From Teredinibacter franksiae (GTDB lineage Bacteria; Pseudomonadota; Gammaproteobacteria; Pseudomonadales; Cellvibrionaceae), in the NCBI RefSeq assembly GCF_014218805.1, contig NZ_JACJUV010000003.1:62001-126000 (forward strand): 64,000 bases of DNA. Direction: 5' to 3'. The translations under genes and the position numbers were made by a program. Positions 1 through 64,000 of the stretch are shown here, in pieces. A model generated the notes under the pieces. The model searched no databases and was not told where the DNA came from. It was given only the letters and a program-made list of their open reading frames with translations. The first letter of the stretch is position 1; each line of letters starts with the position of its first letter.

Positions 1-732
1 GGTGATCAACGACCTAGACAAACCCGAAGCCCTCGCCCTTTAGCTCCCGCCTATTTTGTTGATGTGCCCCCAGTATCAAGCCATTTACTGGGGGAATTCA
101 CCGCCTCCTCCTTCGTTAGCACAATATTCATCTTTTTTTCACCATTCAGATCACACCCTGGGGTATACTTTCACCTGTGAAAACATCTCCTCTGAATTGG
201 GGTGTCTTCGCAAACATGATTTTTTGGGGGCCTATACGGCCCCCATTTTTTATATCCAAAAAAAACCCTACAAACGCCTTAATTTCTGTCAGAATTGAGC
301 AGCCACTTCTGTAAAAACCCCATAAAAGCCTCTAGTACTTTGTTTTTACAGTCTTTTCTTAAGCTAGAAACCTCCAGCCTTGGCAAAGCACTTTTTTTAC
401 CAGCGAAACCATTCATTACGCCAACCCAGCTATTCATCATACCAACCAAAGTATTACATCACTTTCACCGCCACTTCATTCACAAGTTATGAAAAAACAG
501 AAATTCGAAGTGGACACCGCCATTTCTTGATACAGGTCCGGTCTCGGTTTCTGCGCACGTTTTAAATGGTTACCGCATAAAAATAAGAAGAAATAGTAGC
601 TTTGTGGGCAGGACTGTGTGAAGTCGGCAAAACCAATTCATTGTCAATTTCCTGTGATCCGAGACCACAGAAGCCGTGCTTTGTCTATGTAACCTCTCAA
701 AAATTAAATCCAATAATAAATGGAAAGCTATC
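1..732. other. Upstream region of the GH9 gene, no convincing gene
   Basis: The first 43 bases end in a short open stretch with a TAG stop at 41-43 that could be the tail of a gene cut by the window edge, but it is too short to identify; another frame stays open to a TGA at 178-180. The short open frames between 56 and 565 have no recognisable protein character and no ribosome binding site. The only clear element is a hairpin with a T-run at 226-251. The rest is presumably the promoter region of the GH9 gene; no operator was recognised. Confidence 0.5.
226..251 (+). terminator. Rho-independent terminator
   Basis: A perfect 7-bp stem (GGGGGCC at 226-232, GGCCCCC at 238-244) with a 5-base loop is followed by A and six T. 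It probably ends transcription of a gene lying to the left of the window. Confidence 0.75.
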
Positions 733-3612
733 ATGCTAAAAAAAATTGTACTAACGGCTAGTGTTGCCGCCATGGCAATAGTTGGCGTACAAGCCCATGG
801 CCAGAACATTGCCTACGGCGAAGCGCTGCAAAAATCACTCTACTTTTATGAGGCGCAACAAGCAGGGCCTCTGCCGGAATGGAACCGGGTAGCTTGGCGC
901 AGCGACTCTATGCCTGATGATGGAGCAGATGCAGGGCTGAATTTACGTGGTGGCTGGTTTGATGCTGGCGATCACGTTAAATTTGGTTTCCCCATGGCCG
1001 CCACCGTTACCATGGTCGCTTGGGGCGGCGTTGACTTTGCGCAGGCTTATGAAGACGCAGGGCAAATGGATCACTTGCGCAACAATCTTCGCTTTGTGAA
1101 CGACTACTTTATTAATGCTCACCCCTCCGCAAACGAGCTCTACGGCCAAGTAGGCCTAGGCGGTCCAGATCACACCTTTTGGGGGCCGGCAGAAGTCGTT
1201 CATCACAAAATACCGGATTCCCGCGCGTCGTTAAAAATTGACCTGAACTGCCCCGGGCCAGACCTTGCGGCCGAAACTGCCGCAGCGATGGCATCCTCAT
1301 CAATGGTTTTTCAGGGCGCCGATTCAGCCTACGCGGCAACACTCATTTCTCACGCAAAGGAACTCTACTCGTTCGCAGAAGCTACAACGGGAAGCGACGG
1401 CAAAGACAACGCTTACTCCAATTGTATTACCGATGCTGGCAGCTTTTACAATTCCAGCAGTGGCCTGTATTGGGATGAAATGGCTTGGGGCGCACTTTGG
1501 CTGTGGCGTGCAACCGGTGACGAAAGCTACCTCGACAAGGCCAAGGGCTTCTACGCCCAAATGGGCGTTGAAAACCAGTCCAGCACACCTGTTTATACCT
1601 GGTCGCAAGGCTGGAACGATAAAGCCTACGGGGTGTATGTGCTGATGGCGGCTCTGGCAGGCGATGATGTGTACCACGCAGATGCTCAACGCTACTTAAA
1701 CCACTGGAGTGTTGGTTCCGGCAACAGAACCCCAGCAGGATTAATGGTAGTCGATACTTGGGGCGTAAACCGTTACGCCGCGAATGCCGCATTCCTTGCT
1801 TTGTACTATGCCGACCAATTGGGTCAAAACCACAGTTTGTACGGTCGTTATCACGACTTTGGCAAATACCAAATCGACCACATTTTGGGTGATAACCCCA
1901 GCAACCAAAGCTATATGGTGGGTTTCGGCACAAACTCCCCTGTTAACGTTCACCACCGCGGATCGCACGGCTCATGGGGTGACAGCATGTCTGTACCGGA
2001 GCAACAGCGACATATCCTCTACGGTGCAGTGGTTGGCGGTCCTAATGCCGATAGCGGTTATATAGAAGACCGAACCGATTATGTGCAAAACGAAGTAGCT
2101 ACCGACTACAACTCCGGTTTCACCAGCGCGGTAGCCGCCCTTTACGGGCTTTACGGCGGAGAACCTTTGTCAAACTTCCCTCCAGCGGAGCCTGAAACTG
2201 TTGAATATCTTGTTGGCGCAAAGGTTAATTCCTCCAGCAGTAAGTATGTGGAAATTAAGGCCGTAATCCAAAATCACAGCACCACGCCCGCACAGGGGCG
2301 CGACGACTTATACATGCGCTATTTTTATGATTTAAGTGAGGTGTTTGAAGCCGGGTATGACACGGACATTCTTAGCGTTAGCTCTGGTTATAGCCAAGCT
2401 TCAGGGCTTTCAGAGCTGCGGCAATGGCAGGGCGATATCTACTATGTGGAAATTCCCTTTTATAACGATATCATCTTCCCTGGCGGCCAGTCCGAACACC
2501 GCCGAGAGATTCAATTCCGCGTGGCTATTCCCGATAACATCAGCGACATCAATTGGGATGACAGCAACGATCCATCCTACGATGCCAGCTATATCGATGG
2601 CGATGCGAATGCAACCTATGGCGCAGATGCTCCCAAAATCCCCCTTTACGGCCCAGAAGGGTTGCTGTGGGGCGAAGAACCCAGCGGCGGATCATCCAGC
2701 TCACCCTCCAGTAGCTCCAGTAGTTCCAGTTCTTCTAGTAGTTCCAGTTCTTCTAGTAGTTTAAGCTCTAGTAGTTCAAGCAGCTCTAGCTCTTCCAGTA
2801 GCAGTTCATCCTCATCAAGCTCATCATCAAGTAGCTCAAGTACTGGCATTGGTGAGTGTGTCGACGTAAATGTGTACCCTAACTGGACAGCGAAAGACTG
2901 GGCCGGCGGTGCGTACAACCACGCTGAAGGCGGCGACCAGATGGTGTATGAAAACACGCTGTATCAAGCTAACTGGTACACTAACAGTGTTCCTGGCAGT
3001 GATGGTACTTGGTCAAATTTGGGCTCTTGTGAATTCATATCTAGCTCTTCCAGTTCCAGCAGCACATCTTCCAGTAGCTCTAGCTCTTCCAGCTCCAGCA
3101 GCTCATCTTCCAGTAGCTCTAGCTCTTCCAGCTCCAGCAGCTCATCTTCCAGTAGCTCTAGCTCTTCCAGTTCCAGCAGCTCATCTTCCAGTAGCTCTAG
3201 CTCTTCCAGCTCCAGCAGCTCATCTTCTAGTAGCTCTAGCTCTTCCAGTTCAAGCAGCTCATCTTCCAGTAGCTCTAGCTCTTCCAGTTCAAGCAGCTCA
3301 TCTAGCTCTGAAAACAGCGGAGCAAGCTGTGTGTACTCCGTATCCAACAGCTGGGGGGCGGGTTTTACCGGCGCAATTACCATAACCAATGATAGCGCCA
3401 GTGCGATTAACGGCTGGGAAGTTTCTTGGGGCTACAGCGGAAACACCCAGGTAACCAACCTATGGAATGCTGTTTTATCAGGTAGCAACCCCTACAGCGC
3501 AAGCGATATGGGTTGGAACGCCACTATTGCTCCGGGCCAGTCGATATCGTTCGGATTCCAGGGGGCCGGAGCTGCAGAGGTTCCAATGGTTACAGGTGAT
3601 ATTTGCCGATAG
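733..3612 (+). CDS. Secreted GH9 cellulase with CBM3c-like, CBM5/12-like and CBM2 modules
   Basis: Predicted endo- or processive beta-1,4-glucanase, 959 residues. The ATG at 733 is preferred to an in-frame ATG at 676 because it has GGAAAG just upstream and begins a standard signal peptide (MLKKIVLTASVAAMAIVGVQA). The GH9 catalytic domain (about 25-480) has the DAGD motif (Asp77, Asp80), the HHRGSHG histidine motif (from His407) and the C-terminal NEVATDYNSGF motif with the catalytic acid Glu454. Residues about 490-650 resemble a CBM3c module (RYFYDLSEV, FPGGQSEHRREIQF), the arrangement of theme-B GH9 enzymes, where CBM3c helps processivity. Then follow a polyserine linker (654-703), a CBM5/12-like module (707-767), a second linker (770-859) and a C-terminal CBM2 with a Cys pair (865-959). 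Its CBM5-like module is almost identical to the one in the GH6 gene downstream. The catalytic family is certain; endo versus processive action is inferred. Confidence 0.96.
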   Translation: MLKKIVLTASVAAMAIVGVQAHGQNIAYGEALQKSLYFYEAQQAGPLPEWNRVAWRSDSMPDDGADAGLNLRGGWFDAGDHVKFGFPMAATVTMVAWGGVDFAQAYEDAGQMDHLRNNLRFVNDYFINAHPSANELYGQVGLGGPDHTFWGPAEVVHHKIPDSRASLKIDLNCPGPDLAAETAAAMASSSMVFQGADSAYAATLISHAKELYSFAEATTGSDGKDNAYSNCITDAGSFYNSSSGLYWDEMAWGALWLWRATGDESYLDKAKGFYAQMGVENQSSTPVYTWSQGWNDKAYGVYVLMAALAGDDVYHADAQRYLNHWSVGSGNRTPAGLMVVDTWGVNRYAANAAFLALYYADQLGQNHSLYGRYHDFGKYQIDHILGDNPSNQSYMVGFGTNSPVNVHHRGSHGSWGDSMSVPEQQRHILYGAVVGGPNADSGYIEDRTDYVQNEVATDYNSGFTSAVAALYGLYGGEPLSNFPPAEPETVEYLVGAKVNSSSSKYVEIKAVIQNHSTTPAQGRDDLYMRYFYDLSEVFEAGYDTDILSVSSGYSQASGLSELRQWQGDIYYVEIPFYNDIIFPGGQSEHRREIQFRVAIPDNISDINWDDSNDPSYDASYIDGDANATYGADAPKIPLYGPEGLLWGEEPSGGSSSSPSSSSSSSSSSSSSSSSSSLSSSSSSSSSSSSSSSSSSSSSSSSSSTGIGECVDVNVYPNWTAKDWAGGAYNHAEGGDQMVYENTLYQANWYTNSVPGSDGTWSNLGSCEFISSSSSSSSTSSSSSSSSSSSSSSSSSSSSSSSSSSSSSSSSSSSSSSSSSSSSSSSSSSSSSSSSSSSSSSSSSSSSSSSSSSSSSSSSSENSGASCVYSVSNSWGAGFTGAITITNDSASAINGWEVSWGYSGNTQVTNLWNAVLSGSNPYSASDMGWNATIAPGQSISFGFQGAGAAEVPMVTGDICR
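3064..3297 (+). repeat. 39-bp tandem repeat, six copies, coding polyserine
   Basis: The second linker of the GH9 gene is built from six consecutive 39-bp (13-codon) units starting at 3064, 3103, 3142, 3181, 3220 and 3259. Units differ by only a few bases, mostly synonymous TCN/AGY changes; the first codon of copy 1 is ACA (Thr) instead of TCA. The unit length keeps the frame, so copy-number changes would only alter linker length. Confidence 0.9.
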
Positions 3613-3717
3613 GCGTCTAGTTTAAATAGACGCCAATACAACGGGTTCCTTTAGCACCTCCAGAATCCCGTAACCATGAAGTAAAAAGTCTGACAGAATT
3701 GCTGTCAGACTTTTTAC
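3612..3717 (+). terminator. Two hairpins ending the GH9 transcript
   Basis: A stem GGCGTCTA/TAGACGCC (3612-3619, 3627-3634) starts at the stop codon. A second, perfect 16-bp inverted repeat (3681-3696 with 3702-3717, 5-base loop) ends in TTTTTAC and has the mirror A-run on its left arm, so it can act as a terminator on either strand. Confidence 0.85.
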
Positions 3718-4296
3718 TACTGAAACACAGATGATTCTGTTTAACCGCTAAAATAGGAACTTGTTAACATTTTGCACGCCGAGCTTTAGTTCTGGCATCA
3801 AAAAGCGCCCACTCCAATGTCGCCCACTAATTCAGCTTTGCAATATGAAACGGGGTATTAAATTTCTTTTTATAATATCCAGTGCACAAAAAACCATACC
3901 TTTTTCCCAAGTTTGTATATTTGGCCCAACAATCTGTACACCCCCACAGCCATTTCAGTTACCATGGCCAAAGCCCTGCGGATAGGAGCCGAAGAATAAT
4001 AAGTAAGACGGCTTTTTGTAATCGCAAATGTGTTTTTGTGTTTAAAGACACATTGTTACCTACGGGGCCCCAAACGTTTACACATAATAAAAACGCAAAC
4101 GTTTTGGGAACAGTAAAAATTATAATTTCTATCGTTGGTGAACCTCGCCCATAAGGCTATTTCACCCAGCCGGTTGTGCATAAGTGTATCCATCTTTTGT
4201 CTTCCCACCGGCATAGAGCACGCCCTACTCGATTAATATTTATGGGCATCATGTTTTGCGAGCTAGTTTTATTCGACACCCCCTAGAGGACGAAAA
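3718..4296 (+). promoter_or_regulatory. Control region upstream of the GH6 cellulase
   Basis: This 580-base gap has no convincing gene; small open frames at 3761-3985 and 3882-4154 lack ribosome binding sites and recognisable sequence. It contains the paired AAACGTTT motifs described separately and presumably the GH6 promoter. An AGAGGA ribosome binding site lies at 4285-4290, six bases before the ATG. Confidence 0.55.
4072..4104. promoter_or_regulatory. Paired AAACGTTT palindromes, candidate operator
   Basis: Two copies of the 8-bp palindrome AAACGTTT (4072-4079 and 4097-4104) lie 25 bp apart, centre to centre. The outer flanks are also related by dyad symmetry (CCCC before the first, TGGG after the second). 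LacI- and related family repressors bind short A/T-flanked palindromes with a central CG, so a sugar-responsive repressor site for the GH6 gene is plausible. The regulator is not visible in the window. Confidence 0.4.
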
Positions 4297-6447
4297 ATGA
4301 AAATAAACAAAATGTTTAAAAACTTGCGCCTAGCTAGCGCTGCGATGGCGGTATTTTTATCGCCTGCAGCCTTCGCGCAACTTACCTGTGAAGTAACGGG
4401 CCTTAACCAGTGGAACTCTGGCTATCAGGCTGACGTAACCGTAACTAACAACGGAAGCTCCGCTTCTTCTGACTGGACAATCGACGTCACTTTTGACGCC
4501 GACGCCGGCTTCAGCGCTGGCTGGAATGCTAACTACTCATCTTCCGGTAACACAGTAACGGCAAGCAACATTAGCTGGAACGGTAACCTGAATGCAGGTG
4601 GTTCCACCTCCGTAGGCTTCCAAGGTACTTCCAACGGAAACCTAAGCGTTAGCAGTTGTAGCGTTCGCGGTTCAACCTCCAGCAGCTCAAGCTCTTCTAG
4701 TAGCAGCTCTTCCAGCAGCTCAAGCTCCTCTTCAAGCAGCAGCAGTTCAAGCTCTTCTTCAAGTAGTAGCTCTTCCAGCAGCTCAAGCTCTTCTTCAAGT
4801 ATTAGCTCTTCCAGCAGCTCAAGCTCTTCTTCCAGCAGCACTGGAACTGGCAGCTGTGCTGGCGTGAATGTATACCCTAACTGGACAGCGAAAGACTGGG
4901 CCGGCGGTGCATACAACCATGCCGAAGGCGGAGACCAGATGGTTTACGACAACACGCTCTATCAAGCCAACTGGTACACCAACAGTGTTCCTGGCAGCGA
5001 TGGCACTTGGTCTAACCTAGGTTCGTGTGATTCGACGTCCAGCTCTAGCTCTTCTTCAAGTAGCTCTAGCAGCTCCAGCTCTTCCTCTAGCAGCTCCAGC
5101 TCTTCAAGTTCTTCTAGCATCTCTAGCTCTTCTTCAAGCAGCTCTAGTTCTTCCAGCAGCTCTAGCTCTAGCAGCTCGTCTTCCAGCACTCCTGACATCG
5201 ACCGTGTAGATAACCCGTTCGTAGGTGCCAAGTGGTACGTAGACCCCGTATGGTCTGACAAGGCTTCTGGTGAGCCTGGTGGTTCTTCCATTGCCGGTGA
5301 AGCAACTTTCGTATGGATGGACCGCATTGGAGCAATTGCTGGCCCAGCCGATGGCGACGGTCTTGGCTTGCGCGGTCACCTAGATGAAGCGTTAGCTCAA
5401 AATGCCAACCTATTCGAATTCGTTGTTTACGACCTGCCTAACCGTGACTGTGCGGCCTTGGCTTCCAACGGTGAACTGCGTATTTCTGAAGGTGGCTTTG
5501 AAATCTACCAAACTCAGTACATCGACGAAATCGTGTCTATTCTAAGCGATCCTGCTTACGCTGCATTGCGTATTGCAGCGGTTATCGAAGTTGACTCACT
5601 GCCTAACCTGATCACCAACCTAGACGAGCCTGACTGTCAGGAAGCTTCCGGTGCAGGCGGTTATGTTGACGGTATTCGTTATGCGCTGCAGCAGCTCGGA
5701 ACTCTAGACAATGTGTACTCCTATGTTGACATCGCTCACTCTGGCTGGTTGGGTTGGTCAGACAACTTCACTGCTGGTGCTGCCCTTATCGGCGATGCGG
5801 TTTCCAACCTTGGCAATGGGATTAACCCAATTGCGGGCTTCGTATCCAACTCGGCTAACTACACTCCAGTTGAAGAACCTTTCATCAGCGACGTAAACCT
5901 TCAGGTAGGCGGCCTTCCTCTTCGTTCGGCCGACTTCTATGAGTGGAACATGTATGCTGATGAGCTGAGCTTCGTAACTGACTGGCGTAACGCGATGGTT
6001 TCACGTGGTTTGCCTAGTAACATCGGCATGCTGATTGATACTGCCCGGAATGGATGGGGTGGTTCCGACCGTCCTACTCAGGCGTCTACCAGTAGCGATC
6101 TAAACACCTATGTTAACGAATCCCGCATCGACCGCCGTGAGCACCGTGGTAACTGGTGTAACCAGGCCGGTGGTGTTGGCTACCGCCCTCAGGCTGCTCC
6201 ACACGCAGGTATTGACGCTTATGTTTGGGTTAAGCCTCAGGGCGAGTCTGACGGAGTTTCCGATCCCAATTTCGAGATCGATCCTAACGACCCCAACAAG
6301 CAGCACGACCCAATGTGTGATCCAAATGCAGATAACCGTTACGACAGCACCTACGGTACTGGCGCAATGGACAACGCACCACACGCTGGTCGCTGGTTCC
6401 CAGAAGCCTTCCAGGTATTAGTGGAAAAAGCTTATCCTGCTCTGTAA
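4297..6447 (+). CDS. Secreted GH6 cellulase with CBM2 and CBM5/12-like modules
   Basis: A 716-residue secreted beta-1,4-glucanase of family GH6 (inverting; cellobiohydrolase or endoglucanase). The signal peptide ends at AFA-27/Gln28. Order: CBM2 (29-125), polyserine linker with an occasional Ile, CBM5/12-like module (about 187-247), second polyserine linker, GH6 domain (about 306-716). The GH6 signature YDLPNRDCAALASNGE carries Asp379, and EVDSLPN carries Asp433, corresponding to the two central acids of the family. HSGWLGW and WVKPQGESDG (Glu650, Asp652) are also present. The module order is the mirror of the GH9 protein upstream, with catalytic domain last and CBM2 first. Both genes are on the same strand but separated by terminators and a long control region, so they are probably separate transcription units. 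Exo versus endo action cannot be decided without loop modelling. Confidence 0.96.
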   Translation: MKINKMFKNLRLASAAMAVFLSPAAFAQLTCEVTGLNQWNSGYQADVTVTNNGSSASSDWTIDVTFDADAGFSAGWNANYSSSGNTVTASNISWNGNLNAGGSTSVGFQGTSNGNLSVSSCSVRGSTSSSSSSSSSSSSSSSSSSSSSSSSSSSSSSSSSSSSSSSSSISSSSSSSSSSSSTGTGSCAGVNVYPNWTAKDWAGGAYNHAEGGDQMVYDNTLYQANWYTNSVPGSDGTWSNLGSCDSTSSSSSSSSSSSSSSSSSSSSSSSSSSSISSSSSSSSSSSSSSSSSSSSSSTPDIDRVDNPFVGAKWYVDPVWSDKASGEPGGSSIAGEATFVWMDRIGAIAGPADGDGLGLRGHLDEALAQNANLFEFVVYDLPNRDCAALASNGELRISEGGFEIYQTQYIDEIVSILSDPAYAALRIAAVIEVDSLPNLITNLDEPDCQEASGAGGYVDGIRYALQQLGTLDNVYSYVDIAHSGWLGWSDNFTAGAALIGDAVSNLGNGINPIAGFVSNSANYTPVEEPFISDVNLQVGGLPLRSADFYEWNMYADELSFVTDWRNAMVSRGLPSNIGMLIDTARNGWGGSDRPTQASTSSDLNTYVNESRIDRREHRGNWCNQAGGVGYRPQAAPHAGIDAYVWVKPQGESDGVSDPNFEIDPNDPNKQHDPMCDPNADNRYDSTYGTGAMDNAPHAGRWFPEAFQVLVEKAYPAL

Positions 6448-6459
6448 TGCGTAAGTGTC

Positions 6460-6525
6460 GCCCTTCTGCAATCGTAGAAGGGCACTCATAACAAACCGCG
6501 GCCTGATCGGTCGCGGTTTTCTTTT
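6460..6525 (+). terminator. Hairpin plus terminator after the GH6 gene
   Basis: A stem GCCCTTCT/AGAAGGGC (6460-6467, 6476-6483) is followed by a second hairpin AAACCGCG/CGCGGTTT (6493-6500, 6512-6519) that runs into TTTTCTTTT, a typical Rho-independent terminator. Confidence 0.85.
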
Positions 6526-6591
6526 ATGCGGGAAAGAAAATTCTTACCATAACCTTCAAGACGTCATACTCCAAAAACCCCATTACTGATA

Positions 6592-6607
6592 TTATTAGAG
6601 GTGCCCT
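6592..6607. repeat. Solo end of the AGGGCA intergenic element
   Basis: The 16-base string TTATTAGAGGTGCCCT matches the inverted end of the intergenic element seen complete at 43850-43978. No second end is visible nearby. It lies just upstream of the beta-propeller lipoprotein gene. Confidence 0.4.
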
Positions 6608-6654
6608 TAAGGCGTATAAAAATTCCAACAAAGACGGAAAGGTAATCCATAAAA

Positions 6655-7851
6655 ATGACACGTCTAAATTTCCCACACTGCAACTTTAAAGCACTTACTC
6701 GTTTTAGCTCTATCTCTTACTTTTTTTTATCCTTACTTGGCTTCCAGCTGCTTAGCGCGTGCTCGACCGAACAGCCTCAAATAGAAGCTGACGCTTCTTT
6801 ACACTTTTTGGTTAAAACCATTGGGCCCTCCGTCAATATTCGCAGCCTAACGGCAGACGGTGAATTACTGGCGATTACGGACGACGATCGCTGGCGAGAT
6901 TTGGACGCAAGCTATGCGCCCAACGGTGACCTAGTCTTTTTGTCTAACCGAAAAAAAAATCATAAAATCACGCTAAAAAAACACAAAGAAACCTACGATT
7001 TGTTTCGCATAAAAGCCGGACAAACCGATATAGAACAACTCACCCAGCAGGAAGGAACAGAGCTAGCCCCTCAATACAGCCCCAATGGCGAATGGATTTC
7101 ATACATACTAAAAGAAAAACAACACAATACTTTTATGTTAATGCCCGCAAATGGCGATAAAAGAAAGCACCTGTTATCAAACAAAGTGGTCTCCAATTAC
7201 AATTGGGCTCCAGACAGCGAAAGTATTTATGTTGCGCACTACTCCGATACTGCGGCCTATGTTAGCCAAATCGACCTTGCCTCAGGGCAAGTAGCTCACC
7301 TTATCGAGTCGGCATTAACTAAACCTACGCCCGACTACGCTCCGAGTGACCAAGACCCCGTAATGAAGCGTTTTGACTATCTGAAAGTTTCCCCTGATGG
7401 TGAACAACTCGCCTATATTCGCAACCCGTTCCACCAAGGCATTAGACAGTTACGGGTACTGAACCTTAAAACCGGGATTGATACATTGGTATCCAAAGAT
7501 AATACTCACGCTCAAGATGGTGTAAGCTGGTCCACAGACAGCCGCGAACTACTTTTTTCTGCCCTCGTAGACTACAGGTTTTACTATGATGAAAAGGCTC
7601 AGCGCAAAGTATATGAGGGCGGCATGCATATATTCAAAGCAACACCAAAAGGCGAAGCACGGCAAATTACCCTGGGCGACCATTTATTTAGGCTACCTAC
7701 GTTCTCCCCCGACAACACCCGCATCGCTTACTTCTATTCAGACTTTCTAGCGGCAAGAGAGTATTCTTTGAAAACTATGAATGCCGACGGCTCTAAGACA
7801 GAAACGCTTGCAGAGAAAATATCGCCCGCTTCGGGACTATCGTGGAATTAA
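6655..7851 (+). CDS. TolB-like beta-propeller lipoprotein
   Basis: A 398-residue predicted outer-membrane or periplasmic lipoprotein. The N-terminus has a hydrophobic segment and lipobox LLSAC with the lipidated Cys36. The rest holds repeated PD40/WD40-like blades recognisable by the S-P-N/D-G-x-x-I/L-x-Y/F pattern (YAPNGDLVFLS, YSPNGEWISYI, VSPDGEQLAYI, FSPDNTRIAYF), as in TolB and in the propeller of S9 peptidases. No hydrolase domain follows, so it is not a truncated S9 enzyme. Role is unknown; binding of a protein or carbohydrate partner at the cell surface is a guess. It converges on the TonB receptor operon, with a shared bidirectional terminator. Confidence 0.8.
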   Translation: MTRLNFPHCNFKALTRFSSISYFFLSLLGFQLLSACSTEQPQIEADASLHFLVKTIGPSVNIRSLTADGELLAITDDDRWRDLDASYAPNGDLVFLSNRKKNHKITLKKHKETYDLFRIKAGQTDIEQLTQQEGTELAPQYSPNGEWISYILKEKQHNTFMLMPANGDKRKHLLSNKVVSNYNWAPDSESIYVAHYSDTAAYVSQIDLASGQVAHLIESALTKPTPDYAPSDQDPVMKRFDYLKVSPDGEQLAYIRNPFHQGIRQLRVLNLKTGIDTLVSKDNTHAQDGVSWSTDSRELLFSALVDYRFYYDEKAQRKVYEGGMHIFKATPKGEARQITLGDHLFRLPTFSPDNTRIAYFYSDFLAAREYSLKTMNADGSKTETLAEKISPASGLSWN

Positions 7852-7886
7852 CAACGAAATAATGGCAACTACCGAAATCGACCTGT

Positions 7887-8016
7887 AGTTCACCTCTAAC
7901 AATTGGCTTTTGCCTCTGCACGCCATAGCACAAGAGGGCTGCACAGCAGGCCAACGCCGCAATAAGGCTTTCCAGACCTCGCCCTCCGGGGTTGTTGCCC
8001 TGCATAGAAGTGCCCT
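7887..8016. repeat. Dispersed intergenic element, copy D (about 130 bp)
   Basis: Homologous along its length to copy C at 43850-43978: shared blocks include CCTCTGC near the left end, GCAATAA-G-TTTC-AGACC-CGCCCT in the middle and AGAAGTGCCCT at the right end, with nearly the same spacing. The left end is degenerate. It lies between two convergent genes. Confidence 0.65.
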
Positions 8017-8029
8017 GCATATCAAAACA

Positions 8030-8058
8030 AAAAAGGCCGCTCACTAAGCGGCCTTTTT
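8030..8058. terminator. Bidirectional terminator
   Basis: A 12-bp perfect stem (8030-8041 with 8047-8058; core AGGCCGCT/AGCGGCCT) with A-run on the left and T-run on the right separates the convergent lipoprotein and TonB-receptor genes and can serve both. Confidence 0.9.
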
Positions 8059-8073
8059 ATATTTCTGCGCACA

Positions 8074-10125
8074 CTATTGCGTATCATAGCCAAACGTTAG
8101 CACCAACCTACGCCCAGGCCCATAGGCACCATATTCAAAATTCGTCAGCTCATTAGCAGGGTATCGAAATTCGTTATCCGCCAGATTAAATCCATGAAGC
8201 TTCACATACCAGGGGCTTTTAGCTTTTTGATACCGTACATTGCCATTAATCAAGGTGTAGCTATCGGCCTTGCGACCAATATAGTCAATACTGTTTCCAT
8301 CGGGGTTACTCACATCGACAGAGTAAGGCGTAAACATATCACTAACGTAAACTACCGAGATACTGAAACTCAATTCTTTTAAGCCATAACCCAGCTTGAA
8401 CTTAAACTGACTTTCTGGCGAATAGGCTACAGACTCTCCATTAAGGGTTTTATCTTCACTGTTTTGATAAACGCCACTCACCTCTGCCATCAACCTACTC
8501 ATAGGCCTAGCTGTTGCCACGAACTCTACGCCCTGGGTTATCCAGTGTGAGTTATTGTCAATATCCTCCACCACACCTTCGTCAGTCAAACGTACGATAC
8601 GACGACGTAACTTTTGAATGTCATTTTCAAACAAACTTACAGACACGGTATTTTTTTTACCAGAGTGTAAATAATTGAGTTCTGTGGTACGAATAAATTC
8701 CGGGTCTACCAACTGAACAGAGCTATTGTCTTGCGTTGCTGTACTGTTTACTAACTTAATCAAATCCTGCTCGGTGAGCGACCAACTTGCCGCAAGTTTA
8801 TAGGTGTTGTCGACGCGAGAATCGAGCGATACATAGCTATGTTCTTTTTCGTCATCTGCATTTAGGGTAGTAAAAGCAACATCATACGAACCCACATTTG
8901 ATACCCGCAAGCCTCCCGACAATTGCACTTTTTCATTCAGATCGTAGCGTAAATTTGCAAAGGCCGCAGTACTGGCAACTTCGTCGGTTTTGGCCAGGCT
9001 GAAAAACCCAATTTCTGGAATATCGGCATTGTTGTATATATCCCCCAACAATTGATAGTTAACGCCAGCCACCCAATGCAATGAACCATTGCCACTCAGC
9101 AGCGCTTCAACCTCTGTGCGATCGCTACCCTGGCGCTGGTATCCTCGAATATCAGGAACAAAGAAATCAGGATCTACATAGTAGGTTTCCTCGCTGAGAA
9201 TCACATTGTATTGTGCAACGGTATTAGCACTTAGGTTAACGTTATACTCTAGGTTGGCGCTCCACGAAATCAGGTCTAACCTGTTACCTTCATCAAAACC
9301 AGGGTTCAATGCATAGAAGCCATAGTGCATGTCCGAATAGCGAAAACCGTAGTGAAGGTTTTCAAACTCTCCACTTAAATCTGCACTAAACATATCGTGC
9401 ACCAGCGTGCCGTCAAGCTGAGTATAGATATCGCCACCCGCCAGCATATTTTGGAAAGATTCAGGGCTGACCAGGTTCTCAATATCCCCGCCTATCCCGT
9501 CACTGGAATAACCGCCAATATTTAATACCGAGTGGCCTTCCTCTGCATCAATTGCCACACGCGCAAACCCGGAACGATAATTGTTTTCGCCCACAGAAGC
9601 CGATACACGACTTGCCTGCACGGAATGATCATTTGTAATAACATTAATACTGCCAAAAAATGCATTATTACCATAAATGACCGAGCCCGGCCCTCGTACA
9701 ATTTCAACTCTATCGATGGATTCGATTGGAATATTGGTTCTTGACCTGTCCGGAATCGAAAGGGTTTTTGTGCGAGTCGGATGTTGTTGAACGCCATTTA
9801 CCAGAAAAGCGATGGAGCCACCGACGGTACCCCGAACACCAATCAAGAAATCTTCATAAGAATCAATATGATAAAAGCCCGGCACATTCATCAGCAGCTC
9901 TTCAAAAGTGCTGTATCCCATTAACTCAATATCATCACGCGTTAATATTGTTACAGATGCGGGAATGTCGCGCACAACATCTGTTGATTTTGACGCTGAT
10001 GAAATTTCGAGTTGGAGCAGCTCATCGAGTGAGAGATCAAATAAAGTGTTGTCGGCGCGGCTCAATGGAACTTGCGCCAACATCGTAGACGCCAAGACTA
10101 CGGCCGCAAATTTTGCACTGCTCAT
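8074..10125 (-). CDS. TonB-dependent outer membrane receptor
   Basis: A 683-residue TonB-dependent receptor. The ATG at 10125 with an AGAGG upstream starts a signal peptide (MSSAKFAAVVLASTMLA); a TTG-initiated extension to 10161 would overlap the pump gene and is less likely. After LSLDELLQLEISSASK comes the plug domain (about 45-155: IPASVTILTRDDIELMGY, VEIVRGPGSVIYGNNAFFG), then the barrel with alternating beta strands to the C-terminus. The last residue is Gln rather than the usual Phe. It lies 32 bp after the RND pump gene and is presumably the last gene of that operon. Substrate is not predictable from sequence; the context suggests a role tied to sulfur stress or to the substrate of the pump. 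Confidence 0.9.
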   Translation of the reverse strand: MSSAKFAAVVLASTMLAQVPLSRADNTLFDLSLDELLQLEISSASKSTDVVRDIPASVTILTRDDIELMGYSTFEELLMNVPGFYHIDSYEDFLIGVRGTVGGSIAFLVNGVQQHPTRTKTLSIPDRSRTNIPIESIDRVEIVRGPGSVIYGNNAFFGSINVITNDHSVQASRVSASVGENNYRSGFARVAIDAEEGHSVLNIGGYSSDGIGGDIENLVSPESFQNMLAGGDIYTQLDGTLVHDMFSADLSGEFENLHYGFRYSDMHYGFYALNPGFDEGNRLDLISWSANLEYNVNLSANTVAQYNVILSEETYYVDPDFFVPDIRGYQRQGSDRTEVEALLSGNGSLHWVAGVNYQLLGDIYNNADIPEIGFFSLAKTDEVASTAAFANLRYDLNEKVQLSGGLRVSNVGSYDVAFTTLNADDEKEHSYVSLDSRVDNTYKLAASWSLTEQDLIKLVNSTATQDNSSVQLVDPEFIRTTELNYLHSGKKNTVSVSLFENDIQKLRRRIVRLTDEGVVEDIDNNSHWITQGVEFVATARPMSRLMAEVSGVYQNSEDKTLNGESVAYSPESQFKFKLGYGLKELSFSISVVYVSDMFTPYSVDVSNPDGNSIDYIGRKADSYTLINGNVRYQKAKSPWYVKLHGFNLADNEFRYPANELTNFEYGAYGPGRRLVLTFGYDTQ

Positions 10126-10157
10126 AACAGAGCGCCTCTGAATAATACAGAATAAAG

Positions 10158-13100
10158 TCAACCCACACGAGTGGATTTCTGCTGATATTCATAAGCGTAG
10201 TACACCACCGGAATAACGAGTAAAGTTAAAACAGTGGAAACCAGTAACCCAAAAATGAGCGAGACTGCCAAGCCGCCAAAAATGGGGTCGTCGAGAATAA
10301 AAAAGCCTCCCATCATGGCCGCCACAGCGGTTAATGCAATCGGTATAGAACGCACAGCGGCTGCTTCAATTGTCGCCTCCTGCAGGCTCTTTCCTTCAGC
10401 TATCTGCTGCTGAATAAAATCCACTAATAAAATGGAGTTCCTCACAATAATACCCGCCAAGGCAATCATGCCGATCATCGATGGCGCGGTAAATTGCTGC
10501 CCCAAGAGGGCGTGCCCTGGCATTATGCCAATAATTGTGAGGGGGATTGGCGCCATAATAATAAGCGGCGTTGAATATGAACGAAACTGGGCTACAACCA
10601 GCAAATAGATCATAATCAAGCCAATTGAATAAGCAATACCCATATCGCGAAATGTTTCAAAGGTGACCTGCCACTCACCATCCCACTTCATACTCCAGCT
10701 ATAAGGGTTCTCCGGCTGCTGAATATAAAAAGGTTCAATAATTACACCGTCAACGGTTCTATCACTTAAGTCCGCCGCAATGGATGCTAAACCGTACAAG
10801 GGGCTGTCAGTTACACCAGCAGCATCCCCCATAATGTAGACAACGGGTAATAAATCCTTGTGATATATCGTCTGGTCGCGCGTCTGTTTTTGCACACGGG
10901 TCAGCTCCGAAAGAGCAACCATGGCACCAGAGCGAGATTTCACCCGCAGGCTTTGCAGCGCACTTAAACCCCCCCTATCCGTTGCGGCTAACGCCAAACG
11001 TACTGGTATTGCCACCTTGGCATGCTCATCGTGCAAATACGAAATGTCTTCACCTTTAAGCGCAGCCGAAATATCGGCAACGATAGCCTGCTGGCTCACC
11101 CCAAGCTTCGCAGCACGGGCACGGTCTATTACCAATACCCATTTTTCCTGCTCAGCCTCGATAGTGGAATCGACGTCAACCACATCAGCGGTATTTTGGA
11201 AAACTTCGCGTACCTGCTTGGCCACGTTCAATTGCCGCTTATAATCCAGGCCATATATTTCTGCGACAAGTGGCGCCATTACCGGTGGCCCCGGTGGCAT
11301 TTCCACAACTTTCACATTGGCATTAAATAATTGCGCCGTTCCCCGCAGAAGTTCACGCGCATGTAACGCAATATCGTGGCTTTTACGTTCACGCTTGTTT
11401 TTATGCACAAGGTTCACTTGAATGTCACCCATATGCGGCTCTACACGCAAATAATACTGTCTGACCAAGCCGTTAAAATTAATCGGCGCTGCTGTACCTG
11501 CGTAAATTTGGTAGTCCAGCAATTCGGGTAAGGCCTCTAGGTCATCGGACAATGCCTGTAAAACACGATAGGTTTCTTCCAGCGGCGTACCTTCCGGCAT
11601 ATCCACTACCACTTGAAATTCACTTTTATTATCGAATGGCAGCATTTTCATAATGACCGATTGTGTAACCACCAAGCTAAGAGAAAAGCCAATCAAGCCC
11701 AAAATACCAAACAATAGAAAAATACGGTTTTTCCTGCCCGCCACGCCGTTTAAAAACGGCGTGAGTAACTTATGAAAAAAGATATGAAGCTTGCCCTGAC
11801 CAGGCTCTTGACTATGACCACCCTCATCCGCAATAGGCTGATTTTTAAATAAGCGTAAAAATAACCAGGGAGTAACCACAAAGGCAACCGCCAATGAAAT
11901 TAACATTCCTGTAGAGGCATTAATGGGAATCGGGCGCATATAAGGCCCCATTAAACCCGTCACGAACGCCATAGGTAAGAGTGCCGCTATTACCGTGAAA
12001 GTCGCCAGAATTGTGGGGCCACCGACTTCGTCAACGGCAATAGGAATGGATTCTTTTAACGTTTTTCCGCCCATCGACATATGCCGGTGAATATTTTCCA
12101 CCACCACAATGGCATCGTCTACCAAAATACCAATGGAAAATATCAAGGCAAAAAGTGAAACGCGGTTTAGGGTAAAACCCCAAGCCCATGAGGCAAACAA
12201 TGTAATGGCCAAGGTTGCGACCACCGCAACGCCCACGACAATCGCTTCACGACGACCCAACGCAAAAAGTACTAATACAATGACGGAAATAGTGGCAAAG
12301 ATAAGCTTTTTAATGAGCGTTTGCGCTTTTTCTTCCGCTGTCGCGCCGTAGTTACGGGTAATGGTAGCTTCTACGCCATCAGGAAAGTAAATGCCTTCAA
12401 TCTGTTCAAATCGATTAATTACGGCGTTTGCAACATCTACGGCATTCTCGCCGGGCTTTTTAGCAACGGAAAGTGTAACCGCCGGGTAGCGACCAGGCAT
12501 CTGCTCTGAAGCTGATCCGGTACCATAACTAACATAGGATGCCGGTGTTTCTGCTGACAACTGTATTGTCGCAATATCTTGTAAAAATACCGGTGCGCCA
12601 TTTTGCACACCTACAACTAGCTCACTAATTTCATCGGCAGACACTAAAAAGCTACCGGCTTGAATTTCAATTTCAGTGTTATTGTTGGTCAAACGGCCAG
12701 CCTCTGCCGAGGTATTAGCCGCAGCAAGACTGTAACGAATGTCAGCCAGCGATAAACCATAGGCCGACAATCGGGTTGGGTCGAAGTTAACTTGTACAAT
12801 GCGCGCAGCACCGCCAATAATCTCAATATCACGCGTGCCGGGTACCCGCTGTAACTCGGCTTCAATAGAGTGCGCAATATTTAATAAATCTGCCGAATTT
12901 ATATCGGGGTTTTTACTCCACAGGGTACCGGATACAACAGGAACATCATCAATACCTTTGGGTTTAATCAGTGGCTGGCCAACACCTAAATTGTACGGCA
13001 GCATATCTTGGTTTGAGTAGAAAGCATTATAGAGGCGGACAATGGCATCGGTGCGAGGCTCGCCGACACGAAAACGTACCGTAAGTACCGCCATACCCGG

Positions 13101-13388
13101 AGAAGACGCCGAATATACATGCTTTACGCCTTCTATTTCCGAAACCACCTGTTCTGCCGGTGTGGTTACTAGCGACTCCACCTCTTTTGCGGTAGCGCCT
13201 GGAAATGGAATAAACACATTGGCAAATGTAACGTTTATTTGCGGCTCTTCTTCCCGCGGTGTTACAAATACGGCAAATAACCCCAACAGCAAACCTACCA
13301 ACGCCAATAAAGGCGTTATTTCGGATGTAAGAAATGCTTTGGCAATGCAACCAGATATTCCAAGTGGACGTTCATTTTGCGTAGTCAT
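10158..13388 (-). CDS. RND efflux pump, inner membrane subunit
   Basis: A 1,076-residue AcrB/MdtB-type RND transporter. The ATG at 13388 (AAGGA about 11 bases upstream) begins MTTQNERPLG; the longer open frame to 13478 runs into the adaptor gene and is not used. It shows the family's two-fold design: a membrane helix, a large periplasmic loop (PGATAKEVESLVTTPAEQ), five or six helices with the GILVDDAIVVVENIHRH motif bearing the paired Asp residues of the proton relay, then a second loop and helix bundle ending in GLLVSTVLTLLVIPVVYY. It follows its adaptor by 16 bases and precedes the TonB receptor. No TolC-type outer membrane channel is encoded here. Substrate unknown. Confidence 0.95.
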   Translation of the reverse strand: MTTQNERPLGISGCIAKAFLTSEITPLLALVGLLLGLFAVFVTPREEEPQINVTFANVFIPFPGATAKEVESLVTTPAEQVVSEIEGVKHVYSASSPGMAVLTVRFRVGEPRTDAIVRLYNAFYSNQDMLPYNLGVGQPLIKPKGIDDVPVVSGTLWSKNPDINSADLLNIAHSIEAELQRVPGTRDIEIIGGAARIVQVNFDPTRLSAYGLSLADIRYSLAAANTSAEAGRLTNNNTEIEIQAGSFLVSADEISELVVGVQNGAPVFLQDIATIQLSAETPASYVSYGTGSASEQMPGRYPAVTLSVAKKPGENAVDVANAVINRFEQIEGIYFPDGVEATITRNYGATAEEKAQTLIKKLIFATISVIVLVLFALGRREAIVVGVAVVATLAITLFASWAWGFTLNRVSLFALIFSIGILVDDAIVVVENIHRHMSMGGKTLKESIPIAVDEVGGPTILATFTVIAALLPMAFVTGLMGPYMRPIPINASTGMLISLAVAFVVTPWLFLRLFKNQPIADEGGHSQEPGQGKLHIFFHKLLTPFLNGVAGRKNRIFLLFGILGLIGFSLSLVVTQSVIMKMLPFDNKSEFQVVVDMPEGTPLEETYRVLQALSDDLEALPELLDYQIYAGTAAPINFNGLVRQYYLRVEPHMGDIQVNLVHKNKRERKSHDIALHARELLRGTAQLFNANVKVVEMPPGPPVMAPLVAEIYGLDYKRQLNVAKQVREVFQNTADVVDVDSTIEAEQEKWVLVIDRARAAKLGVSQQAIVADISAALKGEDISYLHDEHAKVAIPVRLALAATDRGGLSALQSLRVKSRSGAMVALSELTRVQKQTRDQTIYHKDLLPVVYIMGDAAGVTDSPLYGLASIAADLSDRTVDGVIIEPFYIQQPENPYSWSMKWDGEWQVTFETFRDMGIAYSIGLIMIYLLVVAQFRSYSTPLIIMAPIPLTIIGIMPGHALLGQQFTAPSMIGMIALAGIIVRNSILLVDFIQQQIAEGKSLQEATIEAAAVRSIPIALTAVAAMMGGFFILDDPIFGGLAVSLIFGLLVSTVLTLLVIPVVYYAYEYQQKSTRVG

Positions 13389-13404
13389 TTTTCTGTTTTT
13401 CCTT

Positions 13405-14520
13405 TTATTTTTCGCCAGAAAAACGTTGGGTTTTATAGGCCGTCGCAGCCGCAACTGGATCAAGTGCAACTGTTTCACCCTGCTCCAAACCCGCCAGAAT
13501 GGTGGTTTTTCCGGTCGTTAATGCCCGGCCTAAACGCAGGTAACGAAATTCTATCGCTGATTGGCTTTTTGAAATAACGTAAGCACCGGCCACTTCACCT
13601 CGGCGAGCGATTGCCCGCGAGGGAACTAATAGCTGTTCTCGCTCACCGTTAACAAATGCAACCTTCACCAAAGTACCAGGAAAAATAGGCTCGGCGCTTC
13701 CGCCTTCGGGTAATTGTAATAACACCCGAAAGCTGTGGGTACTCGGGTCTGCACTGGGGGGAATACGCATTTCCGTTACGCTAATGCTGGCGCCGTCGGC
13801 GAGAATAACGCGTGCTTTTTTGTGCTTGCGCAAAGGCCCAATATGCTGCTGAGGGATATCCACCAAAACTCGAAGGTGGTCTAATGACAACCCTTCTAGT
13901 AGCGGGCTGCCGGGCGCTACGGTTGCCCCCACATCAGCAAGACTTTTTACAACTATACCGCTATAAGGGGCCACGACGACGGTATGCGACAAACGCTCGC
14001 TGGCATCTTTTGTAGCCGCCTGAGCCGACTCCACCCGCGCAGCGGCGGCTTTTTGCGCCGCCTTAGCTTGATCAAAAACAGCTTGAGCAACCATACCGCG
14101 CTTATGTACATCGGCCACTCGTATTAATTGTTGGTCTGCTTCGGCAAAGCGAGCTTTTGCTTCCTCGAGCTGGGCTTTAGCCGCCGCAAGACCAGCCTGC
14201 TGTTCGGTATCCGTAAAGCGGGCAACCACGGCTCCCTGAGCAACAAAATCACCCACATCGAACGGCATTTCGACAATACGCCCACTCGTCTGCGCCGATA
14301 CCACGGCCTGATTCACGGCCTCAATGACACCGTCGAAGTCGGTTTCCGAGGCGATCCGCGCAAGCTTTACCTCTGTTGTTGCCAACCCAGTGCCATCGAA
14401 AACCTTGTGCAATGCGCCCTCGTCACTTTCGCCGCAACCCGTTTGAAAAACTGCAACTAAAACCAATGATGCAGCCAGTTTTAAAGTGTGACGAACCGAT
14501 GCCGAAGCTAAGCCAAACAT
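13405..14520 (-). CDS. RND periplasmic adaptor lipoprotein (HlyD/MFP family)
   Basis: A 371-residue membrane fusion protein linking the RND pump to the outer membrane. The ATG at 14520 is preferred to one at 14532 because GGAG sits seven bases before it. A lipobox (VFQTGC) marks lipidation. Order: biotinyl-lipoyl half motif (VVSAQTSGRIVEMPFDVGDFV), an alpha-helical hairpin rich in Ala, Glu and Gln, the second lipoyl half (VVAPYSGIVVKSLADVGATV), then beta-barrel and membrane-proximal domains. It lies between the DUF2892 gene and the pump gene in the same operon. Confidence 0.93.
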   Translation of the reverse strand: MFGLASASVRHTLKLAASLVLVAVFQTGCGESDEGALHKVFDGTGLATTEVKLARIASETDFDGVIEAVNQAVVSAQTSGRIVEMPFDVGDFVAQGAVVARFTDTEQQAGLAAAKAQLEEAKARFAEADQQLIRVADVHKRGMVAQAVFDQAKAAQKAAAARVESAQAATKDASERLSHTVVVAPYSGIVVKSLADVGATVAPGSPLLEGLSLDHLRVLVDIPQQHIGPLRKHKKARVILADGASISVTEMRIPPSADPSTHSFRVLLQLPEGGSAEPIFPGTLVKVAFVNGEREQLLVPSRAIARRGEVAGAYVISKSQSAIEFRYLRLGRALTTGKTTILAGLEQGETVALDPVAAATAYKTQRFSGEK

Positions 14521-14544
14521 GTTTGTCTCCATTCCTGTTAGGGG

Positions 14545-14787
14545 TTATTCACTCACACCACATTTAAACGCCGTTCCTGGCTTGAAGCCCACTTTATGCA
14601 GAATAATGACCAGTGGACAAAAGCCGGTAAATGAAGCTTGTAACAGGTTTACACCCACAAAGGCGGTAAACCACAGCCAGTAGGGGTGGTGAAAATGTGC
14701 AAGTACAAGACTGAGTAAAACAAATATACCGGCCAACCGATATACCAATGTATCAATATTAGTTCCGCTGTTAATTTCTGTCGTCAT
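14545..14787 (-). CDS. DUF2892 (YgaP transmembrane-like) protein
   Basis: A small inner membrane protein (about 80 residues) with two hydrophobic helices and the DUF2892 motif [20 protein letters not shown], including a Cys in the second helix. A start at 14805 would overlap the regulator's stop as ATGA; the ATG at 14787 has AAAGAGG upstream and is used here, but both are possible. DUF2892 modules are the membrane half of YgaP-type rhodaneses and recur beside BigR-type regulators in sulfide-response operons, which fits its position directly after such a regulator. Confidence 0.85.
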
Positions 14788-14801
14788 AGCATTAGCCTCT
14801 T

Positions 14802-15134
14802 TCATTTTTCACAATAATAATGTTGTAATACTTGAATAAGCTCCATCGCGGGGCCTTCGGATACTGAGTAGTAAATTGTTTGGGAATCACGACGCGTAGT
14901 GACTAAGTTGTCGCCCCGCAGACGCGCAAGATGCTGTGAAAGCGCTGATTGTGACAGTGCGATACGGTCGTTCAACTCCGATACACACATTTCCCGCTGC
15001 TCACTCGCAAGTACACACAACACCATCAAACGATGCGGGTTAGCTAGGCTCTTCAACAATGCCGCTGCCGACCCGGCATTAACCAACACCTCATTCAACT
15101 CACCTACCGCCTGCTGTGAACCGCTCTTTTGCAT
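14802..15134 (-). CDS. ArsR-family repressor, BigR/SqrR type
   Basis: A 110-residue winged-helix regulator. The ATG at 15134 has GAGGG upstream; a TTG at 15149 is less likely. The recognition helix region [15 protein letters not shown] is typical of the family. In BigR, SqrR and YgaV a cysteine in RLM-x-x-C and one near the C-terminus form a disulfide or polysulfide bridge when sulfane sulfur is present. Here these are Cys40 (RLMVLC) and Cys108 (HYYC). A further Cys50 sits in MCVSEL. It is the first gene of the operon with DUF2892, adaptor, pump and TonB receptor, and probably represses that operon and itself through the dyads at 15175-15216. The inducer (persulfide or sulfide) is inferred from the cysteines; a metal is the alternative. 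Confidence 0.88.
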
Positions 15135-15174
15135 AGTACTAGCCCTCAACCCACACCCTCAAAGCAAATTCTAA

Positions 15175-15216
15175 ATTAGTATTTTCTAATATACAAGGCA
15201 TTTTAGCATTTCCTAA
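15175..15216 (-). promoter_or_regulatory. Two TTAG-N6-CTAA dyads, candidate operators for the ArsR regulator
   Basis: Directly upstream of the regulator gene are ATTAG-N6-CTAAT (15175-15190) and TTAG-N6-CTAA (15203-15216), centres about 27 bp apart. The repeated spacing and A/T-rich sequence fit dimer sites of an ArsR-family repressor covering its own promoter. Confidence 0.55.
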
Positions 15217-15241
15217 TGAAAACTATCTCAACACACAACTC

Positions 15242-16054
15242 CTAAGAAAACTTACGCGCCAAAAAGGCCAGAACACATTGTAAAAATACAAAAATAAAAG
15301 TCGCCAGCGCCATTAACACAAGGGCTATCCAGCCAAACAAATTCGGCGCGAGCATTAAAGTAGACATCAGGGAATCCTGATAAAAGAAAAACCATTCATG
15401 GTCTTCTGGAAAAATCCATATGTGGAATTGGTTGAAAACCTCTTTCGGGCCTACAACCATCACTATCAGTAGCACAGGTAACAGCGCTATCGCTAGGGAT
15501 TGGGTTTGGCGAGCAATGCCCGGCATGCGCCGAGCCGCGAGCACTAGATAACCACCTAGCCCCAGCCACATGAGAAAGGCTACGACGGCAGCCATAAAGA
15601 GTACGTCGATCAGGTTGGCGACGTCCTGTAGATGAATAATTTCTGCACTATGCAGTAACTTTTGCGCGCCATGACTGGATGGCGATTGGTAACGGATATC
15701 TCCTAGCCCCTCCCCCCCACGGTGCACGCTGAAATTAATCTCGGAAAATACGCGTAGGCGCTCTTGCCGGGAGGTATCACCAAACCCTACCTTATGGCGG
15801 TTCTGGGGGCCAAACTCGTCAATTCCTGCACCTATTCCCGCGTGGTCGTGCCAAACCCCGTAAATAAAATTCTGTTTGGCGAGAACAACCCAACTGATAC
15901 TCAGTGCAACCACCAGGGTTAACAATCCATAACCTAGCGCCAACGCCAAGTCAGCCCAATAGCCTTTGGTTTTCCACCTCAACGCGGACGCCGCGTTCTG
16001 GGTACTGCTTTGTCGCTTATTATTTTTGCGTTTACCGGTTGCTTGTCGAGCCAT
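15242..16054 (-). CDS. DUF1461 integral membrane protein (Lit-like family)
   Basis: A 270-residue inner membrane protein; GAGGA lies five bases before the ATG. It has a charged cytoplasmic N-terminus, a helix at about 37-60, a long extracytoplasmic loop, and three more helices. The family features FNQFHIWIFPEDHEWFFF and a following S-x-x-x-x-L-x-P region are present. In Gram-positive bacteria DUF1461 members include Lit, which moves an acyl chain within the lipoprotein N-terminal cysteine; whether proteobacterial members do so is not known to me. It is a single gene with no functional partner next to it. Confidence 0.75.
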   Translation of the reverse strand: MARQATGKRKNNKRQSSTQNAASALRWKTKGYWADLALALGYGLLTLVVALSISWVVLAKQNFIYGVWHDHAGIGAGIDEFGPQNRHKVGFGDTSRQERLRVFSEINFSVHRGGEGLGDIRYQSPSSHGAQKLLHSAEIIHLQDVANLIDVLFMAAVVAFLMWLGLGGYLVLAARRMPGIARQTQSLAIALLPVLLIVMVVGPKEVFNQFHIWIFPEDHEWFFFYQDSLMSTLMLAPNLFGWIALVLMALATFIFVFLQCVLAFLARKFS

Positions 16055-16134
16055 TGATTCCTCACTTCACGCTAGCCACGAAGTCTACCGTATTTTTTAC
16101 GTCAGTTTGTTATCTTCAATCGGACAATAAGCGC

Positions 16135-16245
16135 GCACCACTTAAAATCATATTTCCGTATTCGCGCACCAATTACTTCCACGCACAGACATGCCACTAA
16201 TAATATTCACCTCTAATGCGCCCATATTGTGGCAACAATGCACCA
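16135..16245 (+). promoter_or_regulatory. Three GCACCA half-sites, possible NtrC sites
   Basis: GCACCA occurs at 16135-16140, 16166-16171 and 16240-16245, upstream of the sigma-54 promoter of the nitrate transporter. NtrC sites are built from GCAC/GTGC arms, so these could be half-sites, though no full dyad is seen. Confidence 0.35.
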
Positions 16246-16253
16246 AAAATAAC

Positions 16254-16270
16254 CTGGCACGCTTATTGCT
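16254..16270 (+). promoter_or_regulatory. Sigma-54 promoter of the nitrate transporter
   Basis: CTGGCACG-CTTA-TTGCT matches the -24/-12 consensus for RpoN exactly, with invariant GG and GC correctly spaced. It lies 77 bases upstream of the transporter ATG, as expected for a nitrogen-regulated gene. Confidence 0.8.
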
Positions 16271-16347
16271 GAATTGGTTTTATCGACATTAATGGTGCAC
16301 GGCGCTTAACAACAGGCCATAACAATATACCCACTCAAGGAAACACG

Positions 16348-17820
16348 ATGAGCAGTTCCAAACTCAACCTGCTGGATTTCAGCCAGACCAATATTCGTAC
16401 CCTGCATGTAACATGGTTTGCTTTCTTTTTAACCTTTGTTATGTGGTTTTCTCACGCCCCCATGAAACCACTGATTATGGCCGCGTTCGATATGGATATT
16501 GCCCAGTGGAAAGCGCTGCTTATTCTCAACGTTGCGCTCACCATTCCAGCACGAATTGTTATTGGTATTCTCGTCGATAAATTTGGCCCACGCGTAGTTT
16601 ACAGTGCGCTGCTGGTTATCTCCGGCCTGCTGTGTATTGGCTTCGCCTTTTCGACTACCTACGAGCAATTGGCGATTATGCGTTTTGCCATGGGCTTTGC
16701 TGGTGCAGGCTTTGTGATTGGTATTCGCATGGTGGGCGAGTGGTTCCCTGCTCGGCAGGTTGGCCTCGCTGAAGGTGTATACGGCGGCTGGGGTAACTTC
16801 GGTTCTGCGGCGGCCGCTTTCAGCTTACCCACGCTAGCGTTGATGTTTGGCGGTGACGACGGCTGGCGCTATGCGATTGCCTGTACGGGTGTGTTCGCGA
16901 TGATCTACGGCGTTTTCTTCTACTGGAAAGCCCGTAACACACCCAAAGGCTCCACCTACTTCAAACCCAAAAAATCTGGCGGTTTGGAAGTCACCAGTAA
17001 GAAAGATTTTTATTTTTACCTGGCAATGAACCTGCCAATGTACTTTATCCTCGCAGTGCTCAGCTGGAAGCTTTCCCCTGCGGGTGTTGGCCTGCTGACT
17101 CAAACAGCCACCTACACTATCTACGCTATCTTGGTCGCACTGTGTATATTCCAGTTCTCACAAATATATAAAGTAAACAAGGAAATGCTCGCCCACGGCG
17201 CCGCTGAACACGACAAATACAAATTCAAGCAGGTCGCTATTCTGGATTGGGCTTACTTTGTTACCTTCGGTTCCGAACTGGCTGTTGTATCGATGCTACC
17301 GGCCTTTTTCCTCGAAACCTTTACCAACCTTAGCCTCGTTCAGGCGGGAGCCCTAGGTGCCGCCTTCGCGTTTATGAACTTGGTTGCTCGCCCAGGTGGT
17401 GGTTACATCAGCGACAAATACGGTCGACGTAAATCGCTCTCCATTTTTATCTGCGGTTTGGCTATTGGCTACTTTATCCTTTCGCAAGTTAACGGTAGTT
17501 GGTCAATATTCTTTGCTGTTGCGGCGGTAATGTTCTGCTCCTTCTTCGTTCAAGCCGGCGAAGGCGCGGTATTTGCCATGGTGCCTCTGGTTAAACGTCG
17601 TATGACAGGCCAGATTGCGGGCATGGCTGGCGCCTACGGAAACGTTGGTGCGGTAACCTTCCTAACGGCCTACAGCTTTGTAGAGGCCAGCACCTTCTTT
17701 ATGATTATCGGTGGCTGTGCCCTAGTGATATTCTTCGTAGTACAATTTCTCGAAGAACCAGAAGGCCATATGACCGAAGTACTGCCCGACGGCACCGTAC
17801 AACACATTGAACTGACCTAA
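16348..17820 (+). CDS. nasA: Nitrate/nitrite MFS transporter (NarK/NasA family)
   Basis: A 490-residue, about 12-helix inner membrane transporter of the nitrate-nitrite porter family. Both family signatures are present: [13 protein letters not shown] in helix 5 and [12 protein letters not shown] near helix 11, along with the conserved arginines in the helix 2 and 8 regions ([24 protein letters not shown]). The sigma-54 promoter upstream suggests control by nitrogen limitation and thus nitrate assimilation rather than respiration. The next gene is a PP2C-kinase fusion; in Pseudomonas aeruginosa a similar kinase gene lies next to nasA and nirB. An element copy and a terminator follow the stop codon. 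Confidence 0.93.
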
Positions 17821-17925
17821 GGGCAGTTCAATTAATTACTTTTGGCCTGCGTGGAAAGGTCACAAGCCTTACTCTAAGGCTTGCCAGCCACGCAGAGACT
17901 AAAATCAATTAATAGCGGAGCCCCT
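17820..17925. repeat. Dispersed intergenic element, copy A (106 bp, nested palindrome)
   Basis: The ends are AGGGCAGTTCAATTAATTA and, inverted, AGGGGCTCCGCTATTAATTG; the inner arms CTGCGTGG also pair. A central hairpin CAAGCCTTA/TAAGGCTTG (17863-17871, 17875-17883) completes a long imperfect stem. Read on the minus strand it matches copy B at 22799 over its first 35 bases. It begins at the stop codon of the nitrate transporter. Confidence 0.7.
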
Positions 17926-17964
17926 AATCCGACAATTTGTAATTCGTGTATTATTAACCGTTTT

Positions 17965-17997
17965 AAAGCAGCCCCCCACTGGGGCTGCTTTTGTTTT
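17965..17997 (+). terminator. Rho-independent terminator
   Basis: Stem AAAGCAGCCCC/GGGGCTGCTTT (17965-17975, 17981-17991) with a 5-base loop is followed by TTGTTTT. It separates the transporter from the kinase gene. Confidence 0.88.
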
Positions 17998-18036
17998 CGA
18001 GCCAGTGAACACGCCCTACTTATTAGGAATTAACAA

Positions 18037-19767
18037 GTGGACCACCTGAAATCGACATTAAAAATAGAACTGTCGCAAATCAGCGACAAAGGCCCCAAAT
18101 CTGAAAACCAAGATACGGTCGGCGCCCGTATTCCGTCAGATGACCAACATTCCACACTTGCCACCAAGGGTATTGCCATTGCTGTTGCTGACGGCGTAAG
18201 CAGTAGCTCTTCTGCTCGCCAGGCAAGCCAGGCGGCCGTGACAGGTTTTTTAACCGACTACTACGCCACACCCGAAACCTGGCGCACGCAACAATCCGCG
18301 GTGCGAGTAATTCACTCACTAAACTCCTACCTATGGGGACTAAGCCAAAATAGTATTAGGGGTGAAGGCCATCTCACTACTTTTAGCGCCTTGGTTTTAA
18401 AAGGTGACAAACTCTTTACCTTCCACATTGGTGACACGCGTATTTATCGCCTACGCGACAACCAGTTAGAACAATTAACCCGTGACCACTGCCAAGTAAT
18501 TGATAAAAACACCACCTACTTAAGTCGCGCTTTGGGCGCCGACATTACCGTAGATGTGGACATGCATATGGACGAAGTAGAGCCCGGCGATCTGTACGTG
18601 CTCACCTCCGACGGTATTCACGATGCTATCCCAGCAAAAATATTTAATCAGCTGGTAATCGACAATCAAGAAAACCCCGAAGCCCTCACCAGCAAGGCCT
18701 CGGCACTTTCCGCTGAACACAACACCAAAGACAACATCAGTATTCAAGCCGTTCGTGTGCTGTCCATTGGTACACCCTCGCAATCGGATGCGGTCACAAT
18801 TCTATCGAAACTACCCTTCCCACCTTTGCTCGAACCCGGTAATAAACTGGATAGCATGACCGTCGAAAAAATCTTGCACGAATCTGAACGCAGCCAAGTG
18901 TATTTAGTGAAAAATGAACAGGGTACACCGCTGGTGATGAAAACCCCCTCGGTTAATTACGAAGATGACCCAGCATATATCGAGCGTTTTGTTATGGAAT
19001 CTTGGATTGGCTCACGTATTCAAAACGCCCAAGTCGCCAGGGTGGTTACACCGCCACACGCGCGCAAAACACTCTATTACCTTACCGAACATATCGCCGG
19101 CCCCACACTCCAGCAGCTAATAAAGGAACGTGCGCCCTTTGACATTCCCGATGCCATCGAATTAACAGAGCAAATCATTAAGGGTATTCGCGCTTTTCAC
19201 CGCAAAGACACACTCCATCAAGACATAAAACCCGCCAATATTGTGATCGGCTCTCAGGGGGCCACCATTATCGATTTTGGCTCCTGCTGGGTAGCCGGTA
19301 TACAGGAAGCTGGCGCGCCGTTTCAGCGAGACGAGGTGCTCGGCACACTGGACTACTCTGCGCCGGAATACCGTTATGGCGGTAATGTTGGCCATAAATC
19401 CGACCAATTTTCACTAGCGGTACTACTGTATGAAATGTTCACCCAAAAGCACCCCTATGGGGAGGCCTACAGTAAGGCAAACAGCCTGAAGAGCTTCCAA
19501 AAGCTCACTTACATTCCCGCACAAAAACATAACGCGCTGGTGCCCCCATGGCTGGACAAAGCGATGGCAAAGGCCCTGAGCATTCAGCCCGGCAACCGCT
19601 ACGCCGCCCTCTCCGAGTGGCAGCTCGACCTGCAACGACCAAACCCCAATTGGACAGGAGCAGCGGGCACACCTTTTCTGGAAAAAGACCCAATGCTATT
19701 TTGGAAGATACTGGCCGGTTTTGGCTGGATGATTGCGTTGGCACTGTTTATTAGCAAAACCCTGTAG
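18037..19767 (+). CDS. Bifunctional PP2C phosphatase / Ser-Thr protein kinase, membrane-anchored
   Basis: A 576-residue fusion starting at GTG (AGGA eight bases upstream). The N-terminal PP2C domain (about 5-245) has metal-binding Asp26 (SENQD) and Asp52 (VADGV) and the later TSDGI motif. The kinase domain (about 270-535) has the ATP-binding Lys302 (VMK), the catalytic loop HQDIKPANI (Asp396, with Gln replacing the usual Arg), and DFG Asp413. The HRD Arg change suggests activation-loop phosphorylation is not needed. A single C-terminal helix (FWKILAGFGWMIALALFI) would place the enzyme on the cytoplasmic face of the membrane. Its partner proteins are unknown; the neighbouring nitrate transporter, and similar pairs in pseudomonads, suggest a role in nitrate assimilation. 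Confidence 0.92.
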   Translation: MDHLKSTLKIELSQISDKGPKSENQDTVGARIPSDDQHSTLATKGIAIAVADGVSSSSSARQASQAAVTGFLTDYYATPETWRTQQSAVRVIHSLNSYLWGLSQNSIRGEGHLTTFSALVLKGDKLFTFHIGDTRIYRLRDNQLEQLTRDHCQVIDKNTTYLSRALGADITVDVDMHMDEVEPGDLYVLTSDGIHDAIPAKIFNQLVIDNQENPEALTSKASALSAEHNTKDNISIQAVRVLSIGTPSQSDAVTILSKLPFPPLLEPGNKLDSMTVEKILHESERSQVYLVKNEQGTPLVMKTPSVNYEDDPAYIERFVMESWIGSRIQNAQVARVVTPPHARKTLYYLTEHIAGPTLQQLIKERAPFDIPDAIELTEQIIKGIRAFHRKDTLHQDIKPANIVIGSQGATIIDFGSCWVAGIQEAGAPFQRDEVLGTLDYSAPEYRYGGNVGHKSDQFSLAVLLYEMFTQKHPYGEAYSKANSLKSFQKLTYIPAQKHNALVPPWLDKAMAKALSIQPGNRYAALSEWQLDLQRPNPNWTGAAGTPFLEKDPMLFWKILAGFGWMIALALFISKTL

Positions 19768-19829
19768 GCAATAATCAATAGGCAAAAATTACTTTGCTAT
19801 ACTTTTTGAGCACTCAAAAGGTAACGGCA

Positions 19830-20944
19830 ATGCTGAATTTTATCCGTTCCTGGTTTCAGGGAAATGGCCCCACACCGCTAGAGATTGAAACGCTCGAACA
19901 AAAAGTCAAAAAGCTTGAGCAAGAGCTGCAGCTCTTGCTCAAGCCGAACAAAGCAGGCTTCGTGACCTATGGATCTCCAATGCCGCGACCATGGAGCATA
20001 TTCGCGAAAGTATGGCCCAAACGACATCCACTGCCTTAGAACAGAAAAGTCAATTGACTGAATCGTCTGTAAATTACCAACAAATAAAAACTATACTCAC
20101 GGCAATCAGTGAATCTCTACATGTGATGGACAACAAAACAGCGAAAGTTACCGAGGGTGTACAGGAGCTTACAGAAGTTGGTACCCAAATTGAGAGCTTT
20201 GTGACACAAATACGAGGCATATCCGACCAAACTAATCTCCTCGCATTGAATGCCGCGATTGAAGCCGCTAGAGCAGGAGAACAAGGCCGCGGATTTGCCG
20301 TAGTGGCCGATGAGGTGCGTGCACTCGCGCAAAAGTCGGCACAGGCATCTTCAGAAATATCGGACCTTATCCACACCATTACCGATAAAACAGAAGACGT
20401 TGCCCAACGCATTTCGGAAACCAGTACAACCGTTCAGCAAACATCTCAATCGACGAAAGATATATCCATAATCGTCGACGACTTTACCCATCACGCACAA
20501 AACATGTCACTAACCATTGCGCTTTCCGCCTAACGATCCTTTGTTCAAACCGTGAAATTAGATCACGTTGTTTGGAAATCCGAAGTATATCGCCGGTTTT
20601 GGGGGAAATCAGAAAAGTCGCTAGATACCTTTTCTGATCATACCGAGTGTCGGTTGGGCAAATGGTACTATCAAGGAGATGGTAAAAAATCGTTCAGCCA
20701 TTTGCATTCATTTAAAGCAATAGAGGCACCTCACCGAGACGTACACACAAAGGGCATTGAAGCATTACAGTTCGCTGAGCAAAATAAAACAGATGACGCA
20801 TTTAACTCACTGAGTGACATGGAAACCGCCAGCGATAAAGTTCTTACATTATTAACCGCAATTGAAAGCGATATTGTTAACACTTACACTTCAGGAACAA
20901 CAACTTCAATACACCAACATAGCACAGAGGCCGAAATTTTTTAG
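19830..20944 (+). pseudogene. Interrupted soluble chemoreceptor with C-terminal CZB zinc domain
   Basis: The reading frame is broken twice. From the ATG at 19830 a coiled-coil N-terminus ([19 protein letters not shown]) runs to about 19960, where a net one-base loss shifts the frame. The second part ([17 protein letters not shown], then the receptor hairpin motif [19 protein letters not shown]) ends at TAA 20531-20533. The same frame then continues as SFVQTVKLDHVVWK into a CZB domain (to 20944) with the zinc-ligand pattern LDHVVWK, CRLGKWYYQG and HRDVH. Joined, these make a cytoplasmic receptor with no membrane segment, as in CZB chemoreceptors that sense zinc or hypochlorous acid. Two independent lesions favour a real pseudogene; sequencing error remains possible. 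Confidence 0.8.
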
Positions 20945-20957
20945 TGTGTGTAGCTTG

Positions 20958-22064
20958 TCAGAGACGCCCGTTAAGGTCGCTAATACAGTGCTTTGGAGGT
21001 AAAGGGTTGGTGCAAAAACGTTCCACACCTTTCGCCTCAACCGCTTGCCACAACGACTGAATAAGCTGCTCTTTGGAACCCGGTGCTTCCCACCCACTGT
21101 TGTTTATCCACTGCGCAATAGCGTCCGCCACATTCGGATAAACCACACGGGGACCCGAAAAATGCTTCAGCCAGTCCGCCGTCACTTTGGACTCTAGGGT
21201 ATCCATGGTCATGGCAAGCTTCAGCTCCTCCATGGCCCTAGCATTGGATAACTGCTCCAACTGCCCTCGTAAAGGCTTCACCAATATCTTCTTACCTAGG
21301 TGAATAGCTTCACTGGACAACTCAAAACCGGCGTTACTGATAACACCTTCACAGGTCGCAAGATCATACTTAAAGCCGTCACGTGATAGTGGCCGCAATT
21401 CAATATGGCCTCGCGTTTCCGGCTTTTCAAAATCACCATAATAGTAAAATTTGTAGTCCGTGAAAGGTTTAAGCAATGCCAATACAGCCTCAATTGACTC
21501 AAACCCGAGGTATACCAAAATTTTTCCCGCTACCACGGTGTCTTCAGTAACATCCATATCAACAATAGGCGGCAGTATTTGTTGATCAAAATGATGCCAG
21601 TGCAAACCCAAACTAGCCGCTGCAGGCGCGAACATTTCCATAATTTTTCGCCCCAAATAGTCATCGCCTCGACGCGGAACTTTATGGTCAAATGCATATT
21701 GATGACCTACACCAATACAAGCTATACCTTTACGACGAGCCGCCCATGCAGTAATAGGTTCAAAGTCTGTCAGCACAATATCGTAGGGCTTTAGATCTAG
21801 CTGGTTAATATCCAGCCACAGCTGTCGAAGGCTGGTCTTTTTTAGCGTTTTCCAAACATTTATTTTCCCGGCTTGGTGGGCAAACGTTAATCCACGTTTA
21901 CATTGCCAACTACCAAATTCTTCCATATCAAAATAGTTTGCCCTGTCTCTACCAGAGAACAAGTAATCAACTTCAATACCATATTCACATAGGTATTTAT
22001 TTAAAGCACGCGCACGACTCAAGTGACCGTTGCCCGTCCCCTGAACACCGTAGAGTATTTTCAT
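20958..22064 (-). CDS. Glycosyltransferase-like protein, MJ1255 family
   Basis: A 368-residue GT-B fold protein. The ATG at 22064 follows AGGAGA by seven bases. The N-terminus MKILYGVQGTGNGHLSRA is the glycine-rich nucleotide-sugar transferase loop of this conserved family (related to MurG and UDP-glucuronosyltransferases). The second half has VISNAGFELSSEAIHLGKK, matching the donor-binding motif of such enzymes. The PAP2 phosphatase gene lies 29 bases upstream on the same strand, so they are probably co-transcribed and may modify a lipid-linked glycan. Donor and acceptor are unknown. Confidence 0.82.
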   Translation of the reverse strand: MKILYGVQGTGNGHLSRARALNKYLCEYGIEVDYLFSGRDRANYFDMEEFGSWQCKRGLTFAHQAGKINVWKTLKKTSLRQLWLDINQLDLKPYDIVLTDFEPITAWAARRKGIACIGVGHQYAFDHKVPRRGDDYLGRKIMEMFAPAAASLGLHWHHFDQQILPPIVDMDVTEDTVVAGKILVYLGFESIEAVLALLKPFTDYKFYYYGDFEKPETRGHIELRPLSRDGFKYDLATCEGVISNAGFELSSEAIHLGKKILVKPLRGQLEQLSNARAMEELKLAMTMDTLESKVTADWLKHFSGPRVVYPNVADAIAQWINNSGWEAPGSKEQLIQSLWQAVEAKGVERFCTNPLPPKHCISDLNGRL

Positions 22065-22093
22065 TGAGTTCTCCTGTGCGCACCTCAATTAAT

Positions 22094-22606
22094 TTAAAGA
22101 AGGCTCATTGCCAAAACACAAATAGAGTGCCCGAGCAATGCACCCGCCATTACATCCGTTGGAAAATGCACACCGAGCATAACGCGTGCAGCGCCTACAC
22201 TCGCGGCCCAAGGGTATAGAACCCAGATTAACCATGGAAATTCAGCGCTCAAAGCACAAGCCACTAAAAAAGCAGCCGAAGTATGTCCTGATGGAAAACT
22301 GAACTGGTCAGAAGGCGTCACCTCACTTGTAAATCCAGGTATAGCTACCGCAGGGCGATTCCGACGAAAAGACGATTTAAAGATTAAATACAGCACACGC
22401 TCTACAAGAAATGTAACGCCCATTAACTTCGCCATATGCCATTGACCTAACAATATAAAGACAACACCCAGAACCCCGTACACAGGCCCGTCCGCCGTCC
22501 TAGAAACATACCGACTTAATACAACCGCCAATTCGCGATGCCTACGACGTAAACACCAGTCGAATGTAGCTAAGTCAATTTGATGTATATTCTGTAAAAC
22601 ACGCAT
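22094..22606 (-). CDS. PAP2-family membrane phosphatase
   Basis: A 170-residue inner membrane protein of the type 2 phosphatidic acid phosphatase family. The ATG at 22606 is chosen for the GGAGGG before it; an open frame extends to 22657 without a ribosome binding site. All three catalytic motifs are present: KSSFRRNRP, PSGHTSAAF and SVGAARVMLGVHFPTD (Ala replaces the usual Arg next to Ser but Arg follows). Such enzymes dephosphorylate phosphatidate, undecaprenyl pyrophosphate or lipid A. It is the first gene of a pair with the glycosyltransferase. Confidence 0.88.
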   Translation of the reverse strand: MRVLQNIHQIDLATFDWCLRRRHRELAVVLSRYVSRTADGPVYGVLGVVFILLGQWHMAKLMGVTFLVERVLYLIFKSSFRRNRPAVAIPGFTSEVTPSDQFSFPSGHTSAAFLVACALSAEFPWLIWVLYPWAASVGAARVMLGVHFPTDVMAGALLGHSICVLAMSLL

Positions 22607-23075
22607 GCTCAGCCCTCCAATGAAGGCCAAACTACCACCGAACTGTGACAGAAACATGAGGGTATTATGACGATTTGGTTACACCAGCAACAATCCAACA
22701 CCTAATAAACGATATCTGTATCAATACCACCCCATATCGCAAGGGCATCAACATACACCCTCTACCGCCTGTGCTCGAACGCGCCATAACTTCCATTTGG
22801 GCTCCTCTATTAATTGATTTTAGCCTCTGCGCGATCAGGCAGGCCTTAGTGTAAGGTCAACTGCGCAGAAGTAGGCTGGTTGCCCTTCCAAGCAGATAAT
22901 TCGTTCTCACTACAACCGTCAAAAACGATCGACATCGACACCCTAGAGCCTTCCCTCAAAATACTGGCACCTATCCTATTCTTACGTTATCGTGCACTCC
23001 GGCATATCTGCCTGATCCATACTAAAATCTATACACCAGTAATCTGTAAGCCAGCATCTCCGCGAGGAACTCTAG
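22607..23075. other. Intergenic region before the DUF1538 gene
   Basis: A 469-base gap between divergent genes. It contains copy B of the dispersed element (22799-22886) and presumably the promoters of both neighbours; the short open frame at 22880-23101 is not convincing. GAGGA at 23065-23069 serves the TTG start at 23076. Confidence 0.5.
22799..22886. repeat. Dispersed intergenic element, copy B (about 88 bp)
   Basis: It starts GGGCTCCTCTATTAATTG and shares TTTTAGCCTCTGCGCG with copy C. The inner arms CTGCGCG/CTGCGCAG pair and enclose a hairpin GGCCTTA/TAAGGTC; the right end is GTTGCCCTT. Confidence 0.65.
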
Positions 23076-24956
23076 TTGAAAAACCCAGACCTGCATATTG
23101 AGTTAAGCCTCTCAGAAAAACTCAGCATTCTTTGGCCCTACATCGCAGATAACTTCTTAAGCCAAGTAAAGAGTATTTGGTTTATCGTTTTTTACCTGGC
23201 AATTTTTCAAATTCTGGTTCTTGGCCTACCTCTTGTTTACACCACAATGATTTCTGTGGGTATTTTTATCGTTGTGCTCGGGCTAATGTTCTTTATGGAA
23301 GGCCTACGACTGGGTTTGATGCCTCTGGGTGAAACCATTGGTGCAATTCTACCCCGTAATACACCCCTTTGGGGCGTGCTGTTGTTTTCATTTGTAATGG
23401 GCGTAGGCGCCACCTTTGCAGAACCAGCCATTGCGGTACTACGCTCGGCAGGAGCCGGCGTTCGTGCCGAACAAACACCCTTGCTATTCAGCTTGCTAAA
23501 CGATTTCACCGGTGAGCTGGTAAGTGTTGTGGGGATTGGTGTTGGCTTGGCGGTACTTTTAGGCGTGCTGCGTTTTTACCGCAACTGGTCCCTTAAAATT
23601 CTGGTACTACCGATAGTGGCATTACTGATAGTGCTTACGCTATTCGCCAACACCATTCCGCAATTGCAGGCGGTATTAGGCCTTGCCTGGGACTGTGGAG
23701 CCGTAACCACCGGGCCAGTAACCGTTCCCCTTGTGCTAGCGCTGGGCATAGGTGTTTGCCGTATTCTAGGTGATGGTGATACCAGTAATGCCGGGTTTGG
23801 CATTGTCACTTTGGCCTCACTATTTCCGATTATTGCGGTGCTATTACTCAGCTTTTATCACTATTTTAATAACGATTATATAGGTGCAGAAAACTATACA
23901 GGCGAATACAAAATTGAAACGCTGGCAACCACCATTAAAAGTGACCAGCCCAATATGCGCTTGAACACCAACACGTTATTTAGTGAGGAAGAATATCGCC
24001 GTTATGCCGATTCTGACAACTTCAATATTAAATATGAAGTTGAATATCGAGGTGGCACCAAGCAATTGGTCGATGGCGAAATTGTTATTTCGAATGCACA
24101 AATTGTGCTAACAAAAACCCCATCCCCCATTCCGGCCCTAATGAGCAAAGACACCTGGAACCCAGCCGTTGAGATAGCTAAAGACCTTCAATCATCTTTA
24201 ATGGCTTCTATACGAGCGATTGTGCCACTGTGTATATTCCTGGTGGCATCCCTGTGGCTTATATTGCGGCTCAACAAAGAAAAACTCAAAGTAGCAATGG
24301 AAATTAAAATCGGTATTGCCTTTGCTCTCATCGGCATGACTTTATTCATGCTTGGCTTGAGTTTAGGATTAACACCTCTGGGTTCACAGCTGGGCGGCAA
24401 TATTCCCACAGCATTCGCAAGCCTAACACCATGGGGCGCTGAAGGTGGTGGATTTGTACCGCCTAAATTTGATACTGAAGCAACAGGAAAAGTTATCGCT
24501 ATTATTTTTGGTTTTTTCCTCGGTTATGGCGCCACCTTGGCAGAGCCTGCATTGAACGCACTAGGTAACACCGTCGAGAAAGTGACCGTAGGCGCCTTTA
24601 AAAAACGCCTACTTATGCACTCCGTTGCCTTCGGTGTTGGAATGGGTATTGCTACGGGCGTAACCAAAATCGCCTTCAATTTACCGCTGATAAACCTCTT
24701 AATTCCGCCCTACCTTTTATTGTTACTTCTTACTTGGTGGTCTTCTGAAGAGTTTGTCAATTTCGGCTGGGATTCAGCGGGTGTAACTACCGGCCCCATT
24801 ACCGTACCCCTAGTTTTGGCGATGGGCTTGGGGGTAGGTGCTGCGGTACCCGGTGTATCCGATGGTTTTGGCATTTTAGCTCTCGCATCGGTCGGCCCCA
24901 TTATTACCGTGCTCAGCGTTGGGCTTATTGTTGCACGAATAAATAGAGATCAATGA
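23076..24956 (+). CDS. DUF1538 membrane protein with internal duplication
   Basis: A 626-residue inner membrane protein starting at TTG (GAGGA seven bases upstream). It contains two homologous DUF1538 halves, about residues 10-270 and 375-622. Each carries the same two motifs: GATFAEPAIAVL / GATLAEPALNAL, and WDCGAVTTGPVTVPLVLA / WDSAGVTTGPITVPLVLA, plus a GLMPLGE / GLTPLGS element. Between the halves is a hydrophilic insert of about 90 residues (KIETLATTIKSDQPN onward). An inverted or tandem repeat with conserved polar residues inside helices is the pattern of a transporter. Its stop overlaps the start of the triple PII-like gene (ATGA), so the two are translated together and probably act together. 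Substrate unknown. Confidence 0.85.
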   Translation: MKNPDLHIELSLSEKLSILWPYIADNFLSQVKSIWFIVFYLAIFQILVLGLPLVYTTMISVGIFIVVLGLMFFMEGLRLGLMPLGETIGAILPRNTPLWGVLLFSFVMGVGATFAEPAIAVLRSAGAGVRAEQTPLLFSLLNDFTGELVSVVGIGVGLAVLLGVLRFYRNWSLKILVLPIVALLIVLTLFANTIPQLQAVLGLAWDCGAVTTGPVTVPLVLALGIGVCRILGDGDTSNAGFGIVTLASLFPIIAVLLLSFYHYFNNDYIGAENYTGEYKIETLATTIKSDQPNMRLNTNTLFSEEEYRRYADSDNFNIKYEVEYRGGTKQLVDGEIVISNAQIVLTKTPSPIPALMSKDTWNPAVEIAKDLQSSLMASIRAIVPLCIFLVASLWLILRLNKEKLKVAMEIKIGIAFALIGMTLFMLGLSLGLTPLGSQLGGNIPTAFASLTPWGAEGGGFVPPKFDTEATGKVIAIIFGFFLGYGATLAEPALNALGNTVEKVTVGAFKKRLLMHSVAFGVGMGIATGVTKIAFNLPLINLLIPPYLLLLLLTWWSSEEFVNFGWDSAGVTTGPITVPLVLAMGLGVGAAVPGVSDGFGILALASVGPIITVLSVGLIVARINRDQ

Positions 24957-26170
24957 TGGCAGCGTTTATTGAGAAAACCGGCTTTTCCGTGGTGAGCTTG
25001 ATCATTCCTCAAGCTCGCTTACACAATTGTTTAAAGCAGGTTTTAAGCCAGTGGCCCTATAAAGTAATTCAATTTGACTGCCGTGGCACCATGATTAGAG
25101 AACACTGGTTCCAGGCTTTTTTACCTACAATGAACCCAGAGTGTGAATACTTACAGCTTCTTGTCTGTGATAAAGACCTTAGTGCGTTTGTACAATTTTG
25201 CATAGAGGTCAATGACCTACATCTACCGGGTTCCGGTGCAATATTCAGCACACAGTGCTCCTATTTCTCTACCAATTCCGAATTCAATTTATTGATAGAT
25301 AGAAGCCAAACACAAGAAAGGAGCCTACAAGACACATCGGCGATTAGTTTAAAAAATAATCTTTACGCACTCTACGCACTGGTTCAATCCGGACGAACAG
25401 ACAACGCGATCAAAGCCGCAATGCAAGCGGGTTCACACGGCCCCATTGTCTATTTCGTTGAAGGTCGTGGTACGCGGGACAGAGTTAGTTGGCTGAAAAT
25501 CACCAAAAAGCCTTACGAAGAAGTGGTTATGGTATTAGTGGAGGACATCGACAGAGAGCGGGTAAAGGAAGCTCTGGTATCTGCAGGGCGAATTAATACC
25601 CTTGGCGGCGGAATTGTATTCGAAATATCCATTGAACACGGATTGGTAAATTTACCAACCTCCATAAGCAATAAAAGTCGCTTGGCCTCCAACCAACAAA
25701 TAACCGCGGCCGTTGATCAACTAATGGGCAGTACAGACTGGCGAGATACCCGCTCTATAGCTACGCTACTGGACAAAAATCAAAGATCTAAAGAACAGGC
25801 AGATACACAAAAAAGCAGCTCGCTGTGCGCCTTAATACCACGTAAACATGCTGACGAATTTTTAGATTACATTCTAAGTATTGGCATTCCGGGCGCTAAT
25901 GTGATTTATACCAAATTATTTTCCGGAGACGACGATCAGAACGCACAACATCTCAACTTTCACCACGAACTGGTACAAATTCGCATGGTACTGCCTACCG
26001 AGCAGTGTGCGCACTTCCGCTCTCAGCTGCAGCAATTTGTTACCCTTCAGGGCTACCGCAATGTGACAATTTATGCGCTCACAGTGAAAGGCGTTGCGCG
26101 CTACCAGCTAAAACCACGAGAAAAAAGCAAGGGGGCCGTATACCGCGGGTCCTCATCCATAGCGGACTAG
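24953..26170 (+). CDS. Protein with three tandem PII-like domains
   Basis: A 405-residue soluble protein. The middle domain (about 131-238) is a clear PII-like unit (YALVQSGRTDNAIKAAMQAG, then VVMVLVEDIDRERVKEALVS and GGGIVFEISIEHGLV). Residues about 286-390 repeat the fold (LCALIPRKHADEFLDYILSI, LVQIRMVLPTEQ, NVTIYALTVKGVARY). Residues about 8-108 are a weaker third copy (SVVSLIIPQARLHNCLKQVL, YLQLLVCDKDLSAFVQ). PII proteins normally are trimers of one such domain, so one chain here could form the whole ring. Only the middle copy keeps the glycine-rich nucleotide-loop-like region; the others are diverged. Start codon ATG at 24953 overlaps the DUF1538 stop; a second ATG at 24956 is equally possible. 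Likely a regulator of the DUF1538 transporter; ligand unknown. Confidence 0.78.
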   Translation: MMAAFIEKTGFSVVSLIIPQARLHNCLKQVLSQWPYKVIQFDCRGTMIREHWFQAFLPTMNPECEYLQLLVCDKDLSAFVQFCIEVNDLHLPGSGAIFSTQCSYFSTNSEFNLLIDRSQTQERSLQDTSAISLKNNLYALYALVQSGRTDNAIKAAMQAGSHGPIVYFVEGRGTRDRVSWLKITKKPYEEVVMVLVEDIDRERVKEALVSAGRINTLGGGIVFEISIEHGLVNLPTSISNKSRLASNQQITAAVDQLMGSTDWRDTRSIATLLDKNQRSKEQADTQKSSSLCALIPRKHADEFLDYILSIGIPGANVIYTKLFSGDDDQNAQHLNFHHELVQIRMVLPTEQCAHFRSQLQQFVTLQGYRNVTIYALTVKGVARYQLKPREKSKGAVYRGSSSIAD

Positions 26171-26182
26171 CGGCCGCAAGAT

Positions 26183-26212
26183 AAAGCCAGGGCGGTTTTT
26201 GCGCCGGCTTTT
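26183..26212 (+). terminator. Probable terminator after the PII-like gene
   Basis: AAAGCC-AG-GGCG (26183-26194) pairs with CGCC-GGCTTTT (26202-26212), with a 7-base loop and a 2-base bulge. A second small hairpin GCCCT/AGGGC follows at 26222-26235. Confidence 0.6.
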
Positions 26213-26230
26213 GAATCTCTAGCCCTCGCT

Positions 26231-26245
26231 AGGGCACCTTTACTA
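26231..26245. repeat. Possible solo end of the AGGGCA element
   Basis: AGGGCACCTTTACTA resembles the AGGGCA-CTCTA-TAA end of the dispersed element. Only one end is seen and its first five bases also form a small hairpin, so the assignment is weak. Confidence 0.25.
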
Positions 26246-26268
26246 CCTCCTCAGAAAAACCACTGTAT

Positions 26269-28227
26269 CTACGACCCAATATTGGCTTCAACAAACCCCA
26301 CCAACGCCTTTAGTGCCTGAATACGTGTAGCGCTATCCTGCAGATAGTGATCATCATTTTTAAGCTTAATCAATTTCACATTACCGCCAGACTTTTTCAT
26401 CGCTTTATACATCAGTTTAGACTGGCTGTATTCCACTACTGTATCGTCCGCACCGTGAATAAGAAGAACAGGAATTTTTACTTTATCGGCCGAATAATAG
26501 GGGGAAACTTCCTTCAAAATATCTTTACTGTAATCGCCATCTAAAATACTGCGATTCCAATAATCCAGCACCCAGCTTTTTTTCCCATAACGGCTTTTAT
26601 CGGCTTTAAGCATTTTGGGTAAATGGCTCACCCCGGCAATGGATACAGCACACTGATATAAATCCGGCGTAAAGGCTGCACCAGCAAGGGCTGCGTAACC
26701 GCCATAACTTGCCCCTACAATACAAACCCGCGCGGGGTCGGCATAGCCTTTTTTTACGAAAAAATTCACGCCATCGGTTAGGTCGTCCTGCATGGCTTTA
26801 CCCCACTGCCCCCAACCCGCTTTATAGTGCTCCTGGCCAAAACCGGTAGAGCCACGAAATTGCGGTTGAACCACCAGATACCCACGAGACGCCAATGCCT
26901 GCGCCCTATAATCAAAACCAATAACATCCTGTGCTGCTGGACCGCCATGGGGCATAATAATTGTTGGCAGGTTTTTTAACTTCCCCATTTTTGCTTTTGG
27001 TAATGTCAGTATCGTGGGAATCGCGCGTCCATCTCGCGCCTTATACGTTACCTTTCCTATCGGGTTGATATCCTCCGATGCTATGTCTAGGCGTGAGCTA
27101 ACCATAGATTTAAGGGACTGCCCCTCTGTAAACAGAAAATAATCGCCTGCGTACAAAGAGCCCTCTACACGCACAACAATGTGCTTCCAATCGTTTGTCC
27201 AGTTGCTGAGATAGACGGAGTGCCCTTCAAACTTGCCCAGAATACCCTGAACTCGCTTGTGTAAGGCTCTGTCAAAGAAGTGGTAATCTGGTATTAAGCC
27301 CGAATAGGCTACACCAACCACCACTCCATGATGGTCTTTTATCACGCCACGGGTGTTTTTAGCGGCATCAAACCCTTCCAGTGGTGTAACGCTTCCATCT
27401 TTTAACGAAAGCTGCAAAAAACTTTCATCATCGTCATTTCGGCTATACACCAGTGCCGTAAAGTCACTATTTAAACCAATAAAACTGTGGGTGGGTATTT
27501 CGGCCTCATAACTGTACAGCGTTCGCCATTTACGCCCCTCTTTCAGTTCGACGCTGTGCACATTATTTCGATCATTACGGTTTTCGCGGGCGAGAATATT
27601 ACCTTCACTATCCAGAAAGTAATCTCGGGTATGGTCAGTTCCCCTAGTTGCCACTCGCGGCTTACCTTTGCCATCGATATTGATCTCTAGCAATGAATAA
27701 TTGGGTGCGTAATCGAGATCAGATTCGGCTACGTACGCTGGCATATACAGCTTTTTACCGTTAACCGACTTGCCCGCCACACGCCCCAACCCCGACTGAC
27801 CCTCTGCCACTCGGCGCTTTCCCGATATATTTTCTCCCAACCTAATGAGCTGAAAAACCTCTTTATTTTTAATGTCAAAGCTAAATGCCGTACTCACATC
27901 AAAATCGTGCTTATAATCCCTCCATTTCACATGCTTAGAGCCAACAAGTATTAAAAAATCGTTATTTGAAAAATACTGCCAGCGAGGATCAATCTCGCTC
28001 ACATCCACGGCTGCAATCATTTTTTTTTCTTTCAACGAGTAAACCACAATAAAATCTCTATCGTCTGACTCTGTGCGCCGATAGGAAATAAGCTCACCAT
28101 TGGGCGAAATACTAACGTCGCTTACTTGCTCTAGCTTACCGTAGGCCTCCAGATCAACTTCACCAATAGCCAGTGACGGTATAAAAGATAACAATCCCAA
28201 AATTAAAATCGAATAATAATATTTCAC
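26269..28227 (-). CDS. S9 family (prolyl oligopeptidase-like) serine peptidase, exported
   Basis: A 652-residue exported peptidase with a signal peptide (YYYSILILGLLSFIPSLAIG). The start is GTG at 28227; no in-frame ATG is better placed. The N-terminal two thirds form a beta-propeller with the SPNGELISYRR pattern; the C-terminal alpha/beta hydrolase domain (about 400-652) has the triad Ser507 (GASYGG), Asp595 (HGADDTVV) and His627 (DDHYL). Such enzymes (S9C acylaminoacyl peptidase type) cleave short peptides. A run of five TTTTTA-type hexamers sits just upstream of its start. No operon partner is evident. Confidence 0.93.
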   Translation of the reverse strand: MKYYYSILILGLLSFIPSLAIGEVDLEAYGKLEQVSDVSISPNGELISYRRTESDDRDFIVVYSLKEKKMIAAVDVSEIDPRWQYFSNNDFLILVGSKHVKWRDYKHDFDVSTAFSFDIKNKEVFQLIRLGENISGKRRVAEGQSGLGRVAGKSVNGKKLYMPAYVAESDLDYAPNYSLLEINIDGKGKPRVATRGTDHTRDYFLDSEGNILARENRNDRNNVHSVELKEGRKWRTLYSYEAEIPTHSFIGLNSDFTALVYSRNDDDESFLQLSLKDGSVTPLEGFDAAKNTRGVIKDHHGVVVGVAYSGLIPDYHFFDRALHKRVQGILGKFEGHSVYLSNWTNDWKHIVVRVEGSLYAGDYFLFTEGQSLKSMVSSRLDIASEDINPIGKVTYKARDGRAIPTILTLPKAKMGKLKNLPTIIMPHGGPAAQDVIGFDYRAQALASRGYLVVQPQFRGSTGFGQEHYKAGWGQWGKAMQDDLTDGVNFFVKKGYADPARVCIVGASYGGYAALAGAAFTPDLYQCAVSIAGVSHLPKMLKADKSRYGKKSWVLDYWNRSILDGDYSKDILKEVSPYYSADKVKIPVLLIHGADDTVVEYSQSKLMYKAMKKSGGNVKLIKLKNDDHYLQDSATRIQALKALVGFVEANIGS

Positions 28228-28240
28228 TCCAAATTTCCCA

Positions 28241-28270
28241 TTTTTATTTTTATTTTTGTTTTTATTTTTA
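28241..28270 (-). repeat. Hexamer simple repeat (TTTTTA)5 in the leader of the S9 peptidase gene
   Basis: Five consecutive six-base units, TTTTTA x2, TTTTTG, TTTTTA x2, lie 14-43 bases before the start codon. Such repeats can change length by slippage. Confidence 0.85.
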
Positions 28271-28319
28271 ACCGCTATTTAATGCCATCATTTCAACTTA
28301 AGCTTGCTCGGCAGTTCCC

Positions 28320-28990
28320 TTAACACCAAGACTGCTGGCCAGCAGGGTTTTCCAACAACTCGCGAATATTCGCCTCAATAATGCGATACCCTACATTGCC
28401 CGAAAGTTTTTGCCGCCCCTCATTGAAGATAAGCGTAGGGCTAGATTTAACTCCCAGCTCCACCGATTTATACATATTACTGCAAATGCTGGCATGGGCC
28501 TTTCCACTATCGACACTGGTACGGATAACATCGATAGGTAAACCCGACTGTTCGGCAATGGCCAACAGCTCCATGCGGTTGGAAATATCTCGCGCCTCAA
28601 CAAAGAATGCTCTTCGCATTTTTTGCATAAATTGGGTAAAGGCCCCTCCCTTGCCAACCCCGATAACTCGGCCATTTTCGCTGCGGCAAGAAAGAGGTGC
28701 GCCGGCAGTGATGATTGCGGGGTGTTCTTTACCCAGACATCTGGATGAATATCGAGATGGTCGAATTTATCCGCAACAGATTGTACATGGGCATTATAGG
28801 TTTCGATGCCTCCACGATCACCCCAGCTTTTTTCCATTTTCCCAGGAACATCACCAAACACAGGGAAAAAGTGATAATCCACCTCTACCTTGTCACCAAA
28901 TTCGGTTAGTAATTCTTCTACCCGAATTTGTGACACGTAGGCCCAAATACAGAGCACATCAGAAAAGTGATCCACTTTGATTTTCGACAT
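28320..28990 (-). pseudogene. DsbA-family (FrnE-like) oxidoreductase, frameshifted
   Basis: The two reading frames together encode one DsbA-like thioredoxin-fold protein. The first part starts at ATG 28990 (GAGAGG six bases upstream) with DHFSDVLCIWAYVSQIRVEEL, where Cys14-Ile-Trp-Ala is the active-site position (CxxA, not CxxC), and continues to HLFLAAAKMAEL. After a one-base indel in the C/G run at 28643-28650, the sequence resumes in another frame as AFTQFMQKMRRAFFVEARDI and ends with the family features GVKSSPTLIFNEGRQKLSGNVG. Relatives act on disulfides or as 2-hydroxychromene-2-carboxylate isomerases. The break is in a homopolymer, so either recent inactivation or a sequencing error. 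Confidence 0.82.
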
Positions 28991-29045
28991 TCAAACCTCT
29001 CTATTTCGTACCGTTTATGGCGCCTCACCTGAGAACTCAAACGGC

Positions 29046-29927
29046 TTATGTCTCCGCCTGCTTCGCCAATACCAAAGCACCAAGGATACCCGCCCTATTT
29101 CCCAAGCCAGGTAATACCACATAATTTTCCATATTTTCAATAATAGCCGGATGTTGAATATAACCGTTCAAATACCCCTGCAGCTTGTCGCGTACACGAT
29201 TAATCAACGCCGGTTGCCCCATAACCCCACCACCCACAATAATACGCTGCGGTGATAGTGTGCATGTGACCCCGGACAAAGCCATAGCAATATACTCGGC
29301 CTCCATCTCCCAAGCGGGGTGGTCGGTGGGTAGTTCAACACCAGAGACCTGCCAGCGCTCTTCAATCGCGGGGCCGGAGGCTAACCCCTCAAAGCAGCGG
29401 TCGGCATGATAGGGGCACCGACCTTTGTAGCCATCATGCTCCAGCTTAGGTAAAAAACTATGGCCCATCTCTGGGTGTATTAGGCCGTGCAGTAACCTGC
29501 CGCCTACCACCGCACCACCGCCAATACCGGTACCGATGGTGATATAGAGATAGTCACTCAGACCCTGAGCCGCCCCCCAGCAACCCTCACCGAGGGCCGC
29601 TGCATTCACATCCGTATCAAACGCGATAGGAACAGCCAACGCACTAAAGGCGCCAGCAACATTAATGTTGCCCCAACCTGGCTTGGGTGTGGAGGTAATA
29701 TAACCCCAGGAGCGGGATTGAGTGTTTAGGTCTATAGGGCCAAAACTCGCTATTCCCAAAGATTTGAGCTCAGCCCTGTAGGGCATAAAAAATTCGATCG
29801 CTCGCTGCAGAGTTTCTGTCGGCGTAGTGGTAGCGAAACGAATCTCCTCTAGCGCTTGCGGCCCCGTGCCCACCGCACAAACAAACTTAGTGCCGCCCGC
29901 TTCTATTGCCCCGTATAGCTTGGTCAT
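29046..29927 (-). CDS. ROK family sugar kinase, probable fructokinase
   Basis: A 293-residue cytoplasmic kinase. It has the ATP phosphate loop IEAGGTKFVCAVG, the catalytic region FDTDVNAAALGE, the GTGIGGGAV motif and the zinc site pattern HPEMGHSFLPK..RCPYHADRCFEGLASGPAI typical of the bacterial fructokinases related to B. subtilis YdhR. It probably phosphorylates fructose (EC 2.7.1.4) or mannose. AGAGAG precedes the ATG. It is followed, on the same strand, by the broken DsbA-like gene 55 bases away. Confidence 0.88.
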   Translation of the reverse strand: MTKLYGAIEAGGTKFVCAVGTGPQALEEIRFATTTPTETLQRAIEFFMPYRAELKSLGIASFGPIDLNTQSRSWGYITSTPKPGWGNINVAGAFSALAVPIAFDTDVNAAALGEGCWGAAQGLSDYLYITIGTGIGGGAVVGGRLLHGLIHPEMGHSFLPKLEHDGYKGRCPYHADRCFEGLASGPAIEERWQVSGVELPTDHPAWEMEAEYIAMALSGVTCTLSPQRIIVGGGVMGQPALINRVRDKLQGYLNGYIQHPAIIENMENYVVLPGLGNRAGILGALVLAKQAET

Positions 29928-30036
29928 TATGGCTCTCTTTGAATAGGGTTCTGGGTATATCTTACCTAGGCACCATTATCACCCCAAAACGTACCATATT
30001 AAAATTCATACTTGCCTGATCAATAATACGGGTATA

Positions 30037-30052
30037 CTGTATATACAAACAG
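30037..30052 (+). promoter_or_regulatory. LexA box upstream of imuA
   Basis: CTGT-ATATACAA-ACAG is an exact CTGT-N8-ACAG SOS box, flanked by A and T. It lies 87 bases upstream of imuA. Confidence 0.88.
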
Positions 30053-30138
30053 TTATCACGGCACACAAAGTAAAGAGATAAGCCCCCGTGCTCCACACCA
30101 CATTCACCCTATAGAAACAAAGAAGGCTGTTTGAGCCC

Positions 30139-30975
30139 ATGAGGAACCAATGCCCACAACAAAAGGCACCTCCAACGTTGGAGCAATTGCTCCAACGCGA
30201 CGATATATGGCGCGGCCACGGCCAGAAAAAAACGGTACGGCAGGTGATAGATACCGGTCATAGCCAACTTAATAATCGGCTACTTAACAACGGCTGGCCG
30301 CTTGGTAGCCTGGTTGAAATTTACCCGCCTAGTATGTGTCAGACCACCAACAGCGGAGGTGAGTGGCTATTATTGTCGCCTGCCGTAAAGCGATGCCTGA
30401 ACAACACCAGCACCTACGCCGTACTACTGAACCCTCCCGCATTGCCCTTTGCGCAAGGATTGTCGCAACTGGGGATTACACTCGAGCAATTATTGATTAT
30501 TCGGGTAAAAAATAAAACCGACTTTATTGTCAGCTTTGTTGAGCTAGCCCGCGCCAGTAGCTGCAGCGTAATAATGGCATGGCAGCCTAAACAGGCCCTA
30601 AATTACAGTGAGTTACGCAAGTGCCAATTGGCAACAACCAATGGCACTGGCCTGTATTTTATTTTCCGTCATACGCAGGCACAACAACAAAGCTCACCTG
30701 CGGCTCTACGCTTAGAGGTCACCTTAGGAAAAGAAAATTTAAGCCTTACCCTGCTAAAGCAGCGGGGTCAATTACAGCATAATAAAACTCAGCCAGCTCT
30801 AATTCCGCTACCAAAATCCTGGCAGGCACTGCTTCCACACCCACTATTAACGAGCGACAAAAACCCCCTTCAGCCTGCCGCCATTAACGAACCTTTACTT
30901 CCCATTTACCATCCACACCAAACGCTTGTGCCCATTCGCACGGAAAAGCAACCCTTAAAACGCCGCTATTATTAG
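30139..30975 (+). CDS. imuA: ImuA, SOS mutagenesis accessory protein
   Basis: A 278-residue RecA/SulA-like protein. The region HSQLNNRLLNNGWPLGSLVEIYP matches the N-terminal signature of ImuA, and the order with ImuB downstream (11-base gap) is diagnostic. The core resembles RecA without a full Walker A loop. ImuA takes part in translesion synthesis with ImuB and DnaE2. The LexA box upstream indicates SOS induction. The start ATG has only a weak AAGG further upstream. Confidence 0.88.
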   Translation: MRNQCPQQKAPPTLEQLLQRDDIWRGHGQKKTVRQVIDTGHSQLNNRLLNNGWPLGSLVEIYPPSMCQTTNSGGEWLLLSPAVKRCLNNTSTYAVLLNPPALPFAQGLSQLGITLEQLLIIRVKNKTDFIVSFVELARASSCSVIMAWQPKQALNYSELRKCQLATTNGTGLYFIFRHTQAQQQSSPAALRLEVTLGKENLSLTLLKQRGQLQHNKTQPALIPLPKSWQALLPHPLLTSDKNPLQPAAINEPLLPIYHPHQTLVPIRTEKQPLKRRYY

Positions 30976-30986
30976 GGGTAACCGCT

Positions 30987-32567
30987 GTGGCCAACAAAAA
31001 AAACGTCGCCAAAACCTGGATCGCCCTCCGCTTTCCATTACTGCCACTAGAAGTATTTGCCGTTAACAGCCGCATAAATGAAGGCGCCGACACCGCTATT
31101 ATTGTTACCCACAAGCAACAGGTTGTTTGTGCTAATCCGAATGCCGTTAACCAAGGTATAAAACAACATATGTCGGTAACAACGGCTCAAATATTAGTAC
31201 AGAGCCAGTTATTGGAGCGCGACATCCAAATAGAAAAAGCGGCCATTCACCAACTAGCCAATACGCTGTATAGCTTTACACCCTACATTGAAAAGCAAAC
31301 GCCAAACCCTAATACCCACAGCGGATTACTCATTGAAGTTTCCCGCTCACTCACGCTCTTTAAAGGGCTAGGTAACATTATTACTTTAATACAGCAGGAA
31401 CTGCAGACATTTAATTTTCATTACTGCCTAGGTACAGGCCATACCAGCAAAGCGGCCTGGTTATTATCGTTTGATAAACAAAAAAAAATACCGGATAACG
31501 AAAAACCACACACGCGCACAGATGTTATCGAACAATTGCAAACACTCGACAGTACCTTGCTTGCCCAGTGCCCACAACACACCATTTCAAACACCCAACT
31601 ACAGACGCATATAGCCGCGTTAAAAAAATCTGGGTTTAATTCACTGGGTGATATTGTGCGGCAAATTAATACTCAATCTCTAGCGAGCTTCCGTAAACGC
31701 TGGGGCCAGGCATTTTCTCAGCTAATAGCCGACATCTTCGATATCGATCAGGTAACCCTGCAACCCAGCCTTTTTGAAAAACCGACAACCCTTTTTCAAC
31801 CCGAAGAATTTTTTCACGATAGCATTCAGTTTGACTACCCCATAACGAACAGCGCACAACTCATGCCCCCCATGGAATACCTGCTGCAGAACCTAAGTCG
31901 CTATTTATACAACCGCCAACGTCAGTGCCAGAGTATTGATTGGGTATTAATGGATATTTATCACCACAAGCAGCAATTAGAGGTTCATACCAGTGAAAAC
32001 CAAGACCAATGGCCCCTACTGCTGGAACTTTCCCGCATTCAATTAGACGCTCAGACACTGAATTTTGAGGTAGATACTCTGGAACTACGGTGTAGCAACA
32101 GCATGCCATTACACGCCAGCAGTCACAGCCTAAATTTTGACGGCGACACTAGCGCCCGGCGAGATAAACTCAACCATGACTTCACCGTAACCACAGCAAA
32201 ACTCAAGGCACGATTGGGCGAAGATGCGCTCTTCAAGATAGCCTGCACCGACAGTCATATTCCGGAAAAAAGCCAAAAGAAAGTCTCAATAGCCCACAAC
32301 ACTAAACCTAGCCCCACCCCGACTACAACAGCCGTGCGCCCAAGCTGGCTGTTTGAGCCCCCTCTGCCGGTACAGCAACGCCAGCAATACCTTTTCTGGC
32401 GCGGTCGTTTAGAATTACTACAGGGGCCAGAGCGCATTGAGGGTAACTGGTGGCAATCGCCTACCGCCCGCGACTACTTTATTGCCCGGCGTGATGACCA
32501 CCTGAGGCTATGGATATTTTATGACCAACTCAATAAAAGCTGGTTTGTGCAGGGTGTGTTTGTTTAG
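30987..32567 (+). CDS. imuB: ImuB, Y-family polymerase-like mutasome protein
   Basis: A 526-residue Y-family DNA polymerase homologue starting at GTG with AGGGG upstream. The N-terminus TWIALRFPLLPLEVF aligns with the DinB catalytic start but lacks its Asp, and the second acidic motif is also missing, as in all ImuB proteins, which are thought to be inactive scaffolds that contact the beta clamp and DnaE2. The region SFRKRWGQAFSQLIAD corresponds to the helix-hairpin-helix part. The C-terminal quarter (after about 440) is specific to ImuB. It shares an operon with imuA; dnaE2 is not next but 8 kb downstream. Confidence 0.9.
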   Translation: MANKKNVAKTWIALRFPLLPLEVFAVNSRINEGADTAIIVTHKQQVVCANPNAVNQGIKQHMSVTTAQILVQSQLLERDIQIEKAAIHQLANTLYSFTPYIEKQTPNPNTHSGLLIEVSRSLTLFKGLGNIITLIQQELQTFNFHYCLGTGHTSKAAWLLSFDKQKKIPDNEKPHTRTDVIEQLQTLDSTLLAQCPQHTISNTQLQTHIAALKKSGFNSLGDIVRQINTQSLASFRKRWGQAFSQLIADIFDIDQVTLQPSLFEKPTTLFQPEEFFHDSIQFDYPITNSAQLMPPMEYLLQNLSRYLYNRQRQCQSIDWVLMDIYHHKQQLEVHTSENQDQWPLLLELSRIQLDAQTLNFEVDTLELRCSNSMPLHASSHSLNFDGDTSARRDKLNHDFTVTTAKLKARLGEDALFKIACTDSHIPEKSQKKVSIAHNTKPSPTPTTTAVRPSWLFEPPLPVQQRQQYLFWRGRLELLQGPERIEGNWWQSPTARDYFIARRDDHLRLWIFYDQLNKSWFVQGVFV

Positions 32568-32588
32568 CAAACTTAAAGATAGAGCAAA

Positions 32589-32623
32589 AAAAAACTGCGC
32601 AGTATAAAACTACGCAGTTTTTT
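32589..32623. terminator. Bidirectional terminator between imuB and the PEP-CTERM gene
   Basis: AAAAAACTGCG pairs with CGCAGTTTTTT around a 13-base loop, with A and T runs at the two sides, between convergent genes. Confidence 0.88.
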
Positions 32624-32640
32624 AGAGTAAAAGTATATAA

Positions 32641-33393
32641 CTACTTACGAATACGTCTGCGAGAAAAACCAAGACCCAACAAACCCAACCCCAACAGCGC
32701 GAGAGAGCTTGACTCAGGTACATCAGCAATAACTTGGTCAGCAAAACCAAAACGCAGGTTATCGATAGCGAAACCAGCAGGCTCAGCACCAACCAAACTA
32801 AACTGCAGGCCAGCAATTTCATTACCCAGATCAGAAACCAGACCTAAGAACTCAATACCCAAACCTTCGTTAGCAACCGTACCAATGATGCTGCCATCAC
32901 GCGCAAAAGCCGTAATAGCTGTACCACCAATAGCGTTGAAATAACCACCATCAAGGCCTACACCAGCAATATCTTCAGAGAAAATCATGGAGATAGCACC
33001 GTTGAAACGCGGAGTACCAGAAAGAACTGGGCTAGTTGGGTTAGCACCATCGGCAGTAATAAAGGACTGCGAAGCGCTAGGATCAAGGCTAAGGCCAGCG
33101 TCTGGTGTGCCAATAACACAACCGCTTAACTGGGCACCAGCGGGGCAATCACCGGCACCGCCCAAAGACTGACCATCAAACCAACCGCCGAAAGTCACGG
33201 TTACACCAGTAGGATCAGCGCCGTAATCGGCTGGAGTATAAACAGGGTTAACTGTTCCCATTGCAAATTCAGAAAAAGTGATGAGTCCAGCATCTGCAGT
33301 GAACGCATCATCAGCAACGCGGATAACAGCTGCATTAGCAACCGAAGCGGTGGTAGCAAGAGCAGCCAGTAATATGTAGCGTGCAAATTTCAT
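32641..33393 (-). CDS. PEP-CTERM sorted secreted protein
   Basis: A 250-residue protein with a signal peptide (MKFARYILLAALATTASVANA) and a C-terminal sorting signal VPESSSLALLGLGLLGLG followed by FSRRRIRK. The usual motif is V-P-E-P-S; here Ser replaces the second Pro. The mature part is rich in Gly, Ala and Asp and looks like an all-beta secreted domain with a C-x6-C pair (CPAGAQLSGC). Such proteins are cut and anchored by an exosortase and often contribute to extracellular matrix; no exosortase gene is in the window. GGAG lies eight bases before the ATG. A longer frame to 33486 adds no plausible signal peptide. Confidence 0.88.
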   Translation of the reverse strand: MKFARYILLAALATTASVANAAVIRVADDAFTADAGLITFSEFAMGTVNPVYTPADYGADPTGVTVTFGGWFDGQSLGGAGDCPAGAQLSGCVIGTPDAGLSLDPSASQSFITADGANPTSPVLSGTPRFNGAISMIFSEDIAGVGLDGGYFNAIGGTAITAFARDGSIIGTVANEGLGIEFLGLVSDLGNEIAGLQFSLVGAEPAGFAIDNLRFGFADQVIADVPESSSLALLGLGLLGLGFSRRRIRK

Positions 33394-34047
33394 GTGTAAT
33401 CTCCGTTTTAAATTGAAATGTCCATGCACAAAGTCACGATAGTGCAACCCATGAGCATGCAACCATAAAAGCAAATATCGGGCCAACTAAATTTACCCTT
33501 ATATTTCAACAGGTTACGAGAACAGCCCCCATAAAAGAGAAGTACATATGTAAAAATCTCCTACATACTGGCACGCCTATAACCATTTGACATTTAGATG
33601 AACGACTCCCAAAAAGCTGCTTGCAGGTAACCCCCTACAAATCGCGCCAACTCTAATCACAAAAAACATGTTAACTTTTTATGCACCAACACAACGGTGG
33701 GCCAAATAAACGTTAACTAAATAACGGTGAAGACCTCTCAAATAAAACACCTCGAGCAATTTAACGCGCTACCACTAGCCGCCAGTAACCACCGATCAAT
33801 GAGGAAACTACTCTTTTCGACAAGCCGCAAAAAGCACGAGCAAAAAATGTAAAAAAATTTGACACGCCATGATCAAAATCAACTACAAACCACCTCATTC
33901 TCTGGAGTAAAAATACCGGCCTACCGAGAAGACTGAATGGCATCGATTAATACGGTTCTGCTGAATCATGCAGAAAAGCAATCGCCAGTGCAGTGAGCTA
34001 TGCTTTAGAGCAATCAAAAAGCGTATTGCGACACTAGGGGTTAACCT
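33394..34047. other. Intergenic region, divergent promoters
   Basis: A 654-base gap between divergent genes. No convincing gene: the small open frame at 33761-33943 has no signals. A weak FNR/ANR-like string ATGAT-N4-ATCAA occurs at 33869-33882. Otherwise I see nothing specific. Confidence 0.4.
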
Positions 34048-34962
34048 ATGAAAGTGCACATTCACCTATCTTCACTCAGGCTCCGCCAATACGTTGCACT
34101 AGCTCTATTTGCTTGGTTCCCTATACAAGGCAATACCGCAACAGAATGTGCTGCCGTCAGTTGTGACTGCACCTCATTGCCCTCCGCAACCTGGGTAGAC
34201 ATGTGTGAGAAGCAGGAAAACGCTCTGCAGAAACAATGTAAAAAAACCTCTCTAGACGAAACGGGTTACTGTTCCGTACACGGACCAGATGCCACACGCG
34301 TCACTTTGTCGCTCGATACGGAGAAAACCAGCAGGGAACAATCAAACATCATTAAACTCGTGGGATACAAATCTACTGCCGTACTTTGGTCCATCAACAA
34401 AGACTTGGCGTTTATTGCCCATAAAATCGACAATCACGCATTCGACGCTATCGAGTTGCGATTACGTTTATTGGAACAAAACACCGAACTTCACTTCAAC
34501 ACCCAGAAACAACTGGTGCAACTTCTCAACGAATCAAATAATACCTCGGAAGTAAAAAAGGCCTGGCGCAGTTATTCAATCGATATTGCAGGTATTGCCA
34601 GTCAACTTATAGTAGAAGGTAACCGCCTAAGGGCTTCTACCAAGGACACCGATAAAGCCAAGTCATTGGCTAATGCACTACTGAATTCTGCCGGGGGCCT
34701 TTACGAGCAGGTAGGCTATGCCTACGCGCAAGCCGCCAGCTTTAAAGAGTCAGCTCAAGCATGGAAGCAGGCAGCGACAATAGCAACTAACCTGCTAGAA
34801 ATCGCCAAGCAGAATAAAAAGGCAGACGAAGCTGAATACTTTCGCTATCAGGCCGCCACACGCTTCCTTCGCGCCAGCCAAAACTGGGGGCAAAGCAAAG
34901 AAAAAGAACAAGCGCAAAATGCGCTTGAAAAATCCCAGCAATATATAACGACCAAAGAGTAG
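34048..34962 (+). CDS. Secreted Cys-rich protein with helical C-terminal part, unknown function
   Basis: A 304-residue protein I do not recognise. A positively charged start and hydrophobic stretch (YVALALFAWFPIQGNTA) look like a signal peptide. The first 50 mature residues contain six or more cysteines (ECAAVSCDCTSL, DMCEKQ, KQCKK, GYCSVHG), suggesting disulfides. The remainder is predicted helical with TPR-like repeats (SAGGLYEQVGYAYAQAASFK, AEYFRYQAATRFLRASQNWG). AGGGG lies upstream of the ATG. It precedes a DUF2235 hydrolase by 131 bases on the same strand, so they could be a functional pair. Confidence 0.65.
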   Translation: MKVHIHLSSLRLRQYVALALFAWFPIQGNTATECAAVSCDCTSLPSATWVDMCEKQENALQKQCKKTSLDETGYCSVHGPDATRVTLSLDTEKTSREQSNIIKLVGYKSTAVLWSINKDLAFIAHKIDNHAFDAIELRLRLLEQNTELHFNTQKQLVQLLNESNNTSEVKKAWRSYSIDIAGIASQLIVEGNRLRASTKDTDKAKSLANALLNSAGGLYEQVGYAYAQAASFKESAQAWKQAATIATNLLEIAKQNKKADEAEYFRYQAATRFLRASQNWGQSKEKEQAQNALEKSQQYITTKE

Positions 34963-35093
34963 AGCCGTTACTCGCCACCCCCAAAGGGTAGAATACAAAC
35001 CAAGACCGCTATACTGTTTACTTCAAACAGCCATGTACAGTCTCCTCGCTCCTGTGCATAATGCACAAAAAGAGACTCTGGGGAACAACAATA

Positions 35094-36671
35094 ATGACAA
35101 GAAATATTGTTTTATGCGCAGATGGAACCGGAAGTAAAGGTGGCTATACCCCAGATAGCAATGTATACAAAACTTACCACGCTATCGATATCCACGATAA
35201 CGACATCGAACAAATCACCTTCTACGACAATGGCGTAGGCTCATCATCCAATAAAATCTTACGTGCAATTGCGGGCGCATTTGGCTTTGGTTTTGAGCGC
35301 AATGTATGCGACCTCTACACCTTTCTCAGTAAAAACTACAATTCAGAGCAAGACAAAGTATACCTGTTTGGTTTCAGCCGTGGAGCGGCAACCGTTCGCG
35401 CTCTCAATGGTTTTATTTACGATTGCGGCCTGCTCGATGCACGCAATGAAACCAGCGATCGAAAACTCAAAGCTCAAGTTAAAAACCTTATAGGCGCCTA
35501 TAAATCCCGAAAAGCCCAACTCAAGCGACAAGGCAAAACAACATCGCGCCCCATACCGTTAGCTGAAAGCATCAAAGGTATTTCACTCGAACGACGTGAT
35601 ATTAAAATCGAATTTATTGGTGCCTGGGATACCGTTGCAGCACTGGGAATGCCTAAAAAAACGGATGTCACAGGCCCCATCTCATGGCTGATTGACAATA
35701 CACTCCAAGGCCTAGACAACCTGCTGAACCACTTTTTCCATTACCGGAACTATAAACTGCAGCTCACACCAAACGTAAAGCAGGCTTTTCAGGCCCTTTC
35801 TATAGATGATGCAAGAACATCTTTCTGGCCGCGTATTTGGAACGAGCTTGACGAAACAATAGTCCAGGCCAAGGTAACCGTAGAACAAGTATGGTTTACG
35901 GGCAGCCATACCGATGTAGGTGGTGGTTACAATCGCCGCGGTATAACCAATGTTCCCCTACTCTGGATATTGGAGAAGGCGACTCAAGCCGGGCTAAAAC
36001 TGATAAATGGCTCACTGGATAGCATACGGGCGGCAGCAAATGCGCACGACATAATGCATGACTCACGTAGCGGGTTAGGCATGTTTTATCGATATCATCC
36101 AAGGGAAATTCACAGCCTTTGCCATAATGAAAAAAACCAAAAACCGATGATGGAACATATAAAAATACACGAGGCCGTGCTTAGTCGTATGCATTATCGA
36201 ACGGCTGGTTATGCACCCATTTTGCTACCCAATACATTCGAGGTTGTCAACAATCAAGCTCAGCCACTGAAGCCTATCGATGTTTCCAGTAACAAGTCAT
36301 GGCATACCTCTACACGCTCCATTCAATACTGCATCGAGCTACTTAAAGAGCTTTACATTCTTCAACTACTCATAGTTATAGCGATTGTCGGCTACGCCGA
36401 ATACCTAAATCAGTATTGCACCGAACCAGCAGCCCTTTTAGATGGCTGGCGAGCTTGGATTGCAGAGGGGACCAAATGGCTACTACCCGACTTTTTCAAC
36501 AAAGCTGTAGACCACTGGCTAACACATAGCGCGATATTTTTTACTAGCATTACGGTTATTACGGGCTGGATTGGGTTACAAATCACAACAAATGTACGAA
36601 TGATAAAACACGCTGAAAACAAACGTCTTATTATTCGAGATGAATACCAATGCTCGCAAACCTCTAAATAG
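35094..36671 (+). CDS. DUF2235 alpha/beta hydrolase with C-terminal membrane helices
   Basis: A 525-residue protein. The ATG at 35094 has GGGGAA upstream and begins directly with the family start MTRNIVLCADGTGSKGG; an ATG at 35061 has no ribosome binding site. The nucleophile motif GFSRGAATVRAL contains Ser95; WDTVAALG and GSHTDVGGGY provide the likely Asp and His. DUF2235 includes the type VI secretion phospholipases Tle1, but many members are not effectors. Unlike Tle1 this protein ends with two hydrophobic segments (YILQLLIVIAIVGYAEYL and FFTSITVITGWIGL), which would fix it in the inner membrane. No T6SS genes are in the window. Confidence 0.85.
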   Translation: MTRNIVLCADGTGSKGGYTPDSNVYKTYHAIDIHDNDIEQITFYDNGVGSSSNKILRAIAGAFGFGFERNVCDLYTFLSKNYNSEQDKVYLFGFSRGAATVRALNGFIYDCGLLDARNETSDRKLKAQVKNLIGAYKSRKAQLKRQGKTTSRPIPLAESIKGISLERRDIKIEFIGAWDTVAALGMPKKTDVTGPISWLIDNTLQGLDNLLNHFFHYRNYKLQLTPNVKQAFQALSIDDARTSFWPRIWNELDETIVQAKVTVEQVWFTGSHTDVGGGYNRRGITNVPLLWILEKATQAGLKLINGSLDSIRAAANAHDIMHDSRSGLGMFYRYHPREIHSLCHNEKNQKPMMEHIKIHEAVLSRMHYRTAGYAPILLPNTFEVVNNQAQPLKPIDVSSNKSWHTSTRSIQYCIELLKELYILQLLIVIAIVGYAEYLNQYCTEPAALLDGWRAWIAEGTKWLLPDFFNKAVDHWLTHSAIFFTSITVITGWIGLQITTNVRMIKHAENKRLIIRDEYQCSQTSK

Positions 36672-36690
36672 TTTCAAAAGATAAAAGCTG

Positions 36691-37515
36691 TTAACGTATT
36701 TCAATTAATACAGTATTAGGATCTTCAATAATACGCAGCTTTTTACTCATAAACTCTTCTAAAAGAGCTTTATAACGACCATCAGCAATTATAGATTCAA
36801 AACTCGAACCCAGACGATTGGCAAGTTTTTCTTGTTTCCGCCCCACAACTAAATAAGTGTAAAACGGGTAGTGAAGCATCAGCTTAGGCACTACGGCAAA
36901 ATCATTCGTTAAACTATTAATGTCCTTTAACGTGCCGTCAACTTCGGTTATACCAAGGGGAACACAATCAAAACGTTTTCGCTTGAGCATTGGGAACAAG
37001 CTATGGAAGGTTTGCGCCTCAATAACTCTAACACCATTTTTCCGATAAAATCTATTATCAAGCCAGTTTTCCCCCTGCCCCACTTTAAATTTTTTCAGGT
37101 CTGCCAGCGAACGAATTCTCGAAAAATCATCCAATCGATCGCGGTGAACAATCAATTGTCGATAACCAAGAAAGCCATTCCAAATTGGATAAGGCACGCT
37201 AATAAATTGTGTTTTCTTTTCATGCTGTTGATCCCACTGAGGTACTAAAGCAAAATCAAAGCGGCCATCTTCAATACGCTTCAAGCCTTCAAATCGGGAA
37301 TACTGAACGGAATGAACGTCGAGTTCATAGGGGCCAAAACGATTTTCACTTTCTGCAAGCAGTAGTTCTATCAGCTTGGTTTCATAGCCAAGGCGCGCAG
37401 GCGAACTACCCCCGGCCCAAAGCCTGTACTTGTCAGGTGCGCCTGCCTGCTCAGTAGCTAGCGTGTTTACGCCGCAGAGCAATAGCACTAAAAAGTTGAA
37501 ATATTTGAATGCCAT
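36691..37515 (-). CDS. Periplasmic solute-binding protein (family 3-like), paralogue 1
   Basis: A 274-residue exported protein; the start at 37515 (MAFKYFNFLVLLLCGVNTLA) gives a signal peptide and matches the length of the next paralogue, although no strong ribosome binding site is seen; an open frame continues to 37701. The fold is that of family 3 amino-acid-type binding proteins. Shared landmarks with the neighbour: WAGGSSPARLGYE, FGPYELDVH, WNGFLGYRQLIV, KVGQGENWLDN and RFDCVPLGITEVD. No ABC permease or ATPase is adjacent, so it may be a sensor-type or orphan binding protein. Confidence 0.75.
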   Translation of the reverse strand: MAFKYFNFLVLLLCGVNTLATEQAGAPDKYRLWAGGSSPARLGYETKLIELLLAESENRFGPYELDVHSVQYSRFEGLKRIEDGRFDFALVPQWDQQHEKKTQFISVPYPIWNGFLGYRQLIVHRDRLDDFSRIRSLADLKKFKVGQGENWLDNRFYRKNGVRVIEAQTFHSLFPMLKRKRFDCVPLGITEVDGTLKDINSLTNDFAVVPKLMLHYPFYTYLVVGRKQEKLANRLGSSFESIIADGRYKALLEEFMSKKLRIIEDPNTVLIEIR

Positions 37516-37835
37516 ACGCTGGCACACCACTCTAAAATTCACCAAGACCAGGCGTGCTAAGAAGAACACACAAAGCCACGTTATTCTGATCAGCAATAGA
37601 TATGCAGGTAAGGAAATGCTATTTATCAACTGGGCTAATAGACCAGTATAGTTACTTCGAGTAATTGACAAGGCGTCATATAACCAAAAAATTGGCCGCA
37701 TCGCGCCCCACTTAAACTAAGTTATATACGACGCGCTAGATGGGCGGGAATAGTTGGGGAATGTTGCAAGATCGAATAATGTACTTGGAAATAATCTAAG
37801 CCTATCAACGCAGGCAAACAGAGCAAAGACGGCAA
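37516..37835. other. Gap between the two binding-protein genes
   Basis: About 320 bases. Its left part stays open in the frame of paralogue 1 and would encode hydrophobic sequence unlike paralogue 2; I treat it as non-coding. No hairpin or operator was recognised. Confidence 0.4.
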
Positions 37836-38657
37836 CTAATTCAAATCGAGAATAACTACCCCTGGATGATCAAGCTTCTTGAGCTTATCTTGCATAAAAT
37901 TTTCCAATAGCACTTTACGTTTACCATTGGCTTTTACTATTTCAAACCCAGCGGATAAGCGCTTCGCCAACTGTGGTTTATAAGCGCTAACCATTAGGTA
38001 CGCTTCCAATGGGTATCGCAGAATCAAATTTGGCACGATCACAAAATCACCACCCTGGCTATTTTGCTCCTGCACAGTGGCATCCACTTCGTTAATACCC
38101 AGGGGTACACAGTCAAAACGGTTGTGCTTCAACATACTGAACAGAGCCGAAAAAGTTTTGGCTTCAACCAGTTTAACGCCGTTTCTGGCGTAAAACTGGT
38201 TATCTCGCCAGTTTTCTCCCTGCCCAATCTTAAATTGCCGCAGGGAAGCCAATGACTCCACGCCTTCAAATTCTGCCAAACGGTGCTTACGTACAACAAT
38301 CTGCCGGTAACCCAAATAGCCGTTCCAGATCTTATGGGGAATACGCCTGATTTTCGTATTCTCCGGTATGGTGCCTTTACCGTCGGGCGCTATAACAAAA
38401 TCAAATTTGCCTTTATCAATACGCTCATAAGACTCAAGATAACTGTGTTCCAACTGATGTACGTGTAACTCATACGGCCCGTACTGCGCTAGAGTTTCGT
38501 CGAGCAAAAGCCTAATTAAAGGAAGTTCGTAGCCCAACCTCGCGGGTGAATTAGATCCAGCCCACAGATGGTAAACAGCTGTCGGCGGTGTGTCCGCTGC
38601 ACTACAAATAGACATGAGGCAGAAAGCCAGTATTGACAATATAATACGTAACATCAT
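37836..38657 (-). CDS. Periplasmic solute-binding protein (family 3-like), paralogue 2
   Basis: A 273-residue exported protein with a signal peptide (MMLRIILSILAFCLMSICSA). It is clearly homologous to the protein encoded at 36691-37515 through its whole length (WAGSNSPARLGYE, YGPYELHVH, WNGYLGYRQIVV, KIGQGENWRDNQFY, RFDCVPLGINEVD). The pair results from tandem duplication. The ligand is unknown, and no transport partner is present. Confidence 0.85.
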   Translation of the reverse strand: MMLRIILSILAFCLMSICSAADTPPTAVYHLWAGSNSPARLGYELPLIRLLLDETLAQYGPYELHVHQLEHSYLESYERIDKGKFDFVIAPDGKGTIPENTKIRRIPHKIWNGYLGYRQIVVRKHRLAEFEGVESLASLRQFKIGQGENWRDNQFYARNGVKLVEAKTFSALFSMLKHNRFDCVPLGINEVDATVQEQNSQGGDFVIVPNLILRYPLEAYLMVSAYKPQLAKRLSAGFEIVKANGKRKVLLENFMQDKLKKLDHPGVVILDLN

Positions 38658-38670
38658 AACTGTCTGGTCT

Positions 38671-38694
38671 AGGGAACCTCTAATTTAGTCTGCG
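38671..38694. repeat. Fragment of the AGGG intergenic element
   Basis: AGGGAACCTCTAATTTAG followed by TCTGCG resembles the left end of copies B and C (AGGGC..CTCTATTAATT..CTCTGCGCG) with a shortened middle. Confidence 0.35.
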
Positions 38695-38849
38695 TAACCT
38701 ATAGACAACTCTCGCGCGTAAAAGCTTGAGCTTCGGAGAAAACATTAACCCCACAAATCATAATTATAGTCGAATGAAAAAAGTGCCATACTTCTATTTG
38801 TAGAAGATGTCTTTTTCTCTGTATATTCGTATACAAGGAGCACCAGGGG

Positions 38850-40526
38850 ATGCACTACCTGATCGACGCCATCGTTTTACTGGCTGCAGCGGTTATCACC
38901 GTTCCTGTATTCCAGGCACTTAGGCTGGGTGCCATTCCGGGCTTCCTACTCGCAGGGGTAGCACTGGGCCCTTCAGGCATCGGTTACTTTAGTAATTTTA
39001 ACGACATACAACACCTCGCCGAGCTGGGTATTGTGTTTTTGCTGTTTGTCATTGGTATAGAAATTAGGCCTACGCACTTTTGGCAAATGCGACGCCATGT
39101 CTTTGGCCTTGGCATCTGCCAGTTGGCGCTTACTGCGCTGGTAATTACTTACTTAGTATATGAACTACTTAACGTCAGGCTCGGTATTGCATTGCTTATA
39201 GGAGCGGCACTCGCGCTCTCCTCTACAGCTTTTGTCTTGCAATTACTCACCGAGCATCGAGCACTCAACACCCAACACGGACGCCCAGCGGTGGCCGTGC
39301 TGTTATTGCAGGATATCGCGGTCGTACCGCTATTAGCCTATATCGCGATACTCAACCGGGGCGAATACAGTATCGCTGTGGATGTAATACTGGCGTTTGT
39401 AGAGTCTGTTGCCATTATTTTATTAGTTGTACTCCTCGCCCGCTATGTACTAAACCCCCTGTTAAGATTACTCGCGCGCTTCGCCTCCAACGATATTTTT
39501 ACTGTTTTTGCGCTGCTACTGGTATTGGGCTTCGCAGGCCTATTCGAAAATGCCGGCTTCTCCATGGCCATGGGGGCATTTGTAGCCGGCCTGCTAATCG
39601 CCGACTCATCTTTCCGTCACCAAATTATTGCCGAAGTAGAACCCTTTCGTATGCTATTGCTCGGCTTGTTTTTTATCACCATGGGTATGTCCCTGAATAT
39701 CGAGATGCTCTTCCTCTACCCAGGCGAACTCGCCGCCAGCCTGCTATGCCTAATTACGGTTAAGTTTTTCGTCCTATTACCCCTAGCACGAGCATTTAAA
39801 GTACCATCGCAAGCGGCCATTGCGCTCTCGCTGCAATTGGCCCAAAGCGGTGAGTTTGCACTTGTGCTATTTGGCACCGCCTATGCAGTAGGCATACTCG
39901 AAACCACGCTATTCCAACCCCTGCTGATACTTGTACTACTCAGCATGCTGATCACACCTGCGTTAGATGCCTGTGCCCGCCACATCATAGCGCGCACCAA
40001 AACCCCAATAACGGAGCCGCTAACAACACCGCAAAACGCGTCGCCGGGCATATTGATAGCCGGGTATGGGCGTATGGGGCACCGTATTGGCGAACTGCTT
40101 GAACGCTTAAACGTGCCCTATATCGCCATCGACAATAACGTCAGTATTGTCGAACAAGCCACGGCTCAAGGTAAGCCGGTTTATTTTGGTGAAGCACAAA
40201 AACCTGAAGTACTCAAAGCGGCTGGGGCAAGTAAAGCCCCATTGGCGATTGTTGCCATAGACAATTTAGAAGGCGCAGAACGGGTCGTCGCTTCCCTGCG
40301 TGTTGCCTTTCCTAAGCTGCCAATATTTGCCCGCGGTCACAACCGCTCCCGGTGTAAAGAACTGCGTAGCCAGGGTGCCAATATCACCGTTTCTGAAACC
40401 TTTGAAGCCAGCGCCGAAATAGCCCATGAAGCGCTGCTTAGCATAGGCGTCAACAAAGACCGTATCGAACGCACCATGGTGCAGTTTAAAAAAGACTATT
40501 ACGCCGAAATTGGGCAAACGCGATAA
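38850..40526 (+). CDS. Kef-type cation:proton antiporter (CPA2) with RCK domain
   Basis: A 558-residue transporter. The first about 380 residues form some 12 helices with CPA2 features (GFLLAGVALGPSGIGY, SSTAFVLQLL, LLLQDIAVVPLL, MAMGAFVAGLLIADS). The C-terminal part (about 398-515) is an RCK/TrkA-N nucleotide-binding domain with GYGRMGHRIG and a terminal acidic residue of the strand (AIDNN). It probably exports K+ or Na+ in exchange for protons; KefB/C-type control by glutathione adducts is possible but not shown. AAGGAG precedes the ATG. Confidence 0.9.
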   Translation: MHYLIDAIVLLAAAVITVPVFQALRLGAIPGFLLAGVALGPSGIGYFSNFNDIQHLAELGIVFLLFVIGIEIRPTHFWQMRRHVFGLGICQLALTALVITYLVYELLNVRLGIALLIGAALALSSTAFVLQLLTEHRALNTQHGRPAVAVLLLQDIAVVPLLAYIAILNRGEYSIAVDVILAFVESVAIILLVVLLARYVLNPLLRLLARFASNDIFTVFALLLVLGFAGLFENAGFSMAMGAFVAGLLIADSSFRHQIIAEVEPFRMLLLGLFFITMGMSLNIEMLFLYPGELAASLLCLITVKFFVLLPLARAFKVPSQAAIALSLQLAQSGEFALVLFGTAYAVGILETTLFQPLLILVLLSMLITPALDACARHIIARTKTPITEPLTTPQNASPGILIAGYGRMGHRIGELLERLNVPYIAIDNNVSIVEQATAQGKPVYFGEAQKPEVLKAAGASKAPLAIVAIDNLEGAERVVASLRVAFPKLPIFARGHNRSRCKELRSQGANITVSETFEASAEIAHEALLSIGVNKDRIERTMVQFKKDYYAEIGQTR

Positions 40527-40551
40527 TAAAAAGCACAAGCATAGCCATAAA

Positions 40552-40567
40552 CTGTTTATTTATACAG
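40552..40567 (+). promoter_or_regulatory. LexA box upstream of dnaE2
   Basis: CTGT-TTATTTAT-ACAG is an exact CTGT-N8-ACAG SOS box, ending 12 bases before the dnaE2 ATG, so the repressor would cover the promoter or transcript start. Confidence 0.88.
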
Positions 40568-40579
40568 TATACTTAAGCT

Positions 40580-43500
40580 ATGCTCTATGTCCCCATTAAC
40601 ACCCGCAGTAATTACAGTTTTCTTAAAGGTGCTTCACACCCTCAGGAGTTAATTGAACGCGCCGCTAAATTAGGTTTTAAGGCCATAGCCCTTACCGACG
40701 AATGCTCCCTTGCGGGCATCGTAAAAGCCCATATCACCGCCAAAGATACAGGCATCAAACTCATTGTTGGCAGCAGCTTTACCTTATCTAACGGTTGCCA
40801 ACTCATCGCTATAGCGCCCCATCGCCAAGCCTATAGCGAACTCTCCGGGTTTATTACCCTCGCCCGCCGGCGTGCACAAAAAGGCGAATATGACGCTCAT
40901 ATGGAGGACTTACGCTTTCGTTTACAAACCTGTTTGATTATTTGGCTCCCCAATACCGATACCGGTACCCCTGAAATGACAGCAGAACTACACGGCGCAT
41001 TTCGCCAACGTTTATGGATCGGGGTTTGCCATCAACTACACGGCGCAGAGCAAGTATTATTTGAGCGCTGGCAACAATTAAGCCAACAATATCAAACCCC
41101 GCTCGTCGCCTGCGACCCAATCGTTATGCACTGCGCCAGCCGTAAGCCGCTGCAGGATGTGCTCACCGCAATTCGTCATAACACCAGCATTTCGACACTG
41201 GGTACTCGCCTGCAAAGTAATGCCGAAGCCTGCCTTAAACCTCTAGACAGCTACTACGCACTCTATCCAGCCTCTCTCATTGAGCAAACTCAGGTTATTG
41301 CCGAACAGTGCACATTTTCCCTCGACGAATTACGCTATCAATACCCACAGGAGCTGGTACCTAAAGAGTTAACCCCCATCCAACATGTAAAAAACCTGGT
41401 CATAAAAGGTAAGAAACGCCGTTGGCCACAGGGTGTTCCTCAGTTCGTAGAAGATATTTTAAGAAAAGAGTTAGCTCTAATAGAAGAGCTTCATTACGAA
41501 TATTATTTCCTAACCGTACACGACATTGTGCGTTATGCCCGTGAACAAAACATTCTCTGCCAGGGTCGTGGCTCTGCAGCCAATTCAGTTGTTTGTTACT
41601 GCCTTTTCATAACCGAAATTGCACCAGGACAAATTAATGTTTTATTTGAACGCTTTATCTCCAAAGAACGCAATGAACCACCGGATATCGATGTCGACTT
41701 TGAACACCAAAGACGCGAAGAGGTTATTCAATACATCTATCGAAAATACGGACGAGAACGCGCAGCCCTTGCCGCAACGGTTATCACCTACCGATCACGC
41801 AGCGCTATTCGTGACGTAGGTAAAGCACTAGGGTTGGAACCCGCATTGATTGACCACCTAGCAAAATCGTTAGCTTGGTGGGACAGGTCCGGCGATTTAA
41901 TAGGCCGTATTGAAGCTGCCGGATTAAAACCACAGCAAAAAGTATTGCAGCATTTTTTCACTCTTGTAGAGCAAATACTCGGCTTTCCCCGCCACCTGTC
42001 ACAACACGTTGGCGGCTTTGTGGTGACTCAGGGAAAAATCAGTGATTTAGTGCCCTTGGAAAATGCCAGCATGCCAGATCGCACCATTATTCAATGGGAT
42101 AAATACGACCTGGAAGCCATGGGCCTGTTAAAAATCGATGTTCTAGCGCTGGGAATGTTGACCGCGTTAAGAAAAGCGCTGACCTATGTTCACGCCTACA
42201 ATCCCAGCATAAAATCTCTGGCCGACATTCCGCGAGAGGACCCGGCGACCTACAACATGCTTTCCGCAGCCGACAGTATTGGGGTTTTTCAGGTGGAGTC
42301 GCGCGCGCAAATGTCTATGCTGCCCCGACTTCGGCCACAAAATTTTTACGACTTGGTGATTGAAATAGCCATCGTCCGCCCAGGCCCAATACAAGGTGAT
42401 ATGGTACACCCTTATTTACGCAGACGAGACGGTACGGAACCGGTGAAATACCAAAGCCCGGCGATAAAAGCAGTACTTGAGTCAACACTGGGTGTACCCA
42501 TTTTTCAGGAGCAAGCTATTCGCCTTGCCATGGTGGCAGCAGGCTTTAGTGGTGGCGAAGCCGATAACCTTCGTCGGGCCATGACCAGCTGGGGGAAAAA
42601 CGACAGTCTCCTACAGTTTGAAGAAAAATTTATTCAGGGTATGCTCAACAGAAACTATCCATTAGCATTTGCTCAACGATTGTTTGAACAAATAAAAGGT
42701 TTTGGCGGTTACGGCTTTCCAGAATCACACTCCGCCAGTTTTGCGCTTTTATGTTATGCCTCCTCTTGGCTTAAATGCCATCACCCTGCCGCCTTTTATT
42801 GCGCATTACTGAATAGCCAGCCCATGGGCTTTTATTCACCTTCGCAACTCATCCAAGATGCACGCAGGCACCATATACAAATATGGCCGGTAGACATCAA
42901 TAAAAGCGAATACCAATGCAGTATCGAAGCTAGTGATATAACCGAGTTCCCCTGGGGCATTCGTTTAGGTTTCGTGCAGGTAAAAGCACTGGCAGAAGAA
43001 AAAGCTAAAAGCATAACCGCTAGCCGAAGAGATAAACCGTTTATAAGTATCGAAGAGCTTGCCCATAGAGCCACACTAACACGCGCTGACTTACAAAAAC
43101 TAGCCGCCGCCGACGTTTTACGCAGCATTGCGGGCAATCGACATTTGGCCCTCTGGCATTCCGCTGGAGTTGAACCTCACTCGGAATTATTGTCGGATTC
43201 AAGCACTCAAGTACAAGAAAAATTGTTCACTGCACCCCCCAGTTTAGAAACGGACATCAGCGCCGATATACAAACCACCGGCTTAAGCTTACGTGTTCAC
43301 CCCATGGCTATATTACGTGAAGAATACCCTTTTAATCACTGTAAGCGGCAAATACAATTGGCAAGCATAAGCAATGGCCGTTTTGTTCAGGTTGCTGGCT
43401 TAGTAACCGGTAGACAGCGGCCGGGCACCGCTAAAGGCACGGTATTTTTAACACTGGAAGACGAAACCGGCAACATCAATGTAATAGTGTGGAAAAACAC

Positions 43501-43675
43501 TCAGGAACAATTCCGACAGGTATTACTTACCGCAAAACTCTTAGTTGTAAAAGGTAGGCTGGAAGCCAGCGAACCCAAAAAAGGCCATAGCGTTATTCAC
43601 GTGGTAGCGGGTAAATTATTGGACTATTCTGAACGGCTAAGTAACGTTGAAATTTCATCGAGAGATTTTCACTAA
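40580..43675 (+). CDS. dnaE2: Error-prone DNA polymerase DnaE2 (ImuC)
   Basis: A 1,031-residue C-family polymerase of the DnaE2 class, shorter than replicative DnaE1. Domains: PHP (about 1-210), palm with the catalytic acids in PDIDVDF (Asp369, Asp371, Asp373) preceded by GRGSAANSVVCY, fingers, helix-hairpin-helix and a C-terminal OB fold (VQVAGLVTGRQRPGTAKGTV). In ImuAB/DnaE2 systems it does the lesion bypass synthesis while ImuB links it to the clamp. The LexA box upstream fits SOS induction with imuAB at 30-32.6 kb. The separation of this gene from imuAB by 8 kb is less common than a single operon. An ATG six bases downstream is an alternative start. Confidence 0.95.
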   Translation: MLYVPINTRSNYSFLKGASHPQELIERAAKLGFKAIALTDECSLAGIVKAHITAKDTGIKLIVGSSFTLSNGCQLIAIAPHRQAYSELSGFITLARRRAQKGEYDAHMEDLRFRLQTCLIIWLPNTDTGTPEMTAELHGAFRQRLWIGVCHQLHGAEQVLFERWQQLSQQYQTPLVACDPIVMHCASRKPLQDVLTAIRHNTSISTLGTRLQSNAEACLKPLDSYYALYPASLIEQTQVIAEQCTFSLDELRYQYPQELVPKELTPIQHVKNLVIKGKKRRWPQGVPQFVEDILRKELALIEELHYEYYFLTVHDIVRYAREQNILCQGRGSAANSVVCYCLFITEIAPGQINVLFERFISKERNEPPDIDVDFEHQRREEVIQYIYRKYGRERAALAATVITYRSRSAIRDVGKALGLEPALIDHLAKSLAWWDRSGDLIGRIEAAGLKPQQKVLQHFFTLVEQILGFPRHLSQHVGGFVVTQGKISDLVPLENASMPDRTIIQWDKYDLEAMGLLKIDVLALGMLTALRKALTYVHAYNPSIKSLADIPREDPATYNMLSAADSIGVFQVESRAQMSMLPRLRPQNFYDLVIEIAIVRPGPIQGDMVHPYLRRRDGTEPVKYQSPAIKAVLESTLGVPIFQEQAIRLAMVAAGFSGGEADNLRRAMTSWGKNDSLLQFEEKFIQGMLNRNYPLAFAQRLFEQIKGFGGYGFPESHSASFALLCYASSWLKCHHPAAFYCALLNSQPMGFYSPSQLIQDARRHHIQIWPVDINKSEYQCSIEASDITEFPWGIRLGFVQVKALAEEKAKSITASRRDKPFISIEELAHRATLTRADLQKLAAADVLRSIAGNRHLALWHSAGVEPHSELLSDSSTQVQEKLFTAPPSLETDISADIQTTGLSLRVHPMAILREEYPFNHCKRQIQLASISNGRFVQVAGLVTGRQRPGTAKGTVFLTLEDETGNINVIVWKNTQEQFRQVLLTAKLLVVKGRLEASEPKKGHSVIHVVAGKLLDYSERLSNVEISSRDFH

Positions 43676-43999
43676 CGTTTTCATCAATGTGATTAAGCGC
43701 CGCCAAAATCGGCATAAACTCACAACCACAAAAACACCGAACAATAAGCGCATAAAATTGATCAGTGGTGTAAAGCCTTCATACTCAAAAATCGATTTTA
43801 TCGCTTACTATTACCTCTATCACACAACTGATCAGCACAGAATGACTCAAGGGCAGTTCTATTAATTAATTTTATCCTCTGCGCGGTCTGGCAAGCGTTA
43901 TCGCAAGCAGATCCAGACTGCAATAAAGTTTTCTAGACCACGCCCTTAGGCGCCAAAGACAATTATTAGAAGTGCCCTAAACGAAAAAAACGTCGCCTG
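43676..43999. other. Intergenic region after dnaE2
   Basis: A 324-base gap between convergent genes dnaE2 and GST. It holds copy C of the dispersed element (43850-43978) and no classic terminator; the element's folded transcript may serve instead. Confidence 0.5.
43850..43978. repeat. Dispersed intergenic element, copy C (129 bp, best preserved)
   Basis: The ends are imperfect inverted repeats: AGGGCAGTTCTATTAATT at the left and, inverted, AGGGCACTTCTAATAATT at the right (two mismatches plus one base). Between are CCTCTGCGCGG and GCAATAAAGTTTTCTAGACC blocks shared with copy D at 7887-8016. No reading frame is present. Size and ends suggest a miniature inverted-repeat element moved by a transposase elsewhere. 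Confidence 0.75.
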
Positions 44000-44647
44000 T
44001 CAGCCAATATTCGGCTCACCCAATACACCTTTTGCATAATACTGCTGACGATGAAATAGGGTATACACCATTAAATTGTCGTAATGCGTAATGATATTGA
44101 AGGGCGCAGGCAATTGCTCAAGATAATCGAGCATGGGTATTAGCACAGCATCACAGTAGCTAAAACGTCCATCCGCGACAAAGTGCTCATCGTAAATCAG
44201 TGATGAAAGCCAGCGCATAACCTCGTGCGCGACAGGCAGCCTTTTGTTAATTTCGTCAAATCTTATAGTTTTATCCGGCCCTTTGGGGAAAGCAAACTCA
44301 AGTACTAGGTCTGCCATAATGGCTTGGTGTACATAAAGTGAAAACATTTCCGCCGTAGCCAGCACCTGCGAACGTAGCTTTATATCTTCAGGAAAAAAAC
44401 TTGGCCCTGGTTTCGACTCGAGGTAGTGCGCAATCGCCGGCGTTTCCGGCAAAATAAAATCACCTTCCATTAAAACCGGAATCTTTCTGAAGGGGTGCAA
44501 CTTTCCGTGCTCCTCTCCAAAAGGGGTTACATTTTCACCAAAAGGGGAAAGTGTGGTCTCATGCATCACGCCCTTAAACTGGCAAAGTAAGCGTATTACA
44601 CGCAAAAAGTACGAGAAATCTGGCCCATACAATGTAATTGTCGACAT
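44000..44647 (-). CDS. Glutathione S-transferase
   Basis: A 215-residue soluble enzyme. The N-terminal thioredoxin-like domain (about 1-80) has the TLYGPDFSYFLRVIRLL start, cis-Pro in RKIPVLMEG and the glutathione-contacting LPETPAIAHYL; the helical C-terminal domain follows. The gene is divergent from a TetR regulator with a strong palindrome between them, suggesting induction by an electrophilic compound. GGAAG precedes the ATG. Confidence 0.9.
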   Translation of the reverse strand: MSTITLYGPDFSYFLRVIRLLCQFKGVMHETTLSPFGENVTPFGEEHGKLHPFRKIPVLMEGDFILPETPAIAHYLESKPGPSFFPEDIKLRSQVLATAEMFSLYVHQAIMADLVLEFAFPKGPDKTIRFDEINKRLPVAHEVMRWLSSLIYDEHFVADGRFSYCDAVLIPMLDYLEQLPAPFNIITHYDNLMVYTLFHRQQYYAKGVLGEPNIG

Positions 44648-44697
44648 ACGTGTCTTCCTTCTGTTTTAAATGGAAGCAGTATTAAAAAACCCCTATA

Positions 44698-44719
44698 CAA
44701 TATGTTCAAGAACATATTG
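44698..44719. promoter_or_regulatory. 22-bp palindromic operator between GST and TetR genes
   Basis: CAATATGTTC-AA-GAACATATTG is a perfect 10-bp inverted repeat with a 2-base centre, in the 122-base divergent promoter region. It is the likely binding site of the adjacent TetR regulator for both genes. Confidence 0.85.
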
Positions 44720-44769
44720 TTATTTTCTGTTCAAATACCCCTTCAATTCGAACACACTGGAGACTATTC

Positions 44770-45336
44770 ATGCCCTGGAATGCGCAGCACAAAGAAAATT
44801 CACGGGAGAACATTTTGGCATCAGCCGCCCTGCTTTTTACCCACCACGGCTTCGATGCCATATCAATAGATGATGTAATGAAACACGCGGGGCTTACGCG
44901 CGGTGCCTTCTACGCGCATTTCAAATCGAAATCAGACATGTACGATAAAGCCGTACGCAGTGGCGCTCAACTCGCAAAGGAAAGAGTGATGAACGCCGGT
45001 ATAACCAGCGCAACAGAACTTGCAGAAAATTACCTAAAAATGGGCCGACCGGAGCAATGTAATGAGGATGACTATTGCCCGTTAGCCTTTCTGGTAACAG
45101 ATATACAGCACCAACATGACAACGTGCGCAACACCTATACTCGGTGTTTGAAAGGCTATCAATCCGTACTGAGTTCACTGGGGCTGGACGAAAAATCGTC
45201 CATTCAAGCCAGCGTATTACTGGTGGGAGGCTTGGCCATAGCGAAAGCTATTACCGATGACCATCTACGTGATGCCATACTTAACCAGTGCCTCAAGGGA
45301 GTGGAGGCGCTCGCGAAAACGTCGAGCGCTCCTTAA
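44770..45336 (+). CDS. TetR family transcriptional regulator
   Basis: A 188-residue repressor. The N-terminal helix-turn-helix (about 12-58: ENILASAALLFTHHGFDAIS, then HAGLTRGAFYAHFKSKSDM) is typical. The C-terminal ligand domain includes CNEDDYCPLAFLVTD, similar to the region found in the YcdC/NemR-like subgroup that responds to electrophiles, with Cys residues that could be reactive. It is divergent from the GST gene and probably controls it and itself via the palindrome at 44698-44719. GGAG lies upstream of the ATG. Confidence 0.9.
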   Translation: MPWNAQHKENSRENILASAALLFTHHGFDAISIDDVMKHAGLTRGAFYAHFKSKSDMYDKAVRSGAQLAKERVMNAGITSATELAENYLKMGRPEQCNEDDYCPLAFLVTDIQHQHDNVRNTYTRCLKGYQSVLSSLGLDEKSSIQASVLLVGGLAIAKAITDDHLRDAILNQCLKGVEALAKTSSAP

Positions 45337-45344
45337 CACAATAT

Positions 45345-46304
45345 TTACACTTGTTTTAACCAGGCAGCCGCGCCTAAAAAAGCTGTAGGTTTATGGCCAC
45401 AAATATCTACAGGTATGCCCTGTACATAGGGGCTCATCACACCCTTTTCTTCAAACCGCTGAGAAAATGTGCTGGCTTTAAGGAAATCTACCATGCGCGG
45501 CAGAATACCGCCGGCAAGATATACACCACCTTTAGCGCCATAAGTGAGCGCAAGGTTGCCGGAAAAACTCCCCAGAATACTGCAAAAAGTATTCAGTGCT
45601 TCTTCGCAAGTAGCATCGCTACCGGCCAGCCCATCGCCTGTAACCTGCTTTGGTTCTAGCTGCCGAGGCTGCTCACCCTTCACCGCACACAGCGCATTGT
45701 AAAGGTTTACCAAACCTGGGCCGGATATAAACGTTTCGGTAGAAACATGACCGTGCAGGGAAATGGCGGCTTTAATAACATCACACTCCAATGGCGTAGC
45801 CGGCGCCAAGTTCACATGCCCCCCCTCACTTGGAATAGGTAACCATTGACCGTGATTATAAGCCAAACCCGCAACCCCCAGCCCTGTGCCTGGACCCAAA
45901 ATGGCTTTGTTACCTAACAGGTCACGGTCGCCGGCGCGCACCGAAATAAGGTCATCGGCGCCGAGCGCACTGGTTGCCACTGCCAAGGCCGCAAAATCGT
46001 TTATTGCTTCGAATTTGTCGAAACCGAATTTTTCTCGAACCGCCGAAATGGAGAAGGACCAATTCAGGTTGGTCATCTTTACACTATCACCCTCAATCGG
46101 GCCGGCAATCGCCACACAGGCAGAAATCGGTTTAATCGCTTCGAGCGAGTCGATGTAAGCTTTCATCGCCAATTCAAAAGTATCGAAATCTGCACCATTT
46201 AAAATTTGAACTTGCTCAATTACAAACTGACCGTTGGCCTCTCCGGTAACGAGGGCAAAGCGGGCATTCGTACCACCAATATCGGCAACAATGGATGGAA
46301 ACAT
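45345..46304 (-). CDS. glk: Glucokinase
   Basis: A 319-residue Glk of the proteobacterial hexokinase-like type (EC 2.7.1.2). Motifs: phosphate loop ADIGGTNARFAL, catalytic AINDFAALAVA with the base Asp, ILGPGTGLGVAGL, and SEGGHVNLAP with the glucose-binding Glu/His. AAGGAC precedes the ATG. The stop is eight bases from that of the TetR gene (convergent). It would phosphorylate glucose released from cellulose-derived oligosaccharides. Confidence 0.95.
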   Translation of the reverse strand: MFPSIVADIGGTNARFALVTGEANGQFVIEQVQILNGADFDTFELAMKAYIDSLEAIKPISACVAIAGPIEGDSVKMTNLNWSFSISAVREKFGFDKFEAINDFAALAVATSALGADDLISVRAGDRDLLGNKAILGPGTGLGVAGLAYNHGQWLPIPSEGGHVNLAPATPLECDVIKAAISLHGHVSTETFISGPGLVNLYNALCAVKGEQPRQLEPKQVTGDGLAGSDATCEEALNTFCSILGSFSGNLALTYGAKGGVYLAGGILPRMVDFLKASTFSQRFEEKGVMSPYVQGIPVDICGHKPTAFLGAAAWLKQV

Positions 46305-46500
46305 GCAATCGTCCTTTTGGGGGGATTAGAGTGGGCTGAAAAAAGTGTTCGCACTCTAGGGAAAGGCCAAGAGTACGTCAAGCGCCGGCTTTATGATGCT
46401 TGCCTTAAAACAAGCAGGGTAAATGGGTAATACCGATTTGACCCGACCGGCTACTTTTTCACGAATAAAAATTAAAAATATACCGTCCTTATTAGCGTGA

Positions 46501-47496
46501 CTATACCTTCATCCATCCACCTTGTTCATGGCTAGCAAAAACAGCATCAATAACCCTCATGTTATTAAGCGCATCGGTCAGAGGTGTAGGTACCGCTATA
46601 CCTTGTAGTATGGCATTTGCCATTGCATCAACCTGCTTCAGGTAGTGATCACACACTTCCGTTTCAATCACTTCTCGCACACCATTGTGGGAAAATTGAA
46701 GTGTTGCCATGCTATTGTGCGGTTGATAGAAAGGGTATTCCATTAACAAACTACCCGCTTCGCCGGACACCTGAACGCGCTGCGTTGGCTCAGTTTGAGT
46801 CGAACAATATACGTGCGCGCGAGCATCGCCAAAATCCAGTATGCCGTTACCCTGGCAATCAACTAAGAAGTCGTCATCCATGGTCAGAGCCGCAACGACG
46901 CGTTCAGGCTCACGCCCCATCAAATAACGAGCCGCTGATATACAATAGCAGCCGATATCCAACATGCCTCCACCGCCAATTCCCGGCATATTACGTACAT
47001 TTTTGGGGTCGCGATTAAAGTAAGTAAATACCGTATCAATACTGTTGATTTTGCCGATTTTGCCGTCGATGATAAGGTCACGAGCCAACGGCCATTGAGG
47101 ATGAAAGCGGTACATAAAAGCCTCCATCACTTTAATACTGGGGTGCTGACCGACCACATTCATCAGCTTCTGCGTATCTTCAACATTTAAGCCGATGGGC
47201 TTTTCACACAACACATGTTTACCCGCCTCAATCGCCTTAATTGTCCAAGGAATATGGAGGTGATTAGGTAAAGGGTTGTAGATAACATCGACATCCTTCG
47301 ATACCAAAAGATGTTGGTAATCAGCAAAGGCTAGCGGCAACCCATGTTCCGCTGCGAACGCAGTAGCCTGCTCTTCTGTACGAGACGCTACAGCAACAAC
47401 CTCGTTCATACTAGAAGCATTGATGGCCGGGATCAGCTTCTCTCGGGCTATTTTGGCCGTACTTAGTATTCCCCAGCGTAACTTTTTCCTACTCAT
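46501..47496 (-). CDS. Gfo/Idh/MocA family NAD(P)-dependent oxidoreductase
   Basis: A 331-residue dehydrogenase. The ATG at 47496 has GGAG upstream; the open frame to 47547 includes an element fragment. The Rossmann domain has WGILSTAKIAREKLIPAI, and the family signature CEKPIGLNVEDTQKL contains the catalytic-region Lys. The C-terminal domain includes MLDIGCYCISAARYLMG with the conserved Asp and the place of the active-site His. It resembles glucose-fructose oxidoreductase and dimeric dihydrodiol/xylose dehydrogenases. Substrate cannot be assigned; a sugar is likely next to glucokinase. Confidence 0.9.
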   Translation of the reverse strand: MSRKKLRWGILSTAKIAREKLIPAINASSMNEVVAVASRTEEQATAFAAEHGLPLAFADYQHLLVSKDVDVIYNPLPNHLHIPWTIKAIEAGKHVLCEKPIGLNVEDTQKLMNVVGQHPSIKVMEAFMYRFHPQWPLARDLIIDGKIGKINSIDTVFTYFNRDPKNVRNMPGIGGGGMLDIGCYCISAARYLMGREPERVVAALTMDDDFLVDCQGNGILDFGDARAHVYCSTQTEPTQRVQVSGEAGSLLMEYPFYQPHNSMATLQFSHNGVREVIETEVCDHYLKQVDAMANAILQGIAVPTPLTDALNNMRVIDAVFASHEQGGWMKV

Positions 47497-47512
47497 TGTT
47501 CTTCTCCACTTT

Positions 47513-47583
47513 AGGGCACCGCTATTCGTGGCTTTAGGCCTTCTCATTGAGCGAGACCCAGTAATCGTAGTTTAAAGCCCCCT
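47513..47583. repeat. Possible short copy E of the AGGGCA element
   Basis: The segment begins AGGGCACCGCTATT and ends in AAAGCCCCCT, about 71 bp. The ends agree with the family, but the middle is not clearly homologous. Confidence 0.3.
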
Positions 47584-47783
47584 ATGACCGCCGCAACCTT
47601 TAACAAATCAATGATACCTAACCATCCTATAACGGATAGTTCTAGATACCTTCAAATCATCATCTATTATTTTAGAGATAAGACCATAAATTTATATTAC
47701 TTTTGAGCAATTAGGCGCCACCGCCATTACCTGCCAAATACCTTCGTTTAGTTTGAGCACGTCATCAAGGAAAGGATCAAAAG

Positions 47784-50700
47784 ATGAACACTTGGTTTAT
47801 GAACCTGACCCTAGCCAGAAAACTGGTTATGGTATTACTGCTTGTTGGATTGCTTCCGATGATTATCATATCGGTCATTTCATCGGTAGTCTCTACCAAA
47901 CAACTGGAACAGCAAGCCTTCGATCAACTCGACGCCGTAAAAAATATCAAAGCGGCTGCCGTTGAACGTTACTTTAAGCAGGTTCACAGCCAGATCATCA
48001 CCATGGCTGACACGCCTATGGTGATAAATGCCGCTGGCGCCTTTAGCCGAACATTTAAACGCGTTATATCTTCCGAAGACTATTCCACAGAAGATATTGC
48101 AGCTATGCGCGAAGATCTAAGCCAGTACTATAGCCAAGATTTTTCAGAACAATACCAATCCGAAAACGATGGTCGCGCACCAGACACCCAAGCACTGCTT
48201 AACGCTCTGGATGACGAAGCAGTTGTTATGCAAGCCCTGTATATTACTCAAAACCCCCATGCATTAGGGGAAAAAAATAAACTCAATGGAGCCGAAGGCC
48301 GCAGCGTATACCACCGGGTTCACAAAAAATACCACGCCAGCTTTAGTCAATTTCAGCACGAGTTCGGCTTCTACGATTTTTTTATCGTCGATGCTATTAC
48401 TGGCGATATCGTTTACTCGGTTTTCAAAGAGCTTGACTATGGTTCTTCACTGCTAGACGGCCCCTATGCAAACACAAGCTTCGGAAACACTTTTAAGGCG
48501 GCCCTTACACTTGAACCGGGTCAAGCTGTACTTAAAGATTTCGCCTCCTACACCCCTTCCTACGAAGCTCCAGCGAGCTTTATCGCCACACCGATTATGG
48601 CTAACAACAAACTAATGGCCGTGCTTATTTTGCAAATACCGCTGGAACCCATCAACAACATTATGGCTGAAAGGTCCGGAATGGGGAAAACCGGAGAAAG
48701 CTATTTGGTGGGAGAAGATTCGCTGATGCGCTCAGACTCTTACCTAGACCCCATCAATCACTCCGTTATTGCATCATTCCGTCATCCAGAAAAAGGCAAG
48801 GTGGAAACATTTTCAGTAGAACAAGCCTTACAGGGTAAATCCGGCAGCCAAATTATTCAAGATTACAACAACAACCCAGCGCTCTCTTCTTTCAGCAAAA
48901 TTGACCTCGGCGATTTTTCCTGGGTAGTGATAGCCGAAATAGGCGTCAGCGAAGCCTTTGCTGGAGTCACCGCGTTAAAATGGACAATGGCCATACTTGC
49001 CCTGCTTTCTGCCGTTGTTATTGCTGCATTTGCTTTTTATGTAAGCAAGATGATCAGCATGCCTATTCTACAGCTGGGTAATACCATTCAGCGCGTAGAG
49101 CGCGAAGGCAATTTCCAACTTGTTCTACAGAATAAATATACAGATGAAATCGGCGATACCAGCCGTGCCTTTAACTCTCTGCTGACCAACCTTTCATCCT
49201 CTATTACCGGAACCAATAGTGTACTAGAAGAATTAGGTAAGGGAAATTTCGAAGAAACCGTTGCAGAGCATTACACCGGACAACTAGGTACCTTAACCCA
49301 CGGAGTAAACGCTGCTGTCCGCCAAGTGAGCACCGCCAATGACGAACAAATAAAACAACAAAGAATTGCCGAAAAAAATTCTCTAGCTGCCGAAACCTCG
49401 GCTGCCGAAGCCAAAGCACAAGCTCGGCAAACGCTTATTATCAAACAAGCGTTAGATGTATGCGCTACAGCTGTGATGATTGCGGATACAGATTTCAACA
49501 TCATCTATCTAAACGATTCCGCAGACACGGTAATGAGCGAAGCCGAAAGCGAAATTCGCAAGCAGATTCCTGCATTTAATGCTTCAGAGCTAATGGGTAC
49601 TAACATCGATATATTCCACAAAAACCCACAACACCAACGCAAGCTACTACAGGAATTACAGGGCAACTATAAGGCACAACTGGTTATTTCCGAGCTAAAC
49701 TTTAACTTGTCGGCTACACCTATTCGCGATGAAAAAGGCGAATACTTGGGTGCGGTAGTGGAATGGGAGAACATCACTGAAAAACTCGCAAAAGACAATG
49801 AAGAACGACGTATCGCCGATGAAAACTCTCGTATTCGCCAAGCTCTCGACAACTCCTCTACCAGCACAATGATTGCCGATGCCGAATTCAATATTATCTA
49901 CACCAACAATGCACTCAGCGGTATGATGAAAGAGGCCGAAGAGGATTTGCGCGATTTTCTCGGTAACTTTAACGCCGATACATTAATGGGCAATAACATG
50001 GATATGTTCCATAAAAATCCTGCTCACCAGCGCTCCCTATTAGACAATCTGAAAACAAGCTACCAGAGCGAAGTGAAAGCCGGTGCACGTACGTTTACGG
50101 TTACTGCCAACCCTATCATCAATGATCGTAGTGAACGAATAGGCACCGTGGTTGAGTGGCTAGACCGAACCGCTGAAGTTGCCATTGAACGGGATATCGA
50201 CCGCATTATTAATTTGGCAGCCGCCGGAGATTTTTCTCGCAGCTTAAACGCCGACGGTAAATCCGGTTTTTTCCTGAGCGTGTGTAACGGCCTAAATCGG
50301 CTCATGGACACAACGCAAATTGCCCTAACCGACATCATGCGGATATTCTCCGCACTGGCCAACGGTGATCTGTCGCAACAAATTGAGCGCGAATACCAAG
50401 GGGAATTTGGCAAGTTAAAACTTGACGCCAATACAACGGTGGAAAAACTACGCGAAGTTCTCGAAAACATTTCCAGTGCATCAGCCAGCATTGCAAAAGG
50501 CGCAAACGAAATTTCTGAGGGTAACACCGATCTAAGTCAGCGCACCGAGGAGCAAGCATCATCGCTAGAGGAAACGGCCTCAAGCATGGAAGAAATGATC
50601 ACGATCGTAAAACAAAGCGAAGAAAATGCAAACAAAGCCAATGATCTCGCCAGTAGCTCTATTACTATCGCCCGCGAAGGTAATACTTCGGTACAGGCGA

Positions 50701-51215
50701 CCTCAGTTGCAATGAATGAAATTTCTCAAGCCAGTACAAAAATTGCCAATATTATCGGTGTAATCGACGAAATTGCTTTTCAAACCAACTTACTAGCACT
50801 CAACGCTGCTGTCGAAGCCGCAAGGGCTGGCGAACAAGGGCGAGGGTTTGCGGTAGTCGCCGGAGAAGTGCGCAACCTTGCACAACGTTCAGCATCAGCC
50901 GCTAAGGAAATTAAAGCGCTTATTCAAGATTCGGTAACCAAGGTACTCGACGGCGCCGAGCTGGTAGAAAGTTCTGGTAAAACGTTGCACCGTATTGTTG
51001 AAGAAATTGAGCGTGTTGGCAGTATGATGCAACAAATATTCAATAGCGCCCGAGAGCAGACCAGCGGAATTGAGCAGGTAAACACGGCTATTGCGCATAT
51101 GGACCAAATGACTCAACAAAATGCCGCACTGGTAGAGGAAGCCTCAGCCACCAGCGAAAATCTCGCCGAGCAGGCTTACCAGCTAGACCAAATGGTGGCA
51201 TTCTTTAAGCGCTGA
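47784..51215 (+). CDS. Large methyl-accepting chemotaxis protein with two PAS domains
   Basis: A 1,143-residue membrane chemoreceptor (AAGGA before the ATG). TM1 is at about 12-35, a large periplasmic sensor (about 36-398, dCache-like, with [15 protein letters not shown] and [14 protein letters not shown]) follows, and TM2 is at about 400-422. The cytoplasmic part has HAMP, two similar PAS domains (about 552-668 and 684-795), a second HAMP-like segment and a signalling domain with [20 protein letters not shown]. Each PAS has the motif F-N-A-x-x-L-M-G-x-N-x-D-x-F-H-K-N-P-x-H-Q-R. The last four residues are FFKR, without the NWETF-type tether pentapeptide. Ligands unknown; the PAS pair suggests an internal redox or small-molecule sense as well as an outside one. 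Confidence 0.93.
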
Positions 51216-51316
51216 GCAGTATCAATAATGTCACTTGCTTCGTTAGTGGACACTCATATACAATCGCGCAAATTTACAGCAGTTCAGTATTTAATCAACA
51301 CAAGAGGGAATGCAAC

Positions 51317-51622
51317 TTGACGGAAGCTCACGAAGCATTGAGCGAACATGCACGAGACGCAGCCAGCCTATTGAAAGAGCTCGGAAACGAAAGCAGGCTG
51401 ATGGTGTGCTGCTCGCTGGGGGATAGTGAACTGTGTGTTGGCGAGTTAAATCAATTGGTGCCACTCAGTCAATCTGCGCTGTCCCAACACTTGGCTCGTT
51501 TACGCGACGCAGGCCTGGTGACAACCCGCAAAGAAGGCCAGACCGTCTATTACCGTCTGGCGGGCGACAAAGCGGTAAAAATAATAACAACGTTGAAATC
51601 CATATACTGCCCCGAACAATAA
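51317..51622 (+). CDS. ArsR-family repressor, YgaV/BigR type
   Basis: A 101-residue winged-helix regulator starting at TTG with AGAGGG upstream. It contains [32 protein letters not shown]. The sulfur-sensing cysteine pair of BigR/YgaV is at Cys32 (RLMVCC) and Cys98 (IYC), 66 residues apart as in the characterised members; Cys31 and Cys40 are extra. A rhodanese-DUF2892 gene follows 22 bases later, the same arrangement as E. coli ygaV-ygaP. It is a paralogue of the regulator at 14802-15134. A partial TTAG-N6-CTCA string at 51243-51256 resembles the operator dyads of the paralogue. Confidence 0.88.
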   Translation: MTEAHEALSEHARDAASLLKELGNESRLMVCCSLGDSELCVGELNQLVPLSQSALSQHLARLRDAGLVTTRKEGQTVYYRLAGDKAVKIITTLKSIYCPEQ

Positions 51623-51644
51623 CGTCTTCCAAATAGAGAGATCC

Positions 51645-52190
51645 ATGAGCACATCCCGTATTTCCGCTGCGGAGTTTGAAAACCTCCGCGGCTCAACGTC
51701 GTCTTCACCAATATCTGTTATCGATCTGCGTACAAGTGCAGAGATTGAGCAAGAGCGTATTGCCGACTGTATTTGCCTACCATTTCAACAAGCCAATACG
51801 GAAACCGTTGCCCACGCGTTCACAAACCGAGCCGATAAAACCGATAATCGTCTGTTTTTACTGTGCCAGAGCGGCATGCGCGCGGACGCCACCGTGCGCC
51901 AGTTGGGCCCGCAGCCCGGTATTGAATGGGTGATCATTGAGGGGGGCGTAAACGCCATTAAAGCGGCCGGTGGAAACGTTATCAAAGGGAAAGTCCGCAG
52001 CATTCCTCTTGAGCGACAGGTACGTATCGCAGCGGGAATAGCTATTCTTGCAGGCGTTTTACTCGGTGCTACCCTTAACCCCAACTTTCTACTGCTTTCA
52101 GGGTTTGTCGGTGCAGGGCTGGTATTTGCCGGTGTAACCAACCGTTGTGGATTGGCCTTTTTACTGGCACGCATGCCTTGGAATCACTAA
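51645..52190 (+). CDS. ygaP: YgaP-like membrane rhodanese (rhodanese-DUF2892)
   Basis: A 181-residue membrane sulfurtransferase. The rhodanese domain (about 1-105) has the active-site loop LCQSGMRAD with nucleophile Cys74. The C-terminal two helices (about 122-172: AAGIAILAGVLLGATLNP, FVGAGLVFAGVTNRCGLAFL) are DUF2892, with a Cys in the last helix as in YgaP, where it may pass or receive sulfane sulfur. It forms a two-gene operon with the ArsR-type regulator 22 bases upstream; likely role is handling of persulfide at the inner membrane. Confidence 0.92.
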   Translation: MSTSRISAAEFENLRGSTSSSPISVIDLRTSAEIEQERIADCICLPFQQANTETVAHAFTNRADKTDNRLFLLCQSGMRADATVRQLGPQPGIEWVIIEGGVNAIKAAGGNVIKGKVRSIPLERQVRIAAGIAILAGVLLGATLNPNFLLLSGFVGAGLVFAGVTNRCGLAFLLARMPWNH

Positions 52191-52206
52191 GCCTGACACC
52201 CTGTTT

Positions 52207-52246
52207 AGGGAACCTCTCATCAAGTAAAAACAACAAGCGGTTCCCT
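52207..52246 (+). repeat. Hairpin with AGGGAACC/GGTTCCCT arms after ygaP
   Basis: AGGGAACC (52207-52214) and GGTTCCCT (52239-52246) enclose 24 bases. The left arm continues as TCTCAT, like the fragment at 38671. It could be a degenerate element copy or a transcript-end hairpin; there is no T-run. Confidence 0.45.
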
Positions 52247-52334
52247 GCTTAGATGTCAATTTCAAATACACGTCAATTTCAGGTCAACACGCCTTCCACC
52301 CCTAGCTTATAATGCCCAATTAGAGGAAGAAATC

Positions 52335-53003
52335 ATGATCGTGTTACTTGTTGAAGACAACCGCGACCTTGCGGGCAGTGTACTTGATTATCTGGAAATG
52401 GAAGGCTTTGATTGCGACTACGCCGAGCGTGGCGACCACGCCCTAGAGCTATGCCGCGACAACACCTATGACGCCATGATCCTAGACATTATGATGCCCG
52501 GCCTAGACGGCCTTAGTCTGTGTAAAACCCTACGCGAGCACGGTAACAATGCGCCGGTTATCATGCTTACTGCTCGTGACACGCTCGACGACAAGCTTGC
52601 GGGGTTCGAGGCCGGTGCAGACGACTACCTGGTAAAACCCTTCGATCTCCCAGAACTGTCGGCCCGTGTTCGTGCCATTACCAAGCGTAAAACCAGCAAC
52701 GGTTCAAGCCTAAAAGTGGCCGACCTCGAAGTCAATCTCGACAACCACCAGGCTACTCGTAGCGAACAACCCATCGACCTGTCTCCCGCCTGCTGGAAAC
52801 TTTTGGTTGCCCTTATTCAGTCCAGCCCAAGGGTTTTATCGCGCTATGAGCTAGAAAGTGTTTTATGGAAAGACAGCCCGCCCGATTCAGAAGCCTTAAA
52901 ATCACACCTGTACACTCTGCGCAAGCTGGTCGATAAGCCGTTCGCAAACCCACTGATTCACACCTTGCGTGGCGTTGGAGTTGCACTTCGTGACAATAGC
53001 TAG
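52335..53003 (+). CDS. OmpR-family response regulator
   Basis: A 222-residue response regulator. The receiver domain (1-115) has the acidic pair (EDN), phosphoacceptor Asp51 (LDIMMPG) and Lys in VKPFDLPEL. The C-terminal winged-helix (about 128-220) has LSPACWKLLVALIQSSPRVL and SHLYTLRKLVD. GAGGA precedes the ATG. The sensor kinase gene overlaps its 3' end by 14 bases. Target genes are unknown. Confidence 0.94.
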   Translation: MIVLLVEDNRDLAGSVLDYLEMEGFDCDYAERGDHALELCRDNTYDAMILDIMMPGLDGLSLCKTLREHGNNAPVIMLTARDTLDDKLAGFEAGADDYLVKPFDLPELSARVRAITKRKTSNGSSLKVADLEVNLDNHQATRSEQPIDLSPACWKLLVALIQSSPRVLSRYELESVLWKDSPPDSEALKSHLYTLRKLVDKPFANPLIHTLRGVGVALRDNS

Positions 53004-54303
53004 CCCGTCGTGCTCACTACGAGCCCGGATTGGCAAGATAGTTCTTATCTTTTCGATCCTGCTAGTTTCCTTCTATACCACCATGCTTGCCATGCTGTAT
53101 GAGTGGGGGTTGGCTGACGCCACCCACGGTATTGTCTGGCAGGAAGCACACCTGTTCAAACAGGCATTTGCCAAAGACCCGAACACACCGTTACCGAACA
53201 CACAAAGTCTGAGCGGTTATATCGGAGAAAACAGTGTGCCGGATGAAATTTTACAGTGGTACCCACATCGAAAGTGGCGGCACTGGTCTGCAGACGAAGA
53301 AGGCCTACTGTATCGTTTCCACAAAAACAACGGTACCGAATCGCACTTCCATCTACTCATAACCCCATTACGCGACGCCAACAAACGTCTCTTTATTTTT
53401 TACAACATAACCGTTACCGATGCCGTAGCGGCAAAAGTTTGGCGTAAGTTTAAGCTACTAGCCGTGGTGGGTGGCATTCTTGTTATTGCCATGCTGCTGG
53501 TATTCAAAACCACAATCGCACGCTCTCTGACCCATATCACCAGCCTGTCACGATGGATCGACGACCTCGACCAATCACACCCCCCAAAACAATTACCCGC
53601 CGATATTCAGACCGATGAAATTGGCCAGATGGCCGAAAGCTTGTACAACGCTCTGCAGCGAATCCACCACTACAACGAACGTGAAAGACAGTTTCTACGC
53701 AACGCCAGCCACGAACTTCGCACACCCATCGCCATTATTCGCAACGCTATGGATGTGCTCGAGCACAAACGCAAAGTGGGCCATAACGATATTGATCGCC
53801 TTTTACAGCGTATTCGCCGCGCTGGCGACACCATGAAATCCGTAACGGAAGCAATTCTCTGGCTTGCAGTAGAAAACTATTCAGCACCGGGCAAACAGCA
53901 AACTAACCTTCGAGCTTTAATGGATGAAATTATCGCCGAAAACGAAAGCCTCAACGACGGTAAATCTGTAGAGGTCAACACCCAACTTGAAACGCTCGAC
54001 ACCCTTGAAATTGAATCATCACTTGTTCACATTGTACTCGACAACTTAGTGCGCAACGCCTTTCAACACAGCTCCTCTGGCCGCATTGACATTGTTGCCA
54101 GCGGGCCCAACAGCCTGCGGATCACCAACTCAAACCCCTGCTACTGCTCCGAATCGCCCAACCATAAAGATGCCGCGGAAGCACTGGCCACCGGCAGTTT
54201 TGGCCTAGGTCTCACGCTGGTGAAAAAAATTACTGATCGACAAAACTGGCGATTCACTTTCCATGTCGACGAGCAACAGGCGATAGCCGAAATTAGCTTT
54301 TAG
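52990..54303 (+). CDS. Sensor histidine kinase
   Basis: A 437-residue membrane kinase, partner of the overlapping response regulator. GTG at 52990 follows GGAG by nine bases; a GTG at 52969 is an alternative. TM1 lies at about 15-37, a periplasmic domain of roughly 110 residues follows, then TM2 (about 150-172: LLAVVGGILVIAMLLVF), HAMP, the phospho-accepting His241 in NASHELRTPIAI, and the ATP-binding domain with N box LDNLVRNAFQHS and G box GSFGLGLTLVKKI. Overall most like small Gram-negative OmpR-type kinases. Signal unknown. Confidence 0.92.
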   Translation: MTIASPSCSLRARIGKIVLIFSILLVSFYTTMLAMLYEWGLADATHGIVWQEAHLFKQAFAKDPNTPLPNTQSLSGYIGENSVPDEILQWYPHRKWRHWSADEEGLLYRFHKNNGTESHFHLLITPLRDANKRLFIFYNITVTDAVAAKVWRKFKLLAVVGGILVIAMLLVFKTTIARSLTHITSLSRWIDDLDQSHPPKQLPADIQTDEIGQMAESLYNALQRIHHYNERERQFLRNASHELRTPIAIIRNAMDVLEHKRKVGHNDIDRLLQRIRRAGDTMKSVTEAILWLAVENYSAPGKQQTNLRALMDEIIAENESLNDGKSVEVNTQLETLDTLEIESSLVHIVLDNLVRNAFQHSSSGRIDIVASGPNSLRITNSNPCYCSESPNHKDAAEALATGSFGLGLTLVKKITDRQNWRFTFHVDEQQAIAEISF

Positions 54304-54708
54304 CCGTGAAAGAGCGGCTAACTCATGCCCTCAAGCGCTAACCATCATTTATGGAACAACGGTTTTTCCAACAATACTCAGCAACGATTTTGTATGCCTA
54401 TTACCAGCTCAAGAAAATAAAGATAAATAGGGCTTCGACGAAGGCTTCACGCCACAAACACAGAATCATTATGGAAGAAGCAGGAATACGGAACCCATTG
54501 TGGTTACTGTACTCACGAATTAAATGAATTGATAGGCGATTCCAGCTTGACTACCGAAACAGCTACCTCTCATCAATAAATTTGATCAAAACAACTTTAT
54601 GTTTTTTGGATACGAATTAAAGTCTGGAAAATAAACCATACCTACGAACAAAAAAACGGACGATTACTCGCCCGCCAATTGTTTTTAGGTCAACAAATTA
54701 TTCAATGA
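54304..54708. other. Intergenic region, convergent genes
   Basis: A 405-base gap, A/T-rich in its right half. A weak stem TAGCCG/CGGCTA (54301-54306, 54315-54320) lies at the kinase stop codon. No T-run terminator, gene or repeat was recognised. Confidence 0.4.
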
Positions 54709-55950
54709 TTAGATGCGCTGTAGAAATACAGTCTCGTCATCAATATTCACCGTCATTACATTGCCATCTACACTGGCTTCAAAAGTTGCCGTATTAGATT
54801 CATCTGCCAATAGCGAAGTACCGATGTCTTTTTGAATCGCGACCGTCACTATTCCCTCACTCACAGTGTAAGTTCCCCACTCAAAGCCGGTATCGTCATC
54901 TTCTTCATAAGGTTGCACCGCCATGTAAGTGCCATCGGCAGCAAACACAAACAGTATTTTTGCATCTAAGTCGCCACTGAAGGTCCAAGTACCAACAATA
55001 TCGTCGGGTTCGGTGTCGAGACGAGAGAACGTGTAATTACCAGATTCTCTATCATCGTCAGTTTCGAAAAAGAAGGTGTCGCCATCCAAGGTAATATCCA
55101 GCTCAGCCCCGGCAGGCCCGATGGCACCATTTAAATCGAGTATAGAATTAAAGTTGAGCATACCGTTTGTGTAGCTGTAAGCACCATACTCCCAATCGTC
55201 GCCATCGTTAATTTCGTTTACTTCAATAAAGTAGTAGTCACCGTTAGTCAACACAGCAACAATACCTGCATCACTTCCACCGACAAAAACATCCGGTCTA
55301 CTAGACAAACGCCATACACCCGCAAGGGTAGTGGTGGCAGCCACTTCTTCTAAAGTGCTCGCAAGGTGAGCAATGGCCGCGTCTGCATCCACTAAACTGC
55401 TGGGCACAACATCCTGACCACCCGCCGAGATTACTTCGAGTAGATCGGAGGTGCTGGCAAAATCTTCAACAGGAACATCAAAATCAAGCTGCGTGGTAAT
55501 ACCGGCTGCCGTGTCAGAAAGCATAATACCATTGCTGGGGTCACCGTCTGTGTCCATGGTTTGCAGCAAGCGAATAATATTCACCACGACGTTATTCGCC
55601 GTGTCATCGGTACCGGCGATATCCAGCGGGGTAATAATGGCGCCCGCATCAGTGGTTGGCAATGCCAACCCACCAATTTCAAAGGTTACAGTTTCCCCTG
55701 CTTCGTAGGAAAACTCACCGGCCGTATTGGTAGTGCCGATATGGGTTTCCGTTACGTAACCGATATTGCCTACCGCGCTATCAAGGAAGCGACCGGTAAG
55801 CGCGGTAGGAGCAGCGGTGGGCTCAGCCGTTGGTTCAGCCGTGGGATTGGGGTTTGTACTTCCACCATCGGAGCTTGAACCACCACCACAGGCGGCCAGA
55901 GATCCAATTGCAAGCGCCGCGACTAACGCGCGATAAGGGTTTAAAAACAT
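54709..55950 (-). CDS. Secreted acidic lipoprotein, unknown function
   Basis: A 413-residue lipoprotein: signal peptide with lipobox SLAAC (Cys21), a Gly/Ser stretch and a PTAEPTAEPTAAPT spacer, then two beta-rich parts. The first (about 51-115: GRFLDSAVGNIGYVTETHIG, GEFSYEAGETVTFEIGGLAL) is a module common in lipoproteins of marine degraders. The second (about 215-413) holds repeats like GVWRLSS, GTWTFSG and DDWEYGAYSY/GFEWGTYTV and is very rich in Asp and Glu, as in Ca-binding surface proteins. The precise role is unknown. No operon partner is seen. Confidence 0.75.
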   Translation of the reverse strand: MFLNPYRALVAALAIGSLAACGGGSSSDGGSTNPNPTAEPTAEPTAAPTALTGRFLDSAVGNIGYVTETHIGTTNTAGEFSYEAGETVTFEIGGLALPTTDAGAIITPLDIAGTDDTANNVVVNIIRLLQTMDTDGDPSNGIMLSDTAAGITTQLDFDVPVEDFASTSDLLEVISAGGQDVVPSSLVDADAAIAHLASTLEEVAATTTLAGVWRLSSRPDVFVGGSDAGIVAVLTNGDYYFIEVNEINDGDDWEYGAYSYTNGMLNFNSILDLNGAIGPAGAELDITLDGDTFFFETDDDRESGNYTFSRLDTEPDDIVGTWTFSGDLDAKILFVFAADGTYMAVQPYEEDDDTGFEWGTYTVSEGIVTVAIQKDIGTSLLADESNTATFEASVDGNVMTVNIDDETVFLQRI

Positions 55951-56396
55951 CTTGAATCCTTCTACTGAGTGGGTGAATTAAATTAGCCATACACAGATGC
56001 ATCAAACGCAGACGCCCCAAGAAATGAGAATCAGTTAACGTTTTGATGCTTAGACACGATATCCGAACAGCACTTAAGTGGCAATTATTTTTTTTCACAC
56101 CAACCTTTAGTTAGGCCTTAACATGCATAGAAGCCATACATTTTAACTGCTATAACTGTCAGGAATGAAACAAACGACAGGAGAGTTCGTCGATACGCGA
56201 TGGCCGGGTAACTAAGGGGAATGATGAGTCACAGACAGTTAAACACTGGCAGGCTGCACACCCGTCAACGTTCTGGCAGGCACAGCTAGAAAACAACAAA
56301 CGCTCCTCAAACAAAAGAGCGCCCAGCTCATTCTCAGTATTTTACTGATACCTATGCCTTGGGTTTATTCAAATACCCTATACAGGAAGTACCGTG
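55951..56396. other. Intergenic region upstream of the lipoprotein gene
   Basis: A 446-base gap between two minus-strand genes. It presumably carries the promoter of the lipoprotein gene. A short stem CGCTC/GAGCG (56301-56305, 56317-56321) is the only structure noted; no gene is visible. Confidence 0.4.
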
Positions 56397-57569
56397 TTAT
56401 AACCTTTTCTTCCATTCAGGGTAATCTTTTTCTAATAACACCTGCGGCCAGTAACCGTACCAACCGTATCCGGTACGGCGCTCTCGGGCAACATCCGACA
56501 AGCGAAAAACCTTGCCTCCATCGCGGTTCGCCATAAAAGGCCTATTGGTATCCAGCTCATAAAAACGTGCCCAAATGGGCGGTGCGTTTTTATCGTTTAC
56601 CACAACCCTATCCCAATCGCTGGAATGATATTTAAAGCGCTCCTTTTCGGCCGCCACCTTATCAACCCGAAAGCCAGAAAGCTTTGAAGCCTCCAGCCAG
56701 TCCACCGCCGCTTCCACGGCCTGCACAACTTCAGCCGAGGGAGCCTCTATGCTCATTAAATAGTGAAGCACACCAACTGACTCTAGGCTCACTAAACCCG
56801 GTAGTTCAAACGAACGTGCTCCAATAGGGGCTAGCGTTTGTGGGTGGTATTGGCCAGCCCAACCCGTAAGCTTACCATTCTGCTTCACTTGTAAATCCAA
56901 CACTAGGCGGTCGCCCTTATGCAGCGCTTCTGAACACCGTTTTAGTAAATCTTTACTCACAAATTGAAATGGCCGGCGCCGCTCACTGACCTGGCGCAAC
57001 AGAGTCAACACACCAGGCATTACCTCATCGGCCAAGGTTATGTATCCATAGTACTTATCTATTCTTGGAGGCGAATGAGGCCAACCGCCATTGCTGTATT
57101 GATACTGCAAAATGAATTCAAGCCCACGCTCTGCCGCGTCGCGATACTTAGCATCATTCGTTTGCCGATACACTTCGGCTAAATAGGTGATTTGGGTAAA
57201 AATATTACGGTTGTCCAGTGAAGTATCGGTGGCACTTCTCTCTGCCAGAAGCTCAGATTTTTCCACGTCACTTAACAAACGAGTGGGCTCCTCGTTTTCC
57301 GGCCAGCCACCGTTAAAACGCTGATAAAGAAGAATGTTGTCGCCAATACAGGTGATATTGCTTACATCACAACGCGGGTATTCGAATTTGTCATGAAACT
57401 TTTTCCAATGGCGAATACCGTCGGCAAAGCCCTCCAACGAGATAGGCTGGTAGGTTTGGGCTTGGGTTTGGGCTTGGCCCTGCTCCGTTACCGCACTATC
57501 GCCCCAAGCTAGGGGCGCAAACACAATCGCAATAGCCAACCAGATGTTGCATATTTTCATAGTAATCAC
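56397..57569 (-). CDS. Secreted PL10 pectate lyase
   Basis: A 390-residue secreted pectate lyase of polysaccharide lyase family 10. Start is GTG at 57569 (AGAGA upstream) or the ATG at 57560. Signal peptide to about Gly23. Landmarks: YQRFNGGWPENEEP, NIFTQITYLAEVYRQTND, LQYQYSNGGWPHSPP, LDLQVKQNGKLTGWAGQYHP and the C-terminal IWARFYELDTNRPFMANRDG with RTGYGWYG, which holds conserved Arg and Asp residues of the family's calcium-dependent beta-elimination site. No CBM or linker is attached, unlike the cellulases. It would attack pectin homogalacturonan outside the cell. Confidence 0.92.
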   Translation of the reverse strand: MITMKICNIWLAIAIVFAPLAWGDSAVTEQGQAQTQAQTYQPISLEGFADGIRHWKKFHDKFEYPRCDVSNITCIGDNILLYQRFNGGWPENEEPTRLLSDVEKSELLAERSATDTSLDNRNIFTQITYLAEVYRQTNDAKYRDAAERGLEFILQYQYSNGGWPHSPPRIDKYYGYITLADEVMPGVLTLLRQVSERRRPFQFVSKDLLKRCSEALHKGDRLVLDLQVKQNGKLTGWAGQYHPQTLAPIGARSFELPGLVSLESVGVLHYLMSIEAPSAEVVQAVEAAVDWLEASKLSGFRVDKVAAEKERFKYHSSDWDRVVVNDKNAPPIWARFYELDTNRPFMANRDGGKVFRLSDVARERRTGYGWYGYWPQVLLEKDYPEWKKRL

Positions 57570-58144
57570 ATTGTCTCTTTTTTGAATATTATTGGAGCCA
57601 CATCAATAGCTGATTTAAGCACGTGTCTTCATCCTTACTGTTATCAGAGCAAGCTGTTCGCAATGCTGTCCGTTAGAGGGCTTTTGTTATGTCTGCGGGC
57701 TTTAACTCTTAACAATTTCACTCATATCGATGCCGTCAGACTTTTATCGAGGCGTGTAGGAAAGTTTAATCCCCCGTATTTTACAAATTGTATGCCGTGC
57801 TACGCCGGCGTTAAAGCTGTAGATGGTGAGGTAATCCATCGCTGAAGTTAAACGAAACCGCGACTTGGCTACCTCAAAGGCAAACGCCTCCGCAAATCAT
57901 TCACATTGTAAGCTCATTGAAACCACTCATTAGCATGACGTGAAAACGTATATTCGTAACATTAGGTAACACACAACAGAATCGGCATTTTTACCTTTTA
58001 AATCAATATATTGAAAGATACCAACGGTTAGGATTTGGTAGAAACCACCCAAACTTATCATACAAACGTCAAAATAAACCTAGATCACACTGTTACCTTA
58101 GGTTACACTGCGTGAAATTGAAGACACCTCACGAGACCCTAGTG
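57570..58144. other. Divergent intergenic region (pectate lyase / SemiSWEET)
   Basis: About 575 bases with no convincing gene; the open frame at 57582-57845 has no protein character. It should hold promoters for both neighbours. No recognisable operator or repeat. Confidence 0.4.
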
Positions 58145-58417
58145 ATGATTGAAGTAATTGGATTAATTGCCGCCTGCCTTACCACTTTCGCGTTTTTGCC
58201 GCAGGCGCTGCGCGTCATGAAGACCCAATCCACTTCGGATCTGTCACCCACCATGTATGCCTCTTTTGTTGTTGGCGTATTACTGTGGCTTTTATACGGC
58301 ATTATGCTCGGAAATATCGCACTGATATTAGCCAATTCTGTTACCGCCATTTTCGCCGGTATTGTGTTCTTCTATGTCGTCAAAAACAACGTCTTCGGTC
58401 AAACGAACGCCACCTAA
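58145..58417 (+). CDS. SemiSWEET sugar transporter
   Basis: A 90-residue, three-helix inner membrane protein that works as a dimer and moves sugars down their gradient. ATG at 58145 gives the usual family start (MIEVIGLIAACLTTFAFLPQ); a GTG at 58112 would add 11 residues. The PQ-loop motif FLPQALRVMKTQSTSDLS is complete, with the Pro needed for conformational change. It follows the pectate lyase divergently and probably handles mono- or disaccharides from plant polymers. Confidence 0.9.
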   Translation: MIEVIGLIAACLTTFAFLPQALRVMKTQSTSDLSPTMYASFVVGVLLWLLYGIMLGNIALILANSVTAIFAGIVFFYVVKNNVFGQTNAT

Positions 58418-58474
58418 GACGGTCCTTTTTTACTTCCCCCTAAGAACTAGGTTGATCCACTTCACGGATTCTTT

Positions 58475-58504
58475 AGCCCCGCCCCAAAAGCGGGGCTTTT
58501 TTTT
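58475..58504 (+). terminator. Rho-independent terminator after SemiSWEET
   Basis: Perfect 8-bp stem AGCCCCGC/GCGGGGCT (58475-58482, 58490-58497) followed by eight T. Confidence 0.92.
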
Positions 58505-58660
58505 GCACAAGGATGTGCTTATGCCGTGAAGGCCATGGATGGCCGAGAGCGGCGCTGCACAAGGATGTGCTTATGCCGTGAAGGCCATGGATGGCCGAGA
58601 GCGGCGCTGCACAAGGATGTGCTTATGCCGTGAAGGCCATGGATGGCCGAGAGCGGCGCT
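58505..58660. repeat. 52-bp tandem repeat, three perfect copies
   Basis: Three identical, directly adjacent 52-bp units (58505-58556, 58557-58608, 58609-58660) between the SemiSWEET terminator and selD. Each holds small dyads: GCACA-N4-TGTGC, GGCCAT-N2-ATGGCC and AGCG-N-CGCT. The unit is not a multiple of three, so open frames through it are not conserved as protein. There are no spacers. Confidence 0.95.
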
Positions 58661-58815
58661 TCACCCAGCCAAAGCAGGAAAAGGCTCATATTCAACGCCA
58701 AACAGCCAAACACCCCTCAAATCCATGCCAACCAAAGACAACGGACCAAAGCTCACTGTGACAACCCACTCCAAAGTCCTTATCATGCCGGTTTTATAAC
58801 AAGCCCCTTACCCTC

Positions 58816-59856
58816 ATGAGCAACCCTATAAAACTTACGGAATTTAGCCATGGCGCTGGCTGCGGCTGTAAAATATCGCCCGCCGTGCTCGATACTATTC
58901 TCGCAGGGGCTACGCCCTTTCCCGCCGATCCCAACTTACTGGTAGGTAATAGCACCCGAGACGATGCTGCCGCCTACGACCTAGGCAACGGCGAGGTTAT
59001 TCTCAGTACCACCGACTTCTTTATGCCCATAGCCGATGACCCATTCGATTTCGGCCGTATTGCCGCTACCAATGCGATCAGCGATATCTATGCAATGGGC
59101 GGCACCCCCATAATGGCAATTGCCATATTAGGCTGGCCAGTCAATGTACTGCCGCCCGAAGTGGCGAGTCAGGTCATTGAGGGCGGGCGCAAAGCCTGTG
59201 CGGATGCAGGCATGCAACTGGCAGGGGGACATAGCATCGATTCCCCGGAACCTATTTTTGGGCTCGCGGTTACGGGTCGCGTCAATAAAACGCGTTTGCG
59301 CAAAAACGCTTCGGCAACCGCCGGCTGCAAATTGTACCTGACCAAACCACTGGGCATAGGTGTACTCACCACAGCACAAAAACAAAAAAAACTAAAACCC
59401 GAACACACATATTTAGCGCGAGACTGGATGTGTAAACTCAACGATGTGGGCACCACCCTAGCCACCATCAATGGGGTTACCGCCATAACCGACGTCACCG
59501 GCTTCGGGTTACTCGGCCACCTATTAGAAATGTGTGAAGGCAGTAATCTTCAGGCGCAATTGCACGCACATACGGTTCCCATACTCGAACCAGTAAAAGA
59601 GTATCTTTCTCTCGGCTGCATTCCCGGCGGCACACTTCGAAATTTTGAAAGTTATGGGCGTAAAATTACACCGCTTAACGATGAATTTAAGCACCTTTTT
59701 TGCGACCCTCAAACAAGTGGTGGCCTATTAATAGCCGTAGAACCCAACGCGCAAACCGAAACAGAGAATGCGCTAATAGCCGCAGGCATTAAGCCTGTGG
59801 TAATCGGCGAGCTATCGCCTTTCCACGGTGGCCCCATAATTGAGGTGGTTTCATGA
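58816..59856 (+). CDS. selD: Selenide, water dikinase (selenophosphate synthetase)
   Basis: A 346-residue enzyme that makes selenophosphate from selenide and ATP (EC 2.7.9.3). The active-site loop HGAGCGCKI contains Cys16, Cys18 and Lys19; the first is a cysteine, not selenocysteine. ATP/metal motifs: [30 protein letters not shown] (in part), [15 protein letters not shown] and TSGGLLIAV. Its stop overlaps the start of mnmH by four bases (ATGA). First gene of a selenium operon continuing through the ABC transporter to 63961. Confidence 0.97.
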
Positions 59857-60965
59857 GTAATTTCATGAGCAATTTCATGAACGACACCAGCGACTACCGA
59901 CAAATATTCCTCACAAACGCACCCATGATGGATACCCGCGCACCAATAGAGTTCGCGCGCGGCAGCTTTCCTCAAACGCAAAACCTGCCATTAATGACAG
60001 ACGATGAACGTGCGCAGGTAGGTACATGCTACAAACAAAAAGGCCAAGATGCCGCCATAGCACTGGGCCATACACTGGTAAGTGGCGACATAAAAAACAG
60101 CCGTATTGCCACTTGGCTCGAATTCATAAAACAAAACCCTGAGGGCTACCTGTTTTGCTTTAGAGGGGGCTTACGCTCAACGATATGCCAGCAGTGGCTA
60201 GCGGATGCCGACTGTCATTACCCGCGCGTTACCGGCGGCTATAAGGCGATGCGTCGTTTTTTAATTCAAGAGCAGGAAAAAGCCGTAGATACTCGGCGTT
60301 TTGTCATGTTAGGTGGTCACACTGGCTCGGCAAAAACCGAATTATTAAACAACATCCCCCATAGCATCGACTTAGAAGGACTCGCCAACCACCGTGGCAG
60401 CGCTTTCGGTAAACGCTTGGGCGGCCAACCGCCACAAATTAGTTTTGAAAATTCGCTGAGCGTAGAATTCCTAAGAAATGAACACACATTTGGCAAAAAG
60501 CCAATAGTTCTCGAAGACGAAAGCCGTTTAATTGGCCGCCTGTGTTTGCCCCCAACATTACTGTCAGCAATGAACCAGGCGCCGCTGATTTTGGTGGAGA
60601 CAGAACTCGAAGAACGTGTATCCCATTCCTACGAAAACTACATTCTACGCAACTGTAAAGACAGCCTAAACAGCTTTGGCGCAGAAGAAGGTTTTGAGCG
60701 TTTTTCCCAAGAGCTTAAACAATCACTTCATAATATTCGTCGCCGCTTGGGGCAAGAGCGTTACATCAAGCTCAATTCGCAAATGGAGCAAGCACTTCAC
60801 CAACAGAGCAACGGTGACGGCTCTGCTCATCGTGGTTGGATAGAAGTACTATTACGCGATTACTACGACCCTATGTACAACTACCAAATCAAACAAAAAT
60901 CAGATCGCGTCACCTTTCGCGGACGACCAGAAGCCATAACGGAGTATTTAAATGAGCTTTCCTAA
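59853..60965 (+). CDS. mnmH: tRNA 2-selenouridine synthase
   Basis: A 370-residue enzyme (MnmH/SelU) that replaces sulfur by selenium at the wobble 2-thiouridine of some tRNAs, using selenophosphate from SelD. N-terminal rhodanese domain (about 15-130) with nucleophile Cys102 in [12 protein letters not shown]-terminal P-loop domain with GGHTGSAKT (154-162) and [13 protein letters not shown]. The 5' end has a 12-bp duplication giving [11 protein letters not shown], so three in-frame ATGs exist (59853, 59865, 59877); the first overlaps selD and has GAGG upstream. It overlaps the next gene by 14 bases. Confidence 0.95.
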
Positions 60966-61809
60966 GGTATTAACTTTCACTTTCATCATGGTTATTGCCA
61001 GCCTCAGTAACGCCCAAACCTTTACGTTTACCGCCATACCCGACGAAGATGAATCACGCTTAGTGGAACGATTTAGTCGTATTGCAGAGCATCTACAAAC
61101 AGAACTTGGTGTAGAAGTAGATTATATTCCCGTAAAATCATACGCCGCTGCCGTTACTGCCTTTCGCAACAGTCAGGTACAGCTAGCCTGGTTCGGCGGC
61201 TTATCCGGGGTTCAAGCTCGTTCCCAAGTTACCGGTTCCAAAGCCATTGCCCAAGGCTACGAAGACCAGTTTTTCAAAACCTATTTTATCGCCCACCACA
61301 CCACCGGGCTGGAGAAATCTGCCACTTTGCCAGCAGCCCTACAAGGTAAAACATTTACTTTTGGATCAAAAGGTTCTACATCCGGTAGGCTCATGCCGGA
61401 ATACTACATACGTGAAGCTTTTAACAGCGAGCCACGAGAGTTATTTGAGCGCGTAGGTTTTTCCGGTGATCACAGCCGCACAATTGCTCAAGTACAAGCA
61501 GGTGCATACCAAGTAGGGGCAGTCAATTACCTGGTTTGGCAGAAAAAGCTTCAGGCGGGCGAAATAGATTTAAAGAAAGTCAAAGTCATATGGGAAACAC
61601 CCACCTACCCCGACTACCAGTGGACTATTCGTGGCGATGTCGACAAACGCTTTGGTGCTGGCTTTAGCGATAAGGTTAAACACGCGATACTGAATATAAA
61701 AGATGAAAAACTACTGGCCGCATTTCCGCGTAAGTCATTTGTGCCCACCAGCAACAACGCGTATTTACCCATTGAAAAAACCGCACGTAAAATCAAGTTG
61801 CTGCAATAA
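60952..61809 (+). CDS. Putative selenate ABC transporter, binding protein
   Basis: A 285-residue periplasmic PhnD-type binding protein with signal peptide (LTFTFIMVIASLSNAQ). Features: TFTAIPDEDESRLVERF at the mature start, VQLAWFGGLSGVQA, and FGSKGSTSGRLMPEYYIRE with the Ser/Thr-rich anion-binding site. This subgroup recurs beside selD and mnmH and is annotated as selenate-specific on that basis; biochemical proof is lacking as far as I know. It starts inside the end of mnmH and is followed by ATPase and permease genes. Confidence 0.88.
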   Translation: MSFPKVLTFTFIMVIASLSNAQTFTFTAIPDEDESRLVERFSRIAEHLQTELGVEVDYIPVKSYAAAVTAFRNSQVQLAWFGGLSGVQARSQVTGSKAIAQGYEDQFFKTYFIAHHTTGLEKSATLPAALQGKTFTFGSKGSTSGRLMPEYYIREAFNSEPRELFERVGFSGDHSRTIAQVQAGAYQVGAVNYLVWQKKLQAGEIDLKKVKVIWETPTYPDYQWTIRGDVDKRFGAGFSDKVKHAILNIKDEKLLAAFPRKSFVPTSNNAYLPIEKTARKIKLLQ

Positions 61810-61832
61810 CCAATACCAGAAAGGCTTTCTGT

Positions 61833-62492
61833 TTGATCACTTTAAATAACTACAGCCATAGCTATGGCGATAAAGTTGTACTACAGGAAATAAACTTTAC
61901 TGTTCACGCAGGTGAAAAAATTGCGTTATTAGGTTCTAGCGGAGCAGGTAAATCTACTCTACTTATGGCCCTATACGAACAGTTACAACAGCAGGCGGCA
62001 TTGTGCCCTCAGCAGCTGGGCTTGGTTGATGCGCTTTCGGTATACCACAATATTTTTATGGGGCAGCTCGACAAGCATAACGCGCTGTACAACCTTTGGA
62101 ATCTGTTCGCTCCCGTCCGAGCACAGCGCGTAGCCGTCACTCGCCTTGGAGAAGAATTAGGTATTGCCCACCTGCTGTGGAAGCCTGCAGGTCAGCTGTC
62201 TGGTGGTGAACGTCAACGCGTAGCCGTTGGTCGCGCGCTCTATAAAAAACAAACCACCTTTATTGGCGACGAACCCGTAACCGGGCTAGACCCAACCCGC
62301 AGCAGGCTCGTACTCGATAAAATATTAAACACTCACGACACGGTGATTGTCGCACTACACGACCCACAATTGGCCCTCTCGGCATTCGACCGTATCGTGG
62401 GCTTATACAATGGGAAAATCGTTTTCGATCGAGCATCGGTTCACGCAACAAACGAACAACTCCATCACTTTTATTCCAACGGAATGGTTTAA
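61833..62492 (+). CDS. Putative selenate ABC transporter, ATP-binding protein
   Basis: A 219-residue ABC ATPase starting at TTG (AGAAAGG upstream). Walker A GSSGAGKST, signature LSGGERQR, Walker B region TTFIGDEPVTGLDPT and the switch histidine in VIVALHD are present. The Walker B hydrophobic run reads FIGDEP, with Gly before the Asp. The stop overlaps the ATG of the permease gene by one base. Confidence 0.93.
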   Translation: MITLNNYSHSYGDKVVLQEINFTVHAGEKIALLGSSGAGKSTLLMALYEQLQQQAALCPQQLGLVDALSVYHNIFMGQLDKHNALYNLWNLFAPVRAQRVAVTRLGEELGIAHLLWKPAGQLSGGERQRVAVGRALYKKQTTFIGDEPVTGLDPTRSRLVLDKILNTHDTVIVALHDPQLALSAFDRIVGLYNGKIVFDRASVHATNEQLHHFYSNGMV

Positions 62493-63961
62493 TGCCACTG
62501 AGTTCGCGCCCAGCTCTGCAAACCAGCCTGCTCTTTTTACTGGCGGCACTCCTCTGTATACCTTTTGCCGATCTACAAATATACCCGTCGGAGCCTTTGC
62601 AGGAATTAGCGCGCATAGCTAAAGGCGTGATCACACCGCAATGGTATGACTGGCCTGGGCTAGCTCAAGCCGTTGTGTATACCCTCGCTTTTGCTTTTGT
62701 TGCAACGTCGATATCTGTAGCGCTCGGCTTATTATTAGCCACTCTATTCAACTACCGAGTAGTACGCGTATTTTGCGCCAGTATTCGTGCCGTCCATGAA
62801 CTCTTTTGGGGGCTCATTTTTATGCAGGTATTTGGCCTTTCAGCGCTCACGGGCGTTTTGGCCATTGCCGTTCCCTATACCGGTATTTTCGCCAAGATAT
62901 TTGCAGAAATATTAGAGCAGCAATCATTACTACCTGAAAAAACCCTCTGCCGAAATACTGGGCACCTAAGCCGCTGGGTTTACGCACGCCTTGCTCAATC
63001 ACTACCAAGCTTAACCACTTACATTCGCTATCGATTTGAATGCGCCTTGCGCTCTAGCACTATATTGGGCTTTATCGGCTTACCCACCCTCGGCTTCTAT
63101 TTTGAAACTGCATTTAAGCAGGGACAGTATTCTGAAGCGGCTTGCTTGCTATGGGTTTTTTATCTGCTAATTGCCAGCTTAAAGTTCTGGCTACACTGGA
63201 AAAGCGTACTCCTGTTTACCTTCGCCGCCTTCTTCTTACTCCCGGAATCTGCTCCCGTTTACGCCGGCTACTTTTGGCAATTCATATCCCAGGACATTTG
63301 GCCACAGGCAATACAAGAAGGGGCTTGGCTGAAGGCTATTGCTTGGTATGGCAACGAACTTATCCATACGCTTCTGCCAGCAATTGGCTATACCGTTATA
63401 CTTTCACTCGTAGCCCTAGTGGCTAGCGGGATTCTCGCCATGCTGCTTTATCCGCTAGCGAGTAAACCCATGGTTGGTTCGGCGAGTTTTGTTGGGCATG
63501 GGTTTTTACTCATACTGCGATCAACACCAGAAATGGTTATAGCCTTTGTGCTGTTATTGCTATTTGGCCCTTCTGCATTACCCGCGGTGATTGCCCTAGC
63601 GATTCATACCAGTGGATTAGTTGCCTATTTAATTGCCCGTGAAAGCGAACGGCTTCCATTAAGGATCGATGCCCCCAGCGGTATCAACCTCTATAGTCAC
63701 GAATTAACACCAAGACTCTTTCCGCGCATGCTGTCGCTACTCTTATATCGCTGGGAGGTTATTATGCGCGAAACCGCCATTCTTGGTTTATTGGGGGTAG
63801 CCACGCTGGGCTTTTATGTGGACTCGGCCTTTGAAGAAATACGCTACGACAAAGCGCTGCTTGTGGTTGTTGCAGCCGCCACACTCAATATTGGTGTCGA
63901 TTGGTTTTCACGTCGCATTCGCCTCTACTGTCGATTACACGATAGTTTTCCAACATCGTAA
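62492..63961 (+). CDS. Putative selenate ABC transporter, fused double permease
   Basis: A 489-residue inner membrane protein made of two PhnE-type permease units in one chain. Each half ends with a similar coupling-loop and helix block: RFECALRSSTILGFIGLPTL-GFYFETAF in the first and YRWEVIMRETAILGLLGVATL-GFYVDSAF in the second. Usual permeases of this family are about 260 residues and dimerise, so the fusion supplies both halves. Last gene of the operon; only 39 bases remain to the window edge, with no terminator seen. Confidence 0.9.
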   Translation: MPLSSRPALQTSLLFLLAALLCIPFADLQIYPSEPLQELARIAKGVITPQWYDWPGLAQAVVYTLAFAFVATSISVALGLLLATLFNYRVVRVFCASIRAVHELFWGLIFMQVFGLSALTGVLAIAVPYTGIFAKIFAEILEQQSLLPEKTLCRNTGHLSRWVYARLAQSLPSLTTYIRYRFECALRSSTILGFIGLPTLGFYFETAFKQGQYSEAACLLWVFYLLIASLKFWLHWKSVLLFTFAAFFLLPESAPVYAGYFWQFISQDIWPQAIQEGAWLKAIAWYGNELIHTLLPAIGYTVILSLVALVASGILAMLLYPLASKPMVGSASFVGHGFLLILRSTPEMVIAFVLLLLFGPSALPAVIALAIHTSGLVAYLIARESERLPLRIDAPSGINLYSHELTPRLFPRMLSLLLYRWEVIMRETAILGLLGVATLGFYVDSAFEEIRYDKALLVVVAAATLNIGVDWFSRRIRLYCRLHDSFPTS

Positions 63962-64000
63962 TACACCCCAAAAAGTGGTTCAGGCACCAAGGGGAAACGC

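Follow-up and report, generated by a model that had tools for sequence, protein, structure and literature searches.

A gene pair of Teredinibacter franksiae encodes a 405-residue protein made of three PII-like domains (D1, D2 and D3). Of the two halves of the PII ligand cleft, D1 has lost most of one and D3 the other, while D2 keeps both. This complementary loss is a new finding. The upstream gene encodes a DUF1538 membrane protein that resembles a known cation/proton antiporter, and by that analogy the most likely role of the three-domain protein is cytosolic control of Na+(Li+,K+)/H+ antiport. On balance the pair is probably a regulated cation/proton antiporter, that is, a fused UmpAB together with a one-chain pseudo-trimeric PII regulator bearing two composite clefts. 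(The window, as the word is used here, is the whole stretch of 64,000 nucleotides that was analysed; positions are counted from its first letter.)

The DUF1538 protein and its overlap with the downstream gene

The initial annotation described a TTG-started, internally duplicated DUF1538 protein whose stop overlaps the start of the next gene, and both descriptions are borne out (Table 1). Which of two adjacent ATG codons is used sets the length of the overlap; alignment of relatives suggests the second, at 24956. A search of positions 22000-27000 against Rfam at E <= 1 returned no riboswitch or other RNA, and promoter-like sites number 4 (6.4 expected from shuffles).

Table 1. Features of the gene pair (positions in the window).
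Feature	Positions	Strand	Basis or remark
Shine-Dalgarno-like GAGGAA	23064..23069	+	By eye; 6 bases upstream of the TTG start
Fused UmpA-UmpB-like DUF1538 membrane protein, 626 aa	23076..24956	+	TTG start at 23076, TGA stop at 24954-24956
N-terminal DUF1538 half, UmpA-like, residues 16-275	23121..23900	+	Profile match and NCBIfam UmpA
Acidic linker of ~93 residues between the DUF1538 halves	23901..24179	+	Charge profile, model
C-terminal DUF1538 half, UmpB-like, residues 369-626	24180..24953	+	Profile match and NCBIfam UmpB
Stop/start overlap, ATGATG with the TGA stop inside	24953..24956	+	Sequence; start at 24953 (4-base overlap) or 24956 (1-base overlap)
Three-domain PII-like protein, 405 aa	24953..26170	+	Frame ends at 26170
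D1, PII-like, residues 10-107	24980..25273	+	bab-bab model, profile comparisons, PDB PII matches at 46-109
D2, PII-like, residues 134-232, both faces kept	25352..25648	+	Pfam P-II, model, profiles, PDB
Conserved segment past D2, residues 241-266	25673..25750	+	D255, G259, W263 and R264 invariant (124-sequence set)
D3, PII-like, residues 285-385	25805..26107	+	beta-2 G311 and G314 kept; T-loop-root and B-loop glycines lost

Pfam DUF1538 (PF07556) recognizes two separate parts of the 626-residue protein (overall E 2.6e-110; 367 bits, against a Pfam cut-off of 22.6). The NCBIfam models for UmpA and UmpB match residues 29-259 and 374-618 with 224 and 157 bits, respectively, far below equivalog cut-offs (490 and 500) that were set for separate subunits. 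By these profile matches, the protein is a fusion of both halves of a known transporter, UmpA-like and UmpB-like. It has at least 8000 scored homologues, and its length is identical in close relatives. The AF2 model (pLDDT 79.8, pTM 0.80) predicts a small beta element in the linker, at residues 320-347. The linker spans 89-166 residues in all 26 complete three-domain loci, as against 24-40 residues where a fused gene is accompanied by one or two PII genes.

The two-gene form of this transporter, umpA plus umpB of Halomonas zhaodongensis, has been characterized experimentally as a Na+(Li+,K+)/H+ antiporter that makes cells tolerant of salt, lithium and alkali and works as a heterodimer (PMC5484666). 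Both DUF1538 halves are common to the two systems; here a long acidic linker joins them into a single protein, and they score under the NCBIfam equivalog levels. By analogy, the T. franksiae protein is a probable sodium/potassium-proton exchanger. The fragment cloned in that study ends with umpB, and a word search of its text yields no mention of PII (PMC5484666).

Three PII-like domains and their complementary half-sites

All three thirds of the 405-residue protein are PII-like, as had been proposed. When D1, D2, D3 and single-domain relatives are compared profile against profile, the 12 comparisons score 34.7-123.8, and control maxima are 13.2-20.3 for column-shuffled profiles (20 per pair; the P1 profile in the shuffles included two GlnB sequences) and 7.7-19.6 for reversed ones; without the two GlnB sequences the real scores are 48-153. 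All 13 PDB sequences matched by the profile of the three-domain family at E <= 0.1 are PII proteins, of which six match the first third (best E 4.5e-4), five the second (0.0065) and two the last (0.02). The AF2 model has three bab-bab units, with strands and helices at residues 11-107, 137-233 and 288-383. Its pTM of 0.73 suggests a defined arrangement of the three predicted domains; about a quarter of the residues, T-loops included, are at pLDDT < 50. VIA-align lists structural matches for D2 and D3 and, among the matches listed, none for D1 alone; the best Foldseek matches of the whole model are not PII proteins.

Pfam P-II recognizes only the middle third of the T. franksiae protein, which at 18.9 bits falls short of the gathering score (25), and the three-domain protein is absent from the matches of a PF00543 genome search. 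(For comparison, the single-domain protein of type S, introduced below, scores 32.5 bits.) Across the three-domain family, 25 of 39 members match P-II at E <= 0.01, the best at 2.9e-11. Scores against a two-sequence GlnB profile are weak (D1 39.0, D3 32.6, D2 23.7), that of D2 being the lowest, despite its standing as the clear domain, and barely exceeding the shuffled maxima; kinship with PII proper is therefore argued from the PDB and Pfam matches, together with the single-domain relatives. The model, the profile comparisons and the PDB matches speak against a first or last third of some other fold, with D1 the one domain that has no structural match of its own among those listed. Chance or artefact as the origin of the protein is ruled out by its homologues (59 by sequence search and 119 by profile, a few of these being fragments or chimeras) and by conserved loci.

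The description of one clear and two diverged domains also holds. Of 11 signature residues common to the single-domain relatives, D2 keeps 9, D1 keeps 3 and D3 keeps 2; conservation is likewise highest in D2, at 2.92 bits as against 2.33 and 1.95 for the other two domains.

What the divergence means for ligand binding depends on the geometry of the PII site. One monomer has been described as supplying the T- and B-loop and its partner the C-loop (PMC3198391), and a subunit's beta-2 edge as lying next to the T-loop root of the adjacent subunit (PMC6243067). Half-site residues were counted in 124 non-redundant sequences, the set left from 139 three-domain sequences after filtering at 90% identity. 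Equivalents of the T-loop-root G35 and the B-loop G89 are each present in all 124 sequences in D1 and in D2, and in none in D3. Equivalents of the beta-2 glycines G24 and G27 are found in 53 and 5 sequences, respectively, in D1, in all 124 in D2, and in 122 and 122 in D3. Thus D1 retains the T-loop-root and B-loop face (as G45 and G95; imperfectly, since the G37 equivalent occurs in 0 of 124) and has mostly lost the beta-2 face. Single-domain relatives keep the set nearly whole: in type S the G35, G89, G24 and G27 equivalents number 70, 70, 70 and 69 of 70, and in P1 all four occur in 34 of 34. In P2, the product of the second PII gene where there are two, they number 30, 26, 20 and 0 of 34.

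A lone kept half-site is sensible only with a partner domain that bears the other half. The initial annotation had allowed for only one intact ligand site, and this does not follow: there is one intact domain, D2, but PII sites lie between two subunits, so that two composite sites, D1/D2 and D2/D3, would fit the pattern of retained glycines, the D3/D1 junction being dead. What such sites might bind is a separate matter. The adenine-side T29 is present in 70 of 70 S and 32 of 34 P1 sequences and in only 2, 4 and 7 of 124 in D1, D2 and D3, which could mean a different ligand or the loss of one. The nucleotide and 2-oxoglutarate residues of GlnB, which we take to be Q39, D88, K90, R101 and R103, are replaced in D2 by R175, G219, I221 and gaps, and D1 and D3 also lack them; binding of ATP or 2-oxoglutarate is accordingly not to be assumed.

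Alternatively, D2 alone might sense and dock, with D1 and D3 as degenerate fillers that complete the fold. The signature counts and the conservation of D2 speak for this, but fillers would lose both half-sites, and D1 and D3 each retain one almost without exception. T-loop conservation, moreover, is 2.95 bits in D1, 3.42 in D2 and 1.75 in D3, and the D1 T-loop is more conserved than the D1 core (2.13 and 2.39 bits). We regard filler status for D1 and D3 as unlikely.

Gene neighbourhood and graded architectures

A neighbourhood conserved with DUF1538, anticipated for relatives, is found without exception: a DUF1538 gene lies directly upstream of the three-domain gene in all 30 fetched loci. Among 27 relatives in which the junction can be measured, the two genes overlap by 1-8 bases in 22 and are 2-32 bases apart in the other 5 (three loci, L022, L025 and L036, are left out of this count; in these the longest-frame rule ran upstream). 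An independent sample consists of the DUF1538 loci of all 73 positive genomes among 232. A PII-like gene is present on the same strand in 75 of these 78 loci, within 50 bases of the DUF1538 gene in 64 and within 200 bases in 72. The three loci whose fetched stretch lacks a PII gene, scored as misses, are two contig ends (L096 and L154) and umpA alone (L088); L188 (umpA, umpB, S and CBS) and L189 (a broken copy that retains remnants of S and CBS) lie outside the 78. The frequency of this association implies that PII regulation is a general trait of the transporter family.

Sampled genomes contain four architectures, which form a graded series. In the first, umpA and umpB are separate and are accompanied by one PII gene and a CBS gene; in the other three UmpAB is fused, and goes with one PII gene plus CBS, then with two PII genes, and lastly with the three-domain chain. 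T. franksiae has the first and the last of these. A CBS-pair gene is present in 65 of 65 classified loci of type S and in none of the 10 loci of the class sample of the P1+P2 and three-domain types; at three-domain loci, where CBS is the only further gene that was looked for, it occurs in 0 of 30.

Clean-profile scores against P1 are 79, 153 and 95 for D1, D2 and D3, and against P2 they are 57, 61 and 48. D2 is nearest to P1 (30% identity). P2 has lost its beta-2 face, as has D1, but all three domains score best against P1, and the likeness of D1 to P2 therefore rests on that lost face only. In a FastTree phylogeny D1, D2 and D3 each form one clade (support 0.975, 1.0 and 1.0), suggesting that the three-domain chain was fixed once; deep branches are weak (D1+D3+GlnB 0.75, P1+P2 0.81).

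These findings connect PII (and CBS) signalling with a widespread family of antiporters that Pfam lists as of unknown function, and they point to metabolite control of Na+/K+/pH homeostasis in these bacteria. Stages with one, two and three domains survive in living genomes and record the passage from a symmetric to an asymmetric regulator. A literature search turned up nothing linking PII with DUF1538, nor any one-chain PII trimer.

A possible one-chain ring and its proposed action on the transporter

A single-chain asymmetric PII ring is compatible with every test run, on the evidence of sequence comparison and modelling. In this proposal the upstream gene would specify a one-chain UmpAB-type transporter and the downstream gene its dedicated cytosolic regulator, the three PII-like domains closing on each other as a pseudo-trimer. 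Their inequality would leave two composite clefts and a dead D3/D1 junction: one cleft formed by the T/B-loop side of D1 with the beta-2 side of D2, and the other by the T/B-loop side of D2 with the beta-2 side of D3. Binding of a nucleotide-like ligand might then shift the strongly conserved T-loops of D1 and D2, which would touch the two DUF1538 halves and so open or close antiport. Coupling analysis bears on the order of the putative ring. Two of three comparisons favour D1A-D2B, D2A-D3B, the difference standing at the 5.6% and 2.0% level of random registers, uncorrected; the third (B-loop/beta-4 versus C-terminus) leaned the other way, and the top pairs are noisy. A fuller version can be offered tentatively, with rather less confidence than the general proposal: a covalent ring of unequal PII domains, in which a homotrimer with three identical sites and three T-loops would have become a single chain that has exactly two composite sites and as many working T-loops, one per antiporter half. 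It would have been reached by way of a P1+P2 hetero-oligomer stage, which survives as the two-gene type, and with the ancestral CBS sensor dropped.

The three domains might instead pair between chains, forming a homo-oligomer (three chains with nine domains, for example, or a chain-swapped ring). To our knowledge all PII and PII-like proteins of solved structure trimerise, and complementary half-sites need a partner domain that is not necessarily in the same chain. But if D1 or D3 formed trimers with its own kind, each kept face would meet a lost one, leaving no reason to keep G45 and G95 (124 of 124) or G311 and G314 (122 of 124), and exactly three domains, fixed once, fit a closed trimer in cis; assembly between chains is improbable. 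Least probable is a regulator that serves another cytosolic target (reporting transporter state or cation stress, for example) in place of gating transport: PII proteins do have many enzyme targets, GlnK can titrate regulators at the membrane, and a gene neighbourhood argues for common use and is silent on the direction of control, but the pair stands alone at three-domain loci, with no CBS gene in any of the 30, and a PII gene accompanies DUF1538 in every architecture.

PII proteins are textbook symmetric trimers, in which a change in one subunit alters all three, so that contributions of single sites and T-loops are hard to dissect; in a natural one-chain PII of unequal domains each site and each T-loop would be alterable alone, and its contribution directly testable. 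The T. franksiae protein departs from canonical PII (GlnB and GlnK, with one domain per chain in a homotrimer) in having three domains per chain. Of GlnK-AmtB and SbtB-SbtA, the analogues first suggested, GlnK-AmtB likewise sets the gene of a PII-fold regulator beside that of a membrane transporter, and action through T-loops is expected here too. Yet in GlnK three single-domain chains form a homotrimer that sits on a trimeric channel, as against one chain of three unequal domains with a two-half antiporter; T-loops are shorter here, and D88, K90, R101 and R103 are absent. The closer comparison is with the UmpAB family's own regulators, of the PII (plus CBS) or two-PII kind, which have the same DUF1538 partner but are separate chains. 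SbtB (of the SbtA bicarbonate transporter) and PstA/DarA (c-di-AMP) are further PII-like regulators near in kind.

The gene pair and its relatives

Gene 1, encoding a fused UmpA-UmpB-like DUF1538 protein (UmpAB), and gene 2, encoding a PII-like protein of three domains (D1, D2 and D3), constitute an isolated two-gene unit. By NCBIfam the halves of gene 1 are UmpA-like and UmpB-like, both under the equivalog cut-offs, and the internal duplication reported in the initial annotation is borne out. So is the overlap that it placed at the junction: the gene 1 stop lies inside ATGATG and gene 2 starts at 24953 or 24956, of which comparison with relatives suggests the latter. Among 30 loci of relatives the junction is measurable in 27; the genes overlap by 1-8 bases in 22 of these and are separated by 2-32 bases in 5. 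An Rfam search around the pair found no element near it.

Coordinates of features in the window and at two other loci
Feature	Position	Strand	Basis or remark
Gene 1, two-half DUF1538 protein, 626 residues	23076-24956	+	reading frame, DUF1538 profile matches
Linker between DUF1538 halves	23901-24179		
Gene 2, three-domain PII-like protein, 405 residues	24953-26170	+	reading frame
Segment after D2, residues 241-266	25673-25750		
Second DUF1538 locus, same genome	L008 5214-7506 = G000:C1:1541213-1543505		umpA, umpB, 116-aa PII-like gene, CBS pair in a row
Decayed umpA-umpB-S-CBS copy	L189 3899-6232 (genome G218)		in fragments
PP2C-type phosphatase and protein kinase domain	18037-19767		fused in a single chain
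Chemoreceptor-like gene	19794-20944		apparently broken
MCPsignal domain	19991-20533		
CZB zinc-binding domain	20552-20944		separate frame
DSBA/thioredoxin-like gene	28320-28990	-	two overlapping frames
N-terminal part	28391-28990	-	
C-terminal part	28320-28628	-	

Homologues of gene 2 (59 by sequence search, 119 by profile search) come from Gammaproteobacteria and also include two from Verrucomicrobiota (Cerasicoccus maritimus and Rubellicoccus peritrichatus). A scan of genome contigs with a pair of conserved peptide patterns yielded 30 three-domain loci, the nearest being that of Alteromonadaceae bacterium Bs31 (90% identical). The adjacency to DUF1538, which the initial annotation had left to be sought in other genomes, recurs at all 30, the DUF1538 gene lying immediately upstream; both of its halves are visible in 26 and the other 4 are truncated at a contig end. 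The gene pair, the three PII-like domains (as originally proposed) and the conserved partnership are firm. The three-domain form is rare, since a sample of 145 genomes from the order showed full-length members in 5, and a sample of 398 from the phylum showed none outside the window's genome.

Architectures of DUF1538 loci and origin of the three-domain chain

Of 232 genomes sampled from the class, 73 have DUF1538; stretches were fetched from all 73, and their loci (at least 78, among the matches listed) were sorted with profiles built from the fetched genes. Fifty-eight of these at least 78 loci have separate umpA and umpB genes with one single-domain PII-like gene (S, ~116 aa) and a CBS-pair gene. 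Fused UmpAB occurs with S and CBS in 7 (linker between the halves, 30-38), with a pair of PII-like genes (P1 and P2) but no CBS in 6 (linker 24-35), and with a long linker (92-98), the three-domain gene and again no CBS in 4. In the last 3 the PII gene is absent from the fetched stretch, two of these lying at contig ends. Where a PII gene is present (75 loci) its distance from the DUF1538 frame is at most 50 bases in 64, at most 200 in 72 and 1388 at the maximum. Another 29 loci, drawn from the best matches outside the class, hold P1 in 29, P2 in 27 and a visible fused UmpAB in 27; none shows CBS in the 1.5 kb flank.

As a side observation, S and the CBS-pair gene stand beside DUF1538 in 65 of 78 classified loci (class sample, stretches L069-L108 and L123-L158), and CBS is missing from all 10 class-sample loci that have P1 and P2 or the three-domain gene. 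The window's genome holds both ends of the series, its second locus being of the umpA-umpB-S-CBS form. The genes there overlap or nearly overlap, the PII-like protein scoring 32.5 bits against Pfam P-II and the CBS pair 66 bits. Genome G218 carries a decayed copy of the same arrangement together with an intact one (L104).

A domain tree with 128 tips places D1, D2 and D3 in one clade each (support 0.975, 1.0 and 1.0), which argues that the chain arose once among the sampled sequences and that the roles of its domains were fixed early. The closest relative of D2 is P1, with a mean identity of 30% and a profile score of 153. D1 may descend from P2, with D3 stemming from P1, or a duplicated P1-like gene may have given rise to both; we favor neither.

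Complementary half-sites and the order of the proposed ring

PII ligands are held in clefts between two subunits. We distinguish an A face (T-loop root and B-loop) from a B face (start of beta-2), whose glycines presumably line the ligand. Excerpts of two PII papers describe the beta-2 edge of one subunit as flanked by its neighbor's T-loop root (PMC6243067), and the T-loop and B-loop as coming from one monomer with the C-loop from the other (PMC3198391).

In 124 three-domain sequences at <90% identity (GlnB numbering), equivalents of the A-face glycines G35 and G89 are present in every D1 and every D2 (124/124 each) and in no D3. On the B face, G24 has an equivalent in 124 D2, 122 D3 and 53 D1 domains, and G27 in 124 D2, 122 D3 and 5 D1 domains. 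The G37 equivalent is kept only in D2 (124/124; D1 0, D3 10), so that the D1 A face is incomplete. Both faces are kept in S (69-70 of 70) and P1 (34/34); P2 largely keeps the A face (30 and 26 of 34) and has lost G27 (0/34). These complementary half-sites in D1 and D3 are the main new result, firm as a count and structurally interpreted from sequence: because one half is always kept and the other lost, a D1 or D3 site would need another domain for its completion.

Packing in the order D1A-D2B, D2A-D3B, D3A-D1B would leave one junction dead and form a composite site at each of the other two; the opposite order would generate one complete and two half-broken sites. The first is the more economical, and the pattern forces neither. 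Mean-field coupling analysis of 139 sequences (~100 effective) favored the first order for A face against B face (among 5000 random registers, the difference ranked within the top 2.0% and the sum within the top 0.4%) and for T-root against beta-2 (top 5.6% and 0.6%), and the opposite order for B-loop/beta-4 against the C-terminus. The first order is favored by two comparisons to one, which is a hint only, because the top-ranked pairs are noisy.

T-loops, linker and possible mode of action

The T-loops of D1 (2.95 bits, versus 2.13/2.39 for the D1 core) and D2 (3.42 versus 2.99/2.76) are more conserved than the cores of their domains; that of D3 (1.75 bits) is not above its core. In the alignment, the gene 2 protein lacks equivalents of the classical PII residues D88, K90, R101 and R103. 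T29 is retained by S (70/70) and by P1 (32/34); D1, D2 and D3 have all lost it. In the segment after D2, D255, G259, W263 and R264 (gene 2 numbering) are invariant in 124 sequences; no match to a known motif was recognized in this segment, a candidate extra contact. The UmpAB linker spans 89-166 residues in the 26 complete three-domain loci versus 24-40 at every fused locus with a single PII gene or a pair of them. Its acidic character (family average ~19 acidic versus 10 basic residues over 261-370) weakly suggests a periplasmic location.

In the mechanism that we propose, the conserved D1 and D2 T-loops would contact the pair of DUF1538 halves at their cytosolic face, ligand at the D1/D2 and D2/D3 clefts would set T-loop posture, and posture would control antiport; the ring, the ligand and the gating are likely but unproven. 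UmpAB of Halomonas zhaodongensis has been shown experimentally to be a Na+(Li+,K+)/H+ antiporter (PMC5484666); a word search of the text of that paper gave no mention of PII, nor was PII found in the other DUF1538 paper checked for it. PII control of a transporter is a known principle. The one-chain three-domain architecture is unusual, in that no such PII was found in the literature searched, a collection without most subscription papers.

Elsewhere in the window, a PP2C-type phosphatase is fused to a protein kinase domain, the chemoreceptor-like gene is apparently broken between its MCPsignal and CZB domains, and the DSBA/thioredoxin-like gene is apparently frameshifted.
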